NCBI GenBank assembly: GCA_001769125.1
Contig: MEOG01000126.1
Coordinates: 27,744-91,743, forward strand
DNA: 64,000 bases
Direction of reading: 5' to 3'
Source: Bacteroidetes bacterium GWF2_35_48
GTDB taxonomy: Bacteria; Bacteroidota; Bacteroidia; Bacteroidales; GWF2-35-48
The first letter of the stretch is position 1. Each line of letters begins with the position of its first letter. A model generated the notes under the pieces. The model ran no database searches and was not told the DNA's origin. It saw nothing but the letters and a program-made list of their open reading frames with translations. A program made the translations under genes and the position numbers. Shown piece after piece: positions 1-64,000 of this stretch.

Positions 1-2
1 TC

Positions 3-92
3 CCAAAATCCAAAGCTGCCTGTAAGAAAATTGATCCTGAAAATGTTAAAGAACTCGTGAATTTATTACATAATGAAGCAAAAGTAATTTAA
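3..92 (+). CDS. etfB: electron transfer flavoprotein subunit beta, C-terminal end only (gene starts outside window)
   Basis: Open frame PKSKAACKKIDPENVKELVNLLHNEAKVI* at the window edge, directly upstream of etfA. Confidence 0.7.
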   Translation, partial: PKSKAACKKIDPENVKELVNLLHNEAKVI

Positions 93-93
93 C

Positions 94-133
94 CCTATTG
101 TAACATCGTCCCATGGGACGATGCTACAATAGG
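94..133. repeat. PalA copy 1: 40-bp near-perfect palindrome with CCATGG core, plus an extra half-copy at 138-151
   Basis: cctattgtaacatcgtcccatgggacgatgctacaatagg, one mismatch between arms. Confidence 0.85.
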
Positions 134-185
134 TAAAGGGACGATGTTACATTAAGGTAAAATATTAATTAAAAAAACCGAAAAA

Positions 186-1157
186 ATGTCAGTACTAGTA
201 TATACAGAAAATTGGGATGGAAAGTTTAAGAAACTGTCCTTTGAATTAATTTCTTATGCAAATGAAATTGCAAAAAAACTGAATTCAACAGTAGTTGCGC
301 TATCTATTGGAAATGTTGCTGAGGATGAATTAAAACTTCTCGGCAATTATGGCGCTACAAAAGTTTTGTCTGTTGTTCATGATAAAATAAAAGGACTCGA
401 CAATCAGGTTTTTACTTCTATTATAGCGCAGGCTGTAGAGAAAGAAAAATCAACAGTTGTCGTATTCGCACATAATAATACAGGAAAAGCTATTGCTCCT
501 CGTCTGTCAGTGCGCCTAAAAGCCGGATTGGTAGCCGGAGTTACTGCTGTTCCTGCTTCTTTTAAACCTTTTACAGTTGTGAAAAAAGTTTTTACATCAA
601 AAGCTTTGTCTACAGTTGTTGTGAATACTCCGGTGCAAATTGTTACTCTTTTGCAAAATACTTATGGAATAATTGAAACGGCTACTCCTGTTGTGGTTGA
701 AGCATTTCATCCACAGATTCAGGATGCAGAATTCACTACAGATATAAAAGAAGTTTCAAAAGTAACGGGTAAGATTTTATTAACCGATGCAGAGATTGTT
801 GTTTCTGGTGGTCGTGGTATGAAAGGTCCTGAAAATTGGGGCGTAATTGAAGAATTGGCTTCTTTACTGGGTGCAGCCACAGCATGTTCCAGACCTGTTT
901 CAGATGAAGGTTGGAGACCGCATGATGAACATACTGGTCAAACCGGTAAAGTTATTGCGCCGAATCTGTACATTGCAGCAGGTATTTCAGGAGCTATTCA
1001 GCATCTTGGAGGTGTCAGCGGTTCAAAATGTATTGTTGCAATAAATAAAGATCCTGATGCTCCGATTTTTGAAGCTGCAGATTACGGTATTGTTGGCGAT
1101 GTACTGAAAGTACTTCCGGAAATGATTGCTGCTGTGAAAGAATTGAAAAATAGTTAG
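186..1157 (+). CDS. etfA: electron transfer flavoprotein subunit alpha
   Basis: Full-length; EtfA FAD-domain signature VVSGGRGMKGPENW...RPVSDEGW...GKVIAPNLYIAAGISGAIQHLGG. Confidence 0.95.
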   Translation: MSVLVYTENWDGKFKKLSFELISYANEIAKKLNSTVVALSIGNVAEDELKLLGNYGATKVLSVVHDKIKGLDNQVFTSIIAQAVEKEKSTVVVFAHNNTGKAIAPRLSVRLKAGLVAGVTAVPASFKPFTVVKKVFTSKALSTVVVNTPVQIVTLLQNTYGIIETATPVVVEAFHPQIQDAEFTTDIKEVSKVTGKILLTDAEIVVSGGRGMKGPENWGVIEELASLLGAATACSRPVSDEGWRPHDEHTGQTGKVIAPNLYIAAGISGAIQHLGGVSGSKCIVAINKDPDAPIFEAADYGIVGDVLKVLPEMIAAVKELKNS

Positions 1158-1196
1158 TAGTTTTTTTTCATTATTAAATTTGTTTTTTATTATAGC

Positions 1197-1236
1197 AAAA
1201 ATCGTCATTCTGAATTTCAGGATGACGATTTTTTTA
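1197..1236 (+). terminator. Rho-independent terminator after etfA
   Basis: aaaaatcgtcat...atgacgattttt stem followed by T run. Confidence 0.8.
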
Positions 1237-1344
1237 TGATTTATTTGTTAATTTTTTTCTGATAAAAATCATCTAAATTGATTTAGATTTATTGGTTTAA
1301 AATAATATATTTGCAAAAAAGAAAATAAGAAATTTTTAAAAATA

Positions 1345-2382
1345 ATGATTATGGCAAAGAAAATATATTTAGCATTAATTTCTGTAATGATGTTTTTCCA
1401 AATCAATGCAGGAAATGTAAATGATTTAACTCATGATCTGGATGGAGCAGTAAATTGTTTTATAGAATATAATGGAAAGATTTACGCCGGTGGTTCATTT
1501 GAGATAAATGGCAAGCTGGGAAAAGGAATAGCCTTGTGGGAAAACAAAAAATGGAACTGTGTGGGCGATGGCATTACTGAAGGAAACATTCAGTGTTTTG
1601 CGGAATTTAATGGGAAACTTTATGCCGGCGGAAGTTTTAAGCTTGCCCATTCCCGAGAAATTGCTTCTGTTGCATGCTGGGACGGGAAAAAATGGAAACC
1701 TGTAGGGAAAGCTTTTAATAAAATGGTTTGGACTTTAGGTGTATTTAATAATCAATTATTTGCTGGAGGTTATTTTACACAAAATGCTGAAAATTCTACA
1801 AAATATCTGGCAAAATGGAACGGTAAAGACTGGACAGAAGCAGGCGGTGGCATGAATAAACATGTTTTTACACTCAAAGTTTATAACAACGAATTATATG
1901 TTGGCGGGGCATTTACCAAAGCAGGAGAAGCCGATGTAAAATATCTCGCAAAATGGAACGGTTCCGATTTTCAAGCTTGCGAAAAAGGTGTGGACGGAAT
2001 GGTAAAAAGCCTTGCTGTATTTAAAGAACAGCTCTATGTGAGCGGTTATTTTACACATGCCGGAGATTCTGTTTCTGTTTGTATTGCTTCGTGGAATGGA
2101 GAAAAATGGTCAGCAGTGGAAGGTCTTGACATTGATAATTACATCAGTGATATGGCTGTTGCGGGAGACAGATTGTTTATTGTCGGTAATTTTGAACATC
2201 TTTCCAAATTGAAACGATCAAACGGCATTGCTGAATTTAATGGTAATAAATGGACAAATATTCCAACGAAATCTGTAAACGGTGCTACTTCCGTTTATTG
2301 TCTGCCTAACGCTATTTATGTTTCCGGTTCTGATAGTGATCGGGAAATAATGAAACCCAAAGTTTTAAGAATAACGAATTAG
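1345..2382 (+). CDS. secreted beta-propeller-like repeat protein
   Basis: Signal peptide; repeated xLYVGGxFTxAGxxxxxYLAKWNGxxW blades. Confidence 0.7.
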   Translation: MIMAKKIYLALISVMMFFQINAGNVNDLTHDLDGAVNCFIEYNGKIYAGGSFEINGKLGKGIALWENKKWNCVGDGITEGNIQCFAEFNGKLYAGGSFKLAHSREIASVACWDGKKWKPVGKAFNKMVWTLGVFNNQLFAGGYFTQNAENSTKYLAKWNGKDWTEAGGGMNKHVFTLKVYNNELYVGGAFTKAGEADVKYLAKWNGSDFQACEKGVDGMVKSLAVFKEQLYVSGYFTHAGDSVSVCIASWNGEKWSAVEGLDIDNYISDMAVAGDRLFIVGNFEHLSKLKRSNGIAEFNGNKWTNIPTKSVNGATSVYCLPNAIYVSGSDSDREIMKPKVLRITN

Positions 2383-2413
2383 AAAAAAGGCTGTTCGAAA
2401 GACAGCCTTTTTT
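2383..2413 (+). terminator. Rho-independent terminator
   Basis: aaaaaaggctgt-tcgaaag-acagcctttttt. Confidence 0.85.
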
Positions 2414-2422
2414 CTTGGCTAA

Positions 2423-2490
2423 TCAAGATGTTCCACATCTTAAGGTGTTTGTGCACATTGTCCAATATCACAGGATGTGGAACATCTTGA
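2423..2490. repeat. PalD copy 1: inverted repeat TCAAGATGTTCCACATC / GATGTGGAACATCTTGA
   Basis: 17-bp perfect arms at 2423-2439 and 2474-2490; related copy near 41201-41266. Confidence 0.8.
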
Positions 2491-2583
2491 TAGTGGAGCA
2501 TCTTAATAATAATCTCTAATAAAGTTTTTTATTAGAAAATAAAGTAATTATTTTGCTTTACAATCAAACAATCATTTGTCATA

Positions 2584-3561
2584 ATGAATCTTTTTCTTCA
2601 AAAATTAATTATAAATCTTACGTTCCTTGGAAAGAAAGCGCATGAACGCGCCGGGTATTTAACAAAAAGAGAGCGCTTACAGATTTTAAGAAATTTCAGG
2701 ATTAATTTAAAACGCTCGCTGCTCGATACAATGTTTATTTCTATGGGAGTTTTAAGCGCGGGCTTTGGCTTGCGTGGTTTTTTGCTGCCCAATAAATTTG
2801 TTGATGGAGGTGCTACAGGGGTTTCTCTGCTTATATCTCAAATGACAGGTCTGGAGCTTGCTTTTTTGCTTATAACGATAAATATTCCTTTTATTTTTCT
2901 CGGATACAAAGTAATAGGGAAATTATTTTCATTAAAAACAGCTCTTGCTATAACCTCTCTGGCTATATGTGTTGCCGTTTTTCCTTATCCGGAAATTACA
3001 AATGATAAACTTCTTGTAGCAGTGTTTGGCGGTTTTTTCTTAGGTTCCGGAATTGGCTTGTCTATCAGAGGGGGTGCTGTTATTGATGGTACAGAAGTTC
3101 TTGCTATTTATCTGAGTAAAAAAATTAAATTTACAATTGGCGATATTATTTTAATTATTAATATAGTGATTTTTTCATTCGCTGCTTATTTATTATCTGT
3201 TGAGGCTGCATTGTATTCGATTTTAACGTATATTTCAGCTTCAAAAATGGTTGATTATATTACAGAAGGTATTGAAGAATTTTCAGGAGTAACAATTATC
3301 TCAAAACATTCTGATAAAATAAGGGAAATGATTATAAATAAAATGGGCAGGGGTGTAACAATTTTTAAAGGAGAAAGAGGTTTTGAGAATAAGCGGCAGA
3401 ATGTTGAAATTAATATTGTTTACACTGTTATTACACGACTTGAAATAAACAAGCTGCAAACAGAAATTGAAAAAATTGACGAAAATGCATTTATTGTAAT
3501 CAATAGTATTAAAGATACAAAAGGGGGGATGATAAAAAAACGACCACTAAAAAAATTATAA
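2584..3561 (+). CDS. YitT family membrane protein (DUF2179 C-terminus)
   Basis: GLRGFLLPNKFVDGGATGVSLLISQ, multiple TM segments. Confidence 0.85.
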   Translation: MNLFLQKLIINLTFLGKKAHERAGYLTKRERLQILRNFRINLKRSLLDTMFISMGVLSAGFGLRGFLLPNKFVDGGATGVSLLISQMTGLELAFLLITINIPFIFLGYKVIGKLFSLKTALAITSLAICVAVFPYPEITNDKLLVAVFGGFFLGSGIGLSIRGGAVIDGTEVLAIYLSKKIKFTIGDIILIINIVIFSFAAYLLSVEAALYSILTYISASKMVDYITEGIEEFSGVTIISKHSDKIREMIINKMGRGVTIFKGERGFENKRQNVEINIVYTVITRLEINKLQTEIEKIDENAFIVINSIKDTKGGMIKKRPLKKL

Positions 3562-3562
3562 T

Positions 3563-4672
3563 ATGGATATCCGTACGAATTACCGCTTTTTCAGAGAACT
3601 TAAAAAAGATACACTCAGCTTTGTTTATCAGGGAGTGATAAATGATGAGTTTACGGAAAAGATTATGAGTATGACATCGCAGAATCTTTCAAACGAGAAA
3701 GAAGATACGGTTATCAGAAAAAGATTAGCCTTTCTTGTTGCAGAGAGTTTTCAGAATATAGTTAGGTATGCCGATCCCCCAAAAGAATCTGTTAATCTTA
3801 CCCAGAAAAAAAGTATTTTTCTTCTGCGCGAATCTGGAAATTTTTATTTCGTAATTTCTGCAAATATCATTGACAAAAAGACTAAAGACGTTATTTCAAA
3901 AAAACTTACAGGTATCAATAATTTATCACAGGAAGAGCTTAAAGCTTTATATCTTGATATATTAAGCAATCAGAGCTTTTCTGAAAAAGGGGGTGCAGGG
4001 CTTGGAATGATAGAAATGGCGCGTAAAACCGGACAAAAGCTGGATTTTCATTTTGAAAAAATATCTGAAGAATTTTATCTGTTTTATTTTCAGTTAAAGC
4101 TATCAAAAGGGGGGAAACAGAATGCCGCGAGTTCCTGTGTTACCTTATCGCTCTCCGATTCAATTCTGCTGCACTCATTAATGGCTGAAAACCATTTACA
4201 GATGATATTCAAGGGCGATCTTAGCTCCGATTCAATACAGCCAGTTTTAAATATTATTGAACGTAATATTGATACATCTGATGAGCTATACAATCTGAAA
4301 AAAATTATGCATCATTTCCTGTCTGAATTATTGCGAAATGTAGCAAAACATTCTTACAGTAAAAATAAAAGGGCGCATGGAATTTTATCTATCGCAGAAG
4401 AAGAAGGAAAGCATATCATTTCTACAGGAAATTATATTTTAAATACACAGGTTCCGGCATTGAAATTATATCTTGATAAGCTGAATGCAACGAATAAAGA
4501 TGAGTTAAATCTAACCTATTACAAGCATTTAAAAAATTGGGATCAGATAGAGACTGATTTTTATGGTTTCGGTCTTATTGATATAGCACGTAATACCCAG
4601 GTTAAAATTAGCTACGATTTTGTTGAAGCCGATGAAGAGCTTTCTTTTTTTACGATAAGTATTATATACTGA
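3563..4672 (+). CDS. SiaB-family (DUF6272-like) protein with two tandem domains
   Basis: Both halves carry the SiaB-like pattern (ESFQNIVRYAD...GGAGLGMIEMARK and SELLRNVAKHS...YGFGLIDIARNT). Confidence 0.65.
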   Translation: MDIRTNYRFFRELKKDTLSFVYQGVINDEFTEKIMSMTSQNLSNEKEDTVIRKRLAFLVAESFQNIVRYADPPKESVNLTQKKSIFLLRESGNFYFVISANIIDKKTKDVISKKLTGINNLSQEELKALYLDILSNQSFSEKGGAGLGMIEMARKTGQKLDFHFEKISEEFYLFYFQLKLSKGGKQNAASSCVTLSLSDSILLHSLMAENHLQMIFKGDLSSDSIQPVLNIIERNIDTSDELYNLKKIMHHFLSELLRNVAKHSYSKNKRAHGILSIAEEEGKHIISTGNYILNTQVPALKLYLDKLNATNKDELNLTYYKHLKNWDQIETDFYGFGLIDIARNTQVKISYDFVEADEELSFFTISIIY

Positions 4673-4694
4673 GAATAAGAGTTTTTTTGCAACA

Positions 4695-5843
4695 CTATAC
4701 ACCAAACATCAACTCCACAATCCTCTTATAATCCTCTTCCTCTAATTTATGATGATATCCGGTAATTTTATTTTTTGAAAGAAGCTCAAAGATTTCTGTT
4801 TTATGTGAATCATTTAATCCTAGTTCTTTAAGAGAAACAGGGCAGTTCAGTGATGCGAAAAATTTTTCAATTTCAGATATAGTTTCATTGGCATTGTTAA
4901 CTCCGAATACATTTTTTCCAAGCAAAGAAATCCGATCTTTAATTTTTTCTTTTTGTAATTTCAACCAAGCAGGATATGCTACAGATAATGTTGCGCCGTG
5001 AGGAAAATCATAGAGCATAGATAAGGTATGACCAATATCGTGAACGCCCCAGTCGCCGGATGTTGCCCGACCATAGCTTGTAGAGCCATTAAGCGCACAG
5101 GTAGCCGCCCACATGACTCTCGAACGGTAGTGATAATTTTCAGGGTTCGCTAAAAGCAAGGGCGCAATTTCTATAGCTTCTTTAATTATAGATTCTGCAA
5201 AACGATCTGAAAGGCTTGCATCACCATAAGCAAAGTAGGCTTCAAGTGTATGAGCAATCAGGTCAACGATTCCATAAGCAGTCTGGTCTTTGGGGACTGA
5301 ATAGGTGTATTGCGGATCAAGAAATGAATATTTGGGATACATGAGATTCATTCCGAAACCGATTTTTTCTTTTGTTTCGTGGTTTTGTAAAACAGCATAG
5401 GGATTCATTTCTGTGCCTGTTGCAGCAAGTGTGAGAACCGCTATAACGGGAATGTTGGTTCGCGGCTTTATTTTTGACTTCATCACATCCCACGGATCGA
5501 GAGGTTCTTTTATGCAAACAGAGACCAGTTTTGCTGTATCTATAACACTTCCTCCGCCAACAGCCACGATAAAATCTGCCTGGCTTTCTTTTCCTTTTTC
5601 AGCAGCCTTTCTTGCATCATCAATAATGGGATTGGCTTTTATTCCACTATACTCTGCAATTGTAATTCCACAATCATTCAATTGTTTTACTACTGCATCA
5701 TAAATTCCGTTTGATTTTACAGAGCCTTTGCCATATATGAGCAATGCTTTGTTCCCTAACGGACTTACTGTTTTTTGCATTCCCTGAATTACATTTTTTC
5801 CAAAGAACACACAGGTTGGGTTGTATACGATGAAATTTTCCAT
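4695..5843 (-). CDS. iron-containing alcohol dehydrogenase (start trimmed to MENFIVYNPT)
   Basis: VAVGGGSVIDTAK, GIVDLIAHTLEAYF, HDIGHTLSMLYDFPHGATLSVAYPAWL; ORF-track extension lies in a palindrome. Confidence 0.9.
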   Translation of the reverse strand: MENFIVYNPTCVFFGKNVIQGMQKTVSPLGNKALLIYGKGSVKSNGIYDAVVKQLNDCGITIAEYSGIKANPIIDDARKAAEKGKESQADFIVAVGGGSVIDTAKLVSVCIKEPLDPWDVMKSKIKPRTNIPVIAVLTLAATGTEMNPYAVLQNHETKEKIGFGMNLMYPKYSFLDPQYTYSVPKDQTAYGIVDLIAHTLEAYFAYGDASLSDRFAESIIKEAIEIAPLLLANPENYHYRSRVMWAATCALNGSTSYGRATSGDWGVHDIGHTLSMLYDFPHGATLSVAYPAWLKLQKEKIKDRISLLGKNVFGVNNANETISEIEKFFASLNCPVSLKELGLNDSHKTEIFELLSKNKITGYHHKLEEEDYKRIVELMFGV

Positions 5844-5884
5844 TTTCTTGTTTATTTGATTTAATTTGAATTGTGTTTGTAAAT

Positions 5885-5904
5885 AATCGTTCCATGGAAC
5901 GATT
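5885..5904. repeat. PalA copy 2 core palindrome
   Basis: aatcgttccatggaacgatt, 20 bp perfect. Confidence 0.85.
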
Positions 5905-5927
5905 CTACAATTCACAATCAATAATTC

Positions 5928-7994
5928 TTAATTCTTCTTTTCCCTTTTTGCCTTAACCTCCATTGCTTTGCTGATATATAAATCTGCCTTTTCTTTATTG
6001 TTCAAATAACCGTAAGTAACGCCAAGGTTGTAATAAACCTGGTCATCGTTCGGGTCTAATTGCATTGCTTTTTCGAAGTTTTCAATTGATTTTTCGAATT
6101 GTTTTTTCATACCATAAGCAACGCCTAAATCGCGAAAGGCTGTTGCGCTGCTGGCTTTTATTTTTACAGCTTTTTCAAGAAAAAAGATGGATGAATCGAG
6201 ATTATTTTTATATCTTCCATATAGATTTCCCAGGCCATAGTTTACCTCAAATCTATTCTGATTTATTTTATATAAATCGTTCCAGATACGGAATTTATGT
6301 TCGAAATTATCGTAGCGCGCAAGAATAATATCCATATTCGTAAAAACTCTTTCATAATTCGGATTTTGCTTTAATATTTTTTTGTAAGCAATAACAGTGC
6401 TGTCATAATCTTTGTTGTACTCATAATGCGCATTTCCAAGAAGTAGCAGCGCATCCGTGTATGTCGGATGAATGGCAACCGATTTTCGTAAATATACAAG
6501 CGCTTTTTTCAGAAACGCATCTCTGTTTGCTTCATTACCGGGCTTTGTAGCGGTTTCAATAAGTTTTCCACCTGCCGAACAATTACTCTTTGCGCTGTTT
6601 TCAGAAACAGTTACATCATGTGTAAAAAGAGTTAAATCATCTTTCCAAACAGGATTCCTGCTTATTGTTTTAAAAGAATATAATCCGAGAATTGCAATAA
6701 TCATAAATCCTAATACCCCCGCAGACACATTGCCGGGTAAGAATTTTGAAACACGTGAAACAAGATAATAGGAGAGAATAAGGCAAAAGCCCAGGGATGA
6801 AATGTAAACAAAGCGTTCATTCATGAATGTTCCGACTGGGAAGAAAATGTTTGAAACAATAGAGATTGTACTTAAAAAAAGAATAACGCCAAATGCTACG
6901 ATAGATTTTCTTTTCAGTCCTATGAGTGCATAAACTCCCAGTAACAGATATGCAACTGCTGCAATAACCGGAGAAATATCGTCCCACGACATTTTCGGAA
7001 TATGATAAGGATAGTAATCAAATGTAAGCGGATGTGGGAAAATTATAAGTTTTATATATACGCCGAGGGTGTAGAAAATAGTTGCAAATTTTTCACTGCC
7101 TGTCATATATAAAAAAGGATTGTTCATTAGTTCTTTCGCAACTTCAACAGAAAAAGTGCCCAAAACTTTCTGGCGGATAATAAGGAAAATGATTGTTGCG
7201 AAAATAAGAGGGAATAATGATTTTAAATTTTTTCCGATTTTATAATCAGTGAAGATATAGACAGCGATTGGTATCACAGCAAGAAACGTAATGGCATTTT
7301 CTTTAGACATGAGTCCAAGAAAAAAACAAATTGCGCTGAAAATAAGATACAGAATTTTATTACTGTCAAGATAACGCAAAGTGAATAACAATGCTGCAAG
7401 CGCTCCCATAAAAGTCATAATTTCATCACGACCCTTAATGTTAGCAATAACTTCTGTATGTATGGGATGCGCGATAAACAAAAGAGTCGTTAAAAAGGGG
7501 AGTGAAAAATACCAGTGCTTCGTTTCATATTTAATAAGTAATCGGCATAAAACAATGTAGAGCAGTATTCCTGTCAGCGCGTATAATAAGATATTAATAA
7601 AATGGCTGAGAGCAGGGTTGTTTGGAGAAAATTGCCATTCAATAGCAAAGGTGATAAGGGAAAGTGGTCTGTATCTTCCTCCGGCAACAAGATTTTTCTT
7701 AACGCCAAAAAAACCGGTAAATCCATCGTTTTCCAATATTTCTTTTATGCCGTCAAAGCCTTTTTTTGTAAACTGGTTTTGAGTGATAACAATTGCATCG
7801 TCTAATGCGTAGTCGTGGTTAAGCGTGTTGAAATATAAAGCAAATGTAAACAATGCAATAATTCCATAAATCATCCATTTATTTGAAGGAATTCCGGTTA
7901 TATTTATTGACACCTGAGCAGGAGCAGAAGGAGCTATTTTTACTTCTTCTTTTTTTATTTTGCTGTCGTGTATTTTTTTCTTTTGTGGTTTCAT
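5928..7994 (-). CDS. multi-TM protein with C-terminal TPR repeats (glycosyltransferase/TMTC-like)
   Basis: N-terminal TM segments with DDAIVITQN and HPIHTEVIANIKGRDEI; C-terminal TPR repeats. Confidence 0.75.
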   Translation of the reverse strand: MKPQKKKIHDSKIKKEEVKIAPSAPAQVSINITGIPSNKWMIYGIIALFTFALYFNTLNHDYALDDAIVITQNQFTKKGFDGIKEILENDGFTGFFGVKKNLVAGGRYRPLSLITFAIEWQFSPNNPALSHFINILLYALTGILLYIVLCRLLIKYETKHWYFSLPFLTTLLFIAHPIHTEVIANIKGRDEIMTFMGALAALLFTLRYLDSNKILYLIFSAICFFLGLMSKENAITFLAVIPIAVYIFTDYKIGKNLKSLFPLIFATIIFLIIRQKVLGTFSVEVAKELMNNPFLYMTGSEKFATIFYTLGVYIKLIIFPHPLTFDYYPYHIPKMSWDDISPVIAAVAYLLLGVYALIGLKRKSIVAFGVILFLSTISIVSNIFFPVGTFMNERFVYISSLGFCLILSYYLVSRVSKFLPGNVSAGVLGFMIIAILGLYSFKTISRNPVWKDDLTLFTHDVTVSENSAKSNCSAGGKLIETATKPGNEANRDAFLKKALVYLRKSVAIHPTYTDALLLLGNAHYEYNKDYDSTVIAYKKILKQNPNYERVFTNMDIILARYDNFEHKFRIWNDLYKINQNRFEVNYGLGNLYGRYKNNLDSSIFFLEKAVKIKASSATAFRDLGVAYGMKKQFEKSIENFEKAMQLDPNDDQVYYNLGVTYGYLNNKEKADLYISKAMEVKAKREKKN

Positions 7995-8032
7995 TGTGTT
8001 TTTTTTTGTGGTTCAGTTTTTTTGATGTAGGC

Positions 8033-8084
8033 AAGGATTTAACTGTGGAATCGTTCCATGGAACGATTCCACAGTTAAATCCTT
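8033..8084. repeat. PalA copy 3: 52-bp perfect palindrome overlapping the mscS stop codon
   Basis: aaggatttaactgtggaatcgttcc|atggaacgattccacagttaaatcctt-type symmetry checked base by base about 8058/8059. Confidence 0.9.
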
Positions 8085-9400
8085 TTCTTTGCTTCCATGA
8101 TATCATTGCCTGTCGGAGCCTGGAAAACCTTCAGGTCAAATTCTCTGATTACAGATAATATATGTTCAAATATTTCTGATTGTACTGCTTCAAAATTCAC
8201 AAGATCTTTGTTGACACAGAATACCCAAATGTCAAGAGGCAGACCATTTGGGGTTGGTTCAAGATATCTTACAAGAAACATCATTTCAGGGTTTATGAGA
8301 TTGTGATTTTTCAGATAAACTTCTACATATTTTCTGAATACCCTGAGGTTTGAAATATTTTTTCCGTTTAAGAGGCTTTCTTTAGCATCAGCAGATACAT
8401 TGGAATAAGCATCAATATCTTTTATTACAAGCGCAATAAAATCTTTTAAAATATTAATTTTTTCAAATTTCTGAAGCATTTCAGAATTGCAAAGCTTTAT
8501 CGAATTCACATCTATATTGATAGAACGTTTAATCCTTCTACCATCTGCTTCTGTAACGCCTCTGAAATTACTGAATGTATCGTTCACAAGAGCGTAGGTT
8601 GGAATAGAAGAAAAGGTCATGTCAGGATTTTGAATTCGAATTGTGTTAAGGTTAATTTCCACTACAGAACCGTCAATATCATGTTTGGGAGCTGTAATCC
8701 AGTCGCCGAGTCGCACCATGTCGTTTGCCGATAATTGTATGCCTCCGATCAGCCCCTTAATCGAATCTTGAAAAATTAACATCAAAATAGCAGTAAAAGC
8801 ACCAAGTCCGCTCAGCATATAAAAAGGAGAGCGACCCATAAGTGTTGCAATTATAACAATGGCGGTAATCACATAAATTATTATTTTTACAACTTGTAAA
8901 TATCCTTTTATAGATCTGTTTTTAGATATTTCGTGCGTTTGATAAATATCGTGCATGCCATTAATAAAGGATGTAATAATAAGCATCGAAATAATTATCA
9001 TGTATAGATAAGAACCTTTCTGCACGAGAGCCATCCACATTGGGTAATCACTAAGAATATATGAAAAGGTGTAAATAATTAATGCAGGCGCAAAATGAGA
9101 TAATCTGTGAAAAACTTTACGTTCTAATAAAATATCATCCCATTTATTTTTACTCTTTTTGACAAGCGCACGGACAACAGAAAGAATAATTTTTTTTGCA
9201 AGGAAATTTGCTATTATGCTTAAAACAATTAGAACTCCGATAAGAATTCCAAATTCAGCAAAATGCACTATTTTTGCCGGGACTCCAATTTCAAGAAGCC
9301 AGTTGCGGAATATTTCCAGCAAAGAAAGTTTTATTTCAACAGGTGGATTTATTTTTGGTAATTCCTGCAAGTAAAATGAAATAATTTTAAATAAATTCAT
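8075..9400 (-). CDS. mechanosensitive ion channel family protein (MscS)
   Basis: MscS pore/beta domain: GLGAFTAILMLIFQDSIKGLIGGIQLSANDMVRLGDWI. Confidence 0.9.
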   Translation of the reverse strand: MNLFKIISFYLQELPKINPPVEIKLSLLEIFRNWLLEIGVPAKIVHFAEFGILIGVLIVLSIIANFLAKKIILSVVRALVKKSKNKWDDILLERKVFHRLSHFAPALIIYTFSYILSDYPMWMALVQKGSYLYMIIISMLIITSFINGMHDIYQTHEISKNRSIKGYLQVVKIIIYVITAIVIIATLMGRSPFYMLSGLGAFTAILMLIFQDSIKGLIGGIQLSANDMVRLGDWITAPKHDIDGSVVEINLNTIRIQNPDMTFSSIPTYALVNDTFSNFRGVTEADGRRIKRSINIDVNSIKLCNSEMLQKFEKINILKDFIALVIKDIDAYSNVSADAKESLLNGKNISNLRVFRKYVEVYLKNHNLINPEMMFLVRYLEPTPNGLPLDIWVFCVNKDLVNFEAVQSEIFEHILSVIREFDLKVFQAPTGNDIMEAKKRI

Positions 9401-9450
9401 GTTTTATATTTTTAAGATTTTAAATTTGATGTTACAAAAATAACAATACC

Positions 9451-10722
9451 ATGAAAAGATTTTCATTTTTAGTTTTTTTATTTTATTCTTTGCATTTATC
9501 GGCGCAGGTAAAATTCGATGATTTTTTTATTTCAAAGACCTTACGAGTGGATTATTTTCACTCGGGAAACTTGATTACAGACATGATTTGTTTCGAGCAA
9601 ATGAAGCAGGAAGCTTTCTGGGGAGGCTCAAAGAAAAACCTTGTTGATATTTTTGATTACGGGAATTATAAATTTTCAGTTTGTGATTCATCCAGTAATA
9701 AGGAAATTTATTCCCGAGGATTTTGCTCACTGTTTCAGGAATGGCAGAATACGGATGAAGCAAAAAAAATAAACAGGAGTTTTTATGAATGTGTGGTTTT
9801 TCCCTTTCCAAAAAAAACAGTGAAACTGGAAATTTTCAGTAAGGATAAATACATGAAGCTTACTAAAATATTTGAGATGTATATAAACCCGAATAATTAT
9901 TTTATTAAAAAGGAAAACCCTCTTCGTTACGCATCCTACAAGATTTTTGATTCAGGAGACCCTTCTGTAAAAGTGGATGTTGTTATTATTCCTGACGGGT
10001 ATGCAAAAGAAGATCTTGAAAAACTAAAAAAAGATGCAAAACGTTTTGCCGGATATTTGTTTAATCATGCCCCTTTTAAGGAAAACAAAGAGAAGTTTAA
10101 TATCTGGCTTGTTGAAGCATTTTCTCAGGAAAGCGGTACGGATATAGCCGGTCAGCATGTATGGAAAAATACAATTGTGAATTCAAATTTTTACACATTT
10201 GACAGCGACCGTTATCTTACTACTTCTGATATAAAATCGGTGCGGGATCTTGCAGGTCTTGTTCCCTATGATCAGATTTTTATTATGGTAAATTCTACGA
10301 AATACGGAGGGGGAGGGGTTTACAATGCTTTCAGCATGTGTTCGAGCGATAATGAACATGCAGAAGTTGTTTTTATTCATGAATTCGGTCATGCTTTTGG
10401 CGGGTTAGGAGATGAATATTATGATTCGGATGTAGCCGTGCAGGATTATTATAAAAAAGAAGTGGAGCCATGGGAGCCAAATCTTACGACATTGGTTAAT
10501 TTCGATAAAAAGTGGAAAAACATGCTTGATAAAGAGACTCCGATTCCTACTCCCAATACAGATAATTATAAAGATAAAGTCGGTGCTTTTGAAGGTGGTG
10601 GCTATATGCCGAAAGGAATGTACCGGCCTTACATAAATTGCGAAATGAAAAGTTTGTATTCGGGATTTTGCCCTGTTTGCCAGAAAGCCTTAAAAGATAT
10701 GATTGACTTTTGTACGAAATAG
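9451..10722 (+). CDS. secreted M64 family metallopeptidase
   Basis: Signal peptide; VVFIHEFGHAFGGLGDEYY HExxH motif. Confidence 0.88.
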   Translation: MKRFSFLVFLFYSLHLSAQVKFDDFFISKTLRVDYFHSGNLITDMICFEQMKQEAFWGGSKKNLVDIFDYGNYKFSVCDSSSNKEIYSRGFCSLFQEWQNTDEAKKINRSFYECVVFPFPKKTVKLEIFSKDKYMKLTKIFEMYINPNNYFIKKENPLRYASYKIFDSGDPSVKVDVVIIPDGYAKEDLEKLKKDAKRFAGYLFNHAPFKENKEKFNIWLVEAFSQESGTDIAGQHVWKNTIVNSNFYTFDSDRYLTTSDIKSVRDLAGLVPYDQIFIMVNSTKYGGGGVYNAFSMCSSDNEHAEVVFIHEFGHAFGGLGDEYYDSDVAVQDYYKKEVEPWEPNLTTLVNFDKKWKNMLDKETPIPTPNTDNYKDKVGAFEGGGYMPKGMYRPYINCEMKSLYSGFCPVCQKALKDMIDFCTK

Positions 10723-10855
10723 AGTGCGCTTTGTTGGTTCGCTTACCTCTTTGCCTGCCTTGAGACGAGCGTTAATAATAGGATTTTAGATGTTCAGCAC
10801 AAACTGACAAGAGAAATTATGAAACAAAATAAATTTTGTATATTTGTAGATAATT

Positions 10856-11170
10856 ATGGATAAAAAAGATAAAATATTAATAAAAATAAAGAAATCCATT
10901 ACTAAAGAGGATTCAGAAGCTGAAATAATTTTATTTGGCTCAAGAGCCAGAGGAGATAATACGAATATTTCAGACTGGGATATCCTTGTTTTAATTGATA
11001 ATAACAATACAAATGAATTAGAGGATAAATTTAGAAATAATCTTTATGAAATAGAATTAGAAACAGGACAAATAATATCAACAATTGTTTATTCAAAAAA
11101 TTATTGGTCAAACATATTAAAATATTCTCCACTTTATAATAACGTAAATAAGGAGGGGATTCGTTTATGA
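10856..11170 (+). CDS. MNT-type nucleotidyltransferase (antitoxin-like)
   Basis: EIILFGSRARGDNTNISDWDILV GSRARG motif. Confidence 0.85.
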   Translation: MDKKDKILIKIKKSITKEDSEAEIILFGSRARGDNTNISDWDILVLIDNNNTNELEDKFRNNLYEIELETGQIISTIVYSKNYWSNILKYSPLYNNVNKEGIRL

Positions 11171-11571
11171 ACGAACAAACCAGAATGGATTATATAAAAT
11201 ATCGTTTTGAAAAAGCTTATGAAAGTCTTAATGATGCAAAATTATTAGCTCAAAATAAACGATGGAATTCTTGTGTAAATAGACTATATTATGCTGCTTT
11301 TTATTCTGTAATAGCCTTACTCCTTACTGATAATTACGATGGTTTAACTCATGATGGAACAAGAAGTCAATTTAATTTAAAATATATCAAAGACGGTAAA
11401 ATTGACAAGGAGTTTGGGAAGTTGTATTCAAAATTATTTGACTGGAGACAAAAAGGAGATTATGGCGATTTATTTGACTTTACTGAAGAACAGGTATCTC
11501 CATTAATTAATCCTACCGAAAAATTATTAATAGAAATCCAAAAGCGAATAATTATATCTACAGAGGAATAA
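11167..11571 (+). CDS. HEPN domain protein (toxin-like)
   Basis: Overlaps MNT gene by 4 bp; NSCVNRLYYAAFYSVIALL HEPN motif. Confidence 0.82.
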   Translation: MNEQTRMDYIKYRFEKAYESLNDAKLLAQNKRWNSCVNRLYYAAFYSVIALLLTDNYDGLTHDGTRSQFNLKYIKDGKIDKEFGKLYSKLFDWRQKGDYGDLFDFTEEQVSPLINPTEKLLIEIQKRIIISTEE

Positions 11572-11623
11572 ACAGTGTTCGGTCTTTTCGCTTCTAAAAT
11601 AATCCGAATTAATCAATCTCATT

Positions 11624-13252
11624 ATGCGAATTTTATTTATAATCCTGATAAGTTTCCTGTTATTTTCCTGTGCCCAAAAGCAGCAGGTTGATTTCATTAT
11701 TACAAATGCAGAAATTTATACCTCTGATGATAGTTTGCCTAAAGCGCAAAGTATAGCAGTTGATAAGGGCAAGTTTGTGTGTGTTGGTACAAATGAAGAA
11801 ATTTTGTCTGCATTCAATTCTGATAATATTAAAGATTTTTCCGGAAAATTTATTTATCCCGGTTTGATAGATGCGCATTGTCATTTTATTGGTTATGCAA
11901 AAAGCTTGCAATATGCAGATTTGAAAAAGGCTGCTTCTTTTCAGGATGTATTGGAAATTATATCAGAACACAGAAAAAAATATCCTTCTGAGTGGCTTGT
12001 AGGAAGAGGTTGGGATCAGAATAAATGGAGCGAAAAAGTATTTCCTGACAATGCTGAACTGAATAAAATATTTCCCGATATTCCGGTTGTTCTTATTAGA
12101 ATAGACGGACATGCAGCCCTTGCAAATCAAAAGGCTTTATCTATTACCGGAATAAATTCTTCAACAAAAATACAGGGAGGAGAAATACAAAAAAAGAATG
12201 GAAATATAACAGGAATTTTATTAGACAAGGCTTGCGACCACATCCGTTCATATATTCCAAATCCCACAAACACAGGAATGGCTTTACTTTTGAAGGAAGC
12301 CGAAAAACAATGTTTTGCCGTTGGTTTAACCATGTTGGCAGACGCCGGACTGGATGCTTCTGAAATACATTTGATAGATTCGCTTCAAAAATCAGGTGCA
12401 TTAAAGATGAAAATCTACGCCATGCTGAATCCTACAAAAGAAAATTATACGAAATACATGGATAAAGGAATATATGCAACACCTCTGCTGAAAATTGCAT
12501 CTGTGAAATTATATGCAGACGGAGCTTTAGGCTCAAGAGGCGCGCTATTACTTGCTCCTTACTCTGATGATATTAAAAATTCTGGTATTCTTGTTGAATC
12601 TACTGAAGCATTAAGGGAAACCATGCAGCGGGCTGATAAAGCGGGTTATCAGGTTTGCACACATGCAATAGGGGATTCTGCCGTTCGTCTTATTCTGAAA
12701 CTTTATGGTGAGATATTGAAAGAGAAAAACGACAAGCGTTGGCGAATAGAACATTCTCAGGTTGTGCATTCCAATGATATTCATAAATACGGAACGTTTT
12801 CTATAATTCCGGCAGTCAATACTACGCATGCGACTTCTGATATGGGTTGGGCTGAAAACAGGCTTGGCGCTGAAAGAATCCATACTGCTTATGCTTATCA
12901 GAATTTACTGATACAAAATAATTGGTTAAGCAATGGGAGCGATTTTCCGATAGAAAGTATCAATCCTATATATGGGTTTCACGCTGCAATTGCACGAAAA
13001 GATCATGAGGGAAATCCTGAAAATGGTTTTTTACCCGACAATGCACTTACCCGCGAACAGGCTTTAAAGGCAATGACGGTTTGGGCTGCCAGAGCCTGTT
13101 TCATGGAGAACGAAATCGGAAGTATCAAAAAGGGAATGGCTGCTGATTTTGTAATTTTTGACCGGGATATAATGAAGGAAGCCGAAAAAAATGTCTGGCA
13201 ATTTCAGCCCTTGGAAACCTTTATTAATGGACAAAATGTTATGAAAAAATAA
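11624..13252 (+). CDS. amidohydrolase (YtcJ-like), lipoprotein signal
   Basis: LFSCAQ lipobox; GKFIYPGLIDAHCHFIGYA; ALGSRGALLLAPYSD; THAIGDSAV. Confidence 0.9.
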   Translation: MRILFIILISFLLFSCAQKQQVDFIITNAEIYTSDDSLPKAQSIAVDKGKFVCVGTNEEILSAFNSDNIKDFSGKFIYPGLIDAHCHFIGYAKSLQYADLKKAASFQDVLEIISEHRKKYPSEWLVGRGWDQNKWSEKVFPDNAELNKIFPDIPVVLIRIDGHAALANQKALSITGINSSTKIQGGEIQKKNGNITGILLDKACDHIRSYIPNPTNTGMALLLKEAEKQCFAVGLTMLADAGLDASEIHLIDSLQKSGALKMKIYAMLNPTKENYTKYMDKGIYATPLLKIASVKLYADGALGSRGALLLAPYSDDIKNSGILVESTEALRETMQRADKAGYQVCTHAIGDSAVRLILKLYGEILKEKNDKRWRIEHSQVVHSNDIHKYGTFSIIPAVNTTHATSDMGWAENRLGAERIHTAYAYQNLLIQNNWLSNGSDFPIESINPIYGFHAAIARKDHEGNPENGFLPDNALTREQALKAMTVWAARACFMENEIGSIKKGMAADFVIFDRDIMKEAEKNVWQFQPLETFINGQNVMKK

Positions 13253-13389
13253 TGGTTGAAAATATACAATCAATATCTGTAGCAGCAGAGTTGCGAAATA
13301 TTTGTAAAATAACTTATAACGTATCGTAAAACGAAGGTGCAGAACACCGCAATATATTTTTCAGGTTTGCTGAATTTAATAATTTTTGT

Positions 13390-14097
13390 ATGCGAAAATT
13401 GAGTCAATTAATATTGTTTTGTTTAATCTTTTCTTTTACTACAAGCTACAGCCAGGTTGTGAAAGAAAAAAAAATGAAATTTTCAGGAGTGGTCTTTGAG
13501 AAGGACAGCCTCACAGGTATTCAGGGTGTAACAATACAGGTTAATAAAGAAAAAAAGATTGTTACTAAAGATAAGGGGCATTTTTATTTTTCAGCAGAGC
13601 CGAATGATACTATTATCATTTCGAAAGATGGTTTCAGCGAAATTGGGATTGTGATTCCTGATACGCATTACATCGAAAAAAATCTTATAGGAATATTTCT
13701 TACAAAAGATTCTTTAAGCCTGCCTGATTTCTTTATTTTACCGAGATTAGACAGTAGGGATTTGCGAAATTCAATGACAGAAACTCAGGAGTCAAAGGAA
13801 CAAATGAATGCGAAAAATAATTTAAAAATTGCAAGTTATCAGGCAAAGACAGCTCAGGGAAATGAAATGGATGCATTATCAAATCAGAAAAGCATGCTGC
13901 GGCAGTATGAGCAAAATGTAGAGTACAAGTATATGATTCCTCCTGATAAAATGATTAATTTTTCGGGCATTATTCCATACACTAAAAAGCTGATACGTGA
14001 AAAGCAATCAGAGAAGGAAGAGGTTGAGATTACAAAAAGTGAAGAAAGTCTTTTAAAATTAATTTATCTTCAAAAAAATGGAGAACCTATTCGATGA
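13390..14097 (+). CDS. secreted protein with carboxypeptidase-regulatory-like domain
   Basis: Signal peptide; FSGVVFEKDSLTGIQGVTIQVNKEKKIVTKDKGHFYFSAEPNDTIIIS. Confidence 0.65.
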   Translation: MRKLSQLILFCLIFSFTTSYSQVVKEKKMKFSGVVFEKDSLTGIQGVTIQVNKEKKIVTKDKGHFYFSAEPNDTIIISKDGFSEIGIVIPDTHYIEKNLIGIFLTKDSLSLPDFFILPRLDSRDLRNSMTETQESKEQMNAKNNLKIASYQAKTAQGNEMDALSNQKSMLRQYEQNVEYKYMIPPDKMINFSGIIPYTKKLIREKQSEKEEVEITKSEESLLKLIYLQKNGEPIR

Positions 14098-14774
14098 GTT
14101 TAAAACGCATTATTTTTATCGTACTCTTCTTTGCGCTCTGTTACTTTATTATCCGCACAAGTTCATTAATTTATTATGAATACAAAGCAGACAAAGAAAT
14201 TAAAAAAAATATTGGAGAAGGCAACTGGGCAGTACGGTATAAAATATTCATCAATGAATCTGTGAAATCAGGCGCAACTATTTTTCTTGGAAACAGCCAT
14301 ACAGAGATTTTTGATTTATCCTGTTTTGTTGATACGCTGATAGTGAATCGGGGTATTTCAGGTGATGTTACAGAGGGAGTGTTGAAAAGGCTTCCTGAGA
14401 TTTATCGTTTTAATCCAAAGAAAATTTTTATTGAAATAGGGGTAAATGATATTTTTATAAAAGTCCCCTTAAACAGGATTGTTTCAAATTATAACAAGAT
14501 AATAGCGAATATCCGCAAAAATTGTCCCGATACAAAGATTTTTATACAAAGTATTTTTCCTACCGATAATAAATCTGTCAACAAAAAAATCCTTCAATTC
14601 AATTCAGAACTGAAAGATATTTGCCAAAAGAAATTCTGTACTTACATTAACCTCTATGATTTGTTTGAAAAAGAAAAAACAATCAACCCCGGATTAACTA
14701 CAGATGGCTTGCATTTGAATGATAAGGGTTATGAAATCTGGGGAAAAACAATTTCCGGATATGTTCTGAATTAG
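14094..14774 (+). CDS. GDSL/SGNH hydrolase
   Basis: FLGNSHTEIFD, GVNDI, DGLHLNDKGYEIW. Confidence 0.85.
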   Translation: MSLKRIIFIVLFFALCYFIIRTSSLIYYEYKADKEIKKNIGEGNWAVRYKIFINESVKSGATIFLGNSHTEIFDLSCFVDTLIVNRGISGDVTEGVLKRLPEIYRFNPKKIFIEIGVNDIFIKVPLNRIVSNYNKIIANIRKNCPDTKIFIQSIFPTDNKSVNKKILQFNSELKDICQKKFCTYINLYDLFEKEKTINPGLTTDGLHLNDKGYEIWGKTISGYVLN

Positions 14775-14936
14775 TGTTTGCAAGAAAACGCCAACTACTG
14801 CTTTACTCTTGTTATGAAAACAGTCATTTACAAAAGTAAATCTACCTGTCGATAGACAGGCTTCTTGGTTTTCATGGCTTCGAAAGCCTTGTATTTGACG
14901 TTTTCTTTATCAAACACAGTGTTTTCTTGCTGACAC
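14774..14936 (+). mobile_element. Element A copy 1 (163-bp MITE-like), 6-bp TSD GAATTA
   Basis: Ends GTGTTTGCAAGAAAAC / GTTTTCTTGCTGACAC; direct repeats GAATTA at 14768-14773 and 14937-14942. Confidence 0.85.
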
Positions 14937-15045
14937 GAATTAGTTTCAGCCAAAAAACTCATATTTTTTTACTTTTTTGGCTATAATGTCAGTGTCTGAT
15001 TCAGAAAGTTCGAGTTCAAGACGTGCGAAAGCCGGACTTTATGGA

Positions 15046-15669
15046 CTAAACAAGATTTTTTACAAACATTTTTTCTCCATTTATTTCCTGCTCAGAAAAG
15101 CCCATTTGTATCAGGTAATTTTTATGAGTTTCATTCAGGCACACGGTTAGAATTTTCTCATAGCCCAGATTGTAGAAGTACTGGACATTTTCAATGTATA
15201 TGTATTTGCCAACGCTAAAATCCCGGTATTGCGGTATCACAAAATCAAGATTAATATAAAGTGTTTTTTTATTCTGCACCGAAACAATAAAAACCCCGAT
15301 AACATCAATATTATTAAGAATAAGAAAGCAGGAACTTTCAATGTTGCGTTTGTAGAAAGGAGAGTAGTGGTATATTTCTCGTTTATAGTATTCGATAAAG
15401 GTATTCAGATATTCATTGTTTGAGCGAACCTGAAGAATGTTGTAAGCATTTTTGGCAACAAAAAGTTTCGAAAACATGTAAATATCTCCTGCTAATAAAC
15501 AAGTGCTGATTATTGCAGGGGGATATATTTCAAAAATAAAGCCGATAAAACTTATGATGAATAATGCTAATAAATGCAGGAAGCGGAGAAGCTTTCCCAT
15601 TTCAAGAACGATCGAAAAGCCCAGTATACCGGTTAATCCGATAAAAAATGTTTCAATATGATTTTCCAT
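15046..15669 (-). CDS. membrane protein with GNAT-like C-terminal domain
   Basis: N-terminal TM segments; C-terminal VIPQYRDFSVGKYIY...NLGYEKILTVCLNETHKNYLIQMGF. Confidence 0.5.
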   Translation of the reverse strand: MENHIETFFIGLTGILGFSIVLEMGKLLRFLHLLALFIISFIGFIFEIYPPAIISTCLLAGDIYMFSKLFVAKNAYNILQVRSNNEYLNTFIEYYKREIYHYSPFYKRNIESSCFLILNNIDVIGVFIVSVQNKKTLYINLDFVIPQYRDFSVGKYIYIENVQYFYNLGYEKILTVCLNETHKNYLIQMGFSEQEINGEKMFVKNLV

Positions 15670-15910
15670 AATTGGTTTGTTAATTCAGTATGCTAAAATA
15701 CGCATTTGTTTTGATTCATTTTACAAAAATCAAATAAATTTATTTTTTACTTAATTTTCCTGAAACGATTTTATTATTTTCACTTAAAACTTTGATTATA
15801 TATATTTTATGATTATTATTGTAAGAGGGCAAATAAACAATTCCTAAAACAGGCAACCAACAATGTGAAAAACAGTCTATAATGTAAGCCTGCTTTAAAA
15901 CTAAACGAAT

Positions 15911-18900
15911 ATGAGACAATCAATAATTTTAATAAGCTTAATGATGCTTGTTATATGCGCTATATCAAGGGCGCAGCTTGTTGTTAATAATACGCTTTCT
16001 CCAACACAATTGGTTCAGGATATTTTACTCGGACCGGGAATTGATGCTTATAATGTTACGGCAACCGGTTGTGTAACGTCCAGTACAAGCTCCGGAGATT
16101 GTATAGGAAATTTTTCTAACGGCAATACAACAAATCTTGGTTTATCAGCAGGCGTAGTCATGTGTGCTGGAAGTATATTTGATATTCCTAATGCCGCAAG
16201 CGCTAATGCTTCTATAGATAATGGGGGTGGGAGCGATCCTCAACTGGCGTCACTTGTTCCGGGATATACTATTTATGACGCAACCGTTTTAGAATTTGAC
16301 TTTATCCCCAATTCTCCACAGGTAACATTTCGGTACGTGTTTGGATCCGAAGAGTACCCTGAATATGTGGGTTCCAGTTATAATGATGCTTTTGGTTTTT
16401 TTCTTTCCGGTCCGAATCCGGGTGGTGGAAATTACACAAATGTAAATTTAGCAAAAATTCCCGGAACAACGTTACCTGTAACAATTAATAATGTAAATGC
16501 AGGCTCATATTCGCAATATTATGTAAGCAACTCGGGAGTAACAATTGTTTACGATGGATTTACTACAGTATTAACAGCAACAGCGCAGGTTACACCCTGT
16601 ATGACATATCATATTAAAATTGCTATTGGCGACGCAGGAGATCATGTTTTAGATTCCGGGATTTTTCTTGAAGCAGGTAGTTTTTCCGGTGGTAATTCTT
16701 TTTCGGTCAGCTCTGCATCTTCTAATCCTACTCTTTCAAATAATGCAATAGAAAATTGCAGCGATGGTATTGTAACTTTTAATATGGATGCTCCTCAATC
16801 TAATCCTACTACAATAACCTTTACAATTGGAGGCTCTGCAACCAATGGGGTTGATTATACAACAATACCCACAAGTGTTACGATTCCAGCAGGTGCTACT
16901 TCTACAACTCTTACAATTCATCCTGTTCAGGATGCGCTTACTGAAGGAGATGAAACGGTTCAGCTAATTGTTTCAACACCCCCATGCGGCTATGATACAG
17001 TAGTTGTAACCATTCAGGATAATCCGGAAATGGCTGTTACTGTTAATCCTGATATGACTATTTGCAGCGGCGATCAGGTAAATCTGAATGCTACTGTAAC
17101 AGGTGGGTTAAGTCCGTATTCTTATTTGTGGAGCAATGGTACAGCTACTGCTGCGAATACGGTTTATCCGGTAGGAAATGATATTACGGTTAATTATTCG
17201 GTTACTGCTACTGATGCCTGTTTTACGCAGGTTTCAGACGCAGTGGATATTTTTGTTGATGATTGCACGCCCTGTTCTGCAAATGCCGGACATGATGCGA
17301 AAATATGCGGTTTAACGTTCGATTTGCAGGCAATAACACAACCCGGTGATTATAATACCTATTGGACATCTGTTTCTCCCGGCGCAACTTTTTCAACATC
17401 TTCTTCTCCTACAACAAGTGTAACTGTTCCTGCGTTTGGAACTTATTCTTTTGTATGGAATGTTACCAATGTAGCAAACATTTCTTGTTCTGATACTGTA
17501 AACATAATTTTTGCTCCTGTTCCTACATCAACATTTACAATAACTCCTATTATGTGTTTTAGTGATAGCACAGTGGTTACATATACAGGTAATGCGCCTG
17601 CCAGTGCTATTTATACATGGAATTTCGGAGGAGGTACTGCCGTAACTGCTCCGGGACAGGAATGTTACTATGTTGAATATGGCAATCAGGGTACTTTTAA
17701 TGTTTCTCTGTATGTTGATGATGATGGATGCATTTCAAATACTACGACCAACAATGTTACAAGTCCTTCTTTACTTCAGGCAAATGTTAATGTTCAGTCT
17801 GTGCAATGCGCTTCGGGTAATAATGGATCTGTTTCTATAGATGTAACAGGTGGAACTCAAAATTATAATTACCTGTGGTCTAATGGAGCAACTCCCCCGA
17901 CTGTCGCAGGAAGTTATACGGTTACTGTTACAGATGCGCAAGGGTGTACCGTAATTCAACCCTTTGAAATAAATGAGCCCACTGCAATTGTTACGACAGA
18001 AACGCATACAAATCTGACTTGCTTTAACAATGCATCAGGAATAGCTACTGTTAGTGTTACAGGCGGACAGACACCTTATATTTTTGACTGGCCGGGTTTA
18101 CCGAACAGCACTGCAACACAGAATAATCTTCAAGCCGGATTATTTATTGTAACAATTACAGATGGTAATGGTTGTGTTATAAATCAAACATTAACAATTC
18201 AACAACCTGCAGAACTTCTCATAAGTATTCCTGCTTTAAACAATGTGAGTTGCAATGGTGGCGAAAATGGAAATATCACAGCATTAGGTACAGGAGGTAC
18301 GCCCCCGCTTAATTTCACAATAGGTGAACCCTTACAGTTATCAGGCACTTTTTCAAGTCTGAATGCAGGAAACTATAATGTAACGGTTGTTGATGCGAAC
18401 ACATGCAATACTTCTACGTCCTTTACGATAGCGGAGCCTTCTGCTGTAACAATATTGACAGAAACATCCGGTAATATTCCCTGTTATGGGTTACATAATG
18501 GAACGATATCTGTTACTGCTACAGGAGGTACAGGTGCTTTAGCGTATTCAATTGGTGGCGCTACTCAGGCTATCGGAGATTTCAATGGACTTTATCCCGG
18601 CTCTTACACGGTTACTGTTATGGATGCAAATGGCTGCAATGATGTAGGTACTACATTTACAATCACACAGCCTTCACTTATGGTTATTGACTCAATCAGA
18701 ACCACAAATCTTAATTGTTATCTGGCAAATAATGGTACCGGGGCAATTTATGTATCAGGAGGAATCCCTCCATATACTTTTACCTCGGGCGGAATTTCCC
18801 AGTCTACAGGAGTATATTCGAATCTTCCCGCAGGAACATATAATGTAGCAATATCTGATTATAATGGATGCACCATTCAGTCAGGACCTATTTTTATTTC

Positions 18901-20851
18901 TCAGCCCCCACAGCTTTTAATTACTTCTCAAAATGCAACCAATATTTCATGTTTTGGGTATACTGCTTCAGTGGCGGTAGTTGCAGCAGGGGGAACTTCG
19001 CCTTTAACGTATTCGATTGGTGGCGCTCCTCAGGCAAACGGTTATTTCATCGGTTTGCATGGAGGGACTTATACGGTTACAGTAACGGATGGAAACGGAT
19101 GCAGTATTAACAGCAATACGTTCAACATAAATGAACCTACTCTAATGTTTATTCTTGACAGTTCGTATTCAGATATTTCTTGTTTTAATGCGCAGAACGG
19201 AATGCTTGCTGTTACCCCTACCGGAGGAACGCCACCCTATCAATACAATATAATTCCTGCTGCGTATCAGACAAGCAATACTTTTTCAAATCTTGCTCCC
19301 GGCAATTATGTTGTAACAGTAACAGATAATAATGGTTGCCGCGATAGCGCTCATTTTACGCTCTCGCAACCCACAGTTTTAATTATTGATGCAACAAGTA
19401 CGGATGTAAAATGTAATGGAGGGAATGATGGAACGCTCGCTGTTACTGTAAATGGGGGAGTTGTACCATACAATCTTTTCTGGAGCAATGGGGCGACAAG
19501 CTACACTGTTTCTGATGTTGCATCAGGTATTTATTTTGTTTCTGTAACAGATGCCAATAATTGCAGTATATCCGATACGGTAATTATTTCTCAACCACAA
19601 CCGATGTATATTACGACATCAAGTGATACAGTTATTTGCAGAAATACGCAGGCTGTTATTCATGCACAGGCAACAGGTGGAACGAGTCCGTATATTTATA
19701 TGTGGAATGGCACACAGGGAATGTCCACAATAACCGTGAATACTGCAGATCCGGTAACATATCAGGTATACGCGATGGATGTAAATGGGTGCTTCAGTGA
19801 TACTGCTGCTACCAACATAGCAATTTATCCGAATGTGGTTTTTAATGCTTTTGCACAGCAGGATTCTGTTTGCTCAGGTTCATCCACTTTAATTTACGGT
19901 GATGTTTCTGGCGGAAATGGAGGTCCCTATGTTGTTTATGATGAAAGCATGGAAATAATAAATTTTCCGTACTCAGTTATACCAATAACAGACCATTCTT
20001 ATGTATTTTATGCCGGAGATTTAATGTGTGGTATTTCAGCCAGAGATACTGTTTTAATTCGAACAATTCCAATTCCTTCAGTGCTTATAACTGCCGATAA
20101 ATACAAGGGCTGTCAACCGTTTACTGTTAATTTCTTTGCAACAACCGATCAGGTTTGCGAAACATTTTTATGGAATTTTGGAGAATCCAGTTCTTTGTCC
20201 TACAGCCAGAATCCGCAGCATACGTATACTTCTTCGGGAGTATATGATGTGTCTGTAATTGCAACATCAGAAGCCGGATGTTCGGTTTACACAATGCTTT
20301 CTCAGTTTATTACTGTTTATCCAAAACCCGATGCGCGGTTTAATTTCGATCCTTCTGTTGCCAGTATGTTAAAACCTATTATTTATTTTACAAATTTGTC
20401 AACTCCAAACACAACGAATACGTGGTCTTTCGGCGATGGGGATTCGTCTTCGGCTATTGATCCTATTCATACCTATCATGCGCCTGGTATTTATAATCCG
20501 CTTTTAATTGTTTCTACTATTCATAATTGTAAAGATACAGTCAGTTATCAGGTTGTAATTAAAGATGAAGTTACATTCTATGCGCCTTCAGCTTTTTCTC
20601 CTGATCTTGATGGTATTAATGATATTTTCAAAATTGTTGGTCATGGTATTGATGAAGCAACATTTGAAATGTGGATTTACGACCGCTGGGGAGAAACTAT
20701 TTATAATACCAAAGATATCAATAAAGGATGGGATGGAGGAGTCAAAGGAAAGGAAAAAGGCAAAGTTGGTTCTTATGTATGGATGGTTTCCTTTAATGAT
20801 TTTACCGGAAAAAAACATGTGAAGTCGGGGTATGTTACTATGATTCGGTAA
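15911..20851 (+). CDS. large SprB-repeat adhesin with choice-of-anchor-L-like N-terminus, PKD domains and T9SS type B C-terminal domain
   Basis: Repeated CFNAxNGxxxVTxTGGTPPYxY...GTYTVTVTDxNGC; C-terminus FYAPSAFSPDLDGINDIFKI...WIYDRWGETIYNT. Confidence 0.92.
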   Translation: MRQSIILISLMMLVICAISRAQLVVNNTLSPTQLVQDILLGPGIDAYNVTATGCVTSSTSSGDCIGNFSNGNTTNLGLSAGVVMCAGSIFDIPNAASANASIDNGGGSDPQLASLVPGYTIYDATVLEFDFIPNSPQVTFRYVFGSEEYPEYVGSSYNDAFGFFLSGPNPGGGNYTNVNLAKIPGTTLPVTINNVNAGSYSQYYVSNSGVTIVYDGFTTVLTATAQVTPCMTYHIKIAIGDAGDHVLDSGIFLEAGSFSGGNSFSVSSASSNPTLSNNAIENCSDGIVTFNMDAPQSNPTTITFTIGGSATNGVDYTTIPTSVTIPAGATSTTLTIHPVQDALTEGDETVQLIVSTPPCGYDTVVVTIQDNPEMAVTVNPDMTICSGDQVNLNATVTGGLSPYSYLWSNGTATAANTVYPVGNDITVNYSVTATDACFTQVSDAVDIFVDDCTPCSANAGHDAKICGLTFDLQAITQPGDYNTYWTSVSPGATFSTSSSPTTSVTVPAFGTYSFVWNVTNVANISCSDTVNIIFAPVPTSTFTITPIMCFSDSTVVTYTGNAPASAIYTWNFGGGTAVTAPGQECYYVEYGNQGTFNVSLYVDDDGCISNTTTNNVTSPSLLQANVNVQSVQCASGNNGSVSIDVTGGTQNYNYLWSNGATPPTVAGSYTVTVTDAQGCTVIQPFEINEPTAIVTTETHTNLTCFNNASGIATVSVTGGQTPYIFDWPGLPNSTATQNNLQAGLFIVTITDGNGCVINQTLTIQQPAELLISIPALNNVSCNGGENGNITALGTGGTPPLNFTIGEPLQLSGTFSSLNAGNYNVTVVDANTCNTSTSFTIAEPSAVTILTETSGNIPCYGLHNGTISVTATGGTGALAYSIGGATQAIGDFNGLYPGSYTVTVMDANGCNDVGTTFTITQPSLMVIDSIRTTNLNCYLANNGTGAIYVSGGIPPYTFTSGGISQSTGVYSNLPAGTYNVAISDYNGCTIQSGPIFISQPPQLLITSQNATNISCFGYTASVAVVAAGGTSPLTYSIGGAPQANGYFIGLHGGTYTVTVTDGNGCSINSNTFNINEPTLMFILDSSYSDISCFNAQNGMLAVTPTGGTPPYQYNIIPAAYQTSNTFSNLAPGNYVVTVTDNNGCRDSAHFTLSQPTVLIIDATSTDVKCNGGNDGTLAVTVNGGVVPYNLFWSNGATSYTVSDVASGIYFVSVTDANNCSISDTVIISQPQPMYITTSSDTVICRNTQAVIHAQATGGTSPYIYMWNGTQGMSTITVNTADPVTYQVYAMDVNGCFSDTAATNIAIYPNVVFNAFAQQDSVCSGSSTLIYGDVSGGNGGPYVVYDESMEIINFPYSVIPITDHSYVFYAGDLMCGISARDTVLIRTIPIPSVLITADKYKGCQPFTVNFFATTDQVCETFLWNFGESSSLSYSQNPQHTYTSSGVYDVSVIATSEAGCSVYTMLSQFITVYPKPDARFNFDPSVASMLKPIIYFTNLSTPNTTNTWSFGDGDSSSAIDPIHTYHAPGIYNPLLIVSTIHNCKDTVSYQVVIKDEVTFYAPSAFSPDLDGINDIFKIVGHGIDEATFEMWIYDRWGETIYNTKDINKGWDGGVKGKEKGKVGSYVWMVSFNDFTGKKHVKSGYVTMIR

Positions 20852-20853
20852 GT

Positions 20854-20881
20854 GGTGTCTTCGACTCCGCTCAGACACCAA
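20854..20881. repeat. uninterrupted TTCGACTCCGCTCAG hairpin (GGTGTCTTCGACTCCGCTCAGACACC)
   Basis: Inverted GGTGTC/GACACC arms around the motif; reference form for the interrupted copy near 60460. Confidence 0.7.
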
Positions 20882-20899
20882 ATACCAATCACCAAAAAA

Positions 20900-22984
20900 C
20901 TAGTATCCGCCAAAATATTTTCTCAAAAACCATTCTGTAGAAAGTAAAATCAAAAGGACAAAGAATATCCATTTGAAGTGAATAATTTCAAGCAGACTTT
21001 TTTCTGAATACGAGACAGAGACTATGTCTTTGTTTTGCTGTAATGTTGATAATAAATTCGATAGTTTTCCGGGATAAATCATTTTTCCATTGCTTTGTTC
21101 TGATAGCTGGAACAACAAATTATGATTAGCCATTGTTTTTTCGCCTTCAAGATTCATCGCTTCAACATAAAATAATCCGGATTTTACATATTCTTTTTTT
21201 CCGGCTTTTACTTTTGCCGAATATTTGTACGAACCAACAGGTAGATTGCCTGTATTTAAAGTATAAGCATTTGTGTTTTTCTCGAAAACATAAGAGAATT
21301 TTTTTCCATCAGCATTGATGATTTCAAGATTGACATCGGGCTTATTGTAGAGCTCGAACGCATCATTATAAAGTTCCGCATCAAACACAACGGGATCAAT
21401 TTCATTAATTACTTTTTTTACATTTACAATGAAATTTTCTTTTTCAATTTTAAGTGCAAGAAAATTTACAATTTTGTTCATTAATTCATCAAAGGCCTGA
21501 TGATTGGAGTTCAACACAAAATTTGATATTCTCCATTTCCAGATACCTTCGCCGCAAATAAAGCCAGATTTTGTTTCTCCATTGATGTTAAACAGAATCA
21601 AAGGGCGGTTTGTGGAAATGGTATTAATTTTTTGAAAAAACAAAACTGATTGCTGGTCGTTAAATTTATAATCGCCAAAGGGAGCAATCAAGGGAGGCGA
21701 TTTGGAAACCATTTCTGAAATTTCATCACTGAGCTGAAAAATAGAAAATTGTTTGTTGAACATTCCCTGTGCTTCATCCCATGCGCTTTTTGACTGGCGA
21801 ATGGAAAAACCCTGTTTCAGATTGTTAAGATGTTCGAGTGAGCTTTGTCCCCCGATAATGAATAATGCAGGAATATTTTTTGTAACTATTTCATTAAGTT
21901 TTTGAGTGAATGCATTTGTTTTCGATGGCAACTGGTGCAGAATAATCAAATTATACTGCGATAAAATACCATTGAATTTTTCATGCGAAGATATATCTAA
22001 CTGAATGTTCTGGTTCGACTCCATTGCTCTGCTTATTGCAGCAATATCAGGGTGAGGGGAATTGTAAATGAGCAGAACTTTTTGTTTGCTGTCAATAACA
22101 TCAATCATTATTTGCCTGTAATTATTAACTGTGCTTATTTCATTAGCAAGCGGAATCACTTCTATTTTAAATTGCTGTAGTCCTGTTTTAACAGCTTCTG
22201 CATTAAAATCAAAAGTTTGCAAATACGAATCTGAACTTATTAAAAAGGCTTGAGTAAATATTTTTTGTCCGTTACTGTAAACATTCACAACTGAATTCTG
22301 GTTTTTCATTTTTCTTGCTTCCACAGAAATCTGAACAGGGAATTTATTTCCAAGAAATGCAATTTTATTGTAATAAATTTTAGAGAGAATAATATCAGCC
22401 TGAGGTGTTGAGTCGCCTAGTGCTACAGTATAAACCGGATAATTCAGATTTTTTGCCTGAAAAACAGGATTGGCGCCTTTATTGTAAATTCCGTCTGTAG
22501 CAATAATCAAAGCACCAACATTGCGGTTGTTGAATTTATCATGAAGTTGACTGAGTAATTCAGAAATATCGGTTTGTTTTTCAGAAAAATCATAAGAAAT
22601 TCCCTGCTGTACTTTATCTCCGAAAGAAAATGTTTTCACTTCATAATTTGATTGTAATTTAGAAATGACATTATTCAGATCATTTTTATATTTTGTTTTA
22701 TAATAAGCAGAGTCTTTCCCAAAAAGTATTGAGCCGGAGTTATCCTGGGCAATCAGAATTATTGGTTTTTCAATATATGTTGTAAGATATTTTATAAAGG
22801 GAGATAAAAGCAGAAAAGATAACACGAGCACAACAATAAAGCGGAATCCTGCTAATAGTTTTATAATCCACGGTGCTGTTTCTTTGAACTGTGAATCCTT
22901 TCTATAAAGCAAAAAGGCATACATGAAAGCTATTCCTATACAGAAAATAAGAAACCATAAGGGATATTCTGTTACAATGCCCAT
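20900..22984 (-). CDS. membrane protein with VWA-like region (BatA-like)
   Basis: Two N-terminal TM segments; ILIAQDNSGSIL; GALIIATDGIYNKGANP. Confidence 0.6.
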   Translation of the reverse strand: MGIVTEYPLWFLIFCIGIAFMYAFLLYRKDSQFKETAPWIIKLLAGFRFIVVLVLSFLLLSPFIKYLTTYIEKPIILIAQDNSGSILFGKDSAYYKTKYKNDLNNVISKLQSNYEVKTFSFGDKVQQGISYDFSEKQTDISELLSQLHDKFNNRNVGALIIATDGIYNKGANPVFQAKNLNYPVYTVALGDSTPQADIILSKIYYNKIAFLGNKFPVQISVEARKMKNQNSVVNVYSNGQKIFTQAFLISSDSYLQTFDFNAEAVKTGLQQFKIEVIPLANEISTVNNYRQIMIDVIDSKQKVLLIYNSPHPDIAAISRAMESNQNIQLDISSHEKFNGILSQYNLIILHQLPSKTNAFTQKLNEIVTKNIPALFIIGGQSSLEHLNNLKQGFSIRQSKSAWDEAQGMFNKQFSIFQLSDEISEMVSKSPPLIAPFGDYKFNDQQSVLFFQKINTISTNRPLILFNINGETKSGFICGEGIWKWRISNFVLNSNHQAFDELMNKIVNFLALKIEKENFIVNVKKVINEIDPVVFDAELYNDAFELYNKPDVNLEIINADGKKFSYVFEKNTNAYTLNTGNLPVGSYKYSAKVKAGKKEYVKSGLFYVEAMNLEGEKTMANHNLLFQLSEQSNGKMIYPGKLSNLLSTLQQNKDIVSVSYSEKSLLEIIHFKWIFFVLLILLSTEWFLRKYFGGY

Positions 22985-23118
22985 TTTTTTAAAATGTATA
23001 ATTTGTTTTGGATATACAATATTTTAAGGGAGGTTATTTTTATAATAAGGTTGCAGGTTGCAGGTTGTAACTTGTAATAACTCTCTTTCTCAAATTTTAT
23101 TTTAATCCGAATTAATTA

Positions 23119-23279
23119 ATGCTTGCATGAAAACACAATTTTTTTACCTAACAGATTAGTGCCTGATAAGAAAAGTTCAATTTCAAGGCTTTCGCAGCCT
23201 GAAAAAGCGAAGTTTACTGATGTAAATGAGCATTTTTCAGGCAAGAGCAACGATGAAAGTGGACTTTTCTTGCAGGCAC
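23119..23279 (-). mobile_element. Element A copy 2 (161 bp, reverse orientation), 6-bp TSD TAATTA
   Basis: Reverse complement starts GTGCCTGCAAGAAAAG and ends GTTTTCATGCAAGCAT; TAATTA at 23113-23118 and 23280-23285. Confidence 0.8.
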
Positions 23280-23282
23280 TAA

Positions 23283-24029
23283 TTACGTCTGCATTGCACC
23301 ACAAACACTGATAGTTTGCCCACTCACATACGAAGCCATATCTGATGCAAGGAATACACATACGCTCGCCACTTCTTCGGGTGCGCCGCCTCTTTTTAAA
23401 GGTATTTTTTCATACCAGCCCTTAACAATATCTTCGGGAAGTTTCGCTGTCATTTCAGTAACAATAAAACCCGGAGCAATCGCATTACACCTTACGTTTC
23501 GTGATCCTAATTCTTTTGCAATGGATTTAGTAAAACCAATAATTCCGGCTTTCGATGCTGCATAATTAGATTGCCCTGCATTGCCTCCTACGCCTACAAC
23601 AGAGCTAATATTAATTATGGAACCATTTTTCTGTTTGAGCATTTGTTTCTGGCAGGCTTTCGTCATATTGAAAACCGATTTCAGGTTTACATTGATAACC
23701 AAATCCCACTGCTCTTCAGTCATGCGCATGAGCAGGTTGTCCCTTGTGATTCCGGCATTATTAATAAGAATATCAATAGATCCGAAATCTTTCAATACTT
23801 CATCGGCTAATTTTTCAGAATCAGCATAATTTGCAGCATTGGATGCGTATCCTTTTGCTTTTACACCAAAACTCATAAGTTGTTCCTGAACCTGATTCAT
23901 GTTTTCATCCAGAGCAATATCTGTAAATGCAATGTTAGCACCCGCTTCCGCAAGTTTCAATGCAATTGCTTTTCCGATGCCGCGGGCAGCTCCGGTTACA
24001 ATAGCTGTTTTTCCTTCTAAAAGTTTCAT
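23283..24029 (-). CDS. fabG: 3-oxoacyl-ACP reductase
   Basis: TGAARGIGKAIALKLAEAGA; NNAGITRDNLLMRM; YAASKAGIIGFTKSIAKELGSRNVRCNAIAPGFI. Confidence 0.93.
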   Translation of the reverse strand: MKLLEGKTAIVTGAARGIGKAIALKLAEAGANIAFTDIALDENMNQVQEQLMSFGVKAKGYASNAANYADSEKLADEVLKDFGSIDILINNAGITRDNLLMRMTEEQWDLVINVNLKSVFNMTKACQKQMLKQKNGSIINISSVVGVGGNAGQSNYAASKAGIIGFTKSIAKELGSRNVRCNAIAPGFIVTEMTAKLPEDIVKGWYEKIPLKRGGAPEEVASVCVFLASDMASYVSGQTISVCGAMQT

Positions 24030-24450
24030 TTCTGTTTCTTTTTATAATGTTTTGCGGCAAATTTAATATTTTATGATATTACTTTTATAAAAAAGTGTTT
24101 TTTGTTGCGAATTGCCTTTTTCCTTTTGCCTTTTTCCTTTATATTTGCATTAAGTTAACAACACCCGTACCATTATGAAATTTTATTCAGCATTGATTTT
24201 CCTGTACTTTTTTTGTGCTGTTTCTTTTTTTTTATATTAGCAATCTTGTTATAGTCAACGAAGCTATTAGTCAGTATTTTGAACAAGAACAAATATTTGA
24301 TTTTTTTTTATCTCTACAGCTAAAACTATCTTTTTATATTGCGACTTCTACTTTTTTTCCTTCTTTTACAATTTATTAAAATAGATTTCGTTTTTTTGTA
24401 TTGAATCTGAGAATGGGTACTTGGATTTGTATCATCATACATTTTAAACC

Positions 24451-25815
24451 ATGAAAAAAAAGAAAATTGTAATAGGGGCAATTGCTCTTGTATTAATAAT
24501 TCTTTCTATTATCATTTACCGCGCAGGGAAGAAAGACACAACAGCTTCTATAGAAGTAGTTGTGAAGAAGGGGAAAATGGATGTTACGGTTGTTACGACC
24601 GGTGAATTACAATCCGAGAATTCTGAGAAAATTATTGGTCCAACCGGACTGCGCACTATTGGAATATGGAGAGTGAAAATTTCTGACCTTGTACCAGAAG
24701 GCACTGTGGTTGATTCCGGCGCTTATGTTGCCACGCTTGACAGAACAGAAGCCACAACGAAATTAAAAGATGTGGAAAGCGATGTTCAGAAATCGCAAAC
24801 CCAATACGATAAAACAAAACTCGATACTACACTTGAACTCAGAAATGCCCGCGATGAGCTTATCAATCTGAAATATTCCATGGAAGAAAAAGAAATCATC
24901 ATGGAACAATCGAAGTACGAACCTCCGGCAACGCTGCGACAGGCAAAGATAGATAAAGAAAAAGCTGAACGCGCATACAAGCAGGCTGTAGAGAATTACA
25001 AGCTTAAGGTAAAGCAGAATCAGTCGAAAATGCAGGAGGTTTCGCTGAATCTTGAAACTGCTACAAGAAAGCGCGATGATATTTTAAAGGTAATGGATGA
25101 GTTTATAATAAAAGCGCCAAAGCCGGGAATGGTAATATACATGAAGGAATGGAATGGAGCTAAAAGAAAAGTGGGTTCTGAGTTGAGTCCCTGGGATCCA
25201 ACTGTAGCAACACTTCCCGATTTATCTTCCATGATGTCGAAAACGTATGTGAATGAAATTGATATCAGCAAAGTGAAGGTGGGGCAAAGAGTTAAAATTG
25301 GCGTAGACGCTTTTCCTGAAAAGGAATTTGCAGGAGAAGTTAAAGAAATTGCAAATGTCGGAGAACAGCTCCCTAATAGTGATGCCAAAGTTTTTGAGGT
25401 ACTGATAAAATTATTTCAGACAGATACTGTTTTAAGGCCATCTATGACTACAAGTAATGTCATTTCTATAAATTCATACAACGATGTATTGCACATACCT
25501 CTTGAAGCAATTCATAACAACGATTCCTTAACTTTTGTATACAAAAAAAATGGTTTCTCTGTTTCAAAACAGGTTGTTGTAGTGGGTGAGTCAAACGAAA
25601 ATGAAATTATCATTGAAAAGGGCTTGAATGAAGGAGAAACGTTGATGCTTTCTATTCCTGAAAATGCAACTGATTTAAGTTATGAGGGAATAGAATTGTA
25701 TGAAATTACAAAGCAGAAAAAAGCACAAAAAAAGAAAGAAGCAGAAGATAATCATAAAAAACATCAAGAGAAAATGGAGCTGAAGAAAGGAAATGGGGGG
25801 AGAATTAAGAATTAA
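24451..25815 (+). CDS. HlyD/MacA-type periplasmic adaptor subunit
   Basis: N-terminal TM, coiled coil, VNEIDISKVKVGQRVKIGVDAFPEKEFAGEV. Confidence 0.85.
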   Translation: MKKKKIVIGAIALVLIILSIIIYRAGKKDTTASIEVVVKKGKMDVTVVTTGELQSENSEKIIGPTGLRTIGIWRVKISDLVPEGTVVDSGAYVATLDRTEATTKLKDVESDVQKSQTQYDKTKLDTTLELRNARDELINLKYSMEEKEIIMEQSKYEPPATLRQAKIDKEKAERAYKQAVENYKLKVKQNQSKMQEVSLNLETATRKRDDILKVMDEFIIKAPKPGMVIYMKEWNGAKRKVGSELSPWDPTVATLPDLSSMMSKTYVNEIDISKVKVGQRVKIGVDAFPEKEFAGEVKEIANVGEQLPNSDAKVFEVLIKLFQTDTVLRPSMTTSNVISINSYNDVLHIPLEAIHNNDSLTFVYKKNGFSVSKQVVVVGESNENEIIIEKGLNEGETLMLSIPENATDLSYEGIELYEITKQKKAQKKKEAEDNHKKHQEKMELKKGNGGRIKN

Positions 25816-26038
25816 TTAATTTGAAGATTTGAAGATGAGGTAATTTAGGGAATGAAGGAAATTTAAAAGTCAGTAGTCGGCAGTCGGCAGTCGGCAGTCA
25901 AACAGACTGTAAACTGTAGACTGTAGACTTAGAAATTAAGCTTCCGACTTCGGACTTCCAACTCCCAACTCCGGACTTCCAACTCCCAACTCCCGGTTAC
26001 TGAGCGTAGTCGAAGTACCGGCTTCTAAAAAACAAACA

Positions 26039-27358
26039 TTGAAAAGATACTACCACGATATAACAATTGCACTGGAGGCTATTCTGACGAATAAGCTGAA
26101 ATCGGTGTTGACTGCTTTGGGGATAATTTTTGGTGTTGCTGCAGTGATAAGTATGCTTGCTATTGGTAATGGAGCGCAGCAGGAGATACTCGAACAAATG
26201 AAACAGGTTGGTGTAAATAATATTATTATTAAACCGATACTTAGTGAGAATCTTGATAAAAGTGAAGACGCGAGCAAAGCACCGCAAAAATATTCAAGAG
26301 GGCTTTCTATGGCAGATGTCAGGGCTATTACCGAATTTATTCCTACTGTAAAAAAAGTGAGTCCTGAAGTTTCTATTGATACGTATGTTATTCAAAGCGG
26401 AAAAAGAAAATCGTGCAAATTGCTTGGAATTACTGCTGAATATTTTAATTTATTTAATCTAAAGCTGGAGACAGGAGAAATTTTCAATAATTACCAAAGC
26501 GAACATGGAATAGAGGTTTGCATTATCGGAGAGGGTCTAAAATCAAAGTTGTTCAGCACCGGAAGTCCGATAAATCAGTATATAAAATGTGGAAATGTTT
26601 GGCTGAAAATTATCGGCATAATGGAAAAGAGGTCATTCTCTGCTTCGACAAATGAAAGCATGGGCATTGCAAGTTCTAATGAAAGCATTTATATTCCAAT
26701 TAAAACCATGCTGATGCGCTATAAAAATCGTTCAATGATAACATCCCGAATGTTTCAGAAGAATGATTTTGATGAAGAAAATACAACGGAGAAAAAGGCT
26801 GTAAATTATAATCAGTTAGATAAAATTATTGTGCAGGTAAATGAAACGGAATTTGTGAATTCGACAAAAGATATTTTACAGAGAATGATATTGCGAAGAC
26901 ATTCCGGAGTAGAGGATTTTGAAATTACTGTTCCTGAATTATTATTGAAACAACAGCAACGCACGAAAGATATTTTTAATCTTGTACTTGGCGCAATAGC
27001 GAGTATTTCTCTCATTGTTGGAGGAATTGGAATAATGAACATTATGCTTGCTTCGGTGATGGAGCGAATCAGAGAAATTGGGACCAGACTTGCCATTGGC
27101 GCAACAAAAAAAGATATTATCGTACAGTTTTTATCTGAATCAACATTGATCAGCGTTACAGGTGGTATTATTGGTGTTTTTCTGGGAATTATTCTTTCGG
27201 TTTTGATTACTAAATTTTCTGGAATTTTAACAATCGTCTCGGTTTTTTCGGTTATTATAGCCTTTGGAATTTCTGTTGCTGTTGGAATAATTTTTGGATA
27301 CATGCCCGCAAAACGCGCTGCAGAGAAAGATCCTGTGGAATCGTTACGGTATGAATAA
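26039..27358 (+). CDS. MacB-type ABC transporter permease (TTG start in ORF track)
   Basis: ILTNKLKSVLTALGIIFGVAAVISMLAIGNGAQQEIL; C-terminal FtsX-like domain. Confidence 0.85.
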   Translation: MKRYYHDITIALEAILTNKLKSVLTALGIIFGVAAVISMLAIGNGAQQEILEQMKQVGVNNIIIKPILSENLDKSEDASKAPQKYSRGLSMADVRAITEFIPTVKKVSPEVSIDTYVIQSGKRKSCKLLGITAEYFNLFNLKLETGEIFNNYQSEHGIEVCIIGEGLKSKLFSTGSPINQYIKCGNVWLKIIGIMEKRSFSASTNESMGIASSNESIYIPIKTMLMRYKNRSMITSRMFQKNDFDEENTTEKKAVNYNQLDKIIVQVNETEFVNSTKDILQRMILRRHSGVEDFEITVPELLLKQQQRTKDIFNLVLGAIASISLIVGGIGIMNIMLASVMERIREIGTRLAIGATKKDIIVQFLSESTLISVTGGIIGVFLGIILSVLITKFSGILTIVSVFSVIIAFGISVAVGIIFGYMPAKRAAEKDPVESLRYE

Positions 27359-27369
27359 TATTGAATTGT

Positions 27370-27409
27370 TTTAATGTAGAATCGCCTCATGGGACGATTG
27401 CACATTAAA
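27370..27409. repeat. PalA copy 4 (imperfect hairpin)
   Basis: ttaatgtagaatcgcctcatgggacgattgcacattaa. Confidence 0.7.
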
Positions 27410-27451
27410 GTACAATTCGTAATATAATTGAGGTTTAAATAAATTTACAAA

Positions 27452-28939
27452 ATGATATTATTAAAAAAAACAATATTTTTTTTCTTATATTTTTGTTTTG
27501 TTTTTTCGTATGGAAAAGCACAGGAAATTACACAAAAATTAACATTTGAAGAAGTCCTGCAACTCGCCAGAGAGCAATCACCGGAGGCATTGCTTGCAAA
27601 GCATCGTTTCAGGGCCAGCTACTGGCAATTTCGAACCTACAAGGCAAATTACCTTCCATCTCTAACTCTTAGCTCAACTTTGCCGAATTTGAATCGTTCG
27701 TTTTCCAAAATAACAATGCCCGATGGCAGCGATGCTTTTGTGGATAGGAAGCTAATGAATTCTTCGCTTGATCTTTCTCTTACACAAAATGTTTCTTTTA
27801 CAGGTGGAAGTTTTTTTATAAAATCAGGTTTGCAACGAATAGATTTATTAAATGACAGCATTCAAACATCATTTCTTTCATCGCCTGTAAGCATAGGGTA
27901 TTCGCAACCACTTATTACGTTTAACAGTTTTAAATGGGAAAAGAAAATAGAACCTTTGCGTTATGAAGAAGCAAAGAAAAAATATATTGCTTCTATGGAA
28001 GATGTTTCGTTGCGTGCTGTGAATTTATTTTTTGATCTTGCTTTAGCGCAAATGAATCTGCAGGTAGCAACAGTGAATTATTCAAATAACGACACATTAC
28101 ATAAAATCTCCAAAGGTCGCTATGAGCTTGGAAAAATTGCAGAAAACGATTTGCTGCAAATGGAATACAGCCTGCTTAGCTCTGATGCAGAATTAAACCA
28201 ATCGAAGCTCGATCTCGAAGTAAAAAAATTCAAACTTCGTTCTTTTCTTGGATTTAATGAAAAGATGAATTTTATTCTTGACATTCCATCTCAAATTCCC
28301 GCATTACAGGTGGAAGTAGCAAAAGCCATTGAGGAAGCGAATAAAAACAATCCGGAAATTATGCAATATGATCTTCAATTGATAGAATCAGCAAGAGATG
28401 TTGCTAAAGCAAAAGCAGAAAGTCGTTTTAACGCAAATTTGTATGCCAGTTTTGGCTTATCTCAAAGTGCAGATAATTTTGAAGGTGTGTATAAAAGTCC
28501 GAAAACACAGGAACAAATTTTGGTGGGCATACAAATTCCACTTATTGACTGGGGCTTATCAAAAGGAAAATACAAAATGGCGCAATCAACACAAGAAGTT
28601 ACAAAGGTTACTATTAATCAGGCTAAGATTGATTTTGAACAGGATCTATATCTGAAAGTAATGCAGTTTAATATGCAGAATAAACAAGTTGCTATTGCTT
28701 TGAAAGCTGATACAATTTCACAGTTAAGGTACGATGTTGCAAAGCAAAGATATTACATTGGAAAGATTGATGTTACAGCCCTGAATATTGCTTTAACGGA
28801 TAAAGATATTGCAAAACGCAGCTATATTTCTTCGCTTAGAAATTATTGGAATTATTACTTCAATATTCGCCGCATCACACTTTTTGATTTTGAGAAAAAA
28901 TCCACTTTGTCTGCCGAATTTGATAAACTTGTTGAGTGA
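27452..28939 (+). CDS. TolC family outer membrane efflux protein
   Basis: TolC-like coiled-coil pattern (LTFEEVLQLAREQSPEALLAKH...), signal peptide. Confidence 0.85.
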   Translation: MILLKKTIFFFLYFCFVFSYGKAQEITQKLTFEEVLQLAREQSPEALLAKHRFRASYWQFRTYKANYLPSLTLSSTLPNLNRSFSKITMPDGSDAFVDRKLMNSSLDLSLTQNVSFTGGSFFIKSGLQRIDLLNDSIQTSFLSSPVSIGYSQPLITFNSFKWEKKIEPLRYEEAKKKYIASMEDVSLRAVNLFFDLALAQMNLQVATVNYSNNDTLHKISKGRYELGKIAENDLLQMEYSLLSSDAELNQSKLDLEVKKFKLRSFLGFNEKMNFILDIPSQIPALQVEVAKAIEEANKNNPEIMQYDLQLIESARDVAKAKAESRFNANLYASFGLSQSADNFEGVYKSPKTQEQILVGIQIPLIDWGLSKGKYKMAQSTQEVTKVTINQAKIDFEQDLYLKVMQFNMQNKQVAIALKADTISQLRYDVAKQRYYIGKIDVTALNIALTDKDIAKRSYISSLRNYWNYYFNIRRITLFDFEKKSTLSAEFDKLVE

Positions 28940-28966
28940 AAAATTGATGTTCATCAAATAATTGCT

Positions 28967-29034
28967 GGTGTCTGAGCAAACAATTATTTGGTGTCTGAGC
29001 AAACAATTATTTGGTGTCTGAGCGGAGTCGAAGA
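28967..29034. repeat. short tandem array, 23-bp unit ggtgtctgagcaaacaattattt x2 plus partial, ending in GAGCGGAGTCGAAG
   Basis: Read directly: units 28967-28989, 28990-29012, partial from 29013. Confidence 0.85.
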
Positions 29035-29043
29035 CCCAAATAA

Positions 29044-29340
29044 TTACCCCTTAATAACAGCTAATGATTGCAATTCTATAAGAATCTCGACAAGGTCGGA
29101 TTGATTTTTCATAACAACATAAATCTCTTTATAAGCACCGGATGCTTCTTCAAGGTCGCACTGGTTGCGGATTGCGTGAATGATTCCCTGCTCGTCTAAT
29201 TTCTTTTTTTCTTCTTCAAAATTGAGTTTGCGTATCGCTTCATTTCTTCCCATTTTTCTGCCAGTGCCATGTGAGCAACTCATAAAGCTGTCTTTATTTC
29301 CTTTAATGGGGATTTTTTCAGAATTTATTATTGTTTTCAT
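29044..29340 (-). pseudogene. RtcB (RNA 3'-phosphate splicing ligase) C-terminal remnant
   Basis: 98 aa: DSFMSCSHGTGRKMGRNEAIRKL...EEASGAYKEIYVVMKNQSDLVEILIELQSLAVIKG matches only the RtcB C-terminus. Confidence 0.75.
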
Positions 29341-29395
29341 TTTGATTTATTGGATATATACCGAAATGTAGATACGTCGTTTTTTTGTCATGTTG

Positions 29396-29508
29396 ATACG
29401 TTGCATGCAACGTATTTACTTGACGAAAATAATGTTGGTATTAGGCATGTATATATGTTGCACCTGTGCTGAGTCTGTCGAAGCATGCAACGTATGTACT
29501 TGACGAAA
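29396..29508. repeat. two 26-bp direct repeats GCATGCAACGTATKTACTTGACGAAA; the first is part of palindrome ATACGTTGCATGCAACGTAT
   Basis: 29403-29428 and 29483-29508, one mismatch; palindrome 29396-29415. Confidence 0.85.
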
Positions 29509-29516
29509 TATTTCTG

Positions 29517-31583
29517 TTACATTTTTCTATTTTTTTTTGCCTCTGATTCAATATGTTTTAGTGTATTATAAACATTCTTATCGTTAGGTTTATAGTATAT
29601 AATTCTGTTTAATACTTTTATTGCATTGTCATAATCTTTATTCTGATAATATAATTGGACTAGAGTGGACAAGGCTGTTATATTATCAGGTCTTATTTGC
29701 AATGATTTTTGTAAATAGCTTAAGGCTTCATTTGTTTTATGTTTTCTTGTCAATATTAAACCTATTTGTGCAAGCATATCGAAATCTTCTGGATATTTTT
29801 TTAATGCTTTTTGGTAGTAATAATAGGCAGAATCAATATTCCCAGACCTATGGTATAAATAGCCTAAGTTTTTATAAGATGACTCTGTAGTGGAACTATT
29901 TTGTTTTAGTTTGTTATAATAGATTAATGCGGAGTCAATTTTATTTTCTTTTTGAGCTTTATAACCAAGATATTCATATTTATTTTCTCTTTTAATAACA
30001 GCACATATAGGGAAACCTTCTACTTCGATCGTATGAATTGTCCCTTTTGGTGGCCAAAGTTTATTTTGTAATAAATAGGCATCAATTTGAGTATTAATAA
30101 TAATTCCATAATCCCAGTTTTTTTCCCAAATATTACGGTAGGAACTATATAAAATATTAGTTTGAGATGTATGTTTTCTAAAGCAATACTGTGTAATATC
30201 TAATCGATTTGTTACAATATTTATTTTCTCTTCTGTTTTTTTTTGGTTAGCGTTTAAATATTTAATCAACCATTCAGATGCTTCTTCTGTACTATTGTAA
30301 AAATAATCCAATTCATAGAAGCCATACGCCTTTTTTAATCCTCCAAACAATTCATTATAATAAATATATTCATAAGGATGTGATGAAGCAATGTGTTTTA
30401 AAGGAAAAACTAAAAGAAGTCCTATACTTGTTATATATATAATTCTGAAAATTTTATTTTTGAAATAAGAAATAACCATTTCTAAGCCAATTGCAGATGA
30501 AATAATAATAAATGGGTAAATAAATAATATATGACGCCAACTTGAATAAACATTGGATTTTTTTAGAATTATGTAAACTACAGGAAAGATAAATGAAAAC
30601 AGAATAAAAAAAGCAATAAAAAACAATTCTTTTTTTCGTATAATTCCAAAATATGTATATAAAGCAAAACCCAAAAAAATAATTATAGGTGTAGTAATTA
30701 AGATACTTTTTATTAAAAAATAACCGGGTAAGTATGCAGATAAAATATTTTGACCCTCAAAAAGTTGATAAATTCCAGTTGGAACATGACCCATAAAATC
30801 TATGGATGAAATGAGTCCATCCATTCCGTTTTCAATTGCATAAGGCCATATCAGGATTGAAATAAAAACTCCTATAATTGAAATTAAAAGAAGCTTTAGG
30901 AATATTATAACAATTATTTTTAATTTGATAAGTTTTGTTTTCCTATAAATAAATATATACACAGCAGTAAATAGAAACATAAGAGGAATGTTAATCATTC
31001 CGCCAACGCGATTGCTTATTGAAAAAAATAATCCTATAGATAACATAATAAACCGAAAGCGGCTTATATGTGGTAATTCACCAAGCATTCTATAGCAATG
31101 ATACAAAAAGAAAATATAGCTAAATGCAAAAGGTATATCCGTTAGATTATTATAACAATGACCGAGGAAATGGGGAGAAATAAATAATAAAATCATTGCA
31201 AAGATGCCCGCTTGCCAATTTCTGAGGCGTACTGTAAATATTCCTGTAATTAGTATTATTAACCAACCAATAATTACACTCAAAATATGTCTGAATTCAA
31301 AAATATTTTCAATGTTAAATATTTGTATTAGTAAATAAGATAAGTTTTCAAATGATTGACCATAAAAATGCAAATACCCTTTTGAATTAAGTGCCGATTT
31401 ATCCTCACCTGATGAGAAATAGTATTTATAAACATTTTCAGCTTGTCCATAATGTAATTGTTCATCCGCTGATATTCCTGCATTCGTTGCTAATATAATA
31501 CAGAAAAATAATAATATAGTGGCAATTAATATAAAAATATTTCTGCCACTAACGAATTTACAATCCAGAAAAATATTTTTCAT
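29517..31583 (-). CDS. multi-TM glycosyltransferase-like protein with C-terminal TPR repeats
   Basis: N-terminal TM segments; C-terminal TPRs (NIDSAYYYYQKALKKYPEDFDML). Confidence 0.7.
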   Translation of the reverse strand: MKNIFLDCKFVSGRNIFILIATILLFFCIILATNAGISADEQLHYGQAENVYKYYFSSGEDKSALNSKGYLHFYGQSFENLSYLLIQIFNIENIFEFRHILSVIIGWLIILITGIFTVRLRNWQAGIFAMILLFISPHFLGHCYNNLTDIPFAFSYIFFLYHCYRMLGELPHISRFRFIMLSIGLFFSISNRVGGMINIPLMFLFTAVYIFIYRKTKLIKLKIIVIIFLKLLLISIIGVFISILIWPYAIENGMDGLISSIDFMGHVPTGIYQLFEGQNILSAYLPGYFLIKSILITTPIIIFLGFALYTYFGIIRKKELFFIAFFILFSFIFPVVYIILKKSNVYSSWRHILFIYPFIIISSAIGLEMVISYFKNKIFRIIYITSIGLLLVFPLKHIASSHPYEYIYYNELFGGLKKAYGFYELDYFYNSTEEASEWLIKYLNANQKKTEEKINIVTNRLDITQYCFRKHTSQTNILYSSYRNIWEKNWDYGIIINTQIDAYLLQNKLWPPKGTIHTIEVEGFPICAVIKRENKYEYLGYKAQKENKIDSALIYYNKLKQNSSTTESSYKNLGYLYHRSGNIDSAYYYYQKALKKYPEDFDMLAQIGLILTRKHKTNEALSYLQKSLQIRPDNITALSTLVQLYYQNKDYDNAIKVLNRIIYYKPNDKNVYNTLKHIESEAKKNRKM

Positions 31584-31629
31584 TCACAAACTTTATTTCT
31601 ATTTTTAACATTTTAAAATCTAAACGAAA

Positions 31630-33804
31630 ATGCGTTTTATATTTTTCATCACATTATTGTTAATTGCAATTACAGGCTCATCTCAGATTGCCCGAATTGA
31701 CAGTCTTAATAAAATTAAGGTTTTTTCAGACGATTCCACAAAGGTAAATCTTTTAAATGAATACAGTTATGCTTATTGTGTAATTTCTACAGATTCTTCG
31801 CTGAAATATGCAGAGCAGGCTATGGAGCTTGCAAAATTACTGAAATATAAAATTGGTTTTGCAAGAGCATACATTAACATCGGAAGGGTATATTATTATC
31901 AGGATAATTTTGTGAAAGCACTTGAATGGGACATTCTGGGATTGAAAGTATATGAAGAACTGAAAGATGAAAAAGGTATTGCCGATTGCCAGAGAAATAT
32001 CGGAAATGTTTATTTAAACCAGAAGCAATATCCGAAGGCTTTAGAATATTACGAAAAGGGGCTTTCCATGTATGAAAAACTTCAGGATAAAAAGGGCATT
32101 GCGAATTGCCTGCGTGGGATAGCGAATACATATATGGCAGATAAAAATTATTCTTCCGCAAAGGAAAATTATTCAAAAGCCCTGCAATTATATCAGGAAA
32201 TTAATGACATGAAAAATATGAGCACCTGTTACTCCAATCTGGGTGTGATTTACATGAACACGAATGAGCCTCAGCTTGCATTGGATTATCAGATGCGCGG
32301 GCTGAAAATTAAAGAAAAAATCGGAGACAAAAAGGGGATCGCAATCATACTTTCAAGCCTTGGCGGAATGTTTGCCGATAAAAATGATGCAAAAAAAGCT
32401 TTGGAATATTTTAATCGTTCGCTTGAAGTTGCTTCTGAAATCAAATCTCTTGACCTTTTACAACGAAATTATGCTTCGCTGGCTTCTTTGTATGCGAAGC
32501 AAAAAGATTATACCAAAGCATACGAAAATCATGTATTTTACAAGGCAATGAGCGATTCGCTTTTCAATAAAGAAACTTTGAAAAACCAGACACAACTCGA
32601 AATGAAATTTGAGTTTGAAAAAGAAAAACAAAAAGCGGAGCTGGAGCAACAGAAAATAGATGCGCTGAAAGCAGAAGAATTATTCAGGTTTAAGCTTATC
32701 GGAATAGCGGCTGGTGTAGGATTTTTGCTTATGATTTTTCTTTTTGTGATGATATACAAAAACTACAGAAATAAAAAGAAGGCGAATGATTTGCTTACTG
32801 CTCAAAAAAAAGAGATTGAAGAGAAAAATTCAATATTGAATCAGCAAAACGAGGAGATAAAAACGCAGCGCGATGAGCTTGAAACCCAGAGTAAATTTTT
32901 AATGAAAATGGGCGATAAAGTAGCTGTGCAGCATCAGAAAATTAAGGAGCAGATGGTCATTGTGAATCATCAGAAGAAGGAAATAATGGACAGTATTCAT
33001 TATGCCCGGCGTATTCAGATGGCGATTTTACCTCCTGATGATTTTATTCAGAAATATCTGAAAAATTATTTTATTCTGTATAAACCAAAAGATATTGTCA
33101 GTGGCGACTTCTATTGGATTGAGTATATTGATTCACGAATTTTATTTGCAGCCGTAGACTGTACCGGGCATGGTGTGCCTGGTGCATTTATGAGCATTGT
33201 GGGTAATAACGGATTAGGTCGTGCTGTAAGAGAGTCGCATAAAATTCATCCTTCAGAGATTTTAGACGAGCTTGATGATTTTGTGGTGGAAACACTACGG
33301 CAAACCAATAAAACCGACATCAAGGACGGTATGGACATTGCTTTGTGCGCTTATGATTTTACAACAAAAATGTTTGAATTTTCCGGTGCGAATAATCCGA
33401 TTTATATCATCCGTCCCAAGCAAAAGGAATTTATATTACAAAATGCGCTCGTTCCACCTTCGGGAGGGAATGATGAATTCAATCTTTTTGAAATAAAAGG
33501 AGACAAACAGCCTATTGGCGCTACAGATAATCGCAGGAAATTTTTAAATTATTCCTTTCCGGTTGAAGAAGGCGACACGTATTATATTTTTTCTGATGGT
33601 TTTGCCGATCAGTTTGGAGGAGCCTCCGATAAACATCCTGACGGAAAAAAATTCAAATATTCAAAACTGAAAGAATTATTGTTGAACAACCAAAGCCTTT
33701 CCATGAGCGATCAGAAAATTCTTTTGAACAAAACCATTGAAGAATGGAGAGGGAATTTAGAGCAGGTAGATGATGTCCTGGTAATAGGAGTGAGAGTTTT
33801 CTGA
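31630..33804 (+). CDS. TPR protein with TM, coiled coil and SpoIIE/PP2C phosphatase domain
   Basis: TPRs; DSIHYARRIQMAILP; YKPKDIVSGDFYWIE; AAVDCTGHGVPGAFMS. Confidence 0.9.
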   Translation: MRFIFFITLLLIAITGSSQIARIDSLNKIKVFSDDSTKVNLLNEYSYAYCVISTDSSLKYAEQAMELAKLLKYKIGFARAYINIGRVYYYQDNFVKALEWDILGLKVYEELKDEKGIADCQRNIGNVYLNQKQYPKALEYYEKGLSMYEKLQDKKGIANCLRGIANTYMADKNYSSAKENYSKALQLYQEINDMKNMSTCYSNLGVIYMNTNEPQLALDYQMRGLKIKEKIGDKKGIAIILSSLGGMFADKNDAKKALEYFNRSLEVASEIKSLDLLQRNYASLASLYAKQKDYTKAYENHVFYKAMSDSLFNKETLKNQTQLEMKFEFEKEKQKAELEQQKIDALKAEELFRFKLIGIAAGVGFLLMIFLFVMIYKNYRNKKKANDLLTAQKKEIEEKNSILNQQNEEIKTQRDELETQSKFLMKMGDKVAVQHQKIKEQMVIVNHQKKEIMDSIHYARRIQMAILPPDDFIQKYLKNYFILYKPKDIVSGDFYWIEYIDSRILFAAVDCTGHGVPGAFMSIVGNNGLGRAVRESHKIHPSEILDELDDFVVETLRQTNKTDIKDGMDIALCAYDFTTKMFEFSGANNPIYIIRPKQKEFILQNALVPPSGGNDEFNLFEIKGDKQPIGATDNRRKFLNYSFPVEEGDTYYIFSDGFADQFGGASDKHPDGKKFKYSKLKELLLNNQSLSMSDQKILLNKTIEEWRGNLEQVDDVLVIGVRVF

Positions 33805-33822
33805 AATTTTTAATAAATATTT

Positions 33823-34335
33823 ATGAGAGCTAAAATTTTAGAATTTATTATATTTTTTTGTGTTTTATCAATTCTCGTTTTAATATTTAATTTCTGTCAA
33901 AAGAGTTCTAAAATTTGTTCACTTGGTTATACGGGAGAATCATGCCAAACTCAAGTAACTCCTTCAAAAATTAAAATTGATTATATTAAAATTGATAGTT
34001 TTCCGACATTTATAAACGGGCATACCTGGGATGTTTCAGATGGTCCCGATCTTTTTATATCAATTTATAAAGACTCCCTTTTAATATATCAATCTTTAGT
34101 TAATAATAATGCAACGAATACCAGAGATTATTATTTTTATCCAAATCCCGTAATAGAAATAAAGGATATGTCCGCCAATTATACGGTAAAGCTATTTGAT
34201 GATGATATAGATTTTGATCATGACTTAATGGGTGATCTTTCTCATAAATATTCAAGCACTGGTGGATTTCCAACATCAATAAGTTCAACGAAAAATGGAG
34301 TTAAAATAGTCATGAATTTTACTTATTCGTGGTAA
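33823..34335 (+). CDS. hypothetical secreted protein with EGF-like Cys motif
   Basis: N-terminal TM/signal; CSLGYTGESCQT. Confidence 0.5.
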   Translation: MRAKILEFIIFFCVLSILVLIFNFCQKSSKICSLGYTGESCQTQVTPSKIKIDYIKIDSFPTFINGHTWDVSDGPDLFISIYKDSLLIYQSLVNNNATNTRDYYFYPNPVIEIKDMSANYTVKLFDDDIDFDHDLMGDLSHKYSSTGGFPTSISSTKNGVKIVMNFTYSW

Positions 34336-34476
34336 AAATAAATAAGTATTTTTAAGCTTGAGTTAAATTAAAACACTAATAAAATTAGAACATAAGTTAA
34401 GCAAAATAAACGCATGGTCTAATTGCTGGTTAATCAAACTTAACCATATTTATTCACAACAATATTTTTCAATAGA

Positions 34477-35739
34477 ATGATATTTTTCAATAAAATATGT
34501 ATTTTTTTTATTTGTTTAAGTCTTAACTTTAAGATTCTGGCACAAGATTCTGCTGATACTCCAAATGATACAAATGACTTAGAGTTTTCAATATTTATAA
34601 GTGAAAATGTAAATTATAATCCAGAAGGAAAATTAAGTATTCAATTCAAAAATGGCGAGGGAATTATTTTCCTATATGGCAAACTTTGTTTGAATCATTT
34701 TTTATCTCCTTTTCGCTTAGGTTTTTTTAATATTCAGACTGCCCGGGATATTTATTTTGAATTAAATGAATATTTGAATGATGAATATCGCACGTTAGGC
34801 ACTTCTTGTTTAGATTCAGCAGAAGGGAAGCTATTTATACGTAAATTGAATACTGATAAAACTCCATATAAAAATGAAATAGTATATTTTGCAAATTATG
34901 AAAACGAGAGATTTGAAAATTTTTATAATAATATAATTTCATTAGCAATAAAATATTCCAAAATACCAAATATTAAAGAATTTTATGATGAAAACGGTCT
35001 TAAGCAATATCTGGAAAATTTAGCTTTAAATAATAAAAATTTTGAACATTTAGAATTAATAAGCAATTATATAAAGAATTATGATTATATAAATATCAAA
35101 TCACTAGATAAGGAGAGCGTTGTTAAAATTTTTGTTAATCCCGGGATTCCTTTTGATATTAAAGAAAACGTGTATAATATTTGGTCTTTTCAATTTAATA
35201 AAGATACTGCATTATATGAGCTTTTAAATTATTTTTTTGCTAAAACAAAAAGCTATTCTACACTGGCAAAACAAGAATTTCTTATTTTTATAGAAAAACA
35301 TGAAACAAAAAATAGTTTAAAGAAACTATGTGGTTTAATAATCGAATCAAAAGAGATTGAAATGGCCGGATCTGCATTAGCATTCAAAAAATATCAAAAA
35401 CACCTTCTAAAACCATTTAAAGATATTTTTTTGAACAGCATAAACTCATCAAATATTAATATTGCAAGAGCATGCGTTCAAAGTCTCGATAATTTCTATT
35501 ACAATGAATCCTATGTTCCGGTTTTCTATAATTTACTAAAAGATAATATCAATAAAAATGTTGAAAGTAATAATCAAAAAAAACTAATTTGTTCATTATT
35601 TAAAGCAATTGATAAATATTTCAATGTAGATTCTAATTATTTATGTTGTTTTAATTCTGTTCAATGTTCACAAGAAGAGATTAATAAAATATTTATTGCT
35701 ATAGAAAGCAGAGTAATGAGCAGAAAAAATGGAGAGTAA
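34477..35739 (+). CDS. hypothetical secreted helical (HEAT-like) protein
   Basis: Signal peptide; ORF only, no confident family. Confidence 0.5.
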   Translation: MIFFNKICIFFICLSLNFKILAQDSADTPNDTNDLEFSIFISENVNYNPEGKLSIQFKNGEGIIFLYGKLCLNHFLSPFRLGFFNIQTARDIYFELNEYLNDEYRTLGTSCLDSAEGKLFIRKLNTDKTPYKNEIVYFANYENERFENFYNNIISLAIKYSKIPNIKEFYDENGLKQYLENLALNNKNFEHLELISNYIKNYDYINIKSLDKESVVKIFVNPGIPFDIKENVYNIWSFQFNKDTALYELLNYFFAKTKSYSTLAKQEFLIFIEKHETKNSLKKLCGLIIESKEIEMAGSALAFKKYQKHLLKPFKDIFLNSINSSNINIARACVQSLDNFYYNESYVPVFYNLLKDNINKNVESNNQKKLICSLFKAIDKYFNVDSNYLCCFNSVQCSQEEINKIFIAIESRVMSRKNGE

Positions 35740-35753
35740 CCTATATAAAGGTA

Positions 35754-35897
35754 ATTCGACAAAAATAGTGAGATTTGTTAAATGGGTAGATTAAAAATAG
35801 TTTCATGTTTCATGTTTCATGTTTAATTTTTAATGTTTCAGATTGAATCGAACCTTAAACTTGCAACAAAATATAGCATCCACTAAAAATGTCGAAT
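35754..35897. repeat. Element F copy 1: inverted ends ATTCGAC...GTCGAAT
   Basis: Left attcgacaaaaatagtg, right ccactaaaaatgtcgaat; flanks aacctatataaag / aacctataaaaag. Confidence 0.55.
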
Positions 35898-35959
35898 AAC
35901 CTATAAAAAGCTGTTTTGAAATTATAATTTTGTTTTTATGAATCCATTTGGGTCTTTTT

Positions 35960-36038
35960 TTTGAACAAAACTATTGAAGAATGGAGAGGGAATTTAGAGC
36001 AGGTAGATGATGTGCTGGTAATAGGAATAAGGGTATAA
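35960..36038 (+). pseudogene. duplicated 3' tail of the SpoIIE phosphatase gene
   Basis: ttgaacaaaactattgaagaatggagagggaatttagagcaggtagatgatgtgctggtaatagga vs 33724 onward, nearly identical; encodes LNKTIEEWRGNLEQVDDVLVIGIRV*. Confidence 0.9.
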
Positions 36039-36122
36039 AAAAAAATCTTAAAAAATATTTGATTATTTAAAAATAATATTTAATTTTGCAGTCCATTTTT
36101 ATAAACAGAAAAATATTCGGTT

Positions 36123-36278
36123 ATGAAACGTACATATCAGCCATCAACCAGAAAAAGAAAAAACAAACATGGTTTCAGAGAAAGAATGTCAACGCCTAAT
36201 GGTCGCAGAATAATAGCTGCAAGAAGAGCAAAAGGTAGAAAAAAATTGACTGTTTCTGACGAAAAAACACACAAATAA
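36123..36278 (+). CDS. rpmH: 50S ribosomal protein L34 (51 aa, absent from supplied ORF track)
   Basis: [51 protein letters not shown]. Confidence 0.97.
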
Positions 36279-36308
36279 ATCTTAATAGTTTTATTTTATA
36301 CATGTAAA

Positions 36309-36340
36309 AAAGTAAAGAACAATGTTCTTTACTTTTTTTT
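36309..36340 (+). terminator. Rho-independent terminator after rpmH
   Basis: gtaaagaac-aat-gttctttac followed by T run. Confidence 0.85.
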
Positions 36341-36378
36341 TATATTTTTACTTCATCAATTTTTTGAAATAAAATTCA

Positions 36379-37482
36379 ATGGAGCACATCGAAAATGATG
36401 AAATATACAAAGGTTTATCTGTCAGCAAGGGAATACCGCAACCTCCCCCTGTCAGTGAAGACGCCATTGAAGCATTCAAAAAGAAAAAACGAAAACAATA
36501 TACAGCATCGGAATTCATACAGGGTATTCTTGTCGGCAATCGTATTGTTTTAAGTCAAGCTATAACATTAGTTGAAAGTGCGCTAACGGAGCATCAATTA
36601 ATAGCTCAGGAAGTAATAGAAAAATGCCTTCCATATTCAGGAAATTCAATAAGAATTGGAATTACCGGCGTTCCCGGGGTTGGGAAAAGCTCTTTTATAG
36701 AGACTCTGGGCACACAAATAACAGGCTCAGGAAGGAAACTTGCTGTTCTCGCTATTGACCCCAGCAGCGAGCGTTCAAAGGGCAGTATTTTGGGAGATAA
36801 AACCCGCATGGAGGAATTATCTATAGACAAAAATGCTTATATTCGACCCTCTCCATCAAGCGGAAGTTTAGGCGGCGTTGCCCGAAAAACAAGGGAATCA
36901 ATGATTCTTTGCGAAGCAGCAGGGTTTGATACAATTTTTATTGAAACAGTAGGAGTGGGGCAATCAGAAACTGCCGTTCATTCCATGGTTGATTTTTTTC
37001 TTTTACTCATGCTTGCCGGTGCCGGCGATGAATTGCAGGGAATAAAAAGAGGCATCATGGAAATGGCCGATGCAATTGTTATTACAAAAGCAGATGGAAC
37101 AAATCATACCAAAACGAAGCTCGCGCAAACGCAATACCAAAGCGCCCTGCATCTTTTTCCATTAAGCAAATCACGTTGGACTCCGCGTGTTCTTACATGC
37201 TCTGCCTTAAACAAGACAGGAATTATTGAAATTTGGGAAATGATTCTGGAATACATACAAGCAACAAAAACCAACAACTTTTTTGACAATAAGCGTTTCG
37301 ATCAGGCTGCATATTGGATGCACGAAACAATTGCTGAAACATTGAAAAATAATTTTTATTCAAATACGGAAATAAAAAAACAAATTAATGATATTGAAAA
37401 ACAAGTTTGCGCAAATAATCTAACTTCTTTTGTTGCTGCAAAAATGTTGCTCGATTCATATTTTAGAAAAAATAACATTTAA
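36379..37482 (+). CDS. meaB: methylmalonyl-CoA mutase-associated GTPase MeaB
   Basis: GITGVPGVGKSSFIETLG; AVLAIDPSSERSKGSILGDKTRM; FIETVGVGQSE. Confidence 0.95.
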   Translation: MEHIENDEIYKGLSVSKGIPQPPPVSEDAIEAFKKKKRKQYTASEFIQGILVGNRIVLSQAITLVESALTEHQLIAQEVIEKCLPYSGNSIRIGITGVPGVGKSSFIETLGTQITGSGRKLAVLAIDPSSERSKGSILGDKTRMEELSIDKNAYIRPSPSSGSLGGVARKTRESMILCEAAGFDTIFIETVGVGQSETAVHSMVDFFLLLMLAGAGDELQGIKRGIMEMADAIVITKADGTNHTKTKLAQTQYQSALHLFPLSKSRWTPRVLTCSALNKTGIIEIWEMILEYIQATKTNNFFDNKRFDQAAYWMHETIAETLKNNFYSNTEIKKQINDIEKQVCANNLTSFVAAKMLLDSYFRKNNI

Positions 37483-37492
37483 AAACCCAATT

Positions 37493-39124
37493 ATGAAAAA
37501 ATTATTGACAAGCTTGCTTATTGTATTACAAATACAAGCGTTTACAGCCGAAAAACCTAAAAGTGTAAAATCTGAAATTAAAGAAGTATCTGTGTTTTTA
37601 AGCGGGGCTCAGGTTACCCGGGCTGGAAATACGAACATAAATGCCGGAACATCTGAGTTAATTTTTGAAAATCTTCCTTCGAATATTAATGAACAAAGTA
37701 TTCAGGTTACAGGGAAAGGAGATTTTACAATTTTATCTGTAAATTATCAGTTGAATTACCTGAAAGAAGCAAAGCTTGTAAAAAATATTCAAAGTTTAAA
37801 AGATAGCCTTGATTTTCTTAATGATCAGCTTATATATGAAAAAGACATGCAGGTCGTATATCAGGAAGAAGAGGCAATGATTAAATCGAACAAAGCAATT
37901 GGAGGGCAGAATGTGGGTGTAAAAATTATTGATTTAAAAGAGGGTGCTGATTATTTCAGAACCCGGCTTACAGATATAAAGACCAAATGGCAGGCGCATC
38001 AGAAAAAAATTGTAAAATTAAATAAAGAAATTACACTTATTAAAAATCAGTTGAATGTGTTGAATTCACGTGAGAATAAGCCAAGCGGAGAGATAATTGT
38101 AACAGTAACATCAAAAACACCAACACTGGCAGCGCTTACTCTTAGCTATTTTGTGCAGGATGCAGGTTGGGTTCCTCTGTACGATTTGAGGGCAAAAGAC
38201 AGCAACAGTCCTGTTGACCTTGCTTATAAAGCAAATATCTGGCAGCTTACCGGTGAAGACTGGGAAAAGGTTTCGCTTTCTTTAAATACAGGAAACCCTA
38301 CTTTAAGCGGTTCCAAACCGAATCTTGCAGCGTGGTATTTATACATTTATTATCCACAAAAAAAGAGAGGTAAGCGCAATGAAACCGCGGGCTTTGCAAG
38401 TCAATCAATAGTAATGGCAAAAGAAGAATCAAAAAAATCAGATAAGGCTCAATTGGAAGAAGACATGGTTTCAGATGCTTTAACTTCCGCGAATTACACT
38501 ACTGTGGCAGAAGGTCAGACCAGTGTTGAGTTTAAGATAGAAGTTCCGTACAATGTTCCTTCTGATGGAAAGCATCACATGGTTGAGGTGCAAAAATACA
38601 CGATTCCCGCAACCTACGAATATTACTGTGCACCTAAATTAGATAAAGATGCATTTCTTATTGCTCATGTTACAGGATGGGAATCGTACAACCTTTTATC
38701 GGGAGAAATGAATTTATTTTTTGAAGGCACTTATGTTGGGAAATCGTATCTTGATGTTGCTTCTACCAATGATACACTTGACATTTCGCTGGGTAGAGAT
38801 AAAAATATTGTTGTATCTCGTACGAAGTTAAAAGATTTCAGCAAGAAAAGCTTTGTGGGTTCTACAAAAAAAGAAACACGCGGATTTGAGATTGAGGTAC
38901 GCAATAAGAAAAAACAGCAGGTACAAATTAGTATTCATGATCAGTTTCCATTATCAACCAATAAAGAAATTGAAGTGGAGCATATAGAAATGTCGGGCGC
39001 AAAATTCGATGAAAGCACCGGATTTTTATCATGGCAATTTGATTTAGCTCCTACAGAAACAAAGAAATTTAAAATGCAGTATGCTGTGAAATATCCGAAA
39101 ACACAGACGATAATTCTGGAGTAA
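37493..39124 (+). CDS. DUF4139 / mucoidy inhibitor MuiA-like protein (start trimmed)
   Basis: EVSVFLSGAQVTRAGNTNINAGTSELIFENLP; signal peptide at MKKLLTSLLIVLQIQAFTA. Confidence 0.85.
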   Translation: MKKLLTSLLIVLQIQAFTAEKPKSVKSEIKEVSVFLSGAQVTRAGNTNINAGTSELIFENLPSNINEQSIQVTGKGDFTILSVNYQLNYLKEAKLVKNIQSLKDSLDFLNDQLIYEKDMQVVYQEEEAMIKSNKAIGGQNVGVKIIDLKEGADYFRTRLTDIKTKWQAHQKKIVKLNKEITLIKNQLNVLNSRENKPSGEIIVTVTSKTPTLAALTLSYFVQDAGWVPLYDLRAKDSNSPVDLAYKANIWQLTGEDWEKVSLSLNTGNPTLSGSKPNLAAWYLYIYYPQKKRGKRNETAGFASQSIVMAKEESKKSDKAQLEEDMVSDALTSANYTTVAEGQTSVEFKIEVPYNVPSDGKHHMVEVQKYTIPATYEYYCAPKLDKDAFLIAHVTGWESYNLLSGEMNLFFEGTYVGKSYLDVASTNDTLDISLGRDKNIVVSRTKLKDFSKKSFVGSTKKETRGFEIEVRNKKKQQVQISIHDQFPLSTNKEIEVEHIEMSGAKFDESTGFLSWQFDLAPTETKKFKMQYAVKYPKTQTIILE

Positions 39125-39130
39125 ATTTTT

Positions 39131-40042
39131 ATGAAAATAATTCATGAAATTTCTAAAATGATTTTCATTGTGAAATATCGGCTACTGTTACTATTTGGAG
39201 TTTTTTTTGTAATTAATTCTTATGCTCAAAAACTAGATTTACCTATAGACTCTACAAAAAAAATTGTATATAATTCCACATTTTTAAAAGCCCATTTGAC
39301 CAAATCAGAATTGTTTAATGTCGTTATAAGTTGGATAAAAAGTGATTTAAAAATACAATCTCCCTTAATTTTATCAGACACAATTCAATTTTCAAGAGAA
39401 ATTCCCGGATATTCAACAGAGTACGGTGGGTTGACCTATGTTGGGTTAATAAAATATAAGACAACTATAATAATTGAAGATCTAAAATTTAATATAAGAA
39501 CAGATCAAATTTATTATATTGACAATGAAAGTAAAGAAACCATTAATGCTGAAGATATTCTTTCAAAAAAAGAGTATATGGATAAATGGCATTGCTTATT
39601 AGATATGGACAAATCTGTTAGGGATTTAATTTATGAATGTGATAGAAAAACAGCAAAAAAAGTTAAAAAGAAATCGGAAAAATTTGTTTATGAAGCAAAA
39701 GAAGATAGTTATGTAGCAAACAATTCGATTTTGGATAATATCAGACTTCAGAAAGCACAAGAGGAATTAAAAAAAGCATCAAGCAAAATTATTTTTGGTA
39801 CTGCAACTATGGCGGCCGGTTCACTATTTATTTTATATAGCGTAAATGAATATAAAGGTGTAGAAAGAAGCGGAGCTTTATTAGTGGGTACAGGAATTGT
39901 TGCTACAGGATTTATATTTTCAATAATTGGAATAAAGCACCAACGCAAGACTAATAAGCTATTATGTGATTATAGCATAAACAAAACAGAGTTAAGTTTA
40001 CAAATTGGTATTAATAATATCTCTCTTTCATATAAATTTTGA
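39131..40042 (+). CDS. hypothetical protein, DUF4468-like N-terminus with TM segments
   Basis: NVVISWIKSDLKIQSPLILSDTIQFSREIPGYSTEYGGLTYVGLIKYKTTIIIEDLKFNI. Confidence 0.5.
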   Translation: MKIIHEISKMIFIVKYRLLLLFGVFFVINSYAQKLDLPIDSTKKIVYNSTFLKAHLTKSELFNVVISWIKSDLKIQSPLILSDTIQFSREIPGYSTEYGGLTYVGLIKYKTTIIIEDLKFNIRTDQIYYIDNESKETINAEDILSKKEYMDKWHCLLDMDKSVRDLIYECDRKTAKKVKKKSEKFVYEAKEDSYVANNSILDNIRLQKAQEELKKASSKIIFGTATMAAGSLFILYSVNEYKGVERSGALLVGTGIVATGFIFSIIGIKHQRKTNKLLCDYSINKTELSLQIGINNISLSYKF

Positions 40043-40114
40043 GTATTTACCTATTCTTATATTGAGTTTTGCGATGCACTGAAATGTGTTGCGTAGCAGT
40101 GCGATGTGTTGAGT

Positions 40115-40161
40115 AGTTCGATAAACTCACGAACCTCATGTCGTAATGAGTTTATCGAACT
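40115..40161. repeat. inverted repeat AGTTCGATAAACTCA / TGAGTTTATCGAACT
   Basis: 15-bp arms at 40115-40129 and 40147-40161. Confidence 0.85.
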
Positions 40162-40226
40162 GTCGAAGTATATTCCAAACAATTATTAAAAATAATCATT
40201 GTTATCCGATAAAAATTTGATAGATA

Positions 40227-40411
40227 GTGCTTGCAAGAAAACGTCAATTTCTGCGTTACTCTCAACCTGAAAAACAGTCATGTACATTAGTACACTCCTG
40301 ATTTTCAGGTCTTCGAAAGCCCTGCCTACCGGACAGGCAGGCTTGAACTTGACCTTTTCTTATCAAGCACTCACACTGTTAAGCAAAAAACAAGGGTTTT
40401 CTTGCTAACAC
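40227..40411 (+). mobile_element. Element A copy 3 (185 bp, contains 21-bp micro-palindrome insertion), 6-bp TSD TAGATA
   Basis: Ends GTGCTTGCAAGAAAAC / GTTTTCTTGCTAACAC-type; TAGATA at 40221-40226 and 40412-40417. Confidence 0.85.
40321..40341. repeat. micro-palindrome CCTGCCTACCGGACAGGCAGG inserted in Element A copy 3
   Basis: Absent at the matching position of copies 1 and 2 (aaagc|cttg). Confidence 0.85.
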
Positions 40412-40440
40412 TAGATAGCTTAAACCTATTATTAGGACTC

Positions 40441-40601
40441 ATTTTATAAACAGAGCGCTCCTATCGGAGTTTCAAAATTTATATATATGATTGTTTTTAT
40501 AAACAGTACGTCACTACCTGCCAGCCGTACTCAAGCCATTGAGGCAGGCAGGCGTGACTAAATAATAAAGAAACTCCGTAGGAGTGAACTGTTTATAAAA
40601 C
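40441..40601. repeat. Element C: inverted repeat ATTTTATAAACAG...CTCCTATCGGAGTTT / AAACTCCGTAGGAG...CTGTTTATAAAA
   Basis: ~32-bp imperfect arms; a further related arm at 40622-40641. Confidence 0.75.
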
Positions 40602-40679
40602 GAACAAAATCCAACAATTAAAGCTCCGATAGGAGCGCCCTGTTTTTTATCGGACAATAATGAAAAATAATATTAAAAA

Positions 40680-41168
40680 ATGCTAAAACTTTCCAGATCA
40701 AAGCTGTTGTTGTTATCTGCATTGATTATTTTAATTTATTATTTTATAAATCGCATATCTTATATAAACAAAGCAGAATTTACAACAGGAATGGTTGTTC
40801 CTTTCTATGAATTGCCGGATTGGAACAATTCAAATATTGGCTCTCCTGTTATAGCCTTTGCGCATGCTAATACATTGGTAAAATTTGAAGGAACGCAATA
40901 TTTAAAATATAAAGAAGGAGAAACGGTTCCTGTTATTTTTAATTCAGAACAACCGCAGGATGCGTATATTTTTACTTTCATGGGGTATTGGTATTCAGGG
41001 CTTATTTGGTGCATCTGGCCATTAATGATTACAAGCGGTTTGATTCTTGGATTCATCAGAAAGAATCAAAACATTATTATTTCACTAAAATATCCTTTGA
41101 TAAAAAAAGGAAAAAAAGAGGAAAAAAGCCTAATGCATAGCGACGGCTTAGGTAAAAAGTATGTTTAA
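40680..41168 (+). CDS. DUF3592-like membrane protein
   Basis: N- and C-terminal TM; VKFEGTQYLKYKEGETVPVIFNSEQPQDAYIFTF. Confidence 0.5.
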   Translation: MLKLSRSKLLLLSALIILIYYFINRISYINKAEFTTGMVVPFYELPDWNNSNIGSPVIAFAHANTLVKFEGTQYLKYKEGETVPVIFNSEQPQDAYIFTFMGYWYSGLIWCIWPLMITSGLILGFIRKNQNIIISLKYPLIKKGKKEEKSLMHSDGLGKKYV

Positions 41169-41201
41169 TGTTAATGTTTGAATAATCTCCATAATACTAC
41201 T

Positions 41202-41266
41202 CAAGATGATCCACATTTTTGCAGGGAGCAATGTTTCTTTTGGTATGCAAGATGTGGAACATCTTG
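41202..41266. repeat. PalD copy 2
   Basis: caagatgatccacat ... gatgtggaacatcttg. Confidence 0.7.
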
Positions 41267-41271
41267 TTGTT

Positions 41272-43977
41272 TTACTCTTGCTGATCTCCAATATTGTCGA
41301 GCCAGTTTTTCTTACGTTCCATTTTTAAATCCTGAAGAATTGAAGATTTCACGTTGATTTTGAAATGAAAGCTTTTGTAAAAACCAAAAGGTATCCAGTT
41401 GAAACTCATTTCCCAGCAATGCAGGTCGCGGTGTATGTCTATGGATGCATTGACAAGCTTTTTTACTTCAAAATCGTAATCTGTACGAAAACGTATCTGC
41501 CATTTCGGAGTTAGAAAAAAATCGCCTGAAACCTGTAAGGTTTGCGTTGTTTTATCTTCCACATCAGGTTTGTCGTACCGTAGATTATAAGAAAGACTCA
41601 GGTTCCAGGGTATTCTGAAAATATGGTATCCGTTTTTGTCGAAACGTTTATTTTTATTTTCATTTAATTCTTTTTCTTTACGTGCGTTTTGAAATGTTTT
41701 CGCATTAATGTTTGCGCCGATAGACAGGTTTGCAGATGTAATACGACCAAAGTCGCCGTTTTCATCCAGCATAAAACGATTTACCCTTGTGTAGCCTGTA
41801 AGCAATGAGTCAAAAGAATACGGATCAACAATTCCGCTAAAACGCAAATTCAAAAGTCTTAAAAAATTTGTGCTTCCTGAAATGTTCAGAGGCATCCATT
41901 TCAAAGAATCGGCAGCAATATTATAGGATGTTGAAAAATTGAGCGCATCGAAAATTTTTATTTTTTTTAATCCTTCAACTGTATCGGCTTTGCTGCGTAC
42001 TTTCATTTCAAGATTATTTCCCAAACTAAAATTTACCATTCCTGCTTTGCCGTTTTGAGGCGTGCCAAAAATACCGTTTTCAAATCGTGAATACTGGCGG
42101 TAAATGGTATCATTGGGAGCATTCGTGCGCCTAAAAACCTCCATGTGTTTTTTATAAACACCGAATTTTTCTTCGCCAAAATCGGGTCTGTAACTTAAAC
42201 TTACCGAGGGTGTCATAACATGACGCACAGCTTTAAGCGGACCGACTTTGAGCTGATACATTCCATATAATGTTGTGGAAAGAGAAAGTGTGAAATTATA
42301 ATCATAAGCCCTGTTAAAGCCGGGAATCGTGTCTGTTTTTATATTTCCAAAAGTCGTTTCATTTATTTTTACAGAATCATCCCAATACCGATTTATGGAA
42401 TTAAGATACCAGCGCTCTGTGTAATTTGCAGAAGGAGATAAATTAAAATAGCGAAGAACTTTAAACGATGTGCTTAGAGGTATTGAATGCTGCATTCCGT
42501 TTTTGAATTGCGATAAAGACTCTTCCTCGAATAACTTACTCTCTTTGGTTGTTATTTTGTTTTGCGCCGTTGTAGTATAGCTGACGCCAATATTGTCAAA
42601 CCATTTTAATTCTCCTGTTTTGTTCTTTTTTCTGAAAGGAAATATTCTCGACATACCAAAGTTAATATCAGGCAATGTGATTGTGATAGTACTATCCATG
42701 CTATTTTGCGAGTGTCTGAAATTAGAGGAAAAAGAAAAAGGTGAGTTTGGAAATATTCTGCTGTAACTTATATTTGATTGTTTTTGGTTTGTAAACATGT
42801 TTCCGGTATAATTTGTAGAATTATACCTGTCGAACGAACTGGAACTGACATTTACATTTGCAGAAAAAGTACTGTTCGGGCGGGCTTTTGGGTCTTGTGC
42901 ATGCGACCAGGTTACTGCAAATAATTTGTTTTGTTGATACTCCGAATCTGTTTCTTCACCCAGAATATTCTCATTATATTTTAAATTAAAATGCCCGCCA
43001 AATTTATAGCGTTTTTTGTAATTGGAATTCATGCTTGCGCCCCACGACATATTGGAGTAAATATCTCCGGTCAGCGATAAATCCACATAATCATTTATTG
43101 CAAAATACCAACCTCCGTTTCTCAGGAAAAAACCTCTGTTTTCTTCATCTCCGTATTCAGGAATTAAAACTCCCGAAGTGTTGCCTTTTTTATTAGGAAA
43201 AAATCCAAACGGAATTCCAATGGGCATTGGGATATCTGCAATTACAAGATAGGCAGGACCAGAAATAATTTTATCATCGGGAATAACTTTAGCTTTTGTA
43301 AGAGCAATATAAAAATGCGGATCGTGTAAATCGCAGGTTGTAAATTTTCCATGCTCAAGGCAAACAATATCATTTGCTTGTTTTTTTGTTTTTTCGCTAT
43401 GCAGAAAACTGCCTTCCTGCTTTGTTATGACACCTTTAATCAGCCCTTTTTTTGTTTTAAAATTGTAGGTCATCTCCACAGCATCAAATTCCTGATCACC
43501 CTGCTTGAAGACGGGTTTGCCAATTTCTTTTCCGCTCGTATCAATTACTCCTTTAGCATAAACAAGATCTTCACCAAGACTCATCTCTATATACGCGGCT
43601 TTCAGTTCAATATCTTTGTATTTGATGAATGCGTCCCCATAAAGGAATACTTTCTGGCTTTCAATATCGAAGCGTATCGAATCGCGTGCGTTGTATTTTA
43701 TCGGGTCGTCAATTTTATCCGTATTCTTTTTCTTTTCTGTACTATTGTTTTCTTTTGTTGAATCATTTGAAAAAGGTATGGAAAGACTCAGGCTGTCTTT
43801 ATTTGATTTTAGTGTGTCAATAATAACTGTATCAGGATTTATCTGAAGAAAATCATTAAAATGGTTATGAGAATCACATTCATGCAAAGCAAAAGCATCA
43901 CGTGTGCCATTCATACCAAAAGCAACCTGAATGAGCAACAGCCCTGTAAAAACATTAAGAAGTAATTTTAAAAACAA
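41272..43977 (-). CDS. lptD: LPS-assembly outer membrane protein LptD
   Basis: OstA-like N-terminus (DSIRFDIESQKVFLYGDAFIKYKDIELKAAYIEM) and long beta-barrel. Confidence 0.88.
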   Translation of the reverse strand: MFLKLLLNVFTGLLLIQVAFGMNGTRDAFALHECDSHNHFNDFLQINPDTVIIDTLKSNKDSLSLSIPFSNDSTKENNSTEKKKNTDKIDDPIKYNARDSIRFDIESQKVFLYGDAFIKYKDIELKAAYIEMSLGEDLVYAKGVIDTSGKEIGKPVFKQGDQEFDAVEMTYNFKTKKGLIKGVITKQEGSFLHSEKTKKQANDIVCLEHGKFTTCDLHDPHFYIALTKAKVIPDDKIISGPAYLVIADIPMPIGIPFGFFPNKKGNTSGVLIPEYGDEENRGFFLRNGGWYFAINDYVDLSLTGDIYSNMSWGASMNSNYKKRYKFGGHFNLKYNENILGEETDSEYQQNKLFAVTWSHAQDPKARPNSTFSANVNVSSSSFDRYNSTNYTGNMFTNQKQSNISYSRIFPNSPFSFSSNFRHSQNSMDSTITITLPDINFGMSRIFPFRKKNKTGELKWFDNIGVSYTTTAQNKITTKESKLFEEESLSQFKNGMQHSIPLSTSFKVLRYFNLSPSANYTERWYLNSINRYWDDSVKINETTFGNIKTDTIPGFNRAYDYNFTLSLSTTLYGMYQLKVGPLKAVRHVMTPSVSLSYRPDFGEEKFGVYKKHMEVFRRTNAPNDTIYRQYSRFENGIFGTPQNGKAGMVNFSLGNNLEMKVRSKADTVEGLKKIKIFDALNFSTSYNIAADSLKWMPLNISGSTNFLRLLNLRFSGIVDPYSFDSLLTGYTRVNRFMLDENGDFGRITSANLSIGANINAKTFQNARKEKELNENKNKRFDKNGYHIFRIPWNLSLSYNLRYDKPDVEDKTTQTLQVSGDFFLTPKWQIRFRTDYDFEVKKLVNASIDIHRDLHCWEMSFNWIPFGFYKSFHFKINVKSSILQDLKMERKKNWLDNIGDQQE

Positions 43978-44051
43978 TTTTTTATTTTATTTTTGCAAAA
44001 ATGAATTTTTCAAATGAAGCTCCAAAACTATAAATTTAATGTGACATTTTA

Positions 44052-45416
44052 ATGAATAGAAACTTATCAGGTATTTTATTTAGTATTTTTTCACGCGTTA
44101 ATTTTATTGTTTGCATTGTAATTTTTATTTTATTTTTCTCATATTCTTCATTATCTCAAGCTCAGAACAACTTCAACCTCAATACTATTGTTATTGATGC
44201 AGGTCATGGCGGAAAAGACCCCGGAGCTGTTTATAAAGAAAAGAAAAAAGTACTTGGCAAAGAAAAAGATATAACCTTAAGCATTGCTCTGAAGCTTGGA
44301 AATTATATTAAAACGCATTTTAAGGACATAAAAGTTATTTATACCCGCGATAAGGACGAATTTATAGAATTGCACAAGAGGGCTGCCATTGCTAATAAAA
44401 ATAAAGCAGATTTGTTTGTTTCCATTCATGCAAATTCGAGTAAGAAAAAAGAACCTTTTGGTTCCGAAACTTTTGTTATGGGGATTCATAAAAATCAAGG
44501 AAACTTAGAAGTTGCAATGACTGAAAATTCCGTTGTTTTAAAAGAAAAAAATTATAATCAGGAATATGAAGGTATTGACCCGAACTCTCCGGAAGCATAT
44601 ATTATTTTCAATATGCTTCAAAATACAAATATTGAACAGAGTCTGAACCTTGCCTCTAAAATTCAGAATGAATACAAAAATCAACTGCTCCGATTTGACA
44701 GGGGAGTAAAACAGGCCGTGTTTTTTGTATTATGGAAGACGGTTATGCCCAGTATACTTACAGAAGTAGGGTTTATCAGCAACAAGGAAGAAGCAAAATA
44801 TATTTTATCTGAAAGCGGGCAGCAACAAATATCATACAGCATTTTTAATGCGATAAGAAATTATAAAAAAGAAATAGAAGGTATTAAGGATGATGGCATC
44901 GTAATAGAAAAACCGGAATATAAATCTGAAGTAATTCCCGGATTTGAGACTGTGGATACTGTTACTGTAAAAGAAAACGTGAAAGAGAAAAATGAGCCGG
45001 ACAATAAAGAAAAAGAGGACAGCGTTGAAGTAAAAGAAACAGTACAGCTAAAAGATACAACAGATTCTAAAAAGGAAAATGAGACAACAAAAAAGAACGA
45101 AAATAACAACAAAAAAGATAATACAAAAAAAGAGGACAGACATCTTTTTAAATTCAATGATATAGTTTTTAAAATTCAGATTACTTCTTCCAAAACAAAA
45201 ATTCCTGTAAATTCTGAAAAGTTCAAAGGCTTGAAAGTAGAGGAGTTTGAAATAGATGGAACTTATAAGTATCTTGTATGTTCAAGTAAAAGTTATGATG
45301 AAATTGTGAATCTGCAAAAATTAATCAGATTGGATTTTCCTGATTCATTTATCATTGCATTAAAAAATGGAAAAAAAATATCCATTAATGACGCATTAAA
45401 AGAAATAAAAAATTAA
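44052..45416 (+). CDS. N-acetylmuramoyl-L-alanine amidase
   Basis: IVIDAGHGGKDPGA; FVSIHANSSKKKEPFGSETFV; LTEVGFISNKEEA. Confidence 0.95.
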   Translation: MNRNLSGILFSIFSRVNFIVCIVIFILFFSYSSLSQAQNNFNLNTIVIDAGHGGKDPGAVYKEKKKVLGKEKDITLSIALKLGNYIKTHFKDIKVIYTRDKDEFIELHKRAAIANKNKADLFVSIHANSSKKKEPFGSETFVMGIHKNQGNLEVAMTENSVVLKEKNYNQEYEGIDPNSPEAYIIFNMLQNTNIEQSLNLASKIQNEYKNQLLRFDRGVKQAVFFVLWKTVMPSILTEVGFISNKEEAKYILSESGQQQISYSIFNAIRNYKKEIEGIKDDGIVIEKPEYKSEVIPGFETVDTVTVKENVKEKNEPDNKEKEDSVEVKETVQLKDTTDSKKENETTKKNENNNKKDNTKKEDRHLFKFNDIVFKIQITSSKTKIPVNSEKFKGLKVEEFEIDGTYKYLVCSSKSYDEIVNLQKLIRLDFPDSFIIALKNGKKISINDALKEIKN

Positions 45417-45461
45417 TTTTATAGTTTTGTTTTTCCCGAAAAAGAGGGTGTTGTATCAATA

Positions 45462-46820
45462 ATGAGTTTTAAAAAATACAAATATGCAGTAGTGGGAATT
45501 GTTGTAACAACAGCAGTTGCTTCTTTTATTTGGGGTATATACTTCCTAAAGGGTCGGGATATCTTTCATAAAGAAAATAATTTTTATGCCATTTATGAAA
45601 AAGTAGAGGGATTGAGCATTTCCAGCCCTGTAATGATAAATGGCTTCAAAGTTGGTCAGGTTCTTAATATTTATTTTCATCCGGATAAAACAGGGAGATT
45701 GGTTGTTGTTTTTAATTCGCAAAGGGATGTAGAAATTCCGGACAGCACTATTGCCCGCATTACAAGTATTGATTTGATGGGCAATAAAGCAATTGAACTG
45801 CTTTTCAGCCATTACAGAACATTTCATAAGGACGGGGATACCATTGCATCAGCAGTAGAATTAAGTTTGAAAGAGCAGGTCAGCGTTCAGATGCTTCCCG
45901 TAAAAAAACAGGCAGAAAATCTAATGCTTGAAATGCAGGAAGCACTTGAAATAATAAAATATATTTTTAATGCGCAGACCCGCGATAATTTAAGCCGTAG
46001 TTTTGAAAGTATAAAACAAACAGTTGCAAATCTGCAACATTCATCAGGAAGTCTTGATACACTTGTTACGTCTCAATCATACAAGCTGTCAAATATTTTC
46101 AACAATGTGGAATCCATTACACAAAATTTAAAAAATCACAATGATTTGATAACAAATATTCTTACGAATATGTCTGCTATTACGGATTCCTTAACGAAGT
46201 CGCAGTTTGCCAATACCATATCAAATGTTAATAAAACCCTTGATCAGGTAACAGTTATATTTGAAAGGATTAATAATGGTCAGGGAACAATCGGGCAATT
46301 ATTAAAAAACGATTCATTGTATCTTAATCTTCAGAGTTCTTCAAAAAATCTTAATAAATTGCTGACAGATATTAAGGAAAACCCGAAAAAATATGTGCGT
46401 TATTCCTTATTTGATTTTGGTCGAACCATTAATGTTCTTGATGAAAAAGAATGGGATAAAGTAAAACGTAAAGACGAAAAGCGTAAACAAAAAGAGGAAA
46501 AAGAACGCCTTAAAAATCTTGAGAAAGAACAAAAAGAAAAAGAAAAATCAGGAGACACGCTTTCTATGAATTTATTTTTTAAAATACAGATAAAATCTGC
46601 TACAAATAAAATTCCTCTGCATTCCCCTGAATTTAAAGGTTTGCAGAATATTGAAGAATATCAGGTAAACGGCTGGTATAAATACTGTGTTGGCAGCGAA
46701 GGCAGTATAGAAGATGTTTTGAAACTACACCACGAAGTAAAAAATTATTTCCCGGATGCTTTTCCGATTGCCGTAAAGAATGGCAAAATGATAAAAATAT
46801 CAGATGCTAAAGAAATGTGA
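45462..46820 (+). CDS. MCE/MlaD family protein
   Basis: YAIYEKVEGLSISSPVMINGFKVGQVLNIYF; C-terminal region resembles that of the upstream amidase (FKIQITSSKTKIPVNSEKFKGL vs FKIQIKSATNKIPLHSPEFKGL). Confidence 0.88.
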   Translation: MSFKKYKYAVVGIVVTTAVASFIWGIYFLKGRDIFHKENNFYAIYEKVEGLSISSPVMINGFKVGQVLNIYFHPDKTGRLVVVFNSQRDVEIPDSTIARITSIDLMGNKAIELLFSHYRTFHKDGDTIASAVELSLKEQVSVQMLPVKKQAENLMLEMQEALEIIKYIFNAQTRDNLSRSFESIKQTVANLQHSSGSLDTLVTSQSYKLSNIFNNVESITQNLKNHNDLITNILTNMSAITDSLTKSQFANTISNVNKTLDQVTVIFERINNGQGTIGQLLKNDSLYLNLQSSSKNLNKLLTDIKENPKKYVRYSLFDFGRTINVLDEKEWDKVKRKDEKRKQKEEKERLKNLEKEQKEKEKSGDTLSMNLFFKIQIKSATNKIPLHSPEFKGLQNIEEYQVNGWYKYCVGSEGSIEDVLKLHHEVKNYFPDAFPIAVKNGKMIKISDAKEM

Positions 46821-46897
46821 AGAAAGTATGAGTTTATCTTTACTCCTACTTATGTTTCTCAAACACATAGTTTTCTTTGCGGACACATAGATAAAAA

Positions 46898-48079
46898 TTA
46901 TTTCCTGAATTTCCCTCCGCTCATTTTGCTAAGATTCAGCAGGGCTCCTGTTTCGGCGTCAAATTCAATCTGCAGGTTTTTTTCTTTCATGAATTCCACT
47001 GGAAGAGCCATTACTGCGCCAAACTGCGATATGAGCATTACACGTTTGCCCAGAAGTTCTTTCCCGAAATAAAGCCGCACTTCGCCATATTCAGGTATCC
47101 TGAAAAAATAGCCATTATATTTTACAGGTTTTTTCGTGTTGTTTTTTATTAATTGAGTTATTTCCCATGAATTACCTGTTCTGCCGGATTCAATAGAAAT
47201 TGGAATATTTATAGAATCCTGAATAAAAGAAATTCCCTTTCTTTCAGAAAAATAACATAAAACGGATGTTTTTGAAAGATCGGGGTTGGGCTCATACTCG
47301 AAGGTATACGCAAATGTATCTCTTTTAACAACGGTAGTGAAAAGTGATATGTATTTTTCCTCCAGTTTATTTAATTCTTCAACAAAAGCTCTTACGGCGT
47401 CTCCAGTAATAGTGGATTTATAGTCGCCGGATAAAATAGCTATTTTTTCATCACGGATATCAAAAATCTGGTTTGCTATTTCCTCTGCTTTTTCTTCAAG
47501 ATTTTTATTTACAATAATATCATTTATCTGAGGCACTTTCACGAAACCCGAATCACTTCTGACTCTCTTATATATAGTATCAATTTTAGTGACTAATATT
47601 TTTTTCACGGATAAATCTGTAAACATATTTTTTTCTTTGTCCTCATGCTTCAGATTTACAATGGTAGACTTTCCTCCTTTAATTTTTCCTTCAGATATTT
47701 TATTAACAGACAATAATCTTCCATCACGTGAAAAATTTAATTGTCCTTGTAATGCTTTTCGGGCATTAAGAATTGCATAAGACTGTGTCGTGTCTGGAAT
47801 AGAAATCGTTTCAAAATTCAAATCTGAAATCCGCCATAAAACAGTGTGCTCGGTAAATTGATTGTCAATACCCAGATATTTTTTCGCAAAACGGTTATAG
47901 GGACCGCATTGATAGGAAGTGCGTACAAGCTGCGTATGCACCTGTATTTTTTGTTTGGGCAGGGTGTAAATCAACGTTGAATTTTTTATTTCCTGAACAT
48001 TTTTGTAAGGGACTACAGTAACTGAAGAACAGGCCGTTATAAGTGCTAAAATAATTAGAAAGTATAATAGGTTTTTCAT
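46898..48079 (-). CDS. DUF4831 family lipoprotein
   Basis: Lipobox ITACSS; GDAVRAFVEELNKLEEKYISLFTG-type DUF4831 pattern. Confidence 0.75.
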   Translation of the reverse strand: MKNLLYFLIILALITACSSVTVVPYKNVQEIKNSTLIYTLPKQKIQVHTQLVRTSYQCGPYNRFAKKYLGIDNQFTEHTVLWRISDLNFETISIPDTTQSYAILNARKALQGQLNFSRDGRLLSVNKISEGKIKGGKSTIVNLKHEDKEKNMFTDLSVKKILVTKIDTIYKRVRSDSGFVKVPQINDIIVNKNLEEKAEEIANQIFDIRDEKIAILSGDYKSTITGDAVRAFVEELNKLEEKYISLFTTVVKRDTFAYTFEYEPNPDLSKTSVLCYFSERKGISFIQDSINIPISIESGRTGNSWEITQLIKNNTKKPVKYNGYFFRIPEYGEVRLYFGKELLGKRVMLISQFGAVMALPVEFMKEKNLQIEFDAETGALLNLSKMSGGKFRK

Positions 48080-48181
48080 GTATGATATACTATTTAATTA
48101 AGAATTACGAATTACGAATTAAGAATTTAAAATTAGTGTATGATTTTTCAATTCTGTTCAATATAAAAATAAATTTCAAAT

Positions 48182-49699
48182 TTAATATTTTTTCTGAATT
48201 TTCGCAAATGCTTTTCCCATAAAGCGCATAATATCGCTGGCTAAAAGGCTTTCAGGCGAATTTTCAGCGAGGGCTAAATCTCCGGCTAATCCATGAAGAA
48301 AAACTCCTAGTAATGCAGCCTGAGAAGGTAAATAGCCTTGTGCTAAAAAAGAAAGAATTATTCCTGTAAGGACATCGCCACTTCCTCCTGTTGCCATACC
48401 CGGGTTTCCTGTGGAATTAAAATAGCAGGTTCCATCCGGTAGGGAAATAGACGTGTGCGCACCTTTTAAAACTATTATTAATTTGTGTTTTTGGGAAAAT
48501 TCAATTTGTTTTAAATGTCTGTTGTAAGAGGATTCACTTTCCCCAAACAAACGCTCAAATTCACGTGGATGAGGAGTAAGGATTGTATTTTCAGGAAGCG
48601 TAGTAATCCAATTTTTATTTTCACTTACGATATTAAGCGCATCCGCATCCAGAACTAAAGGCACATGGCTGGTTTCAATCAACATTTTTAAAACATTCTG
48701 TGTTGCTTTTTCTTTTCCTAAACCCGGACCAGCACCGATTGCTGAAAATGTATCTAAATCGGGAAGTCTTGTTACATATTTTTCTTCTTCATCAACAGAG
48801 ACCATTGCTTCCGGTACAGATGTTTGCAATATAGAATATCCTGATTTTGGTATATGCGTAGTAAGCAAACCTGCTCCCGAACGCAAACATGCGAGAGAAG
48901 CCAGAACAGCAGCACCGTTTTTCCCATAACTTCCCGCAATGAGCAATGCATGCCCGTAATTTCCTTTATGTGAAAATTTTTCGCGTTTTTTTAAAAATGA
49001 TGAAATAAAAAGATCTTCGATATAATAGTAGGGCGTTTCTGTTTTTTGTATAGCAGCCAGATGCAGCCCTATAGGGAGGATTTCCCATTTTCCTGTATAC
49101 TTATTATTTTCTGAGAAGAAAAAAGAAAGCTTCGGAAACTCAAAACTGAATGTATATTCAGCGTGTATAATATGCTCCGGGTTATTTTTGGTATTATCTT
49201 CTCCCATTAATCCTGATGGAATGTCAATAGAAACAACAGTTGTTGCAAATTTATTAATATATTGAACCAATTGAGCTGCTATTCCTGATAATGGGCGCAT
49301 TAATCCAGAGCCAAACAGCGCATCAATAATTATTGCATCATTTGATATTTCAGGAAAATCAGAAATATCTTTAATAATTTTAGCCGGAACATTTTTCTTT
49401 TTTTCAAGTCTGTCAAGATTAATTTCAGCATCAGGTGAAAGTTTATCTGTAATTTTGAGAATAGAAACAAAGCTTTGAAAGCCTTTATCTGCAAGCAAAC
49501 GCGCAACAGCAAGTCCATCTCCTCCATTATTTCCGGGACCAATAAAGATTATCACTTTTTTTTCATTGGAAAAATATTTGCAAAAGACTTCAGTAAAAGC
49601 TATAGAAGCGCGTTCCATAAGGTCAATAGATCGTATGGGTTCATGCGCTATCGTGTATGCATCTATCTCTGCAGTTTGCTTTGTGAGGAATACTTTCAT
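48182..49699 (-). CDS. bifunctional NAD(P)H-hydrate epimerase / ADP-dependent dehydratase
   Basis: GPGNNGGDGLAVARLL; LVLDADALNI; TPHPREFERLFG; GNPGMATGGSGDVLTGII. Confidence 0.95.
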   Translation of the reverse strand: MKVFLTKQTAEIDAYTIAHEPIRSIDLMERASIAFTEVFCKYFSNEKKVIIFIGPGNNGGDGLAVARLLADKGFQSFVSILKITDKLSPDAEINLDRLEKKKNVPAKIIKDISDFPEISNDAIIIDALFGSGLMRPLSGIAAQLVQYINKFATTVVSIDIPSGLMGEDNTKNNPEHIIHAEYTFSFEFPKLSFFFSENNKYTGKWEILPIGLHLAAIQKTETPYYYIEDLFISSFLKKREKFSHKGNYGHALLIAGSYGKNGAAVLASLACLRSGAGLLTTHIPKSGYSILQTSVPEAMVSVDEEEKYVTRLPDLDTFSAIGAGPGLGKEKATQNVLKMLIETSHVPLVLDADALNIVSENKNWITTLPENTILTPHPREFERLFGESESSYNRHLKQIEFSQKHKLIIVLKGAHTSISLPDGTCYFNSTGNPGMATGGSGDVLTGIILSFLAQGYLPSQAALLGVFLHGLAGDLALAENSPESLLASDIMRFMGKAFAKIQKKY

Positions 49700-49721
49700 A
49701 TATTCATATATTATTTTGGTT

Positions 49722-49820
49722 ATTCGCTAAAATTAGTGGAATTTTTAAAAGGGAAGATTAAATACAGATACGCAAGTTGCAGGTTGCAACTTGTATTATT
49801 TTCCACTAAAAATGTCGAAT
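49722..49820. repeat. Element F copy 2 with inner palindrome AAGTTGCAGGTTGCAACTT
   Basis: attcgctaaaattagtgga ... tccactaaaaatgtcgaat. Confidence 0.6.
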
Positions 49821-49838
49821 TACAATTATTTTTAAAGC

Positions 49839-50786
49839 TTATAATGTTTTCTTTGATTTCAGCCATAATGTATCGCCGGGTTGAACCGATTCTCCATATT
49901 TCATGCGGTTTCGGAGAAATAACTTTTTTAGCTTAACAGCATAAAGTTGAGAAATAGAGTGCAAGGTTTCTCCCTTTTTAACAATATGAGTTTTCTTTTC
50001 TCTTTCTGCCCTGTTTCGTTTTTTTTCAATATAAAATATCTGACCTTCTTTAAGCGCTTCACCGTCTTTCATGTCGTTGCATTTATGAAGATAATGGATT
50101 GTAAGGTCTAATTCTTCAGCTAATTTATAAAAAGTATCGTCTTTTTTTATAATGACATAATCTGTTCTGTTGTTTGATAAAATTTCTCTTTTTATTTTAA
50201 TAATGTTTATTTCTGAAGGTATTTCATCATCATCTTTTTCTTTTTTGGCAATATGTTTTTCGGGAACAATTCCTTCATCATAAATATTTAATTTATATTT
50301 TTCTATGGTTTCAATTATAAGTTGGGAATATTTAGGATTCGTAGCGTATCCGGCAGTTTTCAGTCCTTCAGCCCATGCTTTATAGTCTTTCACATCAATA
50401 TTAAAAAGAAAAGCATACCGTTTATTGTTTCTAAGAAATACGGAATGGTCTTGAAAAGATTCATTTGCATTTTTGTATTTTCGGAAACATTCGTTTTTTG
50501 TGTCATCGTCCCTGTAAATTTTTTCACCTGTCCATGAAGTGTGGCATTTTATTCCAAAGTGATTGTTTCCTTCTTTTGCCAGAAAACTGTTCCCGCAATT
50601 CGATTCATGAATTCCCTGAGCAAGAGTTATACTGGCAGGTATACCGAATTTTATCATTTTCTGTACTGCTGTTTCACTGTATATTTTAATATAATCCTCG
50701 GCAGTGTGTTTTTGTGCAAAAAATGGCATTGCTGAAAAAATCAGCATTAGAAATGGTAAATATGTATGGATTCTATTTTTTTTCAT
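49839..50786 (-). CDS. glucosaminidase-domain protein with LysM
   Basis: SITLAQGIHESNCGNSFLAKEGNNHFGIKC; HIVKKGETLHSISQLY. Confidence 0.9.
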   Translation of the reverse strand: MKKNRIHTYLPFLMLIFSAMPFFAQKHTAEDYIKIYSETAVQKMIKFGIPASITLAQGIHESNCGNSFLAKEGNNHFGIKCHTSWTGEKIYRDDDTKNECFRKYKNANESFQDHSVFLRNNKRYAFLFNIDVKDYKAWAEGLKTAGYATNPKYSQLIIETIEKYKLNIYDEGIVPEKHIAKKEKDDDEIPSEINIIKIKREILSNNRTDYVIIKKDDTFYKLAEELDLTIHYLHKCNDMKDGEALKEGQIFYIEKKRNRAEREKKTHIVKKGETLHSISQLYAVKLKKLFLRNRMKYGESVQPGDTLWLKSKKTL

Positions 50787-50906
50787 CGGAAAAATAAAAT
50801 TTTATAAAAGTATAAAATATGAACGGAAGCATGACAGGATGTTGATATAAATACGTAGTTTGTTTAAAAAAAATAAAATAGTAATTTTGCCTTATTGTTT
50901 ATGGTA

Positions 50907-50938
50907 TTGATAAATCGTACCATGACACGATTTATCAA
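50907..50938. repeat. PalA copy 5 (imperfect)
   Basis: ttgataaatcgtaccatgacacgatttatcaa. Confidence 0.75.
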
Positions 50939-50962
50939 ATTAAATATTATATAAAGATTCGC

Positions 50963-51445
50963 ATGAAAAGGAACGAAATTTTAACAGTTGTATATGAATA
51001 CGATTCTGTTTCAGAGATGACAAAGGAGGAAGCCTATCTCATAGAAAAAGCAAAAGAAGCAGCCATGTCAGCCTATGCGCCTTATTCAAAATTTCAGGTA
51101 GGAGTTTCTGTCTTGCTTGCGAATAATAAAATTGTGAATGGGAATAATCAGGAAAATGCTGCATATCCTTCGGGAATATGCGCAGAGCGTGTTGCTGTTT
51201 ATTATGCAAATTCAAAATATCCGGATGTAGCTGTCAAAGCAATTGCTATATGCGCTTATACAAACGGAGCGTTTATTAAATTTCCTATTCCTCCCTGTGG
51301 TTCTTGCAGACAGTCTTTATTGGAAACAGAAACGCGTTTTAATTCTCCCATAAAAATAATACTTGCCGGAGCAGAAAAAATATTGGTGGTGAATAGCATG
51401 AAAGATTTACTGCCACTGCATTTTAATAGCGACCATCTTTTATAA
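50963..51445 (+). CDS. cdd: cytidine deaminase
   Basis: AYAPYSKFQVGVSVLL; NAAYPSGICAERVAVYYA; PPCGSCRQSLLE. Confidence 0.95.
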   Translation: MKRNEILTVVYEYDSVSEMTKEEAYLIEKAKEAAMSAYAPYSKFQVGVSVLLANNKIVNGNNQENAAYPSGICAERVAVYYANSKYPDVAVKAIAICAYTNGAFIKFPIPPCGSCRQSLLETETRFNSPIKIILAGAEKILVVNSMKDLLPLHFNSDHLL

Positions 51446-52927
51446 TTTTTTGCCTGTCTTGGTCATTTTATATCTTAAATATAAAGCTACCCAGATAAAA
51501 ATAAAAAGAAATAAAAGAATGAGAAAATAACTGCTCATGACAGATGCTTTGTTTAATGTAAGTTTAAAAGTTATTTGGTCTTTATTTTTTTCGGGCATAT
51601 CAGTTATTAATCTGATTTTATAAGCTGCATTTTTGTCAATCTGGAAATCTTTTGATTCAGACTCATTGGAATCAACGTAATCGTCTTCTGATCCTTCCTC
51701 TACATAATAATGAAATTCCTGAGCAATTTGCTGAACAACTTCATTGCTATCATTGAGAACCTCAAGAACTACAAAACATTCTGTTTCTCCGGCAAATTTT
51801 GCGCTTAATTTGATTGTGAATATCCGGTCTTTTGTGTCAACAGAAATTAATTCACCTGATTCGTAAGTTAAAATTGTTCGGGCAGAATCAGGATGTATTG
51901 CAGGGCTTTGTGTTTTTACAGGAGCGGGCTGCATTTTTTTTAAGGAAGTTTGTTTTTGAGTTTTTCCTACAGACTGTTTTTGCACAACGGCTTCCGGCTG
52001 TTTATCTGAAACTATTTTGAATTTACCGCAATCGGAACAGGGAAATTGTTGTGTTAAAAAATCATCACCAGAATTATACAGGGTATAAAAAAAACACAGT
52101 AGCACTGCTATGCAAGCTATAAAGAATAAGTTTGCAGTGGTCTTTCTTTTTTTCTTTTTAATTTCTAATTCATTAAGCTTTCCCTTTATTTCTTCTTTTC
52201 TTGATTTTACAGTATCATCATCTTCAAATGCCTTTAGCATATCTGCATAAATGACCGGTGTTTCAGAAAAGAACTCAATTTCTTTTATTTTTCCTTCTGT
52301 ATTTAGCCTGCTTTCTACGACATAAGCTTTTTTGCTTTTTTCGTACATTCCGAAGTGTACAGCATCGCCGGGCTTGATTTGATAAGTACTTTCTCCCTCA
52401 AAAAAGAGAACATTCGAGCCTCCATATTCAAGCAATTGTCTGTTCTTACCGATGTCAAAATCTTTTATATTCGAACCCTGATTAATGTTTGGAAATTTGG
52501 GAGTATAAGATCTGGATATAGCATAACCGGAAGCGTCTTCAATAACGTAAAAATACTGACTATCTTCGCTAATTAAAACCCATTCATCGTATTCCCAAGT
52601 TTCGGCATCCCATCCTGTTTCACCATCTTCAGCCCAGTACTCCATGTAATTACTTTGCCAACGGGTACGCCCGATAATCATGTAATGCTTACCGAAAAAA
52701 TTTCCAATCATTCCAATACGCAAAAATGATTTAGGAGGAAAATCATTAGGTGGTTGTAATTGGTTTATTACCCGATATTCATCAGTGTTTGTGTCAAGTA
52801 CTGCACCGCAAAAATTACAACCTACATAATTTGTGCGTTTTGCCATTACAGTAATTTCTCCGCCACAATTAGTACATTTCAATTGTTTGACGGTTTTTTT
52901 GCGGAATTCTTCTCTGATTTTACTCAT
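51440..52927 (-). CDS. DUF4178 protein with N-terminal zinc-ribbon and C-terminal TM
   Basis: CTNCGG...CNFCGA; IGRTRWQSNYMEYWAEDGETGWDAETWEYDEWVLI. Confidence 0.8.
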   Translation of the reverse strand: MSKIREEFRKKTVKQLKCTNCGGEITVMAKRTNYVGCNFCGAVLDTNTDEYRVINQLQPPNDFPPKSFLRIGMIGNFFGKHYMIIGRTRWQSNYMEYWAEDGETGWDAETWEYDEWVLISEDSQYFYVIEDASGYAISRSYTPKFPNINQGSNIKDFDIGKNRQLLEYGGSNVLFFEGESTYQIKPGDAVHFGMYEKSKKAYVVESRLNTEGKIKEIEFFSETPVIYADMLKAFEDDDTVKSRKEEIKGKLNELEIKKKKRKTTANLFFIACIAVLLCFFYTLYNSGDDFLTQQFPCSDCGKFKIVSDKQPEAVVQKQSVGKTQKQTSLKKMQPAPVKTQSPAIHPDSARTILTYESGELISVDTKDRIFTIKLSAKFAGETECFVVLEVLNDSNEVVQQIAQEFHYYVEEGSEDDYVDSNESESKDFQIDKNAAYKIRLITDMPEKNKDQITFKLTLNKASVMSSYFLILLFLFIFIWVALYLRYKMTKTGKKL

Positions 52928-52928
52928 T

Positions 52929-53552
52929 TTAATTTGAAATTTTTATATCAGATAATTCAATTACTTTACCAATATTGAGCGCTGTTTCGCCGGGCATGTA
53001 TTCGATGCTTACCGGAAGACCCTCGCCATAAGAAATCCCGTCAATAAAGTCTGCCTGTTCTCCGGGTTGCACCTGAAATGGAAGTTCACCTTCGCCACCA
53101 TTTACTTTGGCTGTATTTTTTTCAGCAATAAAAATCTGGCGCGTATTAATAGAAACAACTACGCCTACTGCAGATTCTGAAAACGCAGGAATTTCGCCTT
53201 TTATATTTTCTTTACTAAATAAAACATAATCGCCTTCATCTTCTTGAAGCCAGTACTCTTTGTCCCAGTTTCCATTAAGCACCAGAAGCCATTCATCCCA
53301 AAAACCATCTTCATAATCAAAGCGCATACGCCCGAGAACCTCAAAGGTCTGATCTTTTATTTTTCCTGTTTTTCCAACTCCAAGGACAGAGCCATAATCA
53401 GCAAGTACAACTTTATCTCCAACCGGAGTAAGCCCATCGTTTGTCAGATAAATATTCTGCCCGCAATAAGGACAGCCAACCATTTTGGAAAAACGGTATT
53501 TTAGCTTTAATTGCGCTCCGCAGGAGGGACAATTTATGGTTTTTTCTTCCAT
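52929..53552 (-). CDS. DUF4178 protein with N-terminal zinc-ribbon
   Basis: CPSCGAQLK...CPYCGQ; GRMRFDYEDGFWDEWLLVLNG. Confidence 0.8.
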   Translation of the reverse strand: MEEKTINCPSCGAQLKLKYRFSKMVGCPYCGQNIYLTNDGLTPVGDKVVLADYGSVLGVGKTGKIKDQTFEVLGRMRFDYEDGFWDEWLLVLNGNWDKEYWLQEDEGDYVLFSKENIKGEIPAFSESAVGVVVSINTRQIFIAEKNTAKVNGGEGELPFQVQPGEQADFIDGISYGEGLPVSIEYMPGETALNIGKVIELSDIKISN

Positions 53553-53610
53553 GCTTTATTGTTTATCGTTTTATTTATTATTTAATTTGAATTTTATCAT
53601 TATCATTGTC

Positions 53611-53648
53611 ATTGTATAATAATCGCTCCATGGAGCGATTCCACAATT
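53611..53648. repeat. PalA copy 6
   Basis: attgtataataatcgctccatggagcgattccacaat; perfect 20-bp core 53621-53640. Confidence 0.85.
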
Positions 53649-53677
53649 CCAATTTCAATTTCAATTCTTAATTCAAC

Positions 53678-54136
53678 TCACCCTCTCACTCTTGCCGTAA
53701 CCTGTTCCGGAACAATTTTCATAACAACAACATTATTAATAGAAGGGGTATTATACTTGAAATCGTCTTTCCCCGTGTAATGTTTCATAATAATATTCAT
53801 AATTTTAATTTTTTCATCGAAATCAGTAATGAATTCAACTTTTCCCATCAGAATTACACTTTTGAATGTCATTGAATAACTGCAAGCAACAGGCTCATCT
53901 ACCATATAAAGCTCTGCTTCTGTTTCAAAGGAAACACAAACATTCGGATTTTTCTTTAATATATCCAATTTTCTACCGCTTGGAGCACAATGAAGATAAA
54001 GTGTTTTATTTTCATACCCGAAATTAAAAGGGACGACATAGGGCTTATCTCCATCTACCATTCCAACATGGCAGGTTTTAACTTCGTTTATAATCCCATC
54101 AATAATTTTATGATCAGTATATTGAACGTTTTTCAT
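53678..54136 (-). CDS. pyridoxamine 5'-phosphate oxidase family protein
   Basis: CHVGMVDGDKPYVVPFNFGYENKTLYLHCAPSGRKLDIL. Confidence 0.9.
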   Translation of the reverse strand: MKNVQYTDHKIIDGIINEVKTCHVGMVDGDKPYVVPFNFGYENKTLYLHCAPSGRKLDILKKNPNVCVSFETEAELYMVDEPVACSYSMTFKSVILMGKVEFITDFDEKIKIMNIIMKHYTGKDDFKYNTPSINNVVVMKIVPEQVTARVRG

Positions 54137-54371
54137 TTTAGAAGATGTTTTTACAAATCTACAAAAAATAAAAAAACAGACAAAATTTATTTTTTAACTG
54201 ATAAAAATCAATACACAAAAAAGTTATTGTATTAATAACATTCTTATTTTTACGGACGTAATCAAAAAATATGTTGCAGGTTTAATGTTGCAGGTTTGAA
54301 GTTACGATCTCACAACCTTAAACCTTAAACAAAGAAAAGACTCAAATATTAATTAAATAAAATACAAAACT

Positions 54372-54884
54372 ATGTTAAAACAAAAAATTCAAAAAATTCT
54401 TAATGACCAGGTCAATAAAGAATATTATTCATCAAATTTATATTTATCAATGGCATCATGGGCAGAGAATAAAGGTCTTGAAGGAGTTGCCAATTGGCTA
54501 TACGCGCAGGTAGAAGAAGAGCGCATGCACATGCTTAAATTTTTAAAGTTTATCAACGAACGCGGTGGAAAGGCGATTGTTCCGGCTATCAAACAACCAC
54601 CAATGGAGTTTAAAGATGTATATAATCTGTTTGATGAAGTTTTGAAGCACGAAGAATATATTACTGCTTCAATCAATGAAATAGTTGCTGAGTGTTTTAA
54701 GGAAAAAGATTTTAGTACGCACAACTGGGTTCAATTTTTTGTTACGGAACAGATAGAGGAGGAAAGCTCTGTAAGGCAAATTATAGATAAATTAAATTTG
54801 CTCGGTAAGGAAAAAAATAATTTATATTTGTTTGATAAAGACATTATGTCTCTACGCACTACAGGGGCAACTACGAATCAGTAA
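54372..54884 (+). CDS. ferritin
   Basis: LNDQVNKEYYSSNLYLSMASWAENKGLEGVANWLYAQVEEERMHMLKFLKFINERGG. Confidence 0.95.
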   Translation: MLKQKIQKILNDQVNKEYYSSNLYLSMASWAENKGLEGVANWLYAQVEEERMHMLKFLKFINERGGKAIVPAIKQPPMEFKDVYNLFDEVLKHEEYITASINEIVAECFKEKDFSTHNWVQFFVTEQIEEESSVRQIIDKLNLLGKEKNNLYLFDKDIMSLRTTGATTNQ

Positions 54885-54902
54885 GTTTTATATTTATCAA
54901 AA

Positions 54903-54931
54903 ATAGGCAGCTTAAGCTGCCTGTTTTTTTT
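54903..54931 (+). terminator. Rho-independent terminator after ferritin gene
   Basis: aggcagcttaagctgcct followed by T8 run. Confidence 0.85.
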
Positions 54932-55026
54932 CAGAGTACTTCTCCTGTCCAGTAAGGCAGAAACGGTACAAACAGACAGATTGAAAGACAACCGACTAAA
55001 TTAACACAAAACCTTCAACAACATCT

Positions 55027-55404
55027 TTGTATCAAATTCTCGACATATTTTTTCTTATTTTCCACACAATATTGATATTTTTCAATCTATTCGGTTGGAT
55101 ATGGAAACCTGTTAGAATAGCAAATCTTGTAAGCCTTTTGCTTACATTGTTTTCATGGTTAGTACTCGGTATTTTTTACGGATTTGGTTATTGCCCTTTA
55201 ACAGATTGGCACTGGAAGGTGTTAAGACATCTCGGAGAGGAAAATATCCCGTCTTCTTACATTAAATATCTTGCAGACAGAATTACCGGTTTTAATTTTG
55301 ATATTGTTTTGGTAGATTATTGCACAGGATCTTTCTTTACAGTTGCTTTTATTGCATCTGTTTTTGTAAATATCAGAACATTAGTTAATAGAAAACAAAA
55401 ATAG
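55027..55404 (+). CDS. DUF2784-like membrane protein (TTG start)
   Basis: FHTILIFFNLFGWIWKPVRIANLVSLLLTLFSWLVLGIFYGFGYCPLTDWHW. Confidence 0.8.
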   Translation: MYQILDIFFLIFHTILIFFNLFGWIWKPVRIANLVSLLLTLFSWLVLGIFYGFGYCPLTDWHWKVLRHLGEENIPSSYIKYLADRITGFNFDIVLVDYCTGSFFTVAFIASVFVNIRTLVNRKQK

Positions 55405-55462
55405 TAATCATTTATTTATTTTTCATTTTTAATCATTCCCGGTTGCTGTTTTTTTATAAACA

Positions 55463-56317
55463 CTATTTCATATCGCTTGCTTCTTTCGATTCTGATACTT
55501 TTATGAGATTAATATAATTTGCAAAACTGTTTAAAATAAAGGGCTCGCCCCTAAATTCTATGTAAGTATCATCAGACGCATTAATCTTCAAATTTTTAAT
55601 AACATTTACATAGGCTTCTGAATCATCTTTGGCATTTATGGTGCAATATCTGGTAAGTAAATTTTGCGCTTCAACTGCTGATTCCCCATTTACCGAAATA
55701 ACCAGTTCATCACATACCCCATTTGCTTTCAGATAACTTTCGTCTTCAAGATTCGTTAAGAAATTGTCAACATTGGCATCTACAAATATTTTCGCCTCAT
55801 CATATATATTTAATTTCAATAATTTATAATCACCTTTTAAAAAGAGTTTTCCTTGACCGAATACATTTATTTCTATACTTTTTGAGTTCGTGTTTAAAGT
55901 TATTTCTGCATTTTTTTCAAGATGTATATTCAAATTATTTATAGATGGCATAAAGGTTATCAGATGCTTACCTTTTACATATATATCATTAAGTTTTTTT
56001 ATCGTAACAAACACATTGAAAATTTTATTTTTCTTTGTTTTTGCCGTGCTGTAAATCATCATGCAATTATCCAATAACTCTGCCTTGGTTTTTTCATGTG
56101 TTTCATTTGTAGATTCAATAATAACCAAAGGAGTCTCTCCATCTACAATAAAAACATCGTAATTGTTATTGAGGCAAAGACTGGAAAAATTACTGGTAGG
56201 AAATTCTTTTGAAAATACTTGCTCATTGCTTTTTTGAGCGTAGGTTTGATTCAGGCAGAGTGTCCATAGGCTTAATAATACTATACTTTTTATTAAACCG
56301 TTTTTTAATGTTTTCAT
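55463..56317 (-). CDS. GIN-domain (DUF2807) protein
   Basis: Signal peptide; FSSLCLNNNYDVFIVDGETPLVIIEST and beta-helical repeats. Confidence 0.75.
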   Translation of the reverse strand: MKTLKNGLIKSIVLLSLWTLCLNQTYAQKSNEQVFSKEFPTSNFSSLCLNNNYDVFIVDGETPLVIIESTNETHEKTKAELLDNCMMIYSTAKTKKNKIFNVFVTIKKLNDIYVKGKHLITFMPSINNLNIHLEKNAEITLNTNSKSIEINVFGQGKLFLKGDYKLLKLNIYDEAKIFVDANVDNFLTNLEDESYLKANGVCDELVISVNGESAVEAQNLLTRYCTINAKDDSEAYVNVIKNLKINASDDTYIEFRGEPFILNSFANYINLIKVSESKEASDMK

Positions 56318-56815
56318 AGGACTATATTTATTAAGTTAAACCTTTGAAATTGCGGTTTACAGTAGTTAGAAATTTTAAGACACAGTGATTTTTTTGTTAC
56401 AGTGAACCGCTTTTTTTTTTGGTTCTTCGTAACAGGTTTAAACGGGCGGGTAAAATTTTTGTTTAATGAACCTGATTTATCTTTCTATACGCACATTCAG
56501 CTAATAAGTTTCATTAATTTAATTATTTTTGTGAAAATTATTTGATTTCTTAATTTTGTTATTTCCATTCTGGTGATGGAGTTCGCCATAAACTGCAATT
56601 GTGCTGATAACTCCTGCAATTTTATCTGTTTTTTTGATGTGCATTATCGTTTTCTGATTTTATGGAATTTATTATTATTAGTTGTATAATTTGAGAATAA
56701 GATATTGCACATAGGAGTAACACTTCGATGTCGCATAGCACCACAGGCAAGCTCAGTGTGGTAGAGTAGGAATAGGAATAAGAAAATCGAATTCTTTTTT
56801 TAATGAAATATATCA

Positions 56816-57208
56816 ATGGATAAAATCATATTACCGGACAATCATAAAAGAGCATTGACTTCTGCCTTGTTTGTCATAGAAAAATTAGGCGATGAGCTTA
56901 TTCATGATTTAGAATTTGCAAATAAAAAAGTGATAACACAGACAGAGCAGATAACCGATTTAGAGTCTTATAAGGAAAAGATTGAACGCATCAGAATGAA
57001 CATAAAATATGTTTTTGAAAAATACAATCTCAGCCCAGGACTATTAAGTAAGGCTCAAATAATAAATTCACGTAAAACTAAAATGTGGGAAGTTTTATGT
57101 GATTCAAAAGCTTCAAAACTGAATGTTTATGGGCAATTCCCAATGCAATATCAAAATGAATTTGATGAAGATATTGAAGCACTTTTAAAACTTACTGAAA
57201 GCATCTAA
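56816..57208 (+). CDS. small helical protein coupled to dynamin-like GTPase
   Basis: 130 aa, ends 1 bp before the GTPase start codon. Confidence 0.65.
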   Translation: MDKIILPDNHKRALTSALFVIEKLGDELIHDLEFANKKVITQTEQITDLESYKEKIERIRMNIKYVFEKYNLSPGLLSKAQIINSRKTKMWEVLCDSKASKLNVYGQFPMQYQNEFDEDIEALLKLTESI

Positions 57209-57209
57209 A

Positions 57210-58838
57210 ATGGAAATACTTTTAAAAGAAATAAAACAAATTTGTTCTGAATATCAATTATTGTCTTTGCAACAATTAATAATTTCTGTAGAAAATTTAT
57301 TTTCAAACAAATATATTGATATAGCTGTATTCGGGCAATTTAAGACAGGTAAAAGTTCATTTATAAATAATTTTCTCGAAAAAAATATATTGCCAACAGC
57401 TGTTGTTCCAGCAACATCTGTTATTACAAGAATTTTTTATGGAGATACCGAAAGAGTAACTATTATTTATAATGATAAGCGAACAGAAATAATTTCAATA
57501 AATGATTTAGAAAATTATGTAACGGAATCAAAAAATCCCAATAATACTAAAGATGTAGCAATTGCAAACATTGAAATCCCTGAAATGAAAGCATTCCCAG
57601 GCTTGTGTTTTACTGATACTCCGGGAGTGGGTAGTATTTTTCTGCATAACACAGAAACAACAAAGATATGGTCAGATAATGCAAGCATTGCGCTTGTTTG
57701 CATAAGTGCTGAAAGACCTTTATCTGAATTTGATCTGAATTTAATAAGAGAATTAGACCGGAATTCGTATAAAACGCTTTGTCTGCTTACGAAAACCGAT
57801 TTGTTTACAACAGAGCAAATAAACGAAATAACAAATTTTATTCAGACTTCTTTGTTCAGAGAAATCGGAAAAAAAATTGCCGTTTTTTACTATTCAATTT
57901 ATAAAAATTCAGAAACATATAAGCAGAAAATAAACAATGAAATATGCCTTCCCCTAACCGTACAGTTTGACAATGAAATAGAAAAAATATTAAAACATAA
58001 AGTAATAACAATAACAACGAAATTGCTGAGTTATATTGAAATCACTTATACTTCTTCGTTAAAAACCGATGATGAAAAAATTCTATTGAAGAAAAAAATT
58101 CTTGACGAGAAGTTGAATACAAGCTATATTCAATATGAACTGCGTCTTATAACAACTGATTTCAAAGCGAATGTTCGAGACAAAATATATAAAATTTTAG
58201 AGCTATATCAACAAGACCTTATTAAGGAAATGCAAAAAGATTTTATTTTAAATTTCTCTGAATGGAAAGGAAATCTGAACGATTTAACTAAAATATTTGA
58301 AGATTGGCTAAAATCAGTTTTAACGGAAAGATTAAAGAAAATATTAGAAAAAGAAAAGCATCAATTTGAAAAAATTACAGAAAATATTAATAGTCATTTC
58401 AGTTTTTACACAAGACATCTAAAAGAAAGATTAAGTGAAAATATTTTCAGGGTATTAGGAATGAAGCTGGCAGTAGAAGAATGGAATCCTGAATTTCAAC
58501 CCTTAAAACAACCTGACATTTCCGTATATAGAATTTTTGACAGCCATATAGAACTGCTCTGGTTTCTGTTCCCTATGTTTATTTTCAGAAAGATTTTTAA
58601 AAATCATTTTTATAAACAAATTTCCTATGAAACTGAAAAGAACATGCAACGGCTAACATCTGACATTTCTGAAAAAATAAATAAGTTAACCGATTTTAGC
58701 AAAGATGAAACATTAAAATACATACTTAATGAAATAAATACAATTGAAAATGCCTTGTCGGGAGAACAGAGTAAGAGCGAAGAGTATCAGTACAGGGCTG
58801 AGTCATTAAAAAAACATATTAAACGTATCAGCGAATAA
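57210..58838 (+). CDS. dynamin family GTPase
   Basis: FGQFKTGKSSFINNFLEKNILPTAVVPATSVITRI; DTPGVGS; LTKTDL. Confidence 0.88.
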   Translation: MEILLKEIKQICSEYQLLSLQQLIISVENLFSNKYIDIAVFGQFKTGKSSFINNFLEKNILPTAVVPATSVITRIFYGDTERVTIIYNDKRTEIISINDLENYVTESKNPNNTKDVAIANIEIPEMKAFPGLCFTDTPGVGSIFLHNTETTKIWSDNASIALVCISAERPLSEFDLNLIRELDRNSYKTLCLLTKTDLFTTEQINEITNFIQTSLFREIGKKIAVFYYSIYKNSETYKQKINNEICLPLTVQFDNEIEKILKHKVITITTKLLSYIEITYTSSLKTDDEKILLKKKILDEKLNTSYIQYELRLITTDFKANVRDKIYKILELYQQDLIKEMQKDFILNFSEWKGNLNDLTKIFEDWLKSVLTERLKKILEKEKHQFEKITENINSHFSFYTRHLKERLSENIFRVLGMKLAVEEWNPEFQPLKQPDISVYRIFDSHIELLWFLFPMFIFRKIFKNHFYKQISYETEKNMQRLTSDISEKINKLTDFSKDETLKYILNEINTIENALSGEQSKSEEYQYRAESLKKHIKRISE

Positions 58839-58875
58839 ATTTTTTTTTGCAAAAAAAATTGTTTTCATAAAATTC

Positions 58876-58895
58876 ATTTCGTTATTTTGCGAAAT
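58876..58895. promoter_or_regulatory. operator-like palindrome 1: ATTTCG-TTATTTTG-CGAAAT
   Basis: Same 20-bp motif precedes three units of the cluster. Confidence 0.7.
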
Positions 58896-58903
58896 ACTTA
58901 AAT

Positions 58904-59320
58904 GTGAAAAATATGAAACAGCTATTTATTTCTATTATTGTTTTATTTGTAGCCGGAATTGCTACAGCGCAACCTAAACAGAATGCAAAACCGAAACTTG
59001 AAATTTATTATTTTCATGCCACGCACCGTTGTTCTACTTGTATTTCTATAGAAGACAATACAAAAAAAGTATTGGATGAATTTTTCAAGAAAGAAATTGA
59101 TGCATCTACTATAAAAATGTATTCTTATGATTGCGAAGATGCAAATAATAAAGATTTAGTGAAAAAGTATAGCGCTTATGGATCATCCTTGATTTTACAG
59201 AGCAATACAGGAAAATTGAGTATGGAGGATATTACTAATTTTGCTTTTCAATATTCAAAAAACAATCCCGAAAAGTTTACAAAAGGGCTTATAGAAAAGA
59301 TAGAGAAATTTTTAAAATAA
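58904..59320 (+). CDS. ArsF-like secreted thioredoxin-fold protein
   Basis: Signal peptide; LEIYYFHATHRCSTCISIEDNTKKVLDEFF. Confidence 0.75.
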   Translation: MKNMKQLFISIIVLFVAGIATAQPKQNAKPKLEIYYFHATHRCSTCISIEDNTKKVLDEFFKKEIDASTIKMYSYDCEDANNKDLVKKYSAYGSSLILQSNTGKLSMEDITNFAFQYSKNNPEKFTKGLIEKIEKFLK

Positions 59321-59374
59321 GATACCGAATCAATCATGTTAAATTCATGTTAAAAATTTGTTTGAACAAAATTC

Positions 59375-59394
59375 ATTTCGTTATTTTACGAAAT
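59375..59394. promoter_or_regulatory. operator-like palindrome 2: ATTTCG-TTATTTTA-CGAAAT
   Basis: See palindrome 1; flanking attc...acttaaatg also conserved. Confidence 0.7.
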
Positions 59395-59428
59395 ACTTAA
59401 ATGAAAAAATCATTAAAATCATTAAACT

Positions 59429-59680
59429 ATGGCAATAAATATTAAAATTCTCGGAACAGGTTGTCCTAAATGTAAGACACTTGAGGTGCTAACTAAAGAA
59501 GTAATTAGTGAAAATAATTTTGAAGCAGATGTGAGTAAAGTTGAAGATATAGTTCAGATTATGAATTATGGCGTTATGTCAACACCTGGTATTGTTATTA
59601 ATGAAAAAGTAGCACTTAGCGGAAGAGTACCTTCTAAAGACGAAATAAAAAAATTAATAGAAAAACATATTAATGGCTAA
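59429..59680 (+). CDS. small redox-active thioredoxin-fold protein
   Basis: ILGTGCPKCKTLEVLTKEV...VMSTPGIVINEKVALSGRVPS. Confidence 0.9.
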   Translation: MAINIKILGTGCPKCKTLEVLTKEVISENNFEADVSKVEDIVQIMNYGVMSTPGIVINEKVALSGRVPSKDEIKKLIEKHING

Positions 59681-59978
59681 GAAAAAAGAAATACCTGAAG
59701 ATGTCAGGCAAATGGCTATTTATGCCAAAGCTATGAGCCATCCTGTGCGTGTGTACATTTTGCAAAAGCTTTCAGAAATGAATTCCTGTTGCTACAGCGG
59801 CGATATTTTTGAAGAAATTAAAGTGGGGCGATCAACTTTATCACAGCATTTAAAAGAACTTAAATTTTCAGGACTTGTTCAAGGAGAAATTGAGCCCCCC
59901 TACATTAAATATTGTATTAACAGGGAAAATTGGGACAAAGCAAAATCATTGTGCAGTAAGTTATTCGGAATTAAATAA
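59673..59978 (+). CDS. ArsR family winged-helix regulator
   Basis: AKAMSHPVRVYILQKLSEMNSCCYSGDIFEEIKVGRSTLSQHLKELKFSGLVQGEIEPPYIKYCI. Confidence 0.92.
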   Translation: MAKKKEIPEDVRQMAIYAKAMSHPVRVYILQKLSEMNSCCYSGDIFEEIKVGRSTLSQHLKELKFSGLVQGEIEPPYIKYCINRENWDKAKSLCSKLFGIK

Positions 59979-59996
59979 TAAAAAAAAATCAGAATT

Positions 59997-60449
59997 ATGA
60001 AAACATTATTTTATCTTGTTTGTTTTAGTAGCTTTGCTTTAATAACAGCTTGCAACCAAAATGCAAAAAAAGAAGAAGATAGTAATAAAACAGCAAATCA
60101 AACAGTATCTGAAAATTTGAAATTACAGGTATTTTATTTTCATGTAACAAACCGTTGCGCAACTTGTAATGGAATCGAAGCTAATGTTAGAAAAGTATTA
60201 GAAACGAATTATGCAAAGGAAATGAGAAGTGGGGAAATAAATTTTAAATCGCTAAATGTTGACGAACAGGAGAATAAAGCTTTAGCTGAAAAATATCAGG
60301 CTTACGGTGCATCTTTGCATCTTGTGAAAATAGAAAAAGGACAAGAAAAGGATAATGACCTTACAGATTATGCTTTTACATTTTCGCGACCACAACCCGA
60401 AGTTTTCCTTAAAGGAATGAAAGATACAATACAATATTTTTTGAAGTGA
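59997..60449 (+). CDS. ArsF-like lipoprotein thioredoxin-fold protein
   Basis: Lipobox ITACNQ; LQVFYFHVTNRCATCNGIEANVRKVL. Confidence 0.75.
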   Translation: MKTLFYLVCFSSFALITACNQNAKKEEDSNKTANQTVSENLKLQVFYFHVTNRCATCNGIEANVRKVLETNYAKEMRSGEINFKSLNVDEQENKALAEKYQAYGASLHLVKIEKGQEKDNDLTDYAFTFSRPQPEVFLKGMKDTIQYFLK

Positions 60450-60472
60450 TAATTACAGGCTGACTTCGACTC

Positions 60473-60493
60473 CCTGCCTACCGGACAGGCAGG
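60473..60493. repeat. micro-palindrome CCTGCCTACCGGACAGGCAGG interrupting a TTCGACTC/CGCTCAG hairpin
   Basis: Identical 21-mer to 40321-40341; host motif uninterrupted at ~20859. Confidence 0.85.
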
Positions 60494-60538
60494 CGCTCAG
60501 TCAGCGGTTAAATTTGAAACATTAAATCTATAAATAAA

Positions 60539-60943
60539 ATGAAAAAAATAGTAATAATCGCAGTTGTTTTATTTTCTGTAAATTTTTTCGCTTCTGCTCA
60601 GAAGGGCAATGCAATTGAAGTATTGTATTTTAAAGCAAATCTGGCTTGTTGCAAAGCAAAATCATGCAATGCTCTTGAAGCCGATGTTCAGAAAATTGTA
60701 TCAGAAAATTTTAAAGATGGTAGTGTAGTCTTTAAAGAAGTTAAATTAGCGGACGAAGCCAATAAAGAACTTGTTGAGAAATACAAGGCACAGTCACAAA
60801 CGGTTGTGATTGTTAAAAAGAAAAAGAAAAAAGAAACTGCTGTAGATGTTTCTGAGTTAATGAAAAATTATTTGCAAACACAAGACAAAGAAGCATTGCA
60901 AAAACAATTCCTTGCAAAAGTTGAGGAAGTAAAAAAGAAATAA
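60539..60943 (+). CDS. ArsF-like secreted protein with altered Cys motif
   Basis: IEVLYFKANLACCKAKSCNALEADVQKIVSENF. Confidence 0.65.
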   Translation: MKKIVIIAVVLFSVNFFASAQKGNAIEVLYFKANLACCKAKSCNALEADVQKIVSENFKDGSVVFKEVKLADEANKELVEKYKAQSQTVVIVKKKKKKETAVDVSELMKNYLQTQDKEALQKQFLAKVEEVKKK

Positions 60944-60944
60944 T

Positions 60945-61661
60945 ATGGAATTTTTACAGAATTTATTAGATGGCAGCAATATGCCCTTGTTGTCTGCTTT
61001 TTTACTGGGTTTAATGACCGCTATCAGTCCCTGTCCTTTAGCCACCAATATTACGGCTGTTGCATTCATCGGAAAAAATATTGAAAGCAAGAAAAAGGTT
61101 TTTGTGAATGGAATAATTTACACATTAGGTCGCGCATTCAGCTATACTGTGCTTGGTGTGATTCTTTTCTTTGGTGCCAGTAAATTTCATGTAGCATCGT
61201 TTTTCCAAAGTAATGGAGAAAAATTTTTAGGTCCATTGCTACTTATTATTGGTATTTTTATGCTTGATTTTATCAAAATAAAATTTCCCGGACTTGGAAA
61301 AATAACCGATAAATTTCAGAATAGCGACAAGCAGGGGAGCGGATGGAGTGCTTTTCTAATGGGAGTAGTATTTGCACTTGCTTTCTGTCCCTATAGTGGT
61401 GTTCTTTATTTCGGTATGCTTATACCAATGACGGTTTCAAGTGCTTCAGGATTATTTTTGCCCCCGGTTTTTGCATTGGCAACTGGTTTGCCGGTAATTA
61501 TTTTTGCATATCTAATTGCTTTCACTTTATCAGGAGTGGGATCTCTTTACAACAAAATAAAAACCTTTGAAAAATGGTTCCGTAAAGTGGTTGCAGTGAT
61601 TTTTATTATAGTTGGTATTTATTATATCTGGATATTTTACATTCAAAAATTGATACAATAA
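60945..61661 (+). CDS. ArsG-like / CcdA-like membrane transporter
   Basis: GLMTAISPCPLATNITAVAFIGKNIES; ALAFCPYSGVLYFGMLIP. Confidence 0.8.
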   Translation: MEFLQNLLDGSNMPLLSAFLLGLMTAISPCPLATNITAVAFIGKNIESKKKVFVNGIIYTLGRAFSYTVLGVILFFGASKFHVASFFQSNGEKFLGPLLLIIGIFMLDFIKIKFPGLGKITDKFQNSDKQGSGWSAFLMGVVFALAFCPYSGVLYFGMLIPMTVSSASGLFLPPVFALATGLPVIIFAYLIAFTLSGVGSLYNKIKTFEKWFRKVVAVIFIIVGIYYIWIFYIQKLIQ

Positions 61662-61698
61662 TTGAATACTTTTGGGAAAAGAATAAAAAAACAGTTAT

Positions 61699-62072
61699 GC
61701 CACGAAAACACGAAAGCTCAAAAATACACAAATTATTATCCTTAGTGATATTTAGTGTTCCTGCCTGTCAGGCAGCTACCGTGTGGACACAAATATGCGA
61801 AGTATTTTTATTGAGGGTTTGATATTTTTTAAATATTATGCCTACTCTGAAAATTAATTAAACCTAATATATGACACGAATTTCACAAATTTAATATGCT
61901 GATGATTAGTTGTTTTTTAATAATTCGAGTAATTATTCACAAATTAATTGTTTTCTAAGGTGTTCATGAGGGCTAAAGCCATTCGTGTCAAAAATACTTT
62001 TTGGAGTTGACTTAATAAAAAAGATGGGTCCACACGGTAGCTGTCAGGCAGACAGGTTTGAGTTTTCGTGGC
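61699..62072. repeat. outer inverted repeat GCCACGAAAAC / GTTTTCGTGGC enclosing nested insertions
   Basis: 11-bp arms at 61699-61709 and 62062-62072. Confidence 0.75.
61776..62040. mobile_element. Element E: 265-bp MITE-like element, 13-bp TIR CTACCGTGTGGAC, 11-bp flanking direct repeat CTGTCAGGCAG
   Basis: TIRs 61776-61788 and 62028-62040; direct repeats 61765-61775 and 62041-62051; no sizeable ORF. Confidence 0.8.
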
Positions 62073-62122
62073 GAAAAATATACGTTTATCAGAAAACTTA
62101 ATAATATATTTTTTATGAATTC

Positions 62123-62142
62123 ATTTCGTTATTTCACGAAAT
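62123..62142. promoter_or_regulatory. operator-like palindrome 3: ATTTCG-TTATTTCA-CGAAAT
   Basis: See palindromes 1 and 2. Confidence 0.7.
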
Positions 62143-62158
62143 ACAATAATATAATATT

Positions 62159-63502
62159 ATGGAAACAAAAAAAGAAGTAAAAATTTTAATTTGGATTATC
62201 GCAATTTTTGGAGTCGCCTTTTTTCTGCCGATAGATAGTGTACGCTTCAATACAGCTATAACAGCAACACTTGATTTAGCGAAATGGTATGCAAGAGAAC
62301 ATGTTGTACTATGTTTGTTGCCCGCTTTTTTTATTGCAGGAGTAATTTCAGTTTTTGTAAGTCAGGGAGCAGTATTGCGCTACTTTGGAGCTAATGCTAA
62401 AAAGTGGCTTGCCTATACTGTTGCCGCAGTTTCAGGAACCATACTGGCTGTTTGTTCATGTACGATTCTGCCTTTATTTTCAAGCATTCACAAACGTGGA
62501 GCAGGCTTGGGTCCCGCAATTACTTTTTTATATTCAGGTCCTGCTATTAATATTCTCGCTATAATTTTAACAGCCCGTATTCTAGGCTTTGAAATGGGAC
62601 TTGCGCGTACGATTGGAGCAATTGTTTTTAGCATATTAATTGGACTGATGATGTCTTTTATTTATCGTAAAGAAGAAAAAAAGAAAAAGAAAGAGCAGAT
62701 GAATATTACTCCTCCACCAGAAAAAAGACCCATGTGGCAAACATCATTTCATTTTTTCACATTGGTTTTAATTCTTGTTTTTGCAAATTGGGGAAGTCCT
62801 GCTGCTGACGATACATCTAGCTTATGGTATTATTTATGGCATTTCAAATGGTATATTACCGGAGCATTTTCTTTATTTTTAGCTTATTCATTAATCTATA
62901 TTTTAAAAATAAAATGGCAATGGGTTTTGCTTTCTGCAATTGCAATAATTGCATCTGCTGTGCTTTCAACCGTATTTATTGAAAATGCAAAACTAAGTCC
63001 TCTCGTTCCAATGATTGTTGGTATAGCCGCTTTAAGTTTTATTACATTAAAAGATAAGCGCGATGATGAAAACAAAGAATGGACAATTTCATCTTGGGGC
63101 TTTGCAAAACAAATCTTGCCCTTGCTTGCGGTCGGAGTTGTTACTGCCGGTTTTCTTTTAGGTTCTACACACGATGGACAAACTATTGCCGGCGTTATTC
63201 CAAACGAATGGATACAATGGCTGGTGGGAGGAAATTCTATTTTCTCAAACTTTTTTGCATCTTTAGTTGGAGCATTCATGTATTTTGCAACATTAACCGA
63301 AGTCCCAATTTTACAGGGATTAATAACTTCTGGAATGGGTAAAGGACCGGCATTGGCTTTATTACTTGCAGGTCCCTCGTTATCATTGCCAAATATGTTG
63401 GTAATTCGTGGTGTTCTTGGAACTCAAAAAACGATTATCTATGTTGCATTGGTTGTGGTTATGGCTACTGTTTCAGGGTTGATTTATGGGGAAATGTTTT
63501 AA
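62159..63502 (+). CDS. permease (ArsP/UPF0718-like)
   Basis: VCSCTILPLFSSIHKRGAGLGPAITFLYSGPAINI; LTEVPILQGLITSGMGKGPALALLLAGPSLSLPNM. Confidence 0.88.
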   Translation: METKKEVKILIWIIAIFGVAFFLPIDSVRFNTAITATLDLAKWYAREHVVLCLLPAFFIAGVISVFVSQGAVLRYFGANAKKWLAYTVAAVSGTILAVCSCTILPLFSSIHKRGAGLGPAITFLYSGPAINILAIILTARILGFEMGLARTIGAIVFSILIGLMMSFIYRKEEKKKKKEQMNITPPPEKRPMWQTSFHFFTLVLILVFANWGSPAADDTSSLWYYLWHFKWYITGAFSLFLAYSLIYILKIKWQWVLLSAIAIIASAVLSTVFIENAKLSPLVPMIVGIAALSFITLKDKRDDENKEWTISSWGFAKQILPLLAVGVVTAGFLLGSTHDGQTIAGVIPNEWIQWLVGGNSIFSNFFASLVGAFMYFATLTEVPILQGLITSGMGKGPALALLLAGPSLSLPNMLVIRGVLGTQKTIIYVALVVVMATVSGLIYGEMF

Positions 63503-63590
63503 GACACGAACCTGCCCGAAGCAGGCGGGTTACACGAATTTACACGAAAAAATGTACTCGTAATATGTGTAAATTAGTGAAATTTGTGTC
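63503..63590. repeat. GACACGAA...TTTGTGTC hairpin interrupted by CCTGCCCGAAGCAGGCGGG (63511-63529)
   Basis: Host continues gacacgaa|ttacacgaatttacacg across the insertion. Confidence 0.7.
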
Positions 63591-63636
63591 AACATGAAAT
63601 AGTAAATTCAAATCTTAACTTTTAAAATTTTACAAA

Positions 63637-63942
63637 ATGGGATTTATATCAGAATACTTTCCGGAATTTGCTCAGAAGTTTGTTGAAATAGACAAAATGT
63701 ATGCAGAAAAGCGACACATTGACGAAAAAACGCATCAATTTATCTGCTTGGCATTAGCTATTAAAGGTCGCTCTGCTCCTTGTGTGAAGAAACATTTTAT
63801 CGGAGCAACGCTGGCTGGTGCGACAATGGAAGAAATTGCCTACATTATTGCACTTACAGAACGTGAAAGCGCAGGCAATGACGACTGTTGGGTAAACGAT
63901 GTATTGAGAAACTGTTTTGAATTTTTTATTTTAATCTGTTAA
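63637..63942 (+). CDS. carboxymuconolactone decarboxylase / AhpD-like protein
   Basis: DEKTHQFICLALAIKGRSAPCVKKHFIGATLAGATMEEIAYIIAL. Confidence 0.82.
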   Translation: MGFISEYFPEFAQKFVEIDKMYAEKRHIDEKTHQFICLALAIKGRSAPCVKKHFIGATLAGATMEEIAYIIALTERESAGNDDCWVNDVLRNCFEFFILIC

Positions 63943-64000
63943 GCATTAATTTTGTCATAGCTAATTGAATCATCGCCTCACTTGTATCTGTGTTAAATTC

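Follow-up and report, generated by a model that had tools for sequence, protein, structure and literature searches.

A 64,000-nucleotide stretch of the Bacteroidetes bacterium GWF2_35_48 genome, here called the window, carries three short and similar units bounded by duplicated hexamers, and we asked what moved them and what the sequence between their ends is. The initial annotation had described a 163-bp unit between GAATTA hexamers, and we found this unit at 14774-14936 with exact target site duplications (TSDs); the similar units at 23119-23279 and 40227-40411 were also correctly called, each with its own exact hexamer, TAATTA and TAGATA, respectively (Table 1). Every copy has three end-like segments, of which End1 and End3 are the terminal inverted repeats (TIRs) and End2 is an inner, inverted one. 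End1 and End3 of every window copy lie within two mismatches of one 16-base consensus, which is the TIR arrangement of a MITE, and the MITE size range also fits, with elements mostly 141-250 bp and a transposase-sized ORF absent from the window copies. At up to three mismatches the end motif occurs 9 times in the window compared to 2.4 times in shuffles, with 0 of 100 shuffles that high. Because copy 2 lies in the opposite orientation, its interior aligns with the others only once reverse complemented. At copy 1, ORF 14094-14774 ends in a stop codon formed by the TA of the TSD and the G of the element. We conclude that the three units are MITEs inserted with an exact 6-bp duplication, and their mobility is close to settled.

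Table 1. Features of the three MITE copies, in window positions
Feature	Position	Strand	Basis or remark
Copy 1 left TSD, GAATTA	14768..14773	no strand	exact repeat
Copy 1, type A MITE, 163 bp	14774..14936	+	ends and TSD; End1 leading
Copy 1 End1 (left TIR), GTGTTTGCAAGAAAAC	14774..14789	+	
Copy 1 hairpin core, End1 to End2	14774..14917	-	covariance model R1, 83.9 bits (G000:C126:42517-42660)
Copy 1 small palindrome, CCTGTCGATAGACAGG	14845..14860	no strand	nested at apical hairpin
Copy 1 End3 (right TIR), GTTTTCTTGCTGACAC	14921..14936	-	
Copy 1 right TSD, GAATTA	14937..14942	no strand	
Copy 2 left TSD, TAATTA	23113..23118	no strand	
Copy 2, type A MITE, 161 bp, inverted	23119..23279	-	End1 at 23264-23279
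Copy 2 hairpin core	23159..23279	+	R1, 120.5 bits (G000:C126:50902-51022)
Copy 2 right TSD, TAATTA	23280..23285		overlaps stop codon of minus-strand ORF 23283-24029
Copy 3 left TSD, TAGATA	40221..40226	no strand	
Copy 3, type A MITE, 185 bp	40227..40411	+	
Copy 3 hairpin core	40227..40370	-	R1, 90.8 bits (G000:C126:67970-68113)
Copy 3 nested palindrome, CCTGCCTACCGGACAGGCAGG	40321..40341	no strand	beside GAAAGC
Copy 3 right TSD, TAGATA	40412..40417	no strand	

Two further repeats lie close to these copies. Just right of copy 1, a degenerate remnant at 14992-15052 resembles a type B element (GTGTCTGATTCAGAAAGTTCGAG ... GACTTTATGGACTAAAC) that has lost most of its core, and it extends to the stop of ORF 15046-15669. 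Upstream of copy 3, at 40110-40165, is another palindromic repeat, AGTTCGATAAACTCACGAAC...GTTTATCGAACT.

The host genome (5.98 Mb, 142 contigs) is rich in such elements. The sequence TAGTGNNNGCAAGAAAA occurs 139 times genome-wide versus 0 times for its reversed control, blastn with copy 1 yielded 43 matches, and a covariance model of the core yielded 129, or about 130 cores. We surveyed 114 of 126 core positions together with their flanks and found that 73 of the 114 copies are bounded by exact direct repeats 6 bp or longer, a check that the initial annotation had called for. With an insertion sequence (IS) with matching ends, described below, this supports its proposal of a small non-autonomous element moved by transposition. 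The duplicated hexamer does differ among the three window copies as had been claimed, but the target is not arbitrary, since TANNTA makes up 64 of the 73 duplications. By end sequence, 47 of the 73 are type A (GTGNNNGCAAGAAAAC, the window's type), 23 are type B (GTGTCTGTCCATAATGTC), and 3 look like chance.

Only 2 of the surveyed host-genome cores are inside ORFs, and 28 element ends are found within 15 bp of a stop codon, where the element's first G often completes a stop codon begun by the TA of the TSD. End1 points toward the stop in 23 of these 28 stop-adjacent copies (binomial p 0.0009) and in 16 of 46 copies at farther genes. Overall, orientation to neighbouring genes is balanced (17 to 17 and 12 to 12), and no replication-strand bias of the copies was seen. 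Phage and plasmid collections searched with copy 1 gave no match. In a same-genus relative both neighbour genes of copy 2 are present in order, separated by a 73-bp intergene without the element; copy 2 is thus missing between syntenic genes, although the intergene has diverged and the empty site that had been sought is not base-perfect. Relics of about 35 bp consisting of both ends, with the hairpin wholly deleted, occur at L143 (about 4016), L140 (about 4002) and G000:C27:31631-31670, the first two with a TSD, and are expected of slippage across a long hairpin. In another case, L156 3852-4016 (G051:C123), a 165-bp element with type A ends and the TSD TAAATA has an unrelated, REP-like interior (GTCATTTCAATCC) and is a second kind of MITE built from type A ends.

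The initial annotation had suggested a search for an IS with matching ends, and such elements were found in the ISNCY family, with exact type B ends in the host genome and type A-like ends in other genomes. NF033593 matched 99 of the 295 genomes of the order that were searched, with one match above cut-off in the host genome. At L164:1360-3001 of the host genome is an intact 1642-bp ISNCY-family IS with the TSD TAATTA and a 443-aa NF033593 transposase, and its ends, GTGTCTGTCCATAAACTC / GTGTCTGTCCATAATGTC (GTGTCTGTCCATAA), are type B ends. Near type A are the ends of a 1849-bp IS (L161; TSD TATATA, ends GTGTCTGAAAGAAAACT) and of a 1844-bp IS (L162; TSD TATTTA, ends GTGTCTCTAAGAAAAC). All three have the 6-bp TSD and GTG ends of the ISNCY (NF033593) group, which is presumably the ISDol1-like group of ISfinder. 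NF033593 scores were 332 bits for L164 and 384 bits for L161 against a cut-off of 325; these are scores of the partner IS, as the MITEs encode no transposase. A DDE_Tnp_1 domain is present in the ISNCY IS transposase.

In another genome, L128 holds a frameshifted ISNCY-family transposase with GTGTCTGCAAGAAAAC on one side and GTTTTCTTAGAGGCAC on the other; its left end, GTGTCTGCAAGAAAAC, is identical to type A, and close relatives of the A ends occur in L160-L162. Type A ends are present in 33 of the 295 genomes, whereas the reversed control gave 2 hits overall. A cognate autonomous element is therefore found for type B through the same-genome IS and for type A through the left end of L128 and the relatives in L160-L162. 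The host genome yielded no IS bounded at both termini by exact type A ends, though contig breaks may hide one, and type A end pairs 0.6-3.5 kb apart in the host-genome stretches read were chance matches only. Because TSD length, target and ends match between the IS and the MITEs, we identify ISNCY IS as the mobiliser, and the MITEs are probably moved in trans by an ISNCY-family DDE transposase. The two kinds of element share GTG-starting terminal repeats, the 6-bp TANNTA TSD and B ends; the MITEs differ in being mostly 141-250 bp long, in lacking a transposase and in possessing a structured core that was not observed in the IS.

Two other assignments were rejected. The IS1202 family is likewise filed under ISNCY, a provisional ISfinder category, and has ends starting 5′-TGT, TSDs of 3-5, >15 or 0 bp and a TnsB-like transposase (PMC10132070), which does not agree with GTG ends, a 6-bp TSD and a DDE_Tnp_1 domain. 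REP/REPIN sequences are tagged palindromes without a TSD and have a RAYT partner, whereas here TSDs are present and the partner is a DDE transposase.

The interior of the MITEs is a conserved, covarying structure and not a random deletion product. We aligned 26 cores with A and B ends from more than a dozen genomes over 124 columns. The fold is a three-helix hairpin made up of P1, an internal loop in which unpaired bases are invariant, P2 and, at the apex, a GTAAA/TTTAC hairpin, and the core follows the pattern GCGTT..stem..TCATKTAC-n-GTAMACTCC..stem..GCCTTG. Paired cells reach 95.7% versus at most 45% in slid versions, for a structure derived from these same sequences. In this alignment 30 of 41 pairs are altered on both sides, with 160 both-side-changed cells versus 44 in shuffles, and the unpaired A28, A93, A94 and C95 are invariant across the aligned cores. 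Within End1, a variable stretch of 3 nt is usually matched in End2 but often not in End3, which indicates that End1 and End2 make up P1 and that End1 and End3 are the ends used for transposition. The inner inverted end copy and central hairpin of the initial annotation are thus real, but they are not separate parts, since one conserved fold includes End2.

We define the minus strand as that read from End2 through the core to End1. Folding was better on this strand in 28 of 28 copies and in 96 of 100 wide-set copies, and wobble pairs in P1 lean toward it by 127 to 52. Wobbles in P2 have no strand preference (22 to 18), and with a strand-symmetric structure the count is just 32 to 23, so that a strong strand claim from wobbles is weakened. 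Because End1 is at the stop in 23 of the 28 stop-adjacent copies, the strand opposite to minus would be the one in the sense transcript. A short translated frame on the minus strand was rejected by inspection, as spacing differs between copies and leaves no reading frame.

The same core is found in other bacteria between other ends. The covariance model R1, built from copies of the window's order only, matched 24 of 396 genomes of the phylum, which are the host, G497 (with ISNCY-like ends) and 22 genomes that all belong to one further family, where GGGCRYCTCTAWWWA inverted repeats flank most of the copies read. Since Chlorobium ferrooxidans (L218) has the same ends and core, this further family is Chlorobiaceae or close to it. 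A degenerate core pattern matched at least 118 stretches in named genomes. The matches listed come from Chlorobium, Chlorobiaceae, Bacteroidales, Marinilabilia, Pseudomonas, Halomonas, Salinicola, Chromobacterium, Nitrosomonadales and Desulfobacteraceae, with a small number from Clostridia and other groups; chance alone is estimated to give about a dozen for such a pattern, so isolated matches outside the main groups are unsafe. GCCTTG, which was outside the search pattern, follows the hairpin with at most one mismatch in 100 of 108 matches listed, and inverted repeats flank 78 of 100 wide-set cores within 110 bp, again among the matches listed. The end sequences vary by lineage, with CAGGCYGTTGAAAAA and AACCTGTTCACGATCT in Pseudomonas, CTAGGCTCTGCCTGAAAA in Halomonas and TTACTGTGTCACAAAGCG in Nitrosomonadales. 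Counts of the Pseudomonas end range from 3 to 30 per strand in 11 of the 12 genomes searched, compared to 0 for the control; Pseudomonas plasmids also carry the core, in a match that overlaps no annotated feature. No IS with CAGGCYGTTGAAAAA ends was found within the Pseudomonas loci read.

G467, a genome of the Chlorobium-type family, carries an intact 1303-bp IS of the IS5 family (NF033581, 288 bits) with the ends GGGCGTCTCTAAAAAGT / GGGCACCTCGAAAAA and 4-bp TSDs, TGTA and TTAA; a core copy that it also carries has the similar ends GGGCATCTCTAAAAAGT / GGGCACCTCTAAAAACC. In Chlorobiaceae MITEs, IS5-like ends enclose the same core, whereas ends (GGGCRYCTCTA against GTG) and TSD (4 bp against 6 bp) differ from those of the window type. 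ISNCY-type and IS5-like ends around the core indicate that it goes with at least two transposase families, and ISNCY and IS5 are the two for which a parent IS was identified. Since the same core occurs between unrelated ends, we infer that all cores descend from one ancestor and that this one lineage was captured by several transposase families or acquired new ends suited to them.

Prokaryotic MITEs are short, intergenic, stem-loop forming elements with TIRs and TSDs, thought to be moved in trans (PMC10969869); unlike these in general, the elements here are conserved in their interior besides their ends, across transposase families and phyla. We consider it likely that they are ISNCY-moved MITEs with a conserved hairpin common to MITEs of unrelated transposases, and that the fold is under selection. 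ISNCY-family DDE transposases would act in trans, cutting at TANNTA and duplicating 6 bp. The folded strand, as RNA or as single-stranded DNA during replication, would be selected because it aids survival or re-mobilisation of the element, and template switching, in which one arm of the long hairpin is copied from the other, could transfer a new end across and so allow ends to be swapped. More tentatively, and with somewhat less than even confidence, we suggest that the core itself is the lasting unit, an ancient structured RNA or ssDNA parasite of several phyla that swaps TIRs to ride one unrelated transposase after another, those of ISNCY and IS5 among them, and that sX9 is a fragment of one branch.

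Template switching can keep long palindromes in step, and long near-palindromes are subject to template-switch correction. This would favor a simpler account, in which an ordinary MITE arose by internal deletion of an ISNCY IS, the hairpin is incidental and covariation reflects quasipalindrome correction and not selection; the lack of strand bias in P2 and the balanced orientation to genes are also consistent with it. However, the IS interiors read have no evident sequence in common with the MITE interior by eye, a GC versus AT mismatch between End1 and End2 persists among copies where correction should remove it, and the core is found between the ends of different transposases. Paired positions also change while the unpaired ones stay invariant, and these invariant loops suggest that template switching is not the whole explanation of the covariation. 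We therefore regard the deletion account as unlikely. Retention across different ends could also mean that the core is a separate REP-like transposable hairpin, moved as ssDNA by a Y1 transposase and inserted into many unrelated MITEs, much as other small palindromes are clearly nested in element loops. Yet in the 26 aligned copies P1 pairing extends from the core into the ends and covaries there, and the frequency of flanking inverted repeats given above for the wide-set cores also argues against it, making this the least probable of the alternatives.

Alternatively, the core could be a MITE-borne small RNA gene that is related to sX9 and targets the mRNA of the host or the transposase in trans, which its strongly conserved structure would suit. 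The Xanthomonas sRNA sX9 (RF02228), which is among the most prevalent bacterial sRNA annotations (PMC9029176), aligns with Chlorobium cores at 35.6 bits (E 0.0014), sharing AUGUAC..GUACACUCCGG..CCGUCCG over part of the core only. This score does not reach the gathering cut-off of 44, window 40000-40600 with copy 3 has no sX9 match, and sX9 lies on the plus strand, opposite to the better-folding one, so we find a small RNA gene doubtful, if less so than the two preceding accounts. Plasmids searched with the sX9 consensus gave no match. No Rfam family was found over the core at the gathering cut-off in 18 wide-set loci, and copy 3 against Rfam at E up to 10 gave nothing meaningful. The annotated sRNA sX9 (RF02228; compare L208, L211 and L193) may be transposon core in part and not an independent sRNA gene.

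MITEs moved by IS transposases are well known. A core shared among MITEs was not found described in a text search of open-access papers or in a MITE review (PMC10969869), and as far as we searched a structured core common to several end types is new. MITEs have been defined by their ends, with interiors thought to be leftovers. If MITEs of different transposase families in Bacteroidota, Chlorobi and Pseudomonadota have a conserved covarying interior in common, then the interior is itself under selection and non-autonomous elements can switch driver. It would also explain many unannotated repeats, about 130 in the host genome and tens of ends in individual Pseudomonas genomes, and a widely annotated "sRNA" family could become transposon sequence on re-classification.

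The core has a few fixed sites that harbour nested small palindromes (CCTGTCGGTAGACAGG, TTTCGGCAAGCTCAATGTATCAC and CACTAGCTGGCTCAAACACCCACAGGGTGTTTGCCC), as in L012, L013, L023, L024, L025, L052 and L085 and at 14845-14860 and 40321-40341 of the window; these palindromes look like insertions with a preference for hairpin loops. Elsewhere in the window, the only Rfam match at the gathering cut-off is a fluoride riboswitch (RF01734, 49.4 bits) at 56563-56623, upstream of ORF 56816-57208.
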